A DNA stretch of 32,162 nt, taken from positions 1-32,162 of IMG/VR virus record IMGVR_UViG_3300025853_000369; one strand, written 5' to 3'. The translations under genes and the position numbers were made by a program. This DNA comes from a virus. The notes under the pieces were generated by a model that did not search any database, was not told the origin of the DNA, and saw only the letters and a program-made list of their open reading frames with translations. This document shows positions 1 through 32,162 of the stretch, one piece after another (position 1 is the first letter of the stretch; the number at the start of each line of letters is the position of its first letter).

Positions 1-59
1 GGTACGCAAACGCCCGGAAAACTTCTAGCTACCTGTGATCAATTAATGAGCTAAATATA
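1..59. other. Region upstream of terminase, no gene seen
   Basis: These 59 bases precede the small terminase gene. In lambda-like phages the cos site lies beside this gene, but no cos-like element, promoter or strong ribosome site can be recognised here. An in-frame TGA at 36-38 limits how far upstream the terminase reading frame can extend. The window probably starts at an arbitrary point of the genome. Confidence 0.4.
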
Positions 60-683
60 TTGAGCGACTCAGCACACAAAATAACCGACAGTGATCAAAG
101 TCCCCAAGGTGGATTATTAACCGCTGGCGCCTCGACAATTGCGTCAATGTTATCTATCCCAGCCAGCAAGGTTCAGGAGCAAGCGCGCAATGCTGATGGC
201 TACGTAATCAGGATTGGTCCGAACAAGTACGACATCATTGCGACAGCTCGAAATTACATACGCGGATTAAAAGGTAAGCAGGCCGGCGTCAAGACTGAGG
301 AAGGTATAGACTTTCACGCTGAGAAAGCCCGACTCACAAAAGCCCAAGCAGACAGACAAGAAATAGAAGTGCAGAAAGCACAAGGAGTTTTGGTAGAAGC
401 TGACAAAGTAGTCAAAGCGTGGGTCGACACAATTGTCACAACTCGCAATCGACTTTTAGCAATACCGCAAAAACTATCGTATGAAATTAGCGTCACTGAT
501 GATCGCGAAGAAATAGAAAAACTATTGATGAGCGAAATGCGATCAGCGCTAACCGCTATGGAAAATCTTCAGGGCCATAATTATTCCGAAGAGGACGAGC
601 CTGAAATAGAAGCGGAACCACCTAAAGAAGAACCCAATAAGAAGCGCGGACGACCGAAAAAGAATGCTCAAAAAAGCGATTGA
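60..683 (+). CDS. Terminase small subunit (Nu1-like)
   Basis: Probable DNA-recognition subunit of the packaging motor, which binds the packaging site and recruits the large subunit. The 207-residue product has a helix-turn-helix-like N-terminal part (about residues 25-65), then a charged segment beginning FHAEKARLTKAQADRQEIE. That segment, with the following VEADKVVKAW, is characteristic of the Nu1/phage DNA-packaging family. The acidic C-terminus ends in the basic AT-hook-like stretch KKRGRPKK. The TTG at 60 is the first usable start after an in-frame stop at 36-38, but there is no clear Shine-Dalgarno, so the true start could be an internal ATG near 148. The 3' end overlaps the large terminase by 20 bases, which fits a subunit pair. 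Family call is from pattern and position. Confidence 0.8.
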   Translation: MSDSAHKITDSDQSPQGGLLTAGASTIASMLSIPASKVQEQARNADGYVIRIGPNKYDIIATARNYIRGLKGKQAGVKTEEGIDFHAEKARLTKAQADRQEIEVQKAQGVLVEADKVVKAWVDTIVTTRNRLLAIPQKLSYEISVTDDREEIEKLLMSEMRSALTAMENLQGHNYSEEDEPEIEAEPPKEEPNKKRGRPKKNAQKSD

Positions 684-2496
684 TCTTTTAAAAGAAGCAT
701 CAAAATATTGGGCGCCACCGCCAGACTTATCTGTATCTGAATGGGCAGACACTTACCGACAATTAAGCCGCGAAGCTTCCGCCGAACCTGGTAACTGGAG
801 AACGAGCAGGGCGCCATACTTTCGTGAAATTATGAACGCAACGAAAGAAAAAGGCGTGCAGAAAGTTATAGTAAAGTCGTGCAGCCAGGTTGGCAAAACG
901 GAATTAATACTGAATTTAATTGGTTATTTTGCACATAACGACCCAAGCCCTATCATGTTGGTTCAACCTACCGTTGAAATGGCTGAGGCGTTTAGTAAGG
1001 ATCGTTTGGCACCTGCAATACGCGACAGCGATGTACTGAAAGAAATATTTCCCGATCCTAAATCGAGGAACGCAGGCAACACGCTAAGACACAAAAGCTT
1101 TCCTGGGGGCCATATATCTTTGATTGGTGCCAACGCGCCAAGCTCTCTCGCTAGCAGACCTATACGAGTTTTATTGTGTGATGAAATAAACAGGTACCCA
1201 ATATCCGCCGGCAGTGAAGGTAACCCAGTTAAGCTAGCCGAAGCTCGTACAAGCACTTTTTACAACAAGTTAATTGCCTTGGTGAGCACGCCAACAACTA
1301 AGGGTGAGTGCGAAATATCAAAACACTACGAAGGATCAAGCCGAGGCAAATATCATTTGCTTTGTCCCGAGTGCGACGCCCCCAACTACATAGACCGAAA
1401 GCTTTTATCATGGCAAAAAGACGAAGACGGCAACATCAAGCAAGTAGACGCCGTGTGCAGAGAGTGCGGCGCAATATCGAGCGAGATCAGATGGAAGAAG
1501 CGAGAAGGGGTTTATGTTCACGCGGACCCACACAATAAAATACGAGGCTTCTGGCTCAATGCTTACGCGTCTACGTTCCGCACTTGGTTAGAGATCGAAA
1601 AAGAATTTCAGGTGGCGTGCAAGAATACTGAAGACCTTAAAGTATTTGTTAATACGGTATTAGCTGAAGAGTGGGAAGAGCGCGGCGAAGAAGTTGGCTT
1701 TGAAGATCTTTTGGCGCGTAGGGAATCTTACACAGAAGTGCCAGAGCAGGCCGCACTACTCACAGCCGCAATCGATACACAGAACGACCGCTTAGAGGTT
1801 GAAGTAATAGCTTGGGGTGAAGGTGACGAGTCCTGGCACATTGATTACCAAGTGCTCTACGGCGACCCAAGCAAGCCAGAGCTTTGGCAACAAATGGCAC
1901 AATTTATCGAAAAAAAGCGGTATAAATCACAATTAGGTTTTGAGCTTGGGGTAACTGCAACGTGTATTGATTTGCAGGGGCATCATACTCAGAGGGTATA
2001 TGAGTTCTGTGACATGATGCGCCCTCTAAAAGTTTGGCCGGTTCGTGGTGTTGGTGGGGAAGGTAAGCAACTTATTAAAAAAGGTAAGTCCAAAATCGGA
2101 CGCATTGGTAAAGACATAACTATTTACAATATCGCTGTAGATCAAGCAAAGCTGTGGGTGCATAGAAGACTCAAGCAGAAAGAAAAAGGCCCTGGTTATT
2201 GCCACTTTCCGATGTCAGTTGGCGAAGAGTACTTTAAGGGCCTAACTTCTGAGAAGCTAGTGCAGCGCATGAAGAACGGGCGCATGGTTAGTGAGTGGGT
2301 GCTAGGTTCACACAAAAGAAATGAACCGTTGGACATTAGAGTGTATAATTATGCTTGTATCAGAATGTTGAATCCGGTATATGCTTCGATACTTGCCAAC
2401 CTTAAGCCGACTCAACAATTCAACGACTCAACTCCAAACCCAGCATCAAGACGCAAGCGAAAACGCAGAGGCGTGTTAAGTAAGGGTATCAGATGA
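664..2496 (+). CDS. Terminase large subunit (GpA family)
   Basis: ATP-driven DNA translocase and nuclease that fills the prohead and cuts concatemers. The 610-residue length is typical of the GpA family. The Walker A-like motif is SCSQVGKTE (about residues 72-80), and the Walker B-like motif is VLLCDEINRYP (about 169-179). A CPEC...CREC zinc-finger-like pair at about 234-237 and 265-268 follows, as in other GpA proteins. The C-terminal nuclease half begins near AAIDTQNDRLEVEV (about 367) and includes the acidic CIDLQGHH segment (about 433). It overlaps the small subunit by 20 bases and ends in a 4-base ATGA overlap with the next gene, so the upstream packaging genes and the unusual secreted-protein block are translationally coupled. 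Confidence 0.95.
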   Translation: MLKKAIDLLKEASKYWAPPPDLSVSEWADTYRQLSREASAEPGNWRTSRAPYFREIMNATKEKGVQKVIVKSCSQVGKTELILNLIGYFAHNDPSPIMLVQPTVEMAEAFSKDRLAPAIRDSDVLKEIFPDPKSRNAGNTLRHKSFPGGHISLIGANAPSSLASRPIRVLLCDEINRYPISAGSEGNPVKLAEARTSTFYNKLIALVSTPTTKGECEISKHYEGSSRGKYHLLCPECDAPNYIDRKLLSWQKDEDGNIKQVDAVCRECGAISSEIRWKKREGVYVHADPHNKIRGFWLNAYASTFRTWLEIEKEFQVACKNTEDLKVFVNTVLAEEWEERGEEVGFEDLLARRESYTEVPEQAALLTAAIDTQNDRLEVEVIAWGEGDESWHIDYQVLYGDPSKPELWQQMAQFIEKKRYKSQLGFELGVTATCIDLQGHHTQRVYEFCDMMRPLKVWPVRGVGGEGKQLIKKGKSKIGRIGKDITIYNIAVDQAKLWVHRRLKQKEKGPGYCHFPMSVGEEYFKGLTSEKLVQRMKNGRMVSEWVLGSHKRNEPLDIRVYNYACIRMLNPVYASILANLKPTQQFNDSTPNPASRRKRKRRGVLSKGIR

Positions 2497-2798
2497 AAAA
2501 ATTAATCCTTTTGTTAGTTCTCTCGATGTTTAGCTTTAGTGCTACTGCTCAAGTCGGCGGCTATACGATGATTGGCAGGTGGACTTGCGCTGATGTGTTA
2601 GACAACACCGAGGAAGAGTACAACATACTAACGTGGTGGACTCATGGCTTTTTAGCTGCAAAAGGCGATGAGCATCACAACGATCCTGAAAAAGAAGTTG
2701 CGTTTACAGCCAAGATTTTAGAGCTATGTCAGTTGCAACCAAGCATTACAATTTACGACGCGACAAAAGCCACTTTCATGTGGGGTGGGTATGAATAG
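2493..2798 (+). CDS. Small secreted HdeA/Rap1a-like protein
   Basis: A 101-residue protein with a clear Sec signal peptide: MKK, a hydrophobic core LILLLVLSMFSFS, and a likely cut after ATA. The mature part is about 82 residues. It has a WTCADVL...WWTHGFLAA...ILELCQLQP pattern with two cysteines likely to form a disulfide. The spacing of Cys, Trp-x-x-Gly-Phe and second Cys recalls the periplasmic HdeA/Rap1a-type helical fold, whose members act as acid chaperones or immunity proteins; that relationship is inferred from pattern only. Its ATG overlaps the terminase stop (ATGA), and its own 3' end overlaps the following heme-protein gene by 8 bases. It may act in the periplasm with that neighbour. 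Such a protein is unexpected next to terminase. Confidence 0.6.
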   Translation: MKKLILLLVLSMFSFSATAQVGGYTMIGRWTCADVLDNTEEEYNILTWWTHGFLAAKGDEHHNDPEKEVAFTAKILELCQLQPSITIYDATKATFMWGGYE

Positions 2799-5748
2799 GT
2801 TAATAATTTTCTGTGTAGCGTTTTTATCTGCTTTTGCTAACGCGGTCCCGTCTGATCATGGTGTTGACTATGACATTATTTACGTCCGATACCCTGCTAA
2901 CAATGTTGATGGCGGGCTTTATGTAAACATACCTCAAGGTGAGAAAGCATATCGCATAGAAGGTGGTGCGGATTTAATGCGACTGTCTCCCAATGGCGCG
3001 ACTGAAATTATTGTTGAGTGTGATAATACTTGCTCGATAATGGACCCTTACGTCAGTTACGACGGCACTACTGTTTACTACAGCAAGATGTTAGACATAG
3101 ACCAGTCAACTAGAGACGCTCACGAAGATGTTGCAGGTTATATTTATAAAGTAGATGTTAGCGGCGGGGCTCCGTACACAGAGGTGCAGCTAACTTATCC
3201 TGGCACTTTTGATTGCTCAAAACATTCTGGGAATGTTAATGCTGACGATGATATGTCATCTTTTACTAATATCAGAGACATGGCCCCAGTGCCGTTAAGC
3301 AACGGAGATTTGCTATTCACATCAAACCGACACTGTAACATAGGGTTCAATCTTGATCCGCAGATACACAGAAACCCAGTGCAAGCAATGTATTTGATGA
3401 GCGACCATGACGGGACCGCAAACAGTCCAGAGCTTTCTAACATGCGTCGAATTGATAATAGTAATATGTCAATGGTGCAGCACCCTATGCAACTCAAAGA
3501 TGGTAGGATTTTGTTTTCAACTTGGCAGGATGTCGCGGGCAAATTTACGTATGCAATGACCCCCCTTTTCACAATGTATCCCGATGGTAGTAACCTGCAA
3601 CAATTCACTGAGCCGCACGATAAGAATAAAAACGTCGAGCATTTTATAACTCAACTAGCTAATGAGGCTATTGTAGCCGGTTGGTATTATCCATCATTTG
3701 ATTTTGGGTTCGGTGGTTTTCTCAGATACCCGATAGACCCTCCCGGCCAAGACTGGCTAAAGGAATCTATTACACAGCGGCATGTGGGTTGGTCAACATC
3801 CCTTATTAGTTTTAGGAAATTTGACCGGGTAGGCACTGAGTACATAACAACACACACTACAAACAAAGACACTATTGCGCCTAACCGCTCCGGCAAATAC
3901 TCAATGCCTAGCGCTGGGAAATATGGTGATATGCTTGTTGCATACAGTCAGGGTTATGTGAATTATTTTGGCTCATCATGCGCTCCAAGTAGTCAGTTTT
4001 CATCACCTTTCACTCAAATTAATAACTACTCATACCCGGATAACAATTGTGAAAACCTAAGGTCAGGAATCTATTTATTTAAAGACGCCGAAACAGCTAA
4101 AGTCGATGACCCGACCGACAGCGCACAGCTTGCTGTAATGATAGATGACCCTGCACATAACGAGATTTGGCCACGTGCATTAGTTCCATATAGTGCAATT
4201 TATAGCGTTGCTGCACCTGCCGTTATCCCGAGCACTAGGGAAACTGCCAACAATGTTCGTCTGGCTAAAGGTGAGCAGGCCGCTATTGTTGGCACTAGCT
4301 CAATGTATAACCGGGAATCCGCTGTTATTGGGTTTTCTCCAGATGGCGCAACAATACCCAATACTAGCAGGGATCAAAACCCAATCGCAAACTATAGGAT
4401 TCAAGGGACTGATGTAGGCGTTTATACAAACAATGACATACACGCGTTCAGAATTTTAGCGATGCCAGAAACGCCTTTTACAAACACATTATCAATTAGT
4501 GGGTTTCAGGATTACGCCAGCTTGCAAGTTAAATCTAACCCGAGCTTTAAAACACCTAGAAGGTTTTCATCAACTCACAACGAAAGCTGGGAAATACTTG
4601 GCGAGTTCCCACTGGCGCATAAGGCTGTTACAGATTTACAAGGCAATCCCGACACAAGCTGGCAAGCTAAAATACCTGCAAATACGCCAACAACAATCCA
4701 AGCCATCGACATTAACGGAATGACTTTGAATTCTGAAACCGTGTGGCGTGCACTGTCACCAGGGGAAGAACGAACAGACTGCGGCGGCTGTCACGTTCAC
4801 AGTGTTGAAGTTTCACCGCTGGACTTTGCAACTACTGAAACTGGCAAGGGCATGCCTATTCAGAATATAACCGGCGTATCAAATGACGACCCACGCATTC
4901 AAAATTCAATTGTTGATTTAAGCACTGATTCAGTTCCGTTGTTAGACGCTGTTGGTGGTGTCGAATGGCGAACTGGCGGAAGCGTTCAAATAGAATACAC
5001 GACAGATATACAACCTATCATTGATGCTAATTGCATGGCGTGCCACACGGCGACAGGTGATAACGGTGGTTTGGTTTTAGACACTGACCCTTGGGTTACT
5101 TTGACTAACTTTGACAAGTCCGACAGTACATATAATGGTAGAAGGCCGCAGCAAAGCAAATATATAAGAAACCCTCAAGCTAGAAATAGCTTGTTTGTAT
5201 GGGTTGCTTGGGATCAGCGGTTAGACGGAAGAGACAACGCAGACAGAGCCGACGACATAGATTTTCCAAACGCTCACCCTGTTGTAAATTTATCTGACGC
5301 AGACAAGCGCACAATATCTCGATGGGTTGATATTGGAGCGCCGATCAATATACCTGGAATTGCTGACGACGGATTCAAGTACACTGACGATAATCAATTG
5401 CCGATAATTGATTTTTATTCCCCATCTCGCGATTCTGCACCAGTCAATCAGCGGCTTAGATTTGGTGTTACAGATGCGCAAACGGGTGTTGATTGGACCA
5501 CGTTAGCCATAACTTATTATGACGTGGCATCGCCTGGAACTGTCCTAACTGTTTCGACATTTATCCGCGATGATGTTGGCGTAGTTAGCGCGCAAATGCC
5601 TAGTTTGACTGTTGGTAATGACTACGTTTTCAAAGTCACGGTTGATGATAACAATGGAAATACACAGATTGCTACAAGTAGATTCACCGCTCTAGCCGCC
5701 GTAGATAAGCCGGCGCAGGTTGAAAATATACAGGTGCAAGTGCAATGA
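2791..5748 (+). CDS. Secreted di-heme beta-propeller protein (hydrazine-synthase-alpha-like family)
   Basis: An exported 985-residue protein predicted to carry two covalent c-type hemes. The ATG at 2791 gives a clean signal peptide with cleavage after ANA; a GTG at 2785 is also in frame but less likely. Residues about 40-440 have TolB/propeller-like blades, for example LMRLSPNG and HPMQLKDGRILFSTWQD. IPANTP (628-633) then leads through PGEERTD to the first heme site C664-G-G-C667-H668. This arrangement is characteristic of proteins annotated as hydrazine synthase alpha-like. A second site, C748-M-A-C751-H752, follows IQPIID in a cytochrome-c-like domain. The last 90 residues look like an Ig/Fn3 sandwich. 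Most relatives of this type do not make hydrazine, so the substrate is unknown. Heme attachment would need the host cytochrome c maturation system in the periplasm, so action in the infected cell's envelope is more likely than in the capsid. Confidence 0.75.
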   Translation: MNRLIIFCVAFLSAFANAVPSDHGVDYDIIYVRYPANNVDGGLYVNIPQGEKAYRIEGGADLMRLSPNGATEIIVECDNTCSIMDPYVSYDGTTVYYSKMLDIDQSTRDAHEDVAGYIYKVDVSGGAPYTEVQLTYPGTFDCSKHSGNVNADDDMSSFTNIRDMAPVPLSNGDLLFTSNRHCNIGFNLDPQIHRNPVQAMYLMSDHDGTANSPELSNMRRIDNSNMSMVQHPMQLKDGRILFSTWQDVAGKFTYAMTPLFTMYPDGSNLQQFTEPHDKNKNVEHFITQLANEAIVAGWYYPSFDFGFGGFLRYPIDPPGQDWLKESITQRHVGWSTSLISFRKFDRVGTEYITTHTTNKDTIAPNRSGKYSMPSAGKYGDMLVAYSQGYVNYFGSSCAPSSQFSSPFTQINNYSYPDNNCENLRSGIYLFKDAETAKVDDPTDSAQLAVMIDDPAHNEIWPRALVPYSAIYSVAAPAVIPSTRETANNVRLAKGEQAAIVGTSSMYNRESAVIGFSPDGATIPNTSRDQNPIANYRIQGTDVGVYTNNDIHAFRILAMPETPFTNTLSISGFQDYASLQVKSNPSFKTPRRFSSTHNESWEILGEFPLAHKAVTDLQGNPDTSWQAKIPANTPTTIQAIDINGMTLNSETVWRALSPGEERTDCGGCHVHSVEVSPLDFATTETGKGMPIQNITGVSNDDPRIQNSIVDLSTDSVPLLDAVGGVEWRTGGSVQIEYTTDIQPIIDANCMACHTATGDNGGLVLDTDPWVTLTNFDKSDSTYNGRRPQQSKYIRNPQARNSLFVWVAWDQRLDGRDNADRADDIDFPNAHPVVNLSDADKRTISRWVDIGAPINIPGIADDGFKYTDDNQLPIIDFYSPSRDSAPVNQRLRFGVTDAQTGVDWTTLAITYYDVASPGTVLTVSTFIRDDVGVVSAQMPSLTVGNDYVFKVTVDDNNGNTQIATSRFTALAAVDKPAQVENIQVQVQ

Positions 5749-6158
5749 AGATTAGAAAGTCATGGTTTTTAGCGCTGCTTTTAATACCGACTTTAGCAAT
5801 TGCGCTAACTGTAACGGATGTTGTTACGCCTGGTCGCGTTGAAAATGGTTCGCTAGTTTCTGACGCTGAAGAAGATGCGCCGCCGCCTGCTTTTGGTAAT
5901 ATTCAAGGTTCTGGCAATGTTACTATTGGATGGGATCCGGTCGTTGCAGATGACCAAGGCCAGCCGATTACGCTAAAATCATATGAGTTGAGAATTAGAT
6001 TAGTTGGCGCACCCACTTATACTTTTATAGCTGTTCCGCCGGAATTTACAGGGCACGCATTAACGTTAAGCGCAGGTGATTACGAGGGATTTGTGGAAGC
6101 TATTGGCGTAAGTGGATACATAGCAACGGCTGCAACTTTCAACCTAACGGTGAATTAA
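5745..6158 (+). CDS. Secreted fibronectin-type-III-like protein
   Basis: The 137-residue product begins MKIRKSWFLALLLIPTLAIA, a strong Sec signal peptide. The mature protein has an acidic, proline-containing linker (EEDAPPPAF, near residues 45-53). A single beta-sandwich follows with the Fn3-like pattern NVTIGWDPV...ITLKSYELRIR...YEGFVEAIGVSGY. It starts in an ATGA overlap with the heme-protein gene, so the two are coupled and probably made together. It may be an adhesion or docking partner for the propeller protein. No catalytic motif is visible. It is the third consecutive exported product of this block. Confidence 0.6.
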   Translation: MKIRKSWFLALLLIPTLAIALTVTDVVTPGRVENGSLVSDAEEDAPPPAFGNIQGSGNVTIGWDPVVADDQGQPITLKSYELRIRLVGAPTYTFIAVPPEFTGHALTLSAGDYEGFVEAIGVSGYIATAATFNLTVN

Positions 6159-6159
6159 A

Positions 6160-7176
6160 ATGGCGGTAACATTAAATAATTTTCAACATTTAAACGCGGG
6201 GGACTCTTACACCGCGCCAGCCGGAAGCAATAGGCTTGTTGTTATAATTCCAATGATGCGCGAGCTGACCTCATTCCTAGTCAATGAGCTAAGAATGGGT
6301 TCTCAAGTTGCAACTGCGCTAATTGCTAATCAAGAGGACACTACATCGGGCAACGTCCTAATATCCGGCGTTTATTATATTAAAGAGGCTGATATACCAG
6401 CCGGTGCCAATGCAATAGATATAGACTGGATTGATAACCAAGGTGCTGGATTAGGTACAATAACAACAAACAAAGGTCCCTCGGCGTCTGTAGCGTTTAC
6501 ATTATTTGATTTTGACCAAGCATCAACACCGTATTTTGAAAACCCTGTTTCGGTTTTAAACCAAAACGTCACAGGCACTTCGGTATTGAGTAATAACTAT
6601 GGTGCAAATACTGGCAAGTTTGCGATTGGGGCTTGTCTTTCAGCGGGCTCAATTAATGAGCTTTACACCATAACGTCAACTCTAGGTGATTTGGTTAGTC
6701 AAGCTTCTACATCGGCGGTCGTGGGTGGAAGTAATGCATCGGCTGTGCATTGGCGCGTAAATAAAATTGACTCGCTGGCTAGCGACAGTGAATCAACACA
6801 ATTTACGGTGGATTATCCTAGCTCTGGATCTAGTAGCGCGGGCGCAAGGATGAACCAGGCATATGCTTTAGTATTCGATGGAGTCGCATCAAACCCAGCT
6901 GTTACAGTAGATCAAGCCAATATTGAGCCAGGCGGTGTGCTCTCAGGTACTTATTCAAACTTCACGGCAGGTACGCCGCCGACGTCGCCAATCAGCATTA
7001 GCGACGGAACAAACAGCATTACTGTACCCGTTGTTATTAGCGACAACGGAGACGGTACAGGAACATATACAACAGTTGGTGCTGGAACTGGCGCACTTCC
7101 GGTTTTACCCTCTGTTGGAACAAGCATTTCATTTGTGCTTTTTGGAAACGTTACAGTAACTCTTGACGACGCTTAG
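6160..7176 (+). CDS. Probable beta-rich virion or surface protein, unknown function
   Basis: A 338-residue protein with no signal peptide. It is rich in Thr, Ser, Gly, Val and Asn, as expected for extended beta structure. The N-terminal two thirds (VTLNNFQHLNAGDSYTAP... to about residue 240) resembles a jelly-roll-like phage structural domain. The C-terminal part (about 245-338, AVTVDQANIEPGGVLSGTYSNF...) resembles an Ig-like sandwich. Only two bases separate its ATG from the preceding stop, and a weak GGTGA sits upstream. Lack of a signal peptide suggests it works in the virion, for instance as a head or tail decoration, unlike the three exported proteins before it. I do not recognise the family. 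Confidence 0.45.
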   Translation: MAVTLNNFQHLNAGDSYTAPAGSNRLVVIIPMMRELTSFLVNELRMGSQVATALIANQEDTTSGNVLISGVYYIKEADIPAGANAIDIDWIDNQGAGLGTITTNKGPSASVAFTLFDFDQASTPYFENPVSVLNQNVTGTSVLSNNYGANTGKFAIGACLSAGSINELYTITSTLGDLVSQASTSAVVGGSNASAVHWRVNKIDSLASDSESTQFTVDYPSSGSSSAGARMNQAYALVFDGVASNPAVTVDQANIEPGGVLSGTYSNFTAGTPPTSPISISDGTNSITVPVVISDNGDGTGTYTTVGAGTGALPVLPSVGTSISFVLFGNVTVTLDDA

Positions 7177-7188
7177 AGTATTTAAAAA

Positions 7189-10128
7189 ATGGCAACAGCA
7201 ACAAGTAGTGCTCTACCGCTAAACACAAATACAGGGCGTTCTGTCGTCACGCTGACGAGTTATGCGGGGCCGATAACTTGGACCACAGCCCCGGTCTCGG
7301 GTGACCAGATTGAATTCCCCGATGCAATAACTGTTGGCGTTGATGGTCAAATTTCTGGTGCAGCTGGTACTTACACAGTGCGTCACATTGTTGCGACAAC
7401 TGGAGCGACTCAAGCAGTAAGCTATGTTTTATCCGCTGGAAATAACGCAAGTGTTGGTATTGAGTTAGTCACTGACAACGTAGATTCACTAAATTACGTT
7501 ACATTAACTAGCTATTCAGGGCCTATTACTTTTCCCACGACGCCAGTTGCGGGTGATCAAATAGTTTTCCCCATTGGCGTTACAATAGATGAAACGGGCG
7601 CTGTAACTGCGCCTACAGCTACTTATACGGTTTATCATATAGTCGCTAGTACAGGCGTATTCGAGGCAGTTAGCTATGCGCATTCCGCTGGCGCTAATAC
7701 CGCGCCGGTTTTCTCAACGCTTCCAGATGTTGTGGCAAATATTGGCGACGTGGCTAGCATTTCCGTAGCTGCATTTGATCCCGATACGGGCGACGTTTTA
7801 ACGTATTCACACGATGTTTTACCAGGCGGTTTAAGTCGCACAGGGGATAGCGTCACAGGTACTTACACGACCGAAGAAACAGTTTTAACAACGTTCGGCG
7901 TGCAAGATGATTCTGGCGACACTGGAAACGATTCTGACAGCGCACAGGTTTTATTTAGTGTTGCTCGTGCGGGTTACACAATAACGACGCTTGCAGTTAA
8001 TTACGCGGGGTTGAATCCCGACTCACCGCTTGTCGCTGCAATAACGGATAGTGATTTAACTGTTGGTGACCAAGTTGATTACCCTCAAACGCAAACTGAC
8101 CAAGGTGGCGATACTCGCACATTAACTTTTGCTGATGACGGACTTTTAACCGCTGCTGGTGGTACGCGCTCATTATTCATCGATGACGTTTATATCCGTG
8201 ATTCTAGCAACTCATATACTCGAGTTGGGCCGTTTGATATAACCTTGGTGGGTACTGGTCCCGTTTTAACTGCCGCGTTAACTGTTGTATCAAGTAGCGA
8301 AACAACATCAGGCGGGCAATTAAATTTCACAGCTGATGAATCAGGCAATTATCGATTAATTGTTGTTACAAGTGGATTCGGCACACCGACAGCTGACCAA
8401 GTGTTCGCGGGACTTGGGCCCGATGGTAATGCGCCGTTATTTGATAGTGGCTTAACTGCACAAACTGCGACAGTTTCAGAGACGGTTACAGTAACAGGAT
8501 TGCCAACAGCCGGTGCAGGTTATTGGTGTTTCCTAGCGCTTGAAGATCAATATGGTGGTTTGACACTTTCGGGCCCGACTACGCTTTCGACTCTTGCGGT
8601 TGGTCAGCCCCCTGTTTGGGCGGCGATACCTAACCAAGCATGGTCTGAAGGCACAGCCGTTAGCCTGGATTTTAGAACATACGCAACTGATGCGGTGAGC
8701 TTTTCAATTTCAGGTTTGCCGGTTGGCACTGGTTTGACTTTAAACCCTACTACGGGAGTATTAAGCGGGACGCCCAATCAAATAGACGCGTCTGGCGTGC
8801 CAGGCTCTACAACTACTTACACGCTTATAGCGACGGCAACGAACGCTACCGGTTCAAGTAACCAATCATTTTTAGCGGGTGTTTACAGGCTTAATCCGCC
8901 AACAAACACAGGTGTTATTGCTGCACAAAGCTGGAAAGAAACTATTGCGGTTAATTTGAGTCTTTCCAGTTTTATAAGCGGCGCAACAAGCTATCAAATT
9001 GAGTATGACAATAGTGGCACTTTTGAAGATGCTACCGCTTCATTGACTGGATACGGTATTACTTTTAACAGTAGTACTGGCCAAATTTCTGGTGCACCTA
9101 ACGCATTTATGCCGTTAGATAGTCCTATCGACTACAGGGTTAGAGGTGTTAATGCAGATGGCGATGGCGATTGGCTAGCGTTCACGGCAAGCATTGCGGC
9201 ACTTGCTCCACCAGTTTTCAGCGGCCCTATACCGGCGCAGTCTCTTTCACAAGGTACGGCTTTTAGCTTTGATTTAGGGGTTTATTTTAGCAACTTCGAC
9301 AGCATAAGCGGTTCAGGGTTACCTGTTGGAACTGGTCTTACTTTATCTAGCTTGGGTGTTTTGTCTGGTACGCCATTAGCGGTAGATGTCAGCGCAAGCC
9401 CAATCACTTTGACGCTTACGGCAACTAATACAGATGGTACAGCGCAAGGCACTGTCACGTTAAACGTTGCGGCGGCTAGCTTACCTATATTAATTGCAAG
9501 CTTCCCTGATCTTTCTTACAGCATAGGCTCAGCGGTAAATATTAATTTTGACTCATATATTACAAATGCGAGCAGCTATACAGTAAGCGGCCTACCTTCT
9601 GGAACAGGTACAACCATTTTATCAAATGGGTTAGGCGGAACCTGGGCGCAGGAAGATAGCGACGCGTCCCCTTATGTAATCGTAGTTACTGGAATAAATG
9701 ATAACGGGCAAGTGCAGGATGCTTTCCAGCTTTCAAGCCTTGCGGCACCTTCTCCAATAGTAAGAATATATGACCCTTACGCAGAAATTGATAAATTTCA
9801 CGGTGACAAATTCCGCGCTAGAGTTAAAGCAGGTGGAAGTAATTGGACTCAGATACAGTTATATAACGATGGTTCACCGCATCTTTTGAATAACTACACT
9901 GAGTTAAGAGTACAATTTTCAGACGGCACAAATACATATACGGGTAGTAGCTTAACAAACCCTGAATTTTTCGATGTCTCCCCAGGTGAGGGTAAATTTA
10001 ACGTTAGGTTGGGCAGGTTCAATGTGCCCGCAGGTATTTACTTAACCGACGTTTATTACTTTGACCTTGAGCACTCGAACGGGGTTCTGTTCACAGATGA
10101 CCGAAATTTTGTGGTAACTGTGTTATGA
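7189..10128 (+). CDS. Large Ig-like repeat fibre or adhesin protein
   Basis: A 979-residue beta-repeat protein without a signal peptide. It opens with two similar units (residues about 19-85 and 103-169), each containing TLTSY[AS]GPIT...GDQI.FP...TYTV.HIVA.TG...AVSY; a third, diverged copy may lie near 264-350. A cadherin-like domain follows at about 172-255. Four or so putative-Ig (He_PIG-like) domains lie at about 475-770, with hallmarks such as SGLPVGTGLTL...GVLSGTP. The last 125 residues (IVRIYDPYAEIDKF... to the end) form a separate domain that could anchor it to the virion. Domains of this type commonly bind cell-surface polymers. The stop codon overlaps a tiny ORF by ATGA. It is most likely an accessory fibre, though its place next to terminase rather than in the tail-tip cluster is odd. 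Confidence 0.6.
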   Translation: MATATSSALPLNTNTGRSVVTLTSYAGPITWTTAPVSGDQIEFPDAITVGVDGQISGAAGTYTVRHIVATTGATQAVSYVLSAGNNASVGIELVTDNVDSLNYVTLTSYSGPITFPTTPVAGDQIVFPIGVTIDETGAVTAPTATYTVYHIVASTGVFEAVSYAHSAGANTAPVFSTLPDVVANIGDVASISVAAFDPDTGDVLTYSHDVLPGGLSRTGDSVTGTYTTEETVLTTFGVQDDSGDTGNDSDSAQVLFSVARAGYTITTLAVNYAGLNPDSPLVAAITDSDLTVGDQVDYPQTQTDQGGDTRTLTFADDGLLTAAGGTRSLFIDDVYIRDSSNSYTRVGPFDITLVGTGPVLTAALTVVSSSETTSGGQLNFTADESGNYRLIVVTSGFGTPTADQVFAGLGPDGNAPLFDSGLTAQTATVSETVTVTGLPTAGAGYWCFLALEDQYGGLTLSGPTTLSTLAVGQPPVWAAIPNQAWSEGTAVSLDFRTYATDAVSFSISGLPVGTGLTLNPTTGVLSGTPNQIDASGVPGSTTTYTLIATATNATGSSNQSFLAGVYRLNPPTNTGVIAAQSWKETIAVNLSLSSFISGATSYQIEYDNSGTFEDATASLTGYGITFNSSTGQISGAPNAFMPLDSPIDYRVRGVNADGDGDWLAFTASIAALAPPVFSGPIPAQSLSQGTAFSFDLGVYFSNFDSISGSGLPVGTGLTLSSLGVLSGTPLAVDVSASPITLTLTATNTDGTAQGTVTLNVAAASLPILIASFPDLSYSIGSAVNINFDSYITNASSYTVSGLPSGTGTTILSNGLGGTWAQEDSDASPYVIVVTGINDNGQVQDAFQLSSLAAPSPIVRIYDPYAEIDKFHGDKFRARVKAGGSNWTQIQLYNDGSPHLLNNYTELRVQFSDGTNTYTGSSLTNPEFFDVSPGEGKFNVRLGRFNVPAGIYLTDVYYFDLEHSNGVLFTDDRNFVVTVL
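7243..7695 (+). repeat. Tandem coding repeat inside the fibre gene
   Basis: Two units of about 200 bases (7243-7443 and 7495-7695) encode homologous 67-residue segments separated by about 17 residues. They share TLTSY.GPIT, GDQI.FP, TYTV.HIVA and AVSY at the same spacing. The DNA copies have diverged clearly, so the duplication is not recent. Confidence 0.7.
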
Positions 10129-10181
10129 GAATAGAAATGCAGCACAACATTGATCAAGTTGCGACTATGGCGGGTTTATGA
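10125..10181 (+). CDS. 18-codon ORF, possible truncated copy of the next gene's start
   Basis: A tiny ORF (MRIEMQHNIDQVATMAGL) exactly bridges the fibre gene and the next gene, starting in an ATGA overlap with the first and overlapping the ATG of the second. Its sequence matches the start of the downstream protein (MRVILSHNLDDISRQLSG) at M, R, H, N and D in register, with conservative I/V and I/L changes. It could be a leader peptide that couples translation or a vestige of a duplicated gene start. There is no strong ribosome site. Confidence 0.35.
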   Translation: MRIEMQHNIDQVATMAGL

Positions 10182-10834
10182 GAGTTATCTTATCACATAA
10201 TCTTGATGACATATCTAGGCAGCTTTCAGGGATAGAGCGTGAGGCGGTAAGGCCGGCAGCTAAGGCGGCTATGGGTAACGCTATAAGGTATACTGAAGTT
10301 AGAACAGTTAGATGGGTTAGGAAAAGGCTTAGCGAAAAAGGGTTGAAACTTAGGAATAAGGATATAAGAGACAAAAACATTGTTTATATGATAAAGCCTG
10401 GGTTTCAGAAAGGTAGATATTCAGCATCGGTTGGCGGTGGAATTTATGAGGCAATAACTGGCGTTGTTTATATAAATAAATTTGGCTCAAGAATGTCAAC
10501 AAGTAGAGGGTTTACGGAGGCCGACGCAAACAGCATAAACGCTAAGCCTGAAAAAGGTCAACCGGTTAAAGGTAGAGCTTTCAAGTTCATAGGCAGAACA
10601 AGCGGTTCTGAAATGTGGGGGAAAAGACACCCTACCATAAGGTATGACGATAGATTCCCCGGACACAAGAACGCATGGAGATCGAGCAAAGCTATTGCGT
10701 TATATTACAGGGCTAAAATAGAGGGTAGCGATAAGGCAACCAGGGTTTTGGGTAAGTTAGGTGAGCGACAATTTTATAAGAGATTTAATTATCATCTTCA
10801 AAGGCGAATAGATAGAATTTGGAGGCGTCAGTGA
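10178..10834 (+). CDS. Minor tail protein Z-like / tail completion protein
   Basis: A basic 218-residue protein. The N-terminal pattern is a short helix (NLDDISRQLSGIEREAVRPAAKAAMGNAIRY), then a basic stretch with paired arginines and lysines (VRKRLSEKGLKLRNK). The C-terminal helix is LGERQFYKRFNYHLQRRIDRI. This agrees in outline with the gpZ/gp10-type proteins of siphophages that help finish and attach the tail. In lambda, Z lies in the tail module just before the tail terminator gene; here it sits in front of the gpW-like and portal genes. It ends in a one-base overlap with the next gene (TGATG). The family assignment rests on pattern and is moderate. Confidence 0.55.
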   Translation: MRVILSHNLDDISRQLSGIEREAVRPAAKAAMGNAIRYTEVRTVRWVRKRLSEKGLKLRNKDIRDKNIVYMIKPGFQKGRYSASVGGGIYEAITGVVYINKFGSRMSTSRGFTEADANSINAKPEKGQPVKGRAFKFIGRTSGSEMWGKRHPTIRYDDRFPGHKNAWRSSKAIALYYRAKIEGSDKATRVLGKLGERQFYKRFNYHLQRRIDRIWRRQ

Positions 10835-11061
10835 TGGCAGGTTTAACTTTAGCGCAATGTGAGCAAAAGCTTAGCGAGTATTTAACGGCGTCTGAAAAGG
10901 TGTCCGCAAAACAATCTTACTCTATTGATGGTCGATCTTTGACCTATGCTAATATTGGAGAAATTCAAGACGCTATCGAATTCTGGGATAAGCAATGCCG
11001 TAGATTATCCCGAGGCCGAAACGGTAACATCATTGCACGGAGCATCACAGCGCGTGACTAA
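10834..11061 (+). CDS. gpW-like head-tail joining protein
   Basis: A 75-residue protein read from the ATG at 10834, which has a good GGAGG at 10821-10825. An in-frame TTG 15 bases upstream is unsupported. The sequence has the pattern GLTLAQCEQKLSEYLTASE...QSYSIDGRSLTYANIGEIQDAI.FW. This is characteristic of small gpW/DUF6148-type phage proteins placed directly before the portal. In lambda, gpW enters the filled head at the portal and forms the docking platform for the tail. It overlaps the portal start by 8 bases. Confidence 0.75.
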   Translation: MAGLTLAQCEQKLSEYLTASEKVSAKQSYSIDGRSLTYANIGEIQDAIEFWDKQCRRLSRGRNGNIIARSITARD

Positions 11062-12640
11062 AAAGACCTTGCTTGATAAATATTATGAATGGCGAGATCC
11101 GCAAAAAGCCTTATCGCGCCGTAAAGCGAAAATGACTATTGGCGCCTTGGATGGTTTCAGCGGTGCGTCACGTTCTCGCAAAAGCCTTGCCAGCTGGCGT
11201 GTAAAGTCAGGTGATAGCGGTGAAGTACTTCTAACCGATTACGATGCGCTGGTTGATAGGTCTTATGATTTAGACCGTAATAACCCAATGGCACACGGTG
11301 CCATATCAACCTTGTCTGACAATATTGTTGGCACAGGGTTGCGGGTGCAAAGTCAGATTGATGCTGAGTTCTTAGGCTTAACTGACGAGCAAGCCGACGC
11401 ATGGCAAAAAGACGCCGAGCGAGTTTTTAATATTTGGGCAAACTCTAAAATGTGCGACGCGAAAGCCGAGCAAACATTTTCAGAGATGCAAGCCACGGCT
11501 TTTATAAGCTGCTTATTGACTGGTGACGTATTCGCACAAAGGCAGTTCGTCAATAACCGAGAATTTCTAGGCACTTGTTGGCGCTTAATTGATTCTAAAA
11601 GAATATCAAACCCCGATTACGCTACAGACTCACGACGTGTGGCGGGCGGTATTGAAAGGGATTCGTTCGGTGTTCCGAATTGGTATCACATTGCAAGCGC
11701 TAACCCTGGTTCTATTATTGACCCAGCGGTTCAGTGGCGAAAGTATAGACGGCTCGCGGCTGACGGTATGAACCTTGACATACTGCACGCTTACAGAAAA
11801 AGAACTATAAACGAGCCGCGAGGTCGCCCCACTTTAGCACCTGTTATAGAAGCGTTTAAACAGTTGGGGCGCTATTTAGAAGCTGAGCTACAAGCGGCTG
11901 TTGTCAGTGGTTTGTTCACCGTTTTCATACAGAGCCCTGATGGTAATGCTGAGTTAGATTTTTATGACGGCTCTGACGAAGAGAGCAGCCCTTTAGACGC
12001 TAATTACGAAATGGGAAACGGTGCTATTGTTGGACTGGCTGAAGGTGAAACAATAAACACGGCAAACCCTGGTCGCCCGAACTCTGGTTTTGATCAGTTC
12101 GTGCTTGCTGTACTTAGGCAAATAGGTGTTGCTCTAGGGCTTCCGTACGAGCTTGTTATTAAGCATTTCACAGCGAGTTATAGTGCAAGCCGAGCGGCAC
12201 TAAACGAAGCGCAGCGCTCATTCAGGCAGCGCAGGAAGTGGTTTGGTGATAGTTTCTGTCAGCCAATTTATGAATCAGTTATAATTGAAGCAGTAGCTAA
12301 CGGAAGATTGCAAGCGCCTGGATTCTTTGCAGATTATGAAACGCGCCGAGCTTATTTAAAATCGTTGTGGGTTGGTGATGCATGGGGAAGTCTGGACCCG
12401 GTCAAAGACGTTACGGCAGCTGAGAAGCGCCTAGACTTGGGATTGACTACGCGCACTCAGGAAACTTTAGAAATAAACGGCGGCGATTACGAGAAAAACG
12501 TAAGCCAGCGCATGAAAGAATCAGAATTCGAAAGTCAGTTAGGAGTAACGAAAAATGCTAGCATTACAGAAAATGAGCCAAACCCCCTGGGCGATAACGA
12601 CCGAGAGCTTGACGACGATAGCGAAGATAGCGAAGCGTGA
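11054..12640 (+). CDS. Portal protein (lambda gpB family)
   Basis: Dodecameric ring at the unique capsid vertex through which DNA enters and leaves and onto which the terminase docks. The frame is open from 10946, but the first 36 codons would lie inside the gpW gene. The GTG at 11054 (MTKKTLLDKYYEW) is the more plausible start and gives 528 residues, in the usual range. Typical lambda-portal features include YDALVDRSYDLDRNNPMAHGAISTLSDNIVGTGL near the N-terminus, the wing/stem region with QFVLAVLRQIGVALGLPYELV, and TASYSASRAALNEAQRSFR. The 3' end overlaps the protease gene by 86 bases. Confidence 0.9.
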   Translation: MTKKTLLDKYYEWRDPQKALSRRKAKMTIGALDGFSGASRSRKSLASWRVKSGDSGEVLLTDYDALVDRSYDLDRNNPMAHGAISTLSDNIVGTGLRVQSQIDAEFLGLTDEQADAWQKDAERVFNIWANSKMCDAKAEQTFSEMQATAFISCLLTGDVFAQRQFVNNREFLGTCWRLIDSKRISNPDYATDSRRVAGGIERDSFGVPNWYHIASANPGSIIDPAVQWRKYRRLAADGMNLDILHAYRKRTINEPRGRPTLAPVIEAFKQLGRYLEAELQAAVVSGLFTVFIQSPDGNAELDFYDGSDEESSPLDANYEMGNGAIVGLAEGETINTANPGRPNSGFDQFVLAVLRQIGVALGLPYELVIKHFTASYSASRAALNEAQRSFRQRRKWFGDSFCQPIYESVIIEAVANGRLQAPGFFADYETRRAYLKSLWVGDAWGSLDPVKDVTAAEKRLDLGLTTRTQETLEINGGDYEKNVSQRMKESEFESQLGVTKNASITENEPNPLGDNDRELDDDSEDSEA

Positions 12641-13793
12641 CAACGAGCAATTAAAAGCTATCGCTAAAGAAAAAGGTGATTTAAGCAGAGAGAATAGCTT
12701 GTTGGAGTATCGCGGTTCGAATGCTGTCATTAACGTTACTGGTCCTATTTTTCGTTATGCGAATATGTTTACCGAAATTTCAGGGGCCACCAGCACTGAT
12801 GCAATTGCGAAGGCGATTGGAGAGGCTGAGCAGTCGGATGTAGAAGCAATTGTTTTTAATTTTGATTCACCTGGCGGTGAGGCTACGGAAATTAGCAACC
12901 TTGCTGAACTGATTGCGACAACTCCCAAGCCTACCGTCGCTTACGTTGGCGCTATGGCAGCAAGTGCTGGTTATTGGTTAGCTTCGGCAGCTGATGAAAT
13001 CGTAATCGGTAGCACTGGTTTGGTGGGGTCAATCGGCACTGTAGCAACTATCGACTTGAGCAGTGATGACGAGACAATCGAAATTGTGAGCAGTCAAAGC
13101 CCTAATAAGCAACTAGACGCGAGCACAGAAGAGGGTCAGCAAAGCATACAAGCGATGATTGATAAAATGGCACAAGTGTTTATTGAAAACGTTGCGATGT
13201 ATAGAAAGGTTAGCGTCGAGCATGTTATGACTTATTTTGGTAAAGGCGGCTTGCTGATGGGCGCTGAAGCGGTTGCGGCAGGTATGGCTGATAGAATTGG
13301 TTCCTTTGAAACTTTAGTAACTACTGGAGAAGTGAAAATGCAAGACGAAAACATGTTTAAACTAGAAGACTTGAACGCCGAGTTTTTGCAAGCTAATTGC
13401 GAAAGCTTATACGACAGCATTTTGGCAGAGGGTATTGCCGCAGGTGCCGAAGGTGAGCGCATGCGTATTCAGGGAATTCACGCACATTCAATGCCTGGCT
13501 TTGAGGCTTCCATAGAAGCAATGATGTTTGACGGGCAGACTAAGCCAGAGCAAGCAGCGGTGAAGCTTCTTGGTGAGATTAAAGCCCAAGGTGATAACGT
13601 AATGAATCTTGTTGCTGAGACTCAATCGCCGATTGTTGATGAACCTGTTGATAGTCGTTGTGACCTGCAAAAGCAGTGGGATGCTAACGCGGACGGATGC
13701 CGACAGGGCCCTAATAAATTCTCAAATTTTGAAAACTTCAGAGCCTATCAAGAAGGCGTGAAATCTGGAGTTATTAAGCACGTTACGCGATAA
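12555..13793 (+). CDS. Head maturation protease, S49 family (gpC-like)
   Basis: Serine protease that processes the prohead, 412 residues. The SppA/ClpP-like core has the oxyanion-loop motif DSPGG (104-108), the nucleophile in GAMAASAGYW (Ser137) and the probable general base Lys185 in QSPNKQLDAS. These correspond to the Ser/Lys dyad known for S49 phage proteases. Residues about 262-412 form a separate charged, helical domain that probably serves as scaffold. The ATG at 12555 lies 86 bases inside the portal gene but has AGGAG at 12541-12545 with 9-base spacing, so the long overlap is real. As in lambda C/Nu3 and Mu I/Z, the C-terminal part is likely also made separately. Confidence 0.9.
   Translation: MLALQKMSQTPWAITTESLTTIAKIAKRDNEQLKAIAKEKGDLSRENSLLEYRGSNAVINVTGPIFRYANMFTEISGATSTDAIAKAIGEAEQSDVEAIVFNFDSPGGEATEISNLAELIATTPKPTVAYVGAMAASAGYWLASAADEIVIGSTGLVGSIGTVATIDLSSDDETIEIVSSQSPNKQLDASTEEGQQSIQAMIDKMAQVFIENVAMYRKVSVEHVMTYFGKGGLLMGAEAVAAGMADRIGSFETLVTTGEVKMQDENMFKLEDLNAEFLQANCESLYDSILAEGIAAGAEGERMRIQGIHAHSMPGFEASIEAMMFDGQTKPEQAAVKLLGEIKAQGDNVMNLVAETQSPIVDEPVDSRCDLQKQWDANADGCRQGPNKFSNFENFRAYQEGVKSGVIKHVTR
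13338..13793 (+). CDS. Probable nested scaffolding protein (in-frame internal start)
   Basis: Within the protease gene an in-frame ATG at 13338 (protease residue 262) is preceded by GGAG at 13326-13329 with an 8-base spacer, a textbook ribosome site. The resulting 151-residue product starts MQDENMFKLEDLNAEF. It is helical and charged, and ends with QKQWDANADGC...FENFRAYQEG, a tail common in phage scaffold regions. This is the arrangement known for lambda Nu3 in gene C and Mu gpZ in gene I. The protein would direct capsid shell assembly and then be removed by the protease. Confidence 0.65.
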   Translation: MQDENMFKLEDLNAEFLQANCESLYDSILAEGIAAGAEGERMRIQGIHAHSMPGFEASIEAMMFDGQTKPEQAAVKLLGEIKAQGDNVMNLVAETQSPIVDEPVDSRCDLQKQWDANADGCRQGPNKFSNFENFRAYQEGVKSGVIKHVTR

Positions 13794-13828
13794 TTAACTT
13801 TAACCGAAACCTAAAGAGGTATTAAACC

Positions 13829-14257
13829 ATGGCAACTCTAGCCGCTGCTTCACCTCGTAAATTCACTACGAGCGAATACCAAGACTACCAAGTGGTTGCG
13901 TCTGACATTATCTACGAAGGCTCTTTGTTGGGTTTAGCGTCAGGTTACGCTCGCCCATTGCAAGCCGGTGATACTTACGTTGGGATCGCCGTTGAAACTG
14001 TTGATAATTCAGCGGGCTCAGCTGGTGATAAGAGAGTGCGAGCAGCCACAACTGTTCCATTCGTCATGGATGTGACAGGCGTATCTGATGTGACAAGCAT
14101 CAGCCTGCCCGTTTATGCATCCGACGATGACACGCTGACTTTGACCGAAAGCACTAATAGCCTAATTGGAATCGTCATGGACTATATCAGCGGTTCATCT
14201 TGCGTTATTCAGCCGATCTTGGGTAGCAAAGAGATCTACACAGACTTAAGCACTTAA
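13829..14257 (+). CDS. Head decoration protein (gpD-like)
   Basis: A 142-residue protein encoded between protease/scaffold and major capsid, the usual place for the decoration protein that cements the expanded capsid. The pattern YQDYQVVASDIIYEGSLLGLASGYARPLQAGDTYVGIAVETVDNS agrees with the small beta-rich phage head decoration/DUF2190-like proteins. A good GAGG-type ribosome site (AAAGAGGTATTAAACC) precedes the ATG, consistent with high expression. No signal peptide or catalytic motif is visible. The exact family is inferred from pattern and position. Confidence 0.75.
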   Translation: MATLAAASPRKFTTSEYQDYQVVASDIIYEGSLLGLASGYARPLQAGDTYVGIAVETVDNSAGSAGDKRVRAATTVPFVMDVTGVSDVTSISLPVYASDDDTLTLTESTNSLIGIVMDYISGSSCVIQPILGSKEIYTDLST

Positions 14258-14298
14258 TAGTTTTTTAATTTATTAACGTAACTCAGAGGTGAACAACA

Positions 14299-15219
14299 AT
14301 GGCTACAGAAGGTTTGCAATCAACGCATAGCCGCGACGTGCTTGGGTTTATGTATCCACGCTTAGAAACCACCCCCGCCGGTTGGGTCAATGACATTGGC
14401 ATGTATATTCCAAGTGATCAATCTAGCGAAACTCACAAGTGGTTAGGTATGGCTCCGGTCATGCGTGAGTGGGTTGGCGGACGTCAAAAATCCAAGCCGA
14501 GCGACTACGGTATCACGATCGTTAACAAAAAGTTTGAGGCCACAATGGGCTTGAGCGTTGACGAAATCCGACGCGATAAAATTGCACAAGTGCAAGTGAG
14601 AATTAATGACTTGGTACAGCGTGCAAATGGTCATTGGCCCAAGATCCTTTCAGAGCTGATCGATGTTGCTGAAAGTACTGTTTGCTATGACGGCCAATTC
14701 TTGGTTGATACTGATCACGTGGACGGTGACAGCGGAACCCAGGATAATGACTTAAGTTTCGCGGCTGCGACTGGCACAACGCCTACAACGACTGAAATGG
14801 TAGACGCCATCCTGGCATCAGTTCAACAAATGATGTCTTTTAAAGATGATAAAGGTGAGCCCATTAATCAGAACGTTTCCAACTTTATGATTATGGTGCC
14901 AACAACCTATTGGTCTGTTGCCCATAAAGCTGTTGTTCAAGAGCTTGTTGGTAATGGTGAGACTAACGGTTTGCGCGGTGTGAATCTTGAAGTTGTCATG
15001 AACCCACGCTTAACGTGGACCACTAAGTTTATGACATTCGCTAAGGATTCCACGGTGAAACCTTTCATCCTACAAGATGAAGTGCCAGTAACAATCAGTT
15101 CAAAAGCTGAGGGTTCAGAGCATGAGCATGATTTTGACGAGCACGAATATGGCGTCAAGGCAGTGCGTAATGTTGGCCCCGGCATGTGGCAATCTTGCTG
15201 CATGACTACATTTACTTAA
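14299..15219 (+). CDS. Major capsid protein (Mu gpT family)
   Basis: The 306-residue shell protein. The N-terminal third contains HKWLGMAPVMREWVGGRQ, then YGITIVNKKFEATMGLSVDEI and later VCYDGQFLVDTDH. These match in order the characteristic segments of the Mu major head protein gpT, including its EWVG motif and the Y/F-DGQ...D..H motif. A strong GAGGTG ribosome site lies just upstream, and a hairpin terminator with a UUCG loop lies just downstream, so the gene is set up for high output. The lambda-type terminase, portal and protease around it make this a mosaic head module. Confidence 0.9.
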   Translation: MATEGLQSTHSRDVLGFMYPRLETTPAGWVNDIGMYIPSDQSSETHKWLGMAPVMREWVGGRQKSKPSDYGITIVNKKFEATMGLSVDEIRRDKIAQVQVRINDLVQRANGHWPKILSELIDVAESTVCYDGQFLVDTDHVDGDSGTQDNDLSFAAATGTTPTTTEMVDAILASVQQMMSFKDDKGEPINQNVSNFMIMVPTTYWSVAHKAVVQELVGNGETNGLRGVNLEVVMNPRLTWTTKFMTFAKDSTVKPFILQDEVPVTISSKAEGSEHEHDFDEHEYGVKAVRNVGPGMWQSCCMTTFT

Positions 15220-15236
15220 GTTGCTGCACCCCCCTC

Positions 15237-15260
15237 GGTGGCCTTCGGGCCACCTTTTTA
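15237..15260 (+). terminator. Rho-independent terminator after the capsid gene
   Basis: A perfect 7-bp stem, GGTGGCC (15237-15243) and GGCCACC (15248-15254), closes a TTCG tetraloop and is followed by TTTTT. It lies 17 bases after the capsid stop. It probably ends or attenuates part of the late transcript so that capsid mRNA exceeds tail mRNA, as no new promoter is obvious before the tail genes. Confidence 0.9.
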
Positions 15261-15273
15261 AGGTTTTTATTTT

Positions 15274-15570
15274 ATGGCTTTCGAAAGTGATTTATCAGAG
15301 TTCTTCGACCCAAGCGAGTTTGGGGAGAACATAACGCACAGGGGTAACACTATTGCGGTTATGTTTTTCGACGTGCGAGAAGAACAAGAAAACATTTACG
15401 TTAATCACACTTACATGACGCTGCCAAAGGCTAACCTTGGCGGAATGATTAGGGGTGATGCGGTGAATCGCGGTACAATTGAGTACAGAGTTAAAAGCAT
15501 AAGCGATCACAACAGCGATAAATCAATCAAGGTGGTTGAGTTGGATTTTATAAGAGACGTTAGCCAATGA
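15274..15570 (+). CDS. Head-tail connector protein (gpFII-like)
   Basis: A 98-residue protein beginning the tail-joining genes. Its layout is an N-terminal helix (FESDLSEFFDPSEFGENI), then beta strands around GNTIAVMFFDVREEQ. A second half follows with LPKANLGGMIRGDAV...EYRVKSISDHNSD...VVELDFIRD. This agrees with the small beta-barrel gpFII family, which caps the filled head and forms the tail attachment point. It ends in an ATGA overlap with the next gene. Identification is by pattern and by position between capsid and tail terminator. Confidence 0.65.
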   Translation: MAFESDLSEFFDPSEFGENITHRGNTIAVMFFDVREEQENIYVNHTYMTLPKANLGGMIRGDAVNRGTIEYRVKSISDHNSDKSIKVVELDFIRDVSQ

Positions 15571-15992
15571 GCGCAGAAAGTGACGTTTTGACATGGTTGC
15601 AAGATTCGCTTTTGATGAATATCAAAGGCGTTGGCCCTAACGTTTTTTCATACAATATTGAGCGCTTAACTGTAGACATAATGCCAGCAATAACTATAAG
15701 TCACGTTAACTCGGCAGCTACAGAAGCGAGTACAGTGAATAACAACCATAAGCGTGTTGAGTACGCCATCGGGATTCACACAATAAACGACACAGCATTT
15801 TGGCATGTTCGAATGTTATGCGATATTAGAGAGCGCATAAGCCAAGTGCTTGAAGCAATGCCACTGCCCGTAAGCGTGGTTGATTTTAAAGAAGACAGCG
15901 CCAGTGCATTCGAAGCGCGCACAGAATTAGAAAGACCTATTTTATCTCAGAGCATAACCTACTCATTCTTGGTTAAAGAGACTGATTACTGA
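15567..15992 (+). CDS. Tail completion / terminator-type protein 1
   Basis: A 141-residue protein in the usual place for a gpU-like tail terminator, which caps the tube and joins it to the head. It starts MSAESDVLTWLQDSLL. A run of alternating strands follows, and it ends in AFEARTELERPILSQSITYSFLVKE. The closing ERPIL...ITY strand pattern also ends the next protein, which has the same length. No enzymatic motif is seen. It overlaps both neighbours (ATGA and TGATG). It may be gpU-like or one of the small tail-joining proteins. Confidence 0.5.
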   Translation: MSAESDVLTWLQDSLLMNIKGVGPNVFSYNIERLTVDIMPAITISHVNSAATEASTVNNNHKRVEYAIGIHTINDTAFWHVRMLCDIRERISQVLEAMPLPVSVVDFKEDSASAFEARTELERPILSQSITYSFLVKETDY

Positions 15993-16417
15993 TGCACCCA
16001 ACAGAGCAGATACTTAACGACATAAAAAACAAGTTAGAGATATCTGTTGATGGTTTAAAAACCGTGCTTTGGGTTGATATTAAACCCGACCTTGAAGACC
16101 TACCAGTCTGTATAATAACAGTCGGGGGTGAGGTGATAAGCGATTACCACAACCATTTTTATAGAGTGGAATTGGACGTTGAATTAAAGTTTATCGCTAT
16201 CGACGAAGGATTTAACAGAGACGTCACCAAATTGTTAACTATTATTAATGACGCTGACGCGATATTGAAAGATGTCTCAACACGATTGGATACAATAATG
16301 CGATTCAGCGAGATAGCCACATCAGAAGTCACTGATACAGTAGACGCTGAACGTCCAATGCTCGTGGCAACAAGGACTTACGGAATCACTTATAAACGCA
16401 CTAGAGGGTTATCATAA
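15992..16417 (+). CDS. Tail completion / terminator-type protein 2
   Basis: Also 141 residues, with an N-terminal helix (HPTEQILNDIKNKLEI), a central RVELDVELKFIAI strand pair, a helix around LLTIINDADAILKDV, and a C-terminal DAERPMLVATRTYGITYKR. The alpha-beta layout and final ERPML...YGITY strands resemble tail terminator proteins and the preceding gene product. One of the pair is probably the tail terminator and the other a joining protein, or they arose by duplication. It is joined to the next gene by a TAATG overlap. Confidence 0.5.
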   Translation: MHPTEQILNDIKNKLEISVDGLKTVLWVDIKPDLEDLPVCIITVGGEVISDYHNHFYRVELDVELKFIAIDEGFNRDVTKLLTIINDADAILKDVSTRLDTIMRFSEIATSEVTDTVDAERPMLVATRTYGITYKRTRGLS

Positions 16418-17337
16418 TGTTAATTCGTCGCGAGGCAATACTATTTGAACTCGAGAGCACGTACCGAGACAGCACAACCGCCGACGCTTCAGACGCGGTT
16501 TTTGTGTTTGATGTCAACTGGTCAAACGAAGCTAAGACGTTACAACGTCAGGGCCCTTCTGACACCTTAGCCAGTTTCCAGACCGTTTATGGTGGCCGAA
16601 CTGCATCGGTAACTTTTAAAGTGGAGCTCAAAGGATCTGGTACCGCAGGCGATGCACCAGAGTTCGGTAAATTGCTACAAGCGTGCGGTATGTCTGAGAC
16701 TATCGCAGCAAGCACCAGCGTTACATACGCGCCGGACACAACTAGCATACCTTCCGGCGTACTATACTATTATCAGGACGGTAAATTAAAAATAATGCGC
16801 GGTGTTCGTGGCAATGCTAAGTTTGTATTAGAAGCGCGTGAATACGGCATGATTGAATTTACCATGACGGGACACCCCGTGGCAGAAACAGACGCGGCTA
16901 TTGTTAATCCTACATATAGCTCAGTTATCCCACCTCAAGTTGTTGGTGGTGCTGTGGCAATCGGTGGAACGTCGGTTGAAGTAACGAAGGTGGAAATTGA
17001 TTTAACCAACGAAATAGCGCAGCCTTTAAGCATTAACGAGGCTAACGGCGTTGGTGAGATTCGAATAGCTAGCCGTGATGTTTCAGGAACTATTGATCCT
17101 GAATCCGAATTAGTGGCAACGAATCCTTTCGAATCCGACTGGACCAGTAATTCAACCAACGCATTCACCACAGGTGCGATTGGCGGGACCGCTGGAAACA
17201 TTTACACAATCACCAGTTCAAACCTGTATTACAAGGATATTCAAGAGGGTGAGCGGGAAGGTATCCGAACCCAAGATATTCAGATTGGTTTTGCTGAGTC
17301 TTCTGGTGATGATGAAATCAGCATGGTGTTTACATGA
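16417..17337 (+). CDS. Major tail tube protein
   Basis: A 306-residue protein directly before the tail assembly chaperones, the standard place for the tube subunit that polymerises around the tape measure. It starts LIRREAILFELESTYRDSTTADA. It has the RQGPSDTLASFQTVYGGRTASVTFKVELKGSG block seen in many phage tail tube proteins. A later part contains GVRGNAKFVLEAREYGMIEFTMTGH. The C-terminal 140 residues (from about ATYSSVIPPQVVGG) look like a second beta domain that could project from the tail surface. It ends with an ATGA overlap with the next gene. Confidence 0.8.
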   Translation: MLIRREAILFELESTYRDSTTADASDAVFVFDVNWSNEAKTLQRQGPSDTLASFQTVYGGRTASVTFKVELKGSGTAGDAPEFGKLLQACGMSETIAASTSVTYAPDTTSIPSGVLYYYQDGKLKIMRGVRGNAKFVLEAREYGMIEFTMTGHPVAETDAAIVNPTYSSVIPPQVVGGAVAIGGTSVEVTKVEIDLTNEIAQPLSINEANGVGEIRIASRDVSGTIDPESELVATNPFESDWTSNSTNAFTTGAIGGTAGNIYTITSSNLYYKDIQEGEREGIRTQDIQIGFAESSGDDEISMVFT

Positions 17338-17666
17338 TTAAACTTAGAAAGTCTTTACCTGAGTTTTACAGCGGACTGGATGGGTGCAAGTTTAAGTTGC
17401 GCCCGTTCTCAGAAATTGAGTTGGAGCAATTCAATCATCTGATGTTAGAAGTTTATAAGACTGGCGCAATGGTTTTCTCACCTGAATCTGTAGCTTATTG
17501 CCTGGATAATTGCTTGAAAGATTGGTCAGGCGTATGTGATGAAGACGGGGAAGAAATACCATTCAAAAAAGGTGATGAGAAGTTTTTGCCTGTTAAAGTT
17601 AGGCAGCACTTGGTTGGTGAGGTATTCACGCGGAGCGTTCTGACTAACGACGAAAAAAAAAGTTAG
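17334..17666 (+). CDS. Tail assembly chaperone G-like
   Basis: A 110-residue protein between tail tube and tape measure, corresponding to lambda gpG. It carries LRPFSEIELEQFNHLMLE and CLDNCLKDWSGV, and a basic, Lys-rich end. Chaperones of this kind coat the tape measure before tube polymerisation. The last codons run GAC GAA AAA AAA AGT TAG over a run of nine adenines (17653-17661). That run provides an in-frame slippery heptamer just before the stop, so a fraction of ribosomes should continue into the T frame. The start overlaps the tube gene by ATGA. Confidence 0.8.
   Translation: MIKLRKSLPEFYSGLDGCKFKLRPFSEIELEQFNHLMLEVYKTGAMVFSPESVAYCLDNCLKDWSGVCDEDGEEIPFKKGDEKFLPVKVRQHLVGEVFTRSVLTNDEKKS
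17654..17660 (+). promoter_or_regulatory. -1 ribosomal frameshift site (A_AAA_AAA) for the G-T fusion
   Basis: The heptamer A AAA AAA lies in the zero-frame phase needed for tandem slippage, two codons before the G stop. Moving back one base gives AAG TTA GTT GTA AGT TAC ACG GTG and joins, with no stop, the frame that is open to 18004. Lambda uses GGGAAAG at the same place; frameshifted G-T chaperones are widely conserved in long-tailed phages. Confidence 0.85.
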
Positions 17667-18004
17667 TTGTAAGTTACACGGTGGCGTCTAACAAAGACGC
17701 CTTCGATTGTGCCAACTGCAAATGGGGTAAGCACTGCGATGCATCAAACCCAGCATCATCGGAAATTTTCGAAATACGCTTGCCCGGTTACAACATTAAA
17801 CAGAAAACGTGTTTTTTGCCCGAGTATGATGTCGATTCGTCGTTATGGCTCAGGTTGTATGGAAACTACAAGGACGGTCACTTACTCAATGCAGGCGGGA
17901 TATCTAACCAACCCGCCCCCTATCTCGAAGCGATGAGGCTAATAACTTGGCTGGTAATGCAAGAATCAGAATCACAGCGGAAGACCGGACGCGCGCAGCA
18001 GTAG
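17660..18004 (+). CDS. T extension of the G-T tail assembly chaperone (via -1 frameshift)
   Basis: Read as the continuation of the G-like protein after slippage, this segment adds 114 residues and gives a fusion of about 223 residues. It has no supported start of its own; a GTG at 17681 lacks a good ribosome site. The segment begins KLVVSYTVASNKDAF and then has a cysteine cluster DCANCKWGKHCD, with another Cys in QKTCFLPEYD. It ends in a helix (PYLEAMRLITWLVMQ). T domains are thought to recruit tube subunits to the chaperone-tape complex. The cysteines could bind a metal. Its 3' end overlaps the tape measure gene by 58 bases. Confidence 0.8.
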   Translation, partial: KLVVSYTVASNKDAFDCANCKWGKHCDASNPASSEIFEIRLPGYNIKQKTCFLPEYDVDSSLWLRLYGNYKDGHLLNAGGISNQPAPYLEAMRLITWLVMQESESQRKTGRAQQ

Positions 18005-19767
18005 CTACTGCGAGGCGTAATTTTCAGCAATTGGGATCTGCTGTTGCTGGGGCCACTGCTGCAATTGGCTTGAGTACGGCGGGTATGGGTGTTTACTTGG
18101 CTCAGCAAGCCAAGGTTATATCTGAGAATAAGAAGTTTGCCGCCCAGCTTGGAATCACTACACAAAGCCTTAACGAGTTGGCTTTTGCGTTCGGGAATGA
18201 AGGTAACATAAACGCCGAGCAATTTGCCGATACTCTCCAAGAATTAAACGTGAGACTTGGGGAGGCTGCTGTAACTGGTGGCGGCCCTCTTGTTGACGCA
18301 TTCAAAGAGTTGGGATTAAGCATTCAGGAAGTTAGAAGTCTTAACACTGACGAAATGGTTCTAAAGATTGCCGACGCTTTCGAAAAACTGGACGACAAGC
18401 AAAGATCTCAATTCCTAACTGAGGAAATTTTCGCAGGTGAAGCCGCCAAAATGGCCCCCCTTCTTAATAAAGGTGCTGATGCGGTAAAAGCCTTAGCTGA
18501 CGAATACCGAAAGCTAAACGGAGTTATAACCGAAGAAGAAGCGGAAAAAATAAAAGAGCTTTCCGAATCTTGGGGTAAAGCTAAGATCGCGCTGGATGGT
18601 GTGGCTAACGCTGTGTTAAAAATAGTTACGAGCGACTTGGCGAAATGGGTTAACTCAGGGACAGAAGCACTCGTAAAATTCAGAGAGGTTTTAGAGGAGA
18701 ACGGCGAGTTAGTTTTAGCTCTATCTAAGATCAACCCTATCACATGGTCCACTACTTTAGTGGGTAATATTCAGTCCATAACCAACGAAATACGCGGCGT
18801 TCCTGATACGTTGGAAGAAGTAAACAGGGCTATAAAGATATTAGAGGAAGATATAACACTAACAGATAAGAATACGTTTGCAGTTGGTGAAAGGCTTCTG
18901 GAGTTATATAAACAGAGAAGGGATATATTAGCCCAGATACGAGAGGATGAGTCTAACGGACCTCTCGTAACAGTTACATCAGGTAAGGATCAAGCCGCCA
19001 CAGTTCCAACCTTTAGTACTGAAGTTTTAGAGGCCATAGATAAGGCGAACTATGAGGCTAGTTTAGAGGCGTTCCAAACATTCGTTGTTGACCCAATGAA
19101 TGAGGAAGTTGAAGCCAATAAGCAGAGAGCGGCTGAGTGGGCAGCAGCATGGAACGGGGCTTTTGAGACATTCAGCAGCGGCGTAGGTAGCGCAGTGGCC
19201 GATGCCATTGTCGATCAGTCAAGCCTTGGTGATGCCCTACAAGCCACTATGAGACAGGTTGCTAAAGAGGTTATTTCAAGCTTAATAAGAATCGGCGTAC
19301 AGCGTGCTGTACAGGCCGCACTTGGCCAAGGTCAGATGGCTGCTACAACTGCCGCTGGTGTGGCGCAAGGTGCAGCTTTAACAGCGGCATACGCTCCAGC
19401 AGCCTTGGCGGCAAACATTGCATCATTTGGTGGGGCTGCATTAGCAGCCGCCGCTAGTGCTCCTGTGGCAGCTTCTGCACAAGTAGCCGCGCTGGCAAGC
19501 ACTAAGTTGTCGGGGGTCGCCCACGACGGCTTAGACTACGTACCACAAACCGGTACTTATTTGTTAGAGAAAGGCGAGCGAGTAGTAAAGAAAGAAGATA
19601 ATAAATCTATGATGGCTGGCGGTATGGGTAACTCATATAATTTCACAATCCAGGCCATGGACACACAGACCGGCGTTGAATTCTTAATGAAAAATGAAAA
19701 CGCAATTGTGGACATGGTGCAGCAAAAATACGACCAGCGCGGTGAAACTGGGGGGCCGATGCGATGA
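17947..19767 (+). CDS. Tape measure protein
   Basis: Sets tail length and is ejected with the DNA. The 606-residue protein starts at TTG 17947, supported by GAGG at 17935-17938 with 8-base spacing. The start is typical (ARIRITAEDRTRAAVATARRNFQQLG), followed by a hydrophobic stretch and long helices. An Ala-rich hydrophobic region lies at about 430-515. A C-terminal GVAHDGLDYVPQTGTYLLEKGERVV motif (about 518-545) is shared by many tape measures. At roughly 1.5 angstrom per residue the tail would be near 90 nm, a short siphovirus tail. It overlaps the T frame by 58 bases and the next gene by ATGA. Confidence 0.9.
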   Translation: MAGNARIRITAEDRTRAAVATARRNFQQLGSAVAGATAAIGLSTAGMGVYLAQQAKVISENKKFAAQLGITTQSLNELAFAFGNEGNINAEQFADTLQELNVRLGEAAVTGGGPLVDAFKELGLSIQEVRSLNTDEMVLKIADAFEKLDDKQRSQFLTEEIFAGEAAKMAPLLNKGADAVKALADEYRKLNGVITEEEAEKIKELSESWGKAKIALDGVANAVLKIVTSDLAKWVNSGTEALVKFREVLEENGELVLALSKINPITWSTTLVGNIQSITNEIRGVPDTLEEVNRAIKILEEDITLTDKNTFAVGERLLELYKQRRDILAQIREDESNGPLVTVTSGKDQAATVPTFSTEVLEAIDKANYEASLEAFQTFVVDPMNEEVEANKQRAAEWAAAWNGAFETFSSGVGSAVADAIVDQSSLGDALQATMRQVAKEVISSLIRIGVQRAVQAALGQGQMAATTAAGVAQGAALTAAYAPAALAANIASFGGAALAAAASAPVAASAQVAALASTKLSGVAHDGLDYVPQTGTYLLEKGERVVKKEDNKSMMAGGMGNSYNFTIQAMDTQTGVEFLMKNENAIVDMVQQKYDQRGETGGPMR

Positions 19768-20360
19768 GCGGACAGCTAAGCACGACATTTGAGATTGGCA
19801 CCATTGAACTTACAAGCGATTTTAAGGTGTTTCGTTCGCGCTCCCTAAGCGGTAAGCGATTTGCAAGACAAGGTGAATACCACCTTTGGCGAATGAAAGT
19901 TTCATTTAATCGTATGACGCCTGATGAATTGCGACCTTTAATGGCCTTCTTGAATTCGCAACGTGGTGGCTTTGAAACGTTTACTATAATCCCAGACGGT
20001 TTAAAAACACCGCGTGGTAATTGGGGAACAATCACAGTTTCAAGCGTTACTGATGATAACACTATTGTTATGACAGGCTTTTCCAACAGTGATTCGGACG
20101 CAGTCAAAGCAGGTGATATATTCACGATTGCGGGCGACACCAAGGTGTACATGGTTAATGCGGACGCTGCTAGCGATGGATCAGGTAATGCTACAGTTAA
20201 TTTTGACCCCGATTTAGTAGCAACACCTGGCGGCGGTGCAGCAGTCACACATACAAACGTTGCGTTCACCGTGGAGCAAGACCGAAATACATTGAGCTGG
20301 CAACGCTCAGGACTTTTTTACGATCAGTTCACCATTGATTTAGTTGAGGCTATGGTTTGA
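19764..20360 (+). CDS. Distal/minor tail protein
   Basis: A 198-residue protein immediately after the tape measure, where lambda M-like and other distal tail proteins lie. Segments such as VFRSRSLSGKRFARQGEYHLWRMKV and FLNSQRGGFETFTIIPDGL suggest two beta domains, with the second (about 85-165, ITVSSVTDDNTIVM...GDIFTIAG) possibly an insertion. No catalytic residues are visible. It probably forms part of the ring joining tube to tip. The start is in an ATGA overlap with the tape measure stop, and its stop overlaps the TTG of the next gene. A long antisense ORF (19643-20269) across it is a shadow. Confidence 0.6.
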   Translation: MSGQLSTTFEIGTIELTSDFKVFRSRSLSGKRFARQGEYHLWRMKVSFNRMTPDELRPLMAFLNSQRGGFETFTIIPDGLKTPRGNWGTITVSSVTDDNTIVMTGFSNSDSDAVKAGDIFTIAGDTKVYMVNADAASDGSGNATVNFDPDLVATPGGGAAVTHTNVAFTVEQDRNTLSWQRSGLFYDQFTIDLVEAMV

Positions 20361-20917
20361 TTAGAACTCTAACAGCAGCGCAACAGACCGAAATCGCCGC
20401 TAACCAATCGCGGCATCATTGGTTATTCAGACTCGATACCGGCAGCCCTTTGCTTTTAACCACGTGTTATAAAGATATTACTTACAATAGCGAAACGTAC
20501 CTAAGCAGCGGGTTTTTGATTAAGCTTCCAATTATTGACGATGATTTAGATTTGAAAGTGCGTCGTTATAAATTCAAATTAAGCGCCGTGAATCAGGCTA
20601 ACACTTCGGCCTTCTTGCTAACCCCGCCGTATTTTAAAAAAATAGATCTTTATAAGTTTTGGTTAGATGATGCGGGTGTTTTAGTAGGTGATCCTATATT
20701 GCGGTTTAGTGGTTACTTCTCCAGTTTCACAAACAAGTTTAATCAAGAAAAAGGCACTTCCGAAATGGAGATTGACGCGGTTAGCGAGTTCGTTGATTTT
20801 GAACGCATCAACGGAAGACAGACGAACGACAGCAGCCAACAGCGTGTTTTTAGTGGTGACACTGGATTGCGTCACAGTGAGGTCAAATACGAAGATCTAG
20901 GTTGGGGTAAAGCATAG
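20357..20917 (+). CDS. Distal/minor tail protein (gpL-like position)
   Basis: A 186-residue protein started by TTG 20357 with GAGG at 20346-20349 (7-base spacer), overlapping the previous stop as TTGA. It has HHWLFRLDTGSPLLLTTCYKDITYNSETYLSSG near the start and a central FSGYFSSFTNKFNQEKGTSE. It ends with the FVDFERINGRQTNDSSQQ...GDTGLRH motif common to phage tip-adjacent proteins. In lambda this position is occupied by L, a hub-associated protein with an iron-sulfur cluster. Here only one Cys is present, so no such cluster is expected. Role in the distal tail is inferred from order. Confidence 0.6.
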   Translation: MIRTLTAAQQTEIAANQSRHHWLFRLDTGSPLLLTTCYKDITYNSETYLSSGFLIKLPIIDDDLDLKVRRYKFKLSAVNQANTSAFLLTPPYFKKIDLYKFWLDDAGVLVGDPILRFSGYFSSFTNKFNQEKGTSEMEIDAVSEFVDFERINGRQTNDSSQQRVFSGDTGLRHSEVKYEDLGWGKA

Positions 20918-23614
20918 ATGCCTTTTTTCACAATCCTAGTTGCAGTGCTGGCATTTACGGCTGCAATGACAATAGAGCCAATAAGAGACTTCTTATTTGG
21001 TGACCTTGACGACCCAGGGGAGGATAACCCTGGTAGGGGGATTACGGTAACCAAGCGCGGAAGCTTGGAAAATATCCCTGTAATTTACGGATTTAGAAGG
21101 GTTGGCGGCATAGTAAACTTTAAAGGTGTTGAGGGTTCTAATAATGAATACCTTTGGTATGAATTCATTTTATCGGAGGGTAAGTGTCAGCATATATGGA
21201 ATGTGTACCTTGACGGTGTTGATTCGAATGACTCTAAATTCGACGGATTGGTCACAGTTACTAAATATATGGGGGAGGATGGCGTAGCAGCTGATGTAAA
21301 TCTAGTGTCGAAATTTTCCGATTATAACAACAACGACAGGTGCAGGGGGCTATGCCGAGTTGTTGTTAGTCTTAAGTACGATCAGGAAAGAATGCCCAGA
21401 GAGCCTAAATTTGAATTTTTGGTCGCAGGCATATCGCTGTACGATGTTAGGACTGAAACATTCCAAACGGGGCTTTACCCAAACGTAAATCCGGCGATTG
21501 CCCTATATGACTATTTGACCAACTCTAGATATGGAGCAGGGTATAAGATTAGCGCGTCACAGCTTGTTACTCAGGATTTTATCGACGCTGCAAATTATTG
21601 TGAAACACAGATTGAGCTGTATAGCGGGGCTGGATCAAACACTGACTACTACCAAATAAACGGCGTAATAAATACGGGTAAAAGCGTTAGAAAAAATATA
21701 ATTGAGATTTTGAACAGTTTTAACGCGCACTTAATCCCTGACGGTAATAAATACCGCCTTGTTGTTGAAAAAGATGAATCTAGCGTATTAAGCCTGGATA
21801 GTGACAACATTATCGACAATAGCGTCACCTACGCAATAAATGACGTGAAAGAGCGTTACAATGAAATAGTCGTAGATTACCCCAACGAAGAAAACAATTA
21901 TTTAGATGATCAGTTTATTGAGCAGGACGCTACACTATTGGCGGCTGATAATTCTATTGAAAGCCAGAAGCGGATAAAGAATTATCTCGATGTTAATCAG
22001 TACCGCATAGGCCACTTTGGGCGCATTGTTCTCAAAAAGTCTCGCCAAGGAATAGCCGTTGGGTTAACTGTTAATGAGTCAGGTTTTGAAGTGTTGCCGG
22101 GCGCAATTGTTGATGTGACTTTGACTGAGCCTGGATGGTCTGCTAAAAAGTTTCGAGTTTTGAAAGTGAAAGAACTCGAAGGCGGCAACATCGCTATGAA
22201 TCTTTTAGAACATGAGGCCACTGTGTATGATCGCACTGTACCAGTTGCAGCACCTACCCCGCCTGACACTTACTTACCCGACCCATTCAGCGTTGCGCAA
22301 GTTTCGGGATTAAGTGCCGCTAGCGGTATCACTCACGTTATTGTTAATAGTGCTGGTGATTTAGTGGCTAGGATATTGCTTTCATGGACCACCTTGGCAG
22401 ATGTATTCATAACTAATTACGAAATACGTTCAAGAATAAATGGTGAGACTGATTGGATTTACCAGACTCCTGCTATTGGAGGCTCTACCAACAGTCAATA
22501 TATTATTGGTTTTAAAGATTCTGATTTAGTTGATCTTGAAGTAAGAGCCGTGAATTCTAGGGGGGTTGTGGGGGCTTGGTCTAGCACACTACAACATAGT
22601 GTAGAAGGTGCGTTGGCTGATCCGCCAGACGTTGATTACTTTGATATATCATTGAACGGAGACGGTACAAGGGTTGCTACTTTCAGATTGAACACGCCGC
22701 CCGTTGATTTGGCAGGGTATAAAATACGTTACAGCTCAGATCAATCTGCAACTTGGCCGAACATGGAAGAGCTGCACGAAGGACTTTTAACACAATCACC
22801 TTTTGAATTTAATCTGCTATCAGAAGGCACTTACAGATTTGCAATAAAAGCTTTCGATCGGGGCGGCAGAGAGTCAGTAAACGCTAATTTCTTAATTACC
22901 GAGCTAGCCGCGAGGCGTATTGGTTCGATATTGAGAACAGATAACCCAAGGGGCCAAGGTTGGCCAGGTACACTAATCGATTGTCGCATAGAGCCATCAG
23001 ATAATTCACTTGTGGCCGATACCACAACCACGTGGGCAGATTTAACCGACACTTGGGATGATTACACCTCTTGGTTTTTCGACACGGGAACGACGTTTAG
23101 CTATGTTTTCGTGCCCTCTGGTGAAAGCGCTATAGATTTAGGCGCACAGCTTCGAGTCGCCTTAGATGTTGCTGGCAACTTTTCAGAAAAATCTGAGGTT
23201 GTTATAGAAGAAAGCCACAGCGATGATGATATTACATACACGAGTTATGCGCCAATAACGGGCTTCATTCTCACGCGATATATACGAATAAAAGTTACAG
23301 TGACCAACACTATAAACGTCCCCAAAATTAATAATTTAAACATCTACATAGGTGGAGATTCGATCGTTGATTTCTTTACTGAGCTAGATACGTCGACCTT
23401 GACAACTGTAGGCGGACAAGGTGTAAGGTTGCCAATACGGTCATCATTCAGCGCGATAACTGACGTAAATATAAGTCTGAAAAACGTTGGAAGTGGCTAC
23501 ACGTGGGAATTCATAGATCTAAATCCAACGCTTGGGCCTCATATAAAAATATGGGATGGCGGCGGTGTTATTGACAATAGCGTTGTTATCAGCGCGCAAG
23601 TTATAGGAGTGTGA
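20918..23614 (+). CDS. Tail tip / central fibre protein (gpJ-like)
   Basis: The 898-residue hub protein at the end of the tail, with a hydrophobic N-terminal segment (about residues 3-18) as in several phage tip proteins. It contains GSLENIPVIYGFRRVGGIVNFKG, LYPNVNPAIALYDYLTNSRYGAG and INGVINTGKSVRKNIIEIL, in the order typical of gpJ and Phage-tail_3 type proteins. Fibronectin-III-like domains follow (about 455-675, for example ITNYEIRSRINGETDWIY and VDLAGYKIRYSSD). The C-terminal 200 residues form another beta domain ending in a collar-like part that may hold receptor-binding activity. It starts directly after the previous stop. Confidence 0.85.
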   Translation: MPFFTILVAVLAFTAAMTIEPIRDFLFGDLDDPGEDNPGRGITVTKRGSLENIPVIYGFRRVGGIVNFKGVEGSNNEYLWYEFILSEGKCQHIWNVYLDGVDSNDSKFDGLVTVTKYMGEDGVAADVNLVSKFSDYNNNDRCRGLCRVVVSLKYDQERMPREPKFEFLVAGISLYDVRTETFQTGLYPNVNPAIALYDYLTNSRYGAGYKISASQLVTQDFIDAANYCETQIELYSGAGSNTDYYQINGVINTGKSVRKNIIEILNSFNAHLIPDGNKYRLVVEKDESSVLSLDSDNIIDNSVTYAINDVKERYNEIVVDYPNEENNYLDDQFIEQDATLLAADNSIESQKRIKNYLDVNQYRIGHFGRIVLKKSRQGIAVGLTVNESGFEVLPGAIVDVTLTEPGWSAKKFRVLKVKELEGGNIAMNLLEHEATVYDRTVPVAAPTPPDTYLPDPFSVAQVSGLSAASGITHVIVNSAGDLVARILLSWTTLADVFITNYEIRSRINGETDWIYQTPAIGGSTNSQYIIGFKDSDLVDLEVRAVNSRGVVGAWSSTLQHSVEGALADPPDVDYFDISLNGDGTRVATFRLNTPPVDLAGYKIRYSSDQSATWPNMEELHEGLLTQSPFEFNLLSEGTYRFAIKAFDRGGRESVNANFLITELAARRIGSILRTDNPRGQGWPGTLIDCRIEPSDNSLVADTTTTWADLTDTWDDYTSWFFDTGTTFSYVFVPSGESAIDLGAQLRVALDVAGNFSEKSEVVIEESHSDDDITYTSYAPITGFILTRYIRIKVTVTNTINVPKINNLNIYIGGDSIVDFFTELDTSTLTTVGGQGVRLPIRSSFSAITDVNISLKNVGSGYTWEFIDLNPTLGPHIKIWDGGGVIDNSVVISAQVIGV

Positions 23615-23617
23615 TAG

Positions 23618-24307
23618 ATGGCTTGGCCAAGCAGCGCAGGTTTAAGTAAATCGAATTTTGACGAAGCGACAGACAGCCCAGCAAGCGCACGATCTGAGCT
23701 TGAGGCTTTGTACGATCATGTTTTATTGATCAGCAATGAAGTCACCGACAGCGCCACAGTTTGGCACAGTGGCAATGATGGCGCTACTTCTGGTCTTGAT
23801 GCTGATTTACTGGACGGTCAGGAGGGCAGTTTTTACCAAAATGCTGGGAACCTTAACGCAGGGACCATACCTCTAGCCCAAATACCCGCAACATTGACGG
23901 GTAAAAATGCCGATCAACTAGATGGTCAGGAAGGTTCTTATTATACGAATTCGGCAAACCATACCGGAACCACTACCGTTGACGTTAATACCGACTCTTT
24001 GACAGTTAATGGTTCCGCTATAACGAACATTGACCATATAACAAAAATGTATGCTGGCCGTGTGGATTCTGGCGGGACCACAGGAAACCTTCCATCAGGG
24101 TGGACTGTTTCAAAAGCTTCTAGCACCTACACAATAACGCACAGTTTGAACACGACAGACGTAACTTTTGTCGGTACGTGCGAAGGTTCGACTAGGAAAG
24201 TTACTATTAATTCAAGGGCGCTATCTACAATACAAGTTACGACAACGGATTCATCTAATAACGTCGCGGCAGATGCAGCATTTGACTTCATTTTAATTGT
24301 TAATTAA
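23618..24307 (+). CDS. Tail fibre protein with LDGQ repeats
   Basis: A 229-residue protein just after the tip protein. The N-terminal part is helical (FDEATDSPASARSELEALYDHV). Repeats follow of the form A.LLDGQEGSFYQN...LNAGTIPLAQIPATL and ADQLDGQEGSYYTNS (about 65-110), a pattern known from many phage side-fibre shafts. The C-terminal 80 residues (VDSGGTTGNLPSGWTVSKAS... to the end) form a beta-rich head. It is probably a trimeric fibre or a fibre adaptor. A hairpin terminator follows, so it closes the main tail transcript. Confidence 0.75.
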   Translation: MAWPSSAGLSKSNFDEATDSPASARSELEALYDHVLLISNEVTDSATVWHSGNDGATSGLDADLLDGQEGSFYQNAGNLNAGTIPLAQIPATLTGKNADQLDGQEGSYYTNSANHTGTTTVDVNTDSLTVNGSAITNIDHITKMYAGRVDSGGTTGNLPSGWTVSKASSTYTITHSLNTTDVTFVGTCEGSTRKVTINSRALSTIQVTTTDSSNNVAADAAFDFILIVN

Positions 24308-24321
24308 TCACACTTTTACCC

Positions 24322-24343
24322 CGACTTATTAGTCGCCTTTTTT
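24322..24343 (+). terminator. Rho-independent terminator after the fibre gene
   Basis: Stem CGACT (24322-24326) pairs with AGTCG (24331-24335) around a TATT loop, followed by CC and six T residues (24338-24343). It lies 14 bases after the fibre stop. Confidence 0.75.
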
Positions 24344-24383
24344 GGGTATTATTCACATTTAACGCAGTAGAGGTAATGCTAAA

Positions 24384-24902
24384 ATGGAAGGGGTATGGAT
24401 TTGGCTTGTTGAGCAAAAATTGTTTATGCTCGCAGGCTTTGCGTTGGGTGTTATGTCTACGTATTTTCTCATGACCAGACTTCATAACGAAAAAAACGAA
24501 TTTATGGAAGAAACTTTTAACTCACTAAAAGACGAGTTAGAAGAAAATAAAAAGGATTATGATGAAAAGCTTTACGAGTCAGAGAAAAACGCAAGAGAAG
24601 AACTAGACCGCTCAGACAAGAGGTGTGACTCACGTGTGGATGCTTTAGAAACTAAACACAGCAAACAGATAAACGCTCTTGATGAGCGTTACCATAGCGA
24701 ATTGAAGATGATGGAAAACAGATATGAAGAGTCTATAAAAGCTATTCGCGACATGAGCGAGTCATCAGAGCGCAGAATAATGGCTATGATTAAATTAGTC
24801 GGCGATACAAAAAACGAGTCAATAAAGCTGGTCGGTGATATTAAAGATGAGCTAGGCAAATTCATCGTCGAAATAAAACAGGAAATTAAAAACGATGTCT
24901 GA
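24384..24902 (+). CDS. Membrane-anchored coiled-coil protein
   Basis: A 172-residue protein with one N-terminal membrane helix (about residues 5-30, containing LFMLAGFALGVMSTYFLM). A long charged coiled coil runs from about 33 to 135 (RLHNEKNEF, EELEENKKDYDEKLYESEKN and so on). A second part has the imperfect repeat IKLVGDTKNES / IKLVGDIKDEL. AGAGG lies 8 bases before the ATG. The architecture of a membrane anchor plus periplasmic coiled coil is like an inner-membrane spanin or a channel-type accessory protein. However, the lysis genes are on the other strand, so this is only one possibility. It overlaps the next gene by 8 bases. Confidence 0.5.
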   Translation: MEGVWIWLVEQKLFMLAGFALGVMSTYFLMTRLHNEKNEFMEETFNSLKDELEENKKDYDEKLYESEKNAREELDRSDKRCDSRVDALETKHSKQINALDERYHSELKMMENRYEESIKAIRDMSESSERRIMAMIKLVGDTKNESIKLVGDIKDELGKFIVEIKQEIKNDV

Positions 24903-26325
24903 TAATAAAAGCGCGTTTGGGGAAAATGTTTCGCTACCGATAATCACCGAGGTTATGACGTCGTGCGCGTACGGTGTTATTGATGACCGCAACGAGACTT
25001 TTTCAGCAACTGGCGGAAGCGCAGACACCGAGGATAACTTGTTTAGGTGTCAGACAGGCACAAGCATCGGCGGATATGGCGTAATAAGATCAAAGCATGC
25101 GATTGTGTACCATGCGGGCCAGGCTATAAGGTCGCGTTTTACGGGGATGTTCACCGCTGGCGTTCCCCTTTCTTTGCAATTTGCAGGTCTTTTTTCTCTA
25201 ACCGAAACCCTAGCTTTTGGCTATGACGGTGATAGTTTTGGCATTATTTACGAGTCACACGGTCGCGCAGAGTGTAGAGAGTTAGAAGTGACAGCCGCCG
25301 CTGGTGGTGCTGAATCCGCAACAATAACTTTTGACGGTGATGCAGCTACAGCGAACCTCACAGCAACAACGGCAGCGGGTAACGCTTTTGAAATTGCCAG
25401 AGATTTAAACGCAGACGCCACGCTTGGCGCAAAGTGGAATTTTTTCCAGAATGACGGGCATGTAGTAGCTATTTCAAAAGGTGTCGGCCCCAAGTCGGGA
25501 ACTTATTCTTTCAGCAGCGCAACCGCCACGGCTACAATCACACAGAAAAAAGCAGGTGTCGCTAAAACATCCGACAACGTTCCGCGAGAACAATGGAACA
25601 TGAACAATGACATGGTTATAGATCCAACAAAGATTAATATTTACGAAATCGATTATGGTTATTTAGGTGCGTCTGCTATCACTTTTTCAGTTTATGATAA
25701 TGAAGCCGGTCATTTTGTCCCGGTTCATAGAGTGGAATCTAAGAACCAAACTAAAACAAACTTAGGTACCCCGAACTTAAAAGTAGGCTGGACTGCCGCT
25801 AGCCTTGGTTCATCAGGCACCAATTTAACTGTAAAAGGCGCGTCTGCATGTATCCAAAAAGTTAGCCAAGAGCATGAGATTGAGGTGGGCGCTCGTGCTG
25901 CCGTGTCGTCTAAAACTGGTGTTGATACCAATTTAATAAACCTCATCACAATCAGAAATCGCGGCCACTATGGTTATCTATACAACCTTGGTGAAATCCT
26001 TGCTGTTAGTGCATCTATAAATAACGATCACAACAAAGCAATTAGAGTGGAATTTTTGAAAGATGCGACTATCGGCGGTACCCCCAATTTCACATACTCA
26101 GATAAAAACGATTCTATTCTAGAATATGACACGGCAGGAACCACGGTGACCGGCGGCAAGCTTATCGATTCCTTCCTTGTCGGCTCGGCTTCTTCTGAGT
26201 TTTTTAACATTTTCGGTGTGCTTGAGCCATTGGCGCCACGAGAGACATTAACTATTGCAGTTAAAACCGTGTCAGGAACAGGTGCCGCTGTTGATTGCGC
26301 CCTGGCTTGGAAAGAGGACAAATAA
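24895..26325 (+). CDS. Probable receptor-binding or tail spike/fibre protein
   Basis: A 476-residue beta-rich protein at the end of the structural operon. The first 145 residues (DNKSAFGENVSLPIITEV..., GGYGVIRSKHAIVYHAGQAIRSRFTGMF, LFSLTETLAFGYDGDSFGIIYE) form a conserved-looking beta domain. Residues about 150-235 have an Ala/Thr-rich insert (ELEVTAAAGGAESATITFDG). The remainder returns to a lectin-like beta domain (EIDYGYLGASAITFSVYD, HEIEVGARAAVSSKTGVDTN). No signal peptide or catalytic motif is visible. Its place after the fibre and just before the lysis genes suits a host-recognition or virion surface protein. The stop lies at the edge of a bidirectional terminator. Confidence 0.55.
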   Translation: MSDNKSAFGENVSLPIITEVMTSCAYGVIDDRNETFSATGGSADTEDNLFRCQTGTSIGGYGVIRSKHAIVYHAGQAIRSRFTGMFTAGVPLSLQFAGLFSLTETLAFGYDGDSFGIIYESHGRAECRELEVTAAAGGAESATITFDGDAATANLTATTAAGNAFEIARDLNADATLGAKWNFFQNDGHVVAISKGVGPKSGTYSFSSATATATITQKKAGVAKTSDNVPREQWNMNNDMVIDPTKINIYEIDYGYLGASAITFSVYDNEAGHFVPVHRVESKNQTKTNLGTPNLKVGWTAASLGSSGTNLTVKGASACIQKVSQEHEIEVGARAAVSSKTGVDTNLINLITIRNRGHYGYLYNLGEILAVSASINNDHNKAIRVEFLKDATIGGTPNFTYSDKNDSILEYDTAGTTVTGGKLIDSFLVGSASSEFFNIFGVLEPLAPRETLTIAVKTVSGTGAAVDCALAWKEDK

Positions 26326-26348
26326 AAAAGGGGCTTAATGCCCCTTTT
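26326..26348. terminator. Bidirectional terminator between virion and lysis genes
   Basis: AAAAGGGGC (26326-26334) pairs perfectly with GCCCCTTTT (26340-26348) around a TTAAT loop. On the + strand the stem ends in T residues, and on the - strand the A run gives another T tract. It therefore stops both converging transcripts. The endolysin stop codon lies within the stem. Confidence 0.85.
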
Positions 26349-26715
26349 ATACAGTTTCAAAATTATCTTGACCAAAAACACCAATAAAATTGGCCGGCTT
26401 GTTGTCGTCAATCTGGCGTTGGTACTCTATATGTATATGCGTTTCATACTCTAGAACATCGTAATCATTGCCCAGGTATTTAGTTAGCAATACAAGCAAA
26501 GCAGCTTTTTGCAGGTGGCTAAGGTCGCGGGTTCTAACATCAATGGCGTGGCCGTGTGGGTGTAAAGACTTTTCGTTACCCTTCAATGGCCTGATTGCGT
26601 CTGTTATAACGAAATCAACGCCAATCATCAAAAAGATTTTATCCAAAAAACTAATCGGCTTAATCATGCTGGTTTTCAGCCCATGCATTTTGACGTCGCG
26701 TTTGATCTTAATCAT
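26347..26715 (-). CDS. Endolysin, M15-type peptidase
   Basis: A 122-residue peptidoglycan peptidase, the size of single-domain phage endolysins of the M15 family. The zinc-binding signature is SLHPHGHAID (residues 50-59; His52 and Asp59 as probable ligands). ETHIHIEY (91-98) supplies another probable ligand, His95, and a nearby acidic catalytic residue. Related enzymes cut peptide crosslinks between L-Ala and D-Glu or D-Ala residues. No signal sequence is present, so release needs a holin. GAGGGGG lies before the ATG, which overlaps the upstream small gene by ATGA. It is the last gene of the - strand operon. Confidence 0.85.
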   Translation of the reverse strand: MIKIKRDVKMHGLKTSMIKPISFLDKIFLMIGVDFVITDAIRPLKGNEKSLHPHGHAIDVRTRDLSHLQKAALLVLLTKYLGNDYDVLEYETHIHIEYQRQIDDNKPANFIGVFGQDNFETV

Positions 26716-26900
26716 AAAACCCCCTCAAGCTTATCGAATGCTGAATCAAAACCCTTACCTTTTCGTGCGCAACTCCATGCCTTTTTAACTTTTGATACGT
26801 GCTTGTACGGTACGTTTGGCAGGTAGTTGACACAAAAATCATCAAAGTCATTTGATTGTTCAGCCATCTTTTGGAAAAACTTTTTAGCTTTATCGCTCAT
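26712..26900 (-). CDS. Small protein of the lysis operon, unknown
   Basis: The ATG at 26900 has AAGGAG upstream and overlaps the stop of a preceding microprotein by ATGA. Longer reading of the frame to 26969 is not supported. The 62-residue product starts MSDKAKKFFQKMAEQ and contains FDDFCVNYLPNVPYKHVSKVKK. It is soluble, basic at the end, with two Cys, and no recognised family. It could be an accessory to endolysin timing or simply a linked early gene. Confidence 0.6.
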   Translation of the reverse strand: MSDKAKKFFQKMAEQSNDFDDFCVNYLPNVPYKHVSKVKKAWSCARKGKGFDSAFDKLEGVL

Positions 26901-26998
26901 TGTATCACTCCTTCTATCATTACTAATATTGAAACAAAAACCGCAACAGATGGCGCCCAATACTCCCACTCTAAAAACTTCTTTACCTGTTCTCTCAT
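26897..26998 (-). CDS. 33-residue membrane microprotein, holin-system candidate
   Basis: A 34-codon ORF starting MREQVKKFLEWEYWAPS with a single predicted membrane helix (about residues 14-33, SVAVFVSILVMIEGVI). It is joined by 4-base ATGA overlaps to both neighbours, and GTGGGGTG lies upstream of the ATG. Its position two genes before the endolysin and its small charged N-terminus with one helix would fit a holin, antiholin or pinholin partner. The proof is only positional and topological. It is too short for most gene finders. Confidence 0.6.
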   Translation of the reverse strand: MREQVKKFLEWEYWAPSVAVFVSILVMIEGVIQ

Positions 26999-27096
26999 TT
27001 TAAACACCCCACTTGAACAGTTATGAAAACGCCCACGGCGAGTATGACGCCGCAGGCCAAGGTTGATAATAGCCACTTCTTAGATGCTTTGGTCAT
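26995..27096 (-). CDS. 33-residue membrane microprotein, holin-system candidate
   Basis: A second 34-codon ORF, starting MTKASKKWLLSTLACG, has a basic N-terminus and one membrane helix (about residues 8-30). Its start overlaps the preceding gene's stop (ATGA), and its stop overlaps the start of the next membrane microprotein (ATGA). A GGCGG lies ahead of the ATG. With its neighbour it forms a pair of tiny single-helix membrane proteins directly ahead of the endolysin block, like a holin/antiholin set. Confidence 0.6.
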   Translation of the reverse strand: MTKASKKWLLSTLACGVILAVGVFITVQVGCLK

Positions 27097-27278
27097 TGCT
27101 CATGCCGCCTACATGCGTGGTCGTCGTATTCGCCGTTATCAACTAGTGTCTCCCCCAGATTTTCACATGCGTCGAACTGTTCAAAAGATATCGTTTTTGC
27201 TGGTACTAGTTGATCGTGTGTGCATTCTGTAAATTCAGCCGGGCATAAAAATAATGTCAAAACAAATATGCTAGTCAT
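27093..27278 (-). CDS. Small secreted cysteine-containing protein
   Basis: The ATG at 27278 has AGAGG 8 bases upstream; an in-frame GTG at 27287 is less likely. The 61-residue protein begins MTSIFVLTLFLCPAEF, a short signal-peptide-like segment. It is followed by an acidic domain with Cys pairs (ECTHDQ, DACENLGE, DDHACRR). The LFLC sequence is a poor lipobox. It starts in a TAATG overlap with the lipoprotein gene and ends in an ATGA overlap with the first membrane microprotein. It may be a periplasmic lysis accessory; the family is not recognised. Confidence 0.55.
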   Translation of the reverse strand: MTSIFVLTLFLCPAEFTECTHDQLVPAKTISFEQFDACENLGETLVDNGEYDDHACRRHEQ

Positions 27279-27460
27279 TATTGGCACCTCTCTGGTTTTG
27301 GTTTACGTAACGCCGGGGCTAATGGGCTAGATGGTAACCCGCAAGGATATCTTTCGTTCCAGCGGTCTATCTCCTCAGCTGTTAAATGATATTTTCCGTC
27401 TGTGTAATCAAAACAACCCGATAGTGATACAACTGTTATTGCTAAAATTAAATATTTCAT
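27278..27460 (-). CDS. Small proline-rich lipoprotein, o-spanin candidate
   Basis: A 60-residue protein starting MKYLILAITVVSLSGC, with a perfect lipobox (LSGC) and lipid-attachment Cys at about residue 16. AAGGAGAG precedes the ATG at 27460. The mature part has HLTAEEIDRWNERYP followed by a Pro-rich tail (PSSPLAPALRKPKP). Outer-membrane spanins of phages are small lipoproteins with Pro-rich segments, so this is a reasonable o-spanin candidate. No i-spanin overlaps it in the usual way, which keeps the call tentative. It overlaps the upstream GIY-YIG gene by ATGA. Confidence 0.6.
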   Translation of the reverse strand: MKYLILAITVVSLSGCFDYTDGKYHLTAEEIDRWNERYPCGLPSSPLAPALRKPKPERCQ

Positions 27461-27948
27461 GACGCTCTCCTTTGCTTGTACCAGGCAAGTCCTTCTTGAC
27501 GCCTGCAATTTGCCAGTTTTACGAACTGGTTTGCCCCTTCGATACCATTGTCCACCATGTGTTGGTATATAAGCTCATAATTATTTAGGGTGTCCCCCCG
27601 TAACTCTATAGTTAATTTTTTTAGCTTCCCACTATCAACTTCGCGCCCTGTACTAAAGTCGGATACAACTTCATCTACTATCTCAATTAACGTTGATACG
27701 TCACCATAAAAGAACTCTCTATTACGAGACACTCTACAGTTATTTAATATCCTATGTATTTCAGCTTCCGCTTCCAAATATGAATATATGGGCTGGCTAA
27801 CATGCTTAATATAGAACCTTGACGGGGCTGATGTTGTCGATAGATCAGAAACCCTTTCTTCAGGGCTTCTGTAAGTACAACCTATCTTCCAAGCTGATAT
27901 AGCCTCGCACCCTAATATGTAAACCACCCCCTTCTTTTTACCTCGCAC
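27457..27948 (-). CDS. GIY-YIG (T5orf172-type) nuclease family protein
   Basis: A 163-residue protein read from GTG 27948, which has the strong ribosome site AAGGAGGG 7 bases upstream. The N-terminal half is a T5orf172/MUG113-like GIY-YIG fold: VVYILGC (8-14), WKIGCTYRSPEERVSDLS (20-37, Arg32 as the conserved base), LEAEAEIHRIL (59-68) and NREFFYGD (76-83, Glu78). The C-terminal 75 residues look helical and may bind DNA. Related proteins are found in many phages and may cut DNA, but functions are mostly unproven. Its stop overlaps the lipoprotein start (ATGA), and its start lies in the tail of the frameshift extension. Confidence 0.8.
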   Translation of the reverse strand: MRGKKKGVVYILGCEAISAWKIGCTYRSPEERVSDLSTTSAPSRFYIKHVSQPIYSYLEAEAEIHRILNNCRVSRNREFFYGDVSTLIEIVDEVVSDFSTGREVDSGKLKKLTIELRGDTLNNYELIYQHMVDNGIEGANQFVKLANCRRQEGLAWYKQRRAS

Positions 27949-28204
27949 AATACACCCTCCTTAAGTAATCCGTTACAACTTGTTTTCTGACTTTTGCGGC
28001 ATTGCTAAGGGCCAATTTACTGACCCTCTTCCCGTCTTTGAACAACTTAACAGTGCCGCTTTTTACATCAACTTGGTCAACTACATCACCAAAAATCTTC
28101 TGTATTTTTCGTTCCTGCGGCCCTAAAACAGGTTCCGCATTTCGTTCCCGCCCTTGTACTTCGGGGCCTGGAACGAAATCTACCCCACGCCTCGCAGTTC
28201 CGGC
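27938..28204 (-). CDS. C-terminal extension of the membrane protein, reached by -1 frameshift
   Basis: This segment has no ATG, and its only possible near-start codons are poorly placed. It is open in the -1 frame from within the upstream membrane-protein gene. Slippage at 28204-28210 would add 88 residues, starting AGTARRGVDFVPGPEVQG, after residue 216 and give a 304-residue protein. The segment is basic (for example ERKIQKIF, FKDGKRVSKLALSNAAKVRK, YLRRVYCAR), so it should face the cytoplasm and might contact nucleic acid. It ends at TAA 27940-27938, 11 bases inside the GIY-YIG gene. It exactly fills an otherwise gene-free 230 bases. A sequencing indel in the A6 run would give the same picture as one simple long gene. 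Confidence 0.65.
   Translation of the reverse strand, partial: AGTARRGVDFVPGPEVQGRERNAEPVLGPQERKIQKIFGDVVDQVDVKSGTVKLFKDGKRVSKLALSNAAKVRKQVVTDYLRRVYCAR
28139..28179 (-). repeat. Perfect inverted repeat next to the zero-frame stop
   Basis: On the - strand ATTTCGTTCC (28179-28170) pairs perfectly with GGAACGAAAT (28148-28139). An inner stem GCCC/GGGC (28167-28164 with 28153-28150) extends it and leaves a 10-base loop. It starts one base after the zero-frame stop. A further copy of GGAACGAAA lies at 28115-28107, so alternative pairings are possible. There is no T tract, so it is not a terminator. Confidence 0.75.
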
Positions 28205-28851
28205 TTTTTTCCGCCATCTCTCGACCCCGTACTTGATGCGTTAGTCCGTAAACCCGCAATGTATCCCATTATGCTCGAGCCAATTGCGCCGCCGAGTGAT
28301 AGTAAAAAGACCAAGCCGATAACAATATACTGTCCGAATTTGACGCCTTGGAATTCCATCTGATGCGGCGACCATTTAAAGTTGTGGTCGTCAAGTTCAG
28401 CGCGGGCAGCTTTGGATTGTTGTGTGAGTTGTAGTTGGTTACAGTCGGCAGACTTAGCCGTTTTACACCATTCACGATAACCAGCGTCGTTCAAAGTGTT
28501 AATGTCGGCACTTAGTGATTGATGGAGTAGGGTGCTCTTATCTGCGCTGTATTTTGCATATTCCATACGGCCCCAGCTAGTTACAAACGAGAGACTAAAA
28601 CTAGCAATCGTGAAACCGATCCAGCACACTAAAACAACTTTTGATATTGGCGCAAAACTACCAACAAGAGGTAGGGCGAGAGCTATAGCAGCAGCAATTG
28701 CCAAACCGCTAATTGAAAACATCCAGCCCTGCCAGCTATTAAAATCGCTGAACATCCAGACGCACGCAAGGTTGCCGAGGAGATCAGCTACAACAAAAAG
28801 CGCGGCGAACGGGTTGTCCAAATAAAACTGTTTACAATTATTTAGATCCAT
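28180..28851 (-). CDS. Four-helix membrane protein with frameshift site
   Basis: A 223-residue product of the zero frame, read from an ATG behind a strong AAGGAGGG. Predicted membrane helices lie at about residues 15-35, 43-65, 70-92 and 173-199. A 75-residue soluble loop between the third and fourth has Cys129 and Cys137, and is probably periplasmic with a disulfide. The C-terminal tail (ASSTGSRDGGKK) is hydrophilic. The A_AAA_AAG heptamer lies at codons 215-216, seven codons before the stop. The family is not recognised; roles such as superinfection exclusion or membrane takeover are possible but unproven. It is separated by 14 bases from the upstream small gene. Confidence 0.75.
   Translation of the reverse strand: MDLNNCKQFYLDNPFAALFVVADLLGNLACVWMFSDFNSWQGWMFSISGLAIAAAIALALPLVGSFAPISKVVLVCWIGFTIASFSLSFVTSWGRMEYAKYSADKSTLLHQSLSADINTLNDAGYREWCKTAKSADCNQLQLTQQSKAARAELDDHNFKWSPHQMEFQGVKFGQYIVIGLVFLLSLGGAIGSSIMGYIAGLRTNASSTGSRDGGKKPELRGVG
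28204..28210 (-). promoter_or_regulatory. Candidate -1 frameshift site (A_AAA_AAG)
   Basis: The heptamer is in the correct phase, with zero-frame codons GGA AAA AAG. It is identical to the efficient E. coli dnaX-type slippery sequence. A GAGAG that could pair weakly with 16S rRNA lies 8 bases upstream (28218-28222). Downstream, GCCGGAAC can pair with GTTCC(A)GGC (28204-28197 with 28174-28166), or the perfect inverted repeat at 28139-28179 can form. The post-shift frame stays open for 88 codons. Confidence 0.65.
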
Positions 28852-28865
28852 CTGTTGACCCTCCT

Positions 28866-29114
28866 TTATAGTGAAAAATTTAGTTTTTTAAGTACTGATT
28901 TTGTTTCCGCAAAATCTGTGTGGTAACGTGGCGCTATCTCTACTGCCAGTTCATACGGATACTCGTGGAGTGGAGCATTAGCTTCCCACAATTTCATCAA
29001 TGTGTTGTAAGCTGTTGTTTCGACGCAGCCCTTGTTTATGCTTGAAAATCGTGCGTGTATCGCATCCGCTACAGACAGTGCAACAACTCCTAGAAATTTT
29101 TTATCCATTAACAT
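28866..29114 (-). CDS. Small early protein, unknown
   Basis: An 82-residue protein starting MLMDKKFLGVVALSVADAI, with AAGGA ahead of the first ATG; a second ATG lies two codons later. It has a helical, partly hydrophobic N-terminus, but too short and polar for a clear signal peptide. The rest (AYNTLMKLWEANAPLHEYPYELAVEI) is soluble. Three bases separate it from the upstream stop. No family was recognised. Compact spacing and a good ribosome site support it as real. Confidence 0.6.
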   Translation of the reverse strand: MLMDKKFLGVVALSVADAIHARFSSINKGCVETTAYNTLMKLWEANAPLHEYPYELAVEIAPRYHTDFAETKSVLKKLNFSL

Positions 29115-29117
29115 GAT

Positions 29118-29306
29118 TTAAAGTCCTTTTTCGTAGATGTCTGCGCGGGACTTCCTGAAACCGCGCTCCTTTGCTCGTTTTACTTCTTGCCTTAAATGAT
29201 CCCAATCGCAGCCCAAACCCTTCGCGATAACCTTCCATTCACAGCCTTCAGTTCTCAATTCCATCGCAAGAGCAAGGTCGTGGTCGGTTAGTTTTGGCGG
29301 CCTCAA
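29118..29306 (-). CDS. Small helix-turn-helix-like protein
   Basis: A 62-residue protein with TTG start at 29306, supported by GAGG 8 bases upstream and by a TTGA overlap with the preceding stop. The segment LTDHDLALAMELRTEGCEWKVIAKGLGCDWDHLRQEVKRA has the spacing of a helix-turn-helix, with WKVIAKGLGCDWDHLRQ as turn and recognition helix. This suits a DNA-binding regulator or a terminase-like adaptor. The C-terminus is basic (RGFRKSRADIYEKGL). Function is unproven. Confidence 0.6.
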   Translation of the reverse strand: MRPPKLTDHDLALAMELRTEGCEWKVIAKGLGCDWDHLRQEVKRAKERGFRKSRADIYEKGL

Positions 29307-29515
29307 TGCAAAGACCTCACCGCCAGATCTACTTCAACAGGGCATAGCTTCTTAGGCTTTTTCGGCCCCCGATCCCAGTAACATGCGAGGGTCGTGTGGT
29401 CCTGAACTACGTTGGCATAATGCAACTCGCCTCGATGTACATACTTAACTGTATAAAAAGTGTCCTGGCTGTTTGGCCAAGGGTTATGCGATTCTCTTAT
29501 CTGCAAGATGTTCAT
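29303..29515 (-). CDS. Small early protein, unknown
   Basis: A 70-residue protein starting MNILQIRESHNPWPNSQDTFY. Its beta-rich first half (YTVKYVHRGELHYANVVQDHT) is followed by a basic RGPKKPKKLCPVEVDLAV. The ATG lies inside the 3' end of the upstream zinc-ribbon gene (32-base overlap), and GGGGG lies shortly before it. Its stop forms the TTGA junction with the HTH-like gene. No known family was recognised, but coupling and reading-frame fit favour a real gene. Confidence 0.55.
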   Translation of the reverse strand: MNILQIRESHNPWPNSQDTFYTVKYVHRGELHYANVVQDHTTLACYWDRGPKKPKKLCPVEVDLAVRSLH

Positions 29516-29693
29516 TTAGTTGCCCCCAAATGTAGAGCCAAACGTTGTTGTGTTGCAGTGCTCGTCTTTCCAGATTCGCCGCGACGCTTTCCTTGTGTGA
29601 GCCGTAAGTAGCAACCCTTTTTTTGGTGCAAGGGATGCACTTGCCAGATGGGTATCTATCAGTAGCGCCGCAGGCGCGGCATGGTGTTGTCAT
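29484..29693 (-). CDS. Small zinc-ribbon protein
   Basis: A 69-residue protein with MTTPCRACGATDRYPSGKCI followed by PC: cysteines 5, 8, 19 and 22 form a CxxC...CxxC zinc ribbon like that found at the start of phage HNH nucleases and small regulators. The second half is basic then helical (LERRALQHNNVWLYIWGQLNEHL) and lacks the HNH catalytic residues, so a DNA-binding or accessory role is more likely than cleavage. It starts in a TAATG overlap with the upstream 25-residue membrane peptide. Confidence 0.65.
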   Translation of the reverse strand: MTTPCRACGATDRYPSGKCIPCTKKRVATYGSHKESVAANLERRALQHNNVWLYIWGQLNEHLADKRIA

Positions 29694-29770
29694 TAGTCGT
29701 CACTCCTTTGTGCCAATCCCATGCAAACAACCCAAACTACTACTAACGCAATTAGTCCCAAGTAGATCAT
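29693..29770 (-). CDS. 25-residue membrane microprotein
   Basis: A 26-codon ORF starting MIYLGLIALVVVWVVCMG, which is almost entirely a single membrane helix, followed by a short polar tail (AQRSDD). Its ATG overlaps the stop of the upstream gene as ATGA, and its stop overlaps the next start as TAATG. GAGGTG lies just before the ATG. The perfect junctions on both sides and the otherwise unexplained gap support translation. Its role is unknown. Confidence 0.6.
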   Translation of the reverse strand: MIYLGLIALVVVWVVCMGLAQRSDD

Positions 29771-30033
29771 GCGCACCTCGTTTTTCTGGTGGGTTTGCAG
29801 TCTGTCGGTTCAGCCACAGGGCCGGGGAAGGTGTCCCAGCCACCAAGAGGTTTTGCGTTGGCTTCGCTCATTGCTAACACAAACGCCAACAGCATTATTA
29901 CCGCTGCAAAAACAAAAGGGGTGGAAGTGGCCTTTTGCTTATCTTGCTGCTTGCACCGCTGCAAATGCTTGCGTGTGCGATCAATGTCGCGGTTTAAATC
30001 GCGTATTTTCTTCATTCGTGCCTTGTCGTCCAT
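29767..30033 (-). CDS. Small membrane protein, first gene of the - strand operon
   Basis: An 88-residue protein with a very basic helical N-terminus (MKKIRDLNRDIDRTRKHLQR), one membrane helix (about residues 38-58, TPFVFAAVIMLLAFVLAM) and a Pro-containing tail with two Cys. The helix ends in SEANAKP, resembling a signal-peptidase site, so the tail might be released. AAGGAG lies about 10 bases before the ATG. It is the first gene downstream of the divergent control region. Confidence 0.6.
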   Translation of the reverse strand: MDDKARMKKIRDLNRDIDRTRKHLQRCKQQDKQKATSTPFVFAAVIMLLAFVLAMSEANAKPLGGWDTFPGPVAEPTDCKPTRKTRCA

Positions 30034-30047
30034 TTTGTTTTTGCTCC

Positions 30048-30076
30048 TTGTGTCTCAACGTTTTAAACAATATAAT
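30048..30076 (+). promoter_or_regulatory. Candidate promoter for the ribbon-helix-helix gene
   Basis: TTGTGT (30048-30053) and a consensus TATAAT (30071-30076) are 17 bases apart, a sigma-70-like layout on the + strand about 65 bases before the small regulator gene. It overlaps the first - strand gene's leader. Confidence 0.45.
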
Positions 30077-30097
30077 ACATAAATATATAGATGTATA
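30069..30097 (-). promoter_or_regulatory. Candidate promoter for the - strand operon
   Basis: On the - strand TATACA (30097-30092) and TATATT (30074-30069) are 17 bases apart, a weak sigma-70-like match in very AT-rich DNA. It points at the operon beginning at 30033 and overlaps the divergent + strand promoter. AT-rich sequence makes chance matches likely. Confidence 0.35.
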
Positions 30098-30112
30098 TAT
30101 ATAGATATAGAT
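30086..30112. promoter_or_regulatory. Candidate operator with three TATAGAT repeats
   Basis: TATAGAT occurs at 30086, 30100 and 30106 in direct orientation within the divergent control region, partly over the possible - strand -35. Ribbon-helix-helix dimers often bind tandem short repeats, and the neighbouring gene encodes such a protein, so autoregulation or repression of the - strand operon is plausible. Purely inferred. Confidence 0.35.
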
Positions 30113-30140
30113 TAATTAGTTAAAAGACGAGGGGTGTTAG

Positions 30141-30308
30141 ATGACAGATAGTAATAAGGAACAGGTTAACTTTTTATTAGATAGGGATGTTAAAGCGGAG
30201 ATAATGCGCTTTTGCAAAGAGCGGGGGACCACACTCACATTTTTACTGCAAAAGCACATTCAGGAGATTTTGAAAAAGTCTGATAAAGATCGAGGCTATT
30301 TGCCGTAG
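30141..30308 (+). CDS. Ribbon-helix-helix transcription regulator (Arc/MetJ-like)
   Basis: A 55-residue protein: MTDSNKEQVNFLLDRDVKAE leads into a RHH layout. QVNFLLD is the strand, VKAEIMRFCKERG the first helix, the turn follows, and LTFLLQKHIQEILKK is the second helix. Such proteins are dimeric repressors. The ATG has GAGGGG 8 bases upstream, supporting translation. It is divergent from the - strand operon, so it could control it. Its stop lies 13 bases into the 3' end of the convergent DNA polymerase gene. Confidence 0.75.
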   Translation: MTDSNKEQVNFLLDRDVKAEIMRFCKERGTTLTFLLQKHIQEILKKSDKDRGYLP

Positions 30309-32162
30309 CGAAAGCCTTCCACGGTGTCGGCGTCGATGGGCAAACCATAAGCCCATGCAGGCGTCGTGGTCATCACTTCGGTTAGCTTATCCGCACAATG
30401 CCCCTCGACAACCAGTTCATCATGCACAGAAAAGAGCACCGGTAAATCAGCATCGTAAGCCCGGACAATAGATTCGCGCATAAGATCAGCCGCCGCACCT
30501 TGCGTGGCGTTTTCCGACAAAATGATATGTGACAAAGCCCGACGCGGCCAAGGTTGCCCAGCTTTACGTTTACCCGAACCCCATAGCACTGTTAATTTTT
30601 CGCTTGGCTCATCTTCCCATGGCGCTTGGTCCATTTCCCAGCGTGGCTGGGGGTATGCGATAACACGGCCCGATGGCAATTGCATCCAAAGCCAGTCGGG
30701 ATAGTTGTACAAAAAAGATAGGCGGCCTTGCGTGAATACTTGGCCGGGATTTAGCACAGCGTTTTGTGCAGCGCGGGCGAGGCCGTACCAAAAAGGCTTT
30801 GCCCAGGGGTTAGCTTGCCGGTACGCATCGACGATAGCTTGCGCGTCTTCTTCTGGCAGCTTAATGCCGTAGTTTCTCGCCATGTTTTGCACAGCTCGAC
30901 GACCGCCGCCGAAACCACACGCAAGCACACCTTGTTTTGCAGCTTGGCGCGGATCCCACATTTGTTGGAATATGGGGGAGCGGTTCGCTGTTTCCATGTA
31001 AATATCACCACCAGCGCGGAACACCTGTAATAAATCATCGGCCAGGCTGTCATTACTCAACCAAGGCAAAACACGTGCTTCGATTTGGCTGTAATCTGAC
31101 CAAGTGAGGCCGTGAGGGGAGTGGATAGCCGAACGAACAAGGCGGGCGAGGGTGTCCGATGGTTTGTTGAGCGGGGCGCCAGCTAGCACTAGATCAATCT
31201 GTTCTTGCGGATTTTCGAAAACATTACGCTTAAAATTTTGTAACTGTAACCCGCGAGACGAAAAACGGCCCGTCGATCCTGCACCTGACCAGATCAATGA
31301 ACCGCGCACACGGTTTGACACATGTGTGTCAGACATTGATTTATACTTGGCAACAGTAGAGCCGCCGGCGTCTTCGATGAGTTCAGCGAAACGGCGTAGG
31401 CGGTCGGGGGTTTCTGGATTACTTAGCAGAGCGGAGCGCTTCTCACGATCAAAAGCTATCTTTTCGTTCTTTATAAGTGGTTTTATGTGGCCTTCTTCAA
31501 ACTCACGCCTGAACCATGCGTCTCTATCTTTCCGGGCGGTGTGCTTCTGAACACAACCATCAGTTAGTTCAGACAATTGCGCGTTAACATCTGCCCGTAT
31601 TTCTTCGGACCGTTCCAGGGCTGCCGTGGCAAATTGGATATCGACAGGCACACCGTGGTCGTTTATATCCTCAGTAATGTGGTACTGCCGCCATTGATCG
31701 GGTGTTATATCTGGCACCACTGACATAGCCATCCTCATAGTTGCCACATCCATTTCACAGTAATCACGCATTGTCTCTTTATCGCCAGGTTTCCATTGTG
31801 TCAAAAAGCCCGGAGCGCTGTACTCACGTATAAGCCGCGCGCCTTCTTTTTGTTTCTGTATCGGTAGATCAAGAGCAATGCACAAATTGCCGAGCGAAGC
31901 GGGCAAGGATCGAGCGAGAGCGCGAGCAGATGAGCACCGCCACTGAGTTAGGGCAACGTCAATCTTTAAAACGTTCTCAAATATTTGGCGTTCAAAAGCG
32001 GCATTGTGGGCAGTGATGGGGCCGCCGTTTTTGATGTAGTCGAGGACGGGAGCGGGAAAAGGGGCATCTTCCGAAAACCATGTTGTGGCGGGGTTGTCAC
32101 CGAAAGCGTAGCTCATGCAAATTACTTCGGTCGTCTCGTGTCGTGCGTACTGGTACAAACCG
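30296..32162 (-). CDS. DNA polymerase, family A (5' end outside window)
   Basis: Phage replicative polymerase of the PolA type with proofreading. The visible 620 residues (counted from TTG 32158) start at ...YQYARHETTEV, so the first exonuclease motif (a D-x-E strand) lies beyond the window. Exo II is HNAAFERQ (51-58) and Exo III YCEMDVATM (133-141). Polymerase motif A is SDYSQIEARVL (354-364), motif B KQGVLACGFGGG (408-419) and motif C VHDELV (578-583). No 5'-3' exonuclease domain is visible. It converges on the ribbon-helix-helix gene and ends with TAG at 30298-30296. TTG 32158 is not necessarily the start. Confidence 0.95.
   Translation of the reverse strand, partial: GLYQYARHETTEVICMSYAFGDNPATTWFSEDAPFPAPVLDYIKNGGPITAHNAAFERQIFENVLKIDVALTQWRCSSARALARSLPASLGNLCIALDLPIQKQKEGARLIREYSAPGFLTQWKPGDKETMRDYCEMDVATMRMAMSVVPDITPDQWRQYHITEDINDHGVPVDIQFATAALERSEEIRADVNAQLSELTDGCVQKHTARKDRDAWFRREFEEGHIKPLIKNEKIAFDREKRSALLSNPETPDRLRRFAELIEDAGGSTVAKYKSMSDTHVSNRVRGSLIWSGAGSTGRFSSRGLQLQNFKRNVFENPQEQIDLVLAGAPLNKPSDTLARLVRSAIHSPHGLTWSDYSQIEARVLPWLSNDSLADDLLQVFRAGGDIYMETANRSPIFQQMWDPRQAAKQGVLACGFGGGRRAVQNMARNYGIKLPEEDAQAIVDAYRQANPWAKPFWYGLARAAQNAVLNPGQVFTQGRLSFLYNYPDWLWMQLPSGRVIAYPQPRWEMDQAPWEDEPSEKLTVLWGSGKRKAGQPWPRRALSHIILSENATQGAAADLMRESIVRAYDADLPVLFSVHDELVVEGHCADKLTEVMTTTPAWAYGLPIDADTVEGFRYGK

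Follow-up and report, generated by a model that had tools for sequence, protein, structure and literature searches.

Genomic context of the hzsA-like gene

A gene for an exported protein with two c-type heme motifs, embedded among the late genes of an uncultured phage, raises the question of which protein is encoded and what a phage might gain from it. The gene lies in a viral DNA of 32,162 nucleotides (IMG/VR record IMGVR_UViG_3300025853_000369), the whole of which was analysed and is referred to here as the window. Its surroundings form a bona fide phage late operon, as the first-pass annotation had proposed, with TerL, portal and further late genes identified:

664..2496, + strand: terminase large subunit (TerL, gpA type; PF05876 E=1.7e-76, PF20454 E=3.2e-83, phrog_15 E=2e-223), upstream flank
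2493..2798, + strand: HdeA/HdeB-like small exported protein, 101 aa, with signal peptide and two Cys (PF06411 E=6.5e-11)
2791..5748, + strand: hzsA-like gene for an exported, HzsA-alpha-like protein of 985 aa (ATG at 2791, stop ends at 5748)
5745..6158, + strand: o137, small exported protein (45-57% identity in the phage contigs L088 and L089)
6160..7176, + strand: o338, without signal peptide (C-terminal ~90 aa common to a 384-aa protein of phage L004)
7189..10128, + strand: ig979, He_PIG/Ig protein without signal peptide (PF05345 E=6e-11)
10178..10834, + strand: neck/tail-completion-like protein (phrog_27 E=8.5e-4), downstream flank
10946..12640, + strand: portal protein (PF05136 E=7e-90), downstream flank

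The stop of the TerL gene overlaps the start of the HdeA-like gene by 4 bp (ATGA), the HdeA-like gene (2493-2798) shares 8 bp with the hzsA-like gene, and the latter overlaps o137 (5745-6158) by 4 bp, with three further genes (6160-10834) lying between o137 and the portal gene at 10946. The position originally assigned to the gene, between terminase and portal, is thus correct, but a direct overlap with these two genes is not found, since the overlapping partners are the HdeA-like gene and o137. Accordingly, the genes coupled to hzsA are those of a cargo cassette, and its link to terminase and portal is only indirect.

This cassette, composed of the HdeA-like, HzsA-like, o137, o338 and Ig proteins, is conserved in two other phages (L088 and L089), where the homologues again lie between terminase and portal, the location in which the first-pass annotation had suggested looking for them. 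The first cassette gene reaches 42.9 bits against the PF06411 cut-off of 22, and its counterparts in L088 and L089 (34% identity) do not reach Pfam alone and bear no family name. Likewise without a family name, o137 was found by a scan only in L088 and L089 and only together with the cassette. The first ~80 aa of ig979 represent a mobile module, which is also present in L004 and L122-L125. In the sister phage L004 (94% TerL) hzsA is absent and the slot holds 480-aa, 384-aa and Ig proteins, while L088 contains an extra 568-aa protein in the slot. The terL-portal interval extends over 8.4 kb in the window; it does not exceed 2.2 kb in 50 of the 55 other relatives. Because this interval is normally short, and the other long intervals house glycosyltransferase-like or toxin-antitoxin-like genes, the site is one that takes cargo.

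An assembly chimera can be ruled out. The identical terL-hdeA-hzsA junction is found in contig L002 (4,367 bp) from another dataset, which differs from the window by 9 SNPs, none of them within its 1,780 bp of hzsA; the cassette in L088 and L089 excludes a chimera as well.

Architecture and conserved residues of the HzsA-like protein

The open reading frame and both heme motifs were recovered exactly as first noted. The protein is composed of the following parts, all encoded on the + strand:

2791..2844, +: signal peptide (residues 1-18, read from sequence) with probable cleavage after ANA
2863..4200, +: beta-propeller, ~residues 25-470 (VIA-align: HzsA 5c2v_A Z=32.8, TolB Z=26.3)
4639..4794, +: middle domain of HZS_alpha type, with heme site 1 at its end (PF18582 E=3e-8)
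4780-4794, +: heme site 1, C664-G-G-C667-H668, followed by an invariant H670 at 4798-4800
4990..5361, +: cytochrome c domain that includes heme site 2 (residues 734-856 matched to 5c2v_A by phmmer)
5032-5046, +: heme site 2, C748-M-A-C751-H752 (C748/C751/H752 in 18/19 proteins)
5275-5277, +: candidate distal ligand of heme 2, H829 (alignment to HzsA His772)
5392..5700, +: C-terminal Ig-like end (weak Big_3_3/PKD matches under cut-off; strand-rich in the model)

The signal peptide, MNRLIIFCVAFLSAFANA/V, was read without a dedicated predictor, and a hydrophobic, export-like N-terminal stretch is its counterpart in each of the 19 phage and bacterial proteins that served for the analysis of conservation. 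In this set C664, C667, H668 and H670 of heme site 1 (CGGCHxH) are present in 19/19 proteins, as are H231, H284 and Y300 of the propeller, with Y299 following in 18/19. Heme site 2 is found in 18/19 and is degraded in L097. A shorter relative, encoded by L024, displays a single CxxCH, having kept heme 1 and lacking heme 2, so that heme 2 is, as far as motif loss can tell, dispensable in the family. Although phage relatives are just 25-58% identical to the window protein, both CxxCH motifs are conserved across the family, which supports the annotated di-heme protein and rules out chance motifs (19/19 for site 1, 18/19 for site 2); heme binding itself is inferred. With family-conserved CxxCH and an export signal, the protein meets the sequence criteria for a putative c-type cytochrome, but covalent heme lacks biochemical data. 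The heme 2 distal position is occupied by His, a candidate for bis-His ligation of the HzsA kind, in the window, L088, L089, L091 and L132 and is Met-Pro-Pro-like in most bacteria.

Divergence at the three codon positions amounts to 0.35/0.27/0.62 in hzsA and 0.37/0.27/0.64 in terL. Since the two patterns match, hzsA is constrained like a core gene and thus under purifying selection.

Relationship to the alpha subunit of hydrazine synthase

Similarity to HzsA-alpha, one of the central claims of the first-pass annotation, is borne out at the level of both sequence and fold. PF18582 (HZS_alpha) is matched with 34.5 bits, above the gathering score of 26.6, and the lack of family similarity that would have refuted the annotation is therefore not encountered. 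The HzsA structure 5c2v_A is found by sequence with E=2.6e-8 using the single protein and E=4.1e-32 using a family profile (two stretches). A full-length model matches HzsA in Foldseek (E=6.8e-19) and aligns with 5c2v_A over 488 residues at the VIA-align Z given above, in agreement with the propeller originally proposed, and the heme half alone reaches Z=13.1 against HzsA 484-805, the next row being 3.6. However, confidence of the full-length model is low around both heme sites (pLDDT <50), the separate heme-domain model, in which helices flank the heme site 2 motif, is only moderate (mean 61), and the models carry no heme.

The window protein is a full-length, co-linear distant relative of HzsA with propeller and both heme domains. 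Like HzsA of Kuenenia stuttgartiensis (PDB 5c2v) it is exported and arranges propeller, HZS_alpha/heme 1 and cytochrome c/heme 2 in identical order. In contrast to HzsA, to which it is ~15-20% identical, it lacks Tyr591 and Cys303, carries an extra Ig-like end at the C-terminus as well as its own invariant set H231/H284/Y300/H670, and is without an identified beta/gamma partner. The nearest propeller fold after HzsA is TolB. TolB contains no hemes, and neither Pfam nor NCBIfam gives a TolB family match to the window protein (P0001) at E<=1. TolB is a fold neighbour only, the fit to HzsA being better and spanning the entire protein.

Whole-length co-linear homology, together with the location of His829 at, or one residue off, the heme-II distal ligand His772 of HzsA (the two are aligned in one alignment and off by one in another), might point to real hydrazine or N-oxide chemistry, with the phage providing HzsA as a subunit for a pathway of the anammox type. 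Such a function is barely conceivable, since the window protein scores 46.5 bits with the NCBIfam equivalog NF052339, far below the cut-off of 800, and the two ligand positions are altered. In HzsA, Tyr591 is the heme I iron ligand and Cys303 a zinc ligand (PMC12758564, PMC12607021); the former corresponds to Val672 in the window protein and to Thr, Gln or Arg in relatives, and the column of the latter is not Cys in the window protein. Moreover, beta/gamma subunits of hydrazine synthase were not found on the contig, which is possibly a fragment. Besides the HzsA-like protein, the ORFs kept for the window contain no other CxxCH, and hence no gamma subunit is encoded on the contig. Other non-anammox homologues show similar losses and were inferred to be unable to make hydrazine (PMC12758564). 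Cut-off, missing ligands and missing partners rule out a hydrazine synthase proper. Because the catalytic features of HzsA are missing, the term HzsA-like denotes ancestry, not activity.

Distribution and acquisition

Relatives are found on a total of 11 different viral contigs (window, L088, L089, L132, L091, L096, L090, L095, L097, L098 and L024), which belong to unrelated phages, at least 10 of them uncultured besides the window. The frames are intact throughout, and the neighbouring genes are tail, virion, replication or lysis genes. No match was obtained in 50,697 GenBank phage records using P0001, P0002, the L091 protein and P0003 as queries. Plasmids gave weak partial matches only, and among the predicted viral structures of BFVD only unspecific matches to propeller-like or repeat proteins appeared, at low TM scores, with no HzsA-like model recognised. 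Within the scope of these phage records and predicted viral proteins, no HzsA-alpha relative has been described in a phage. A PF18582 scan of the L003 genome found no match, but neither did the control genomes, so that no absence is claimed.

Bacterial sampling was confined to Acidobacteriota, where a full-length copy is present in 10 of 396 genomes. These genes stand alone on the chromosome, and no neighbour recurs consistently among them. The product of one of them (P0002 of G016) is 37% identical to the window protein over residues 3-967, and the bacterial proteins share its architecture, both heme motifs and the invariant residues; homologues of this stand-alone HZS_alpha-domain type are available for comparison (PMC12758564). 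They differ in being chromosomally encoded and, for the most part, in a Met-Pro-Pro-like heme-2 distal position instead of His. Phage proteins also form far longer branches than the bacterial relatives. A single phage clade is rejected by the AU test (p-AU 0.0038), from which it follows that phages acquired the gene at least twice; long branches and the restriction to one bacterial phylum are caveats of this test. An authentic phage genome, bacterial relatives and absence from the same slot in L004 meet the location criteria for an auxiliary (moron) gene.

Proposed role during infection

The gene probably represents auxiliary (moron) cargo from the bacterial stand-alone family, encoding a redox protein that is made late in infection and exported to the periplasm. 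Its location and homology, the predicted fold, the conservation of the heme motifs, purifying selection and two or more acquisitions by phages are demonstrated. That the gene is expressed late, that its product is exported and receives heme, and that it acts as an enzyme in the periplasm to the advantage of the phage are inferred without biochemical evidence. Captured from bacteria with stand-alone exported HzsA-alpha-like proteins, the gene would be transcribed together with the late genes and its product exported by the Sec signal peptide. Hemes would be attached in the periplasm by the cytochrome c maturation system of the host, whose presence has to be assumed because the host is unknown. 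Acting as a periplasmic redox enzyme, the protein may perform small-molecule chemistry, most likely at heme 1, given that neither CGGCHxH nor H231, H284 and Y300 of the propeller vary, whereas heme 2, probably with His829 as its distal ligand, could relay electrons in the manner of a type-I cytochrome c. The likely benefit would be that periplasmic electron flow or detoxification continues towards the end of infection, or in the lysate. Counting against this proposal, HzsA is the only family member of known function, and its catalytic residues are not present in the window protein; model confidence is low to moderate, sampling is confined to Acidobacteriota, and heme or activity data are lacking. 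A bolder form, for now only a tentative possibility, is a new class of phage-borne periplasmic heme enzymes, repeatedly captured by unrelated tailed phages, in which a distinct heme-1/propeller active site (H231, H284, Y300, CxxCHxH) performs an undescribed redox reaction on a small molecule that sustains or rewires envelope electron flow; membrane potential might, for instance, be held up until the programmed time of lysis.

Instead of acting in the periplasm, the exported heme protein could belong to a fibre-like module formed by o338 and ig979, or attach to it once the cell has lysed, in a virion-associated or adsorption role. Its heme or iron might, for example, lure uptake receptors of the host, in a heme-based variant of the iron Trojan or Ferrojan horse already in print (PMC11705849). 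Both module proteins look fibre-like and lack signal peptides, phages exchange the N-terminal module of ig979, the slot contents of L004 and L088 vary in the manner described above, and tail, fibre or virion-like genes precede the hzsA-like gene in L132, L090, L091 and L097. An adsorption role is nevertheless unlikely, since the signal peptide diverts the protein from cytoplasmic virion assembly, the gene adjoins replication or DNA-metabolism genes in L095, L096 and L098, heme 2 has been given up in L097 and L024, and the invariant residues resemble a redox pocket, not a surface tag.

Interference with the envelope, in which the propeller competes with TolB/Pal or masks a receptor, providing superinfection exclusion or a lysis aid with the hemes being secondary, would account for TolB as next-best fold, for a weak match of the L024 relative to a TolB model (E=2.8e-4) and for the two other exported proteins adjoining the gene in the cassette. 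We regard it as quite improbable: P0001 itself lacks a TolB family match, HzsA is the better fit over the full length, and heme site 1, present in 19/19 proteins, is retained even in L024. A functionless passenger from the host that is being lost could explain why the gene is missing in L004 and in isolate phages and why L097 has lost heme 2; intact frames, terL-like codon-position divergence and a cassette order kept between phages whose HzsA proteins are just 54-58% identical leave this very little room.

Given the window gene and its relatives in ten or more further uncultured phages, it appears that certain phages target a redox protein to the envelope of the very cell they are killing. 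Repeated capture by unrelated phages, retention under selection and strict conservation of one heme site imply a reaction or interaction useful during infection. We know of no function for HzsA-alpha relatives outside anammox bacteria, and phages thus offer an entry point to this orphan family of bacterial heme proteins. They also indicate the periplasm as a place of phage redox manipulation, and auxiliary-gene surveys based on known pathway annotations would miss such genes.

The assumption that phages rarely, if ever, encode c-type cytochromes is too strong, in view of ten more phage contigs found here and the published phage SoxD (PMC8190135). SoxD likewise is a bacterial periplasmic electron-transfer protein in metagenomic phages, but belongs to a separate family. 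In the two published soxD contigs the second cytochrome motif is missing in both and the first in one (PMC8190135), whereas the window protein has both motifs intact and its relatives recur in 11 contigs.

An HzsA-like gene in the terminase-portal interval

The gene for the HzsA-like protein, a relative of the hydrazine synthase alpha subunit (HzsA), lies in a 32,162-base IMG/VR virus record, here taken whole, for which genome completeness is not stated:

60–683, terminase small subunit
664–2496, terminase large subunit (terL)
2791–5748, HzsA-like gene (hzsA), a single open frame of 985 residues with a signal peptide at its start
10946–12640, portal
Far end, minus strand, DNA polymerase

Further phage genes encode an S49-type head protease, a major head protein, a tape measure, a distal tail protein and a central fibre J-like protein. 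Six genes occupy the interval between terminase and portal, encoding an HdeA-like protein, the HzsA-like protein, o137 (5745–6158), o338 (6160–7176), a 979-residue Ig-repeat protein (ig979) and a neck-like protein; all but the last form a cassette, whose three leading products (HdeA-like, HzsA-like and o137) carry signal peptides. Overlaps amount to 4 bp for terL/hdeA, 8 bp for hdeA/hzsA and 4 bp for hzsA/o137. The cassette is headed by a phage-encoded HdeA/HdeB-like periplasmic protein (2493–2798). Its counterparts in L088 and L089, two phages with the same cassette, are very diverged (27–34% identity) although the adjoining genes are conserved, and the HdeA-like gene is therefore inferred to evolve fast.

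Family assignment and heme sites

The HzsA-like protein matches Pfam HZS_alpha above the gathering score, and a single-sequence PDB search returned hydrazine synthase alpha as the only match (E=2.6e-8). A profile from 10 phage relatives retrieved the same chain (5c2v_A) with E=4.1e-32 in two stretches, the propeller followed by both heme domains, and one built from the heme half only did so with E=2.4e-24. The full-length predicted structure (mean pLDDT 56) is good in the propeller and poor in the heme region; its best Foldseek match is 5c2v_A (E=6.8e-19), to which it aligns with Z=32.8 over 488 residues at 4.3 Å, with TolB second (Z=26.3). Folded separately, residues 548–868 (mean pLDDT 61) match 5c2v_A with Z=13.1 over 226 residues, the runner-up chain reaching 3.6, and display helices immediately before C748–H752 and well after it, in the style of a type-I cytochrome c. 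That the phage encodes an exported member of the HzsA-alpha family bearing two CxxCH motifs, as the first-pass annotation had proposed, is in our judgement nearly certain. No other ORF of the window contains CxxCH.

Among 19 phage and bacterial proteins, the heme 1 motif (C664, G665, G666, C667, H668), H670 and the propeller residues H231, H284 and Y300 are invariant, and Y299 is found in 18. The heme 2 motif (C748-M-A-C751-H752) is present in 18 of 19, degraded in contig L097 and missing from the 666-residue L024 protein. Since heme 1 is invariant and heme 2 is degraded or absent in some proteins, heme 1 and its propeller surroundings represent the core, to which heme 2 is an accessory that probably relays electrons. 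The loop expected to bear the distal ligand of heme 2 reads MPPPGSG or similar in most bacteria and contains His-Pro in the window, L088, L089, L091 and L132; because of this difference, heme 2 of the phage clade is predicted from the alignment to be probably bis-His and of lower potential.

Proposed function

Hydrazine synthase proper was rejected: on the equivalog model for the alpha subunit the protein reaches 46.5 bits, the cut-off being 800. In HzsA, Tyr591 is the heme-I iron ligand, His587 and Cys303 are zinc ligands, and His772 is the distal ligand of heme II (PMC12758564, PMC12607021). The window protein retains the CxxCH histidine, whereas Val672 takes the position of Tyr591 and that of Cys303 is not Cys; His829 falls at His772 or one residue off, varying with the alignment. 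Similar losses occur in homologues outside anammox bacteria, for which the authors infer no hydrazine synthesis (PMC12758564).

We favour, with some reservation, a periplasmic redox enzyme. On inferred late expression and export, the protein would leave the cytoplasm late in infection, acquire heme in the periplasm and act there on a substrate, and to a benefit, as yet undefined. Four explanations compete with this one: a role in the virion or in adsorption, interference with the envelope in the manner of TolB, hydrazine chemistry, and a gene carried along without any function. Phage auxiliary genes and cytochrome-type genes are already known, e.g. SoxD (PMC8190135). Judging by the searched collections and open-access papers, neither the HzsA-alpha family nor its architecture and recurrence had been known in phages before.

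Relatives in phages and bacteria

Scans of 2.9 million viral contigs yielded 10 more distinct contigs with HzsA-like relatives, which are phages of different kinds. Identity to the window protein is 56% in L088, 52% in L089, 44% in L132 and 25–28% in L091, L096, L090, L095, L097 and L098; the shorter L024 relative has a single CxxCH, and L002, a 4,367-bp contig, nearly duplicates the window sequence. L132 carries genes for an internal virion protein, tail fibre and endolysin, L091 and L096 tape measure and tail genes, and L090 tail fibres, while primase, helicase or DnaB genes lie close to hzsA in L095 and L098. Of these contigs, L097 is the least secure as a phage; its neighbouring genes encode an HNH endonuclease as well as virion-like and phage-unknown proteins. 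Four family queries found no HzsA-like relative in 50,697 GenBank phage records, in which a TerL query, for comparison, found 825 records. Of the 396 Acidobacteriota genomes sampled, 10 encode a full-length relative, and no neighbour consistently common to these copies was found.

Other exported proteins are encoded close to some relatives: a sulfatase (L097:12242–13981; PF00884, E=3e-49) directly 3' of the HzsA-like gene, another unusual phage-borne exported enzyme; a 450-residue hydrolase-like protein without Pfam match just upstream of the one-heme protein (L024:107–1459); and tandem related small proteins (L098:5758–7806, minus strand), with an RTX-type calcium-binding repeat (PF00353) in at least one of them.

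In a tree of 20 proteins, phage rows fall in two places. A single phage clade was rejected (p-AU 0.0038), with the caveats of long phage branches and one sampled bacterial phylum. The L097 protein is 40–47% identical to bacterial proteins of the alignment versus 28% to the window, a pattern consistent with separate uptake. L088 and L089 keep the entire cassette in order, and by codon-position divergence hzsA equals terL.

A cargo site between terL and portal

The sister phage L004, which lacks hzsA, has a TerL 94% identical to that of the window when its intein-like insert is left out, and proteins of 480 and 384 residues in the slot instead of hzsA; the shared edge of this swap comprises the o338 C-terminus and the ig979 N-terminus. 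In 50 of 55 other relatives no more than 2.2 kb separates terL from portal, whereas the window has 8.4 kb and L088 10.1 kb. Genes resembling those for glycosyltransferases, methyltransferases and toxin-antitoxin systems were recognised by inspection in other long intervals. This interval is a cargo site and hot spot.

In four other gpA-terminase phages with a long interval (L045, L057, L073, L029), the genes between terL and portal include glycosyltransferase-like ones or a pair of the antitoxin/RelE-like type. The intein-like insert of the L004 TerL (356–3358) is in frame, about 390 residues long and located right at Walker A (CSQVGK / ALSLDTPILTTHG... / HNTELIL). The first ~80 residues of ig979 (window 7189–7430; L122–L125) form a module beside the packaging genes of phages with unrelated terminases, preceded by variable genes.
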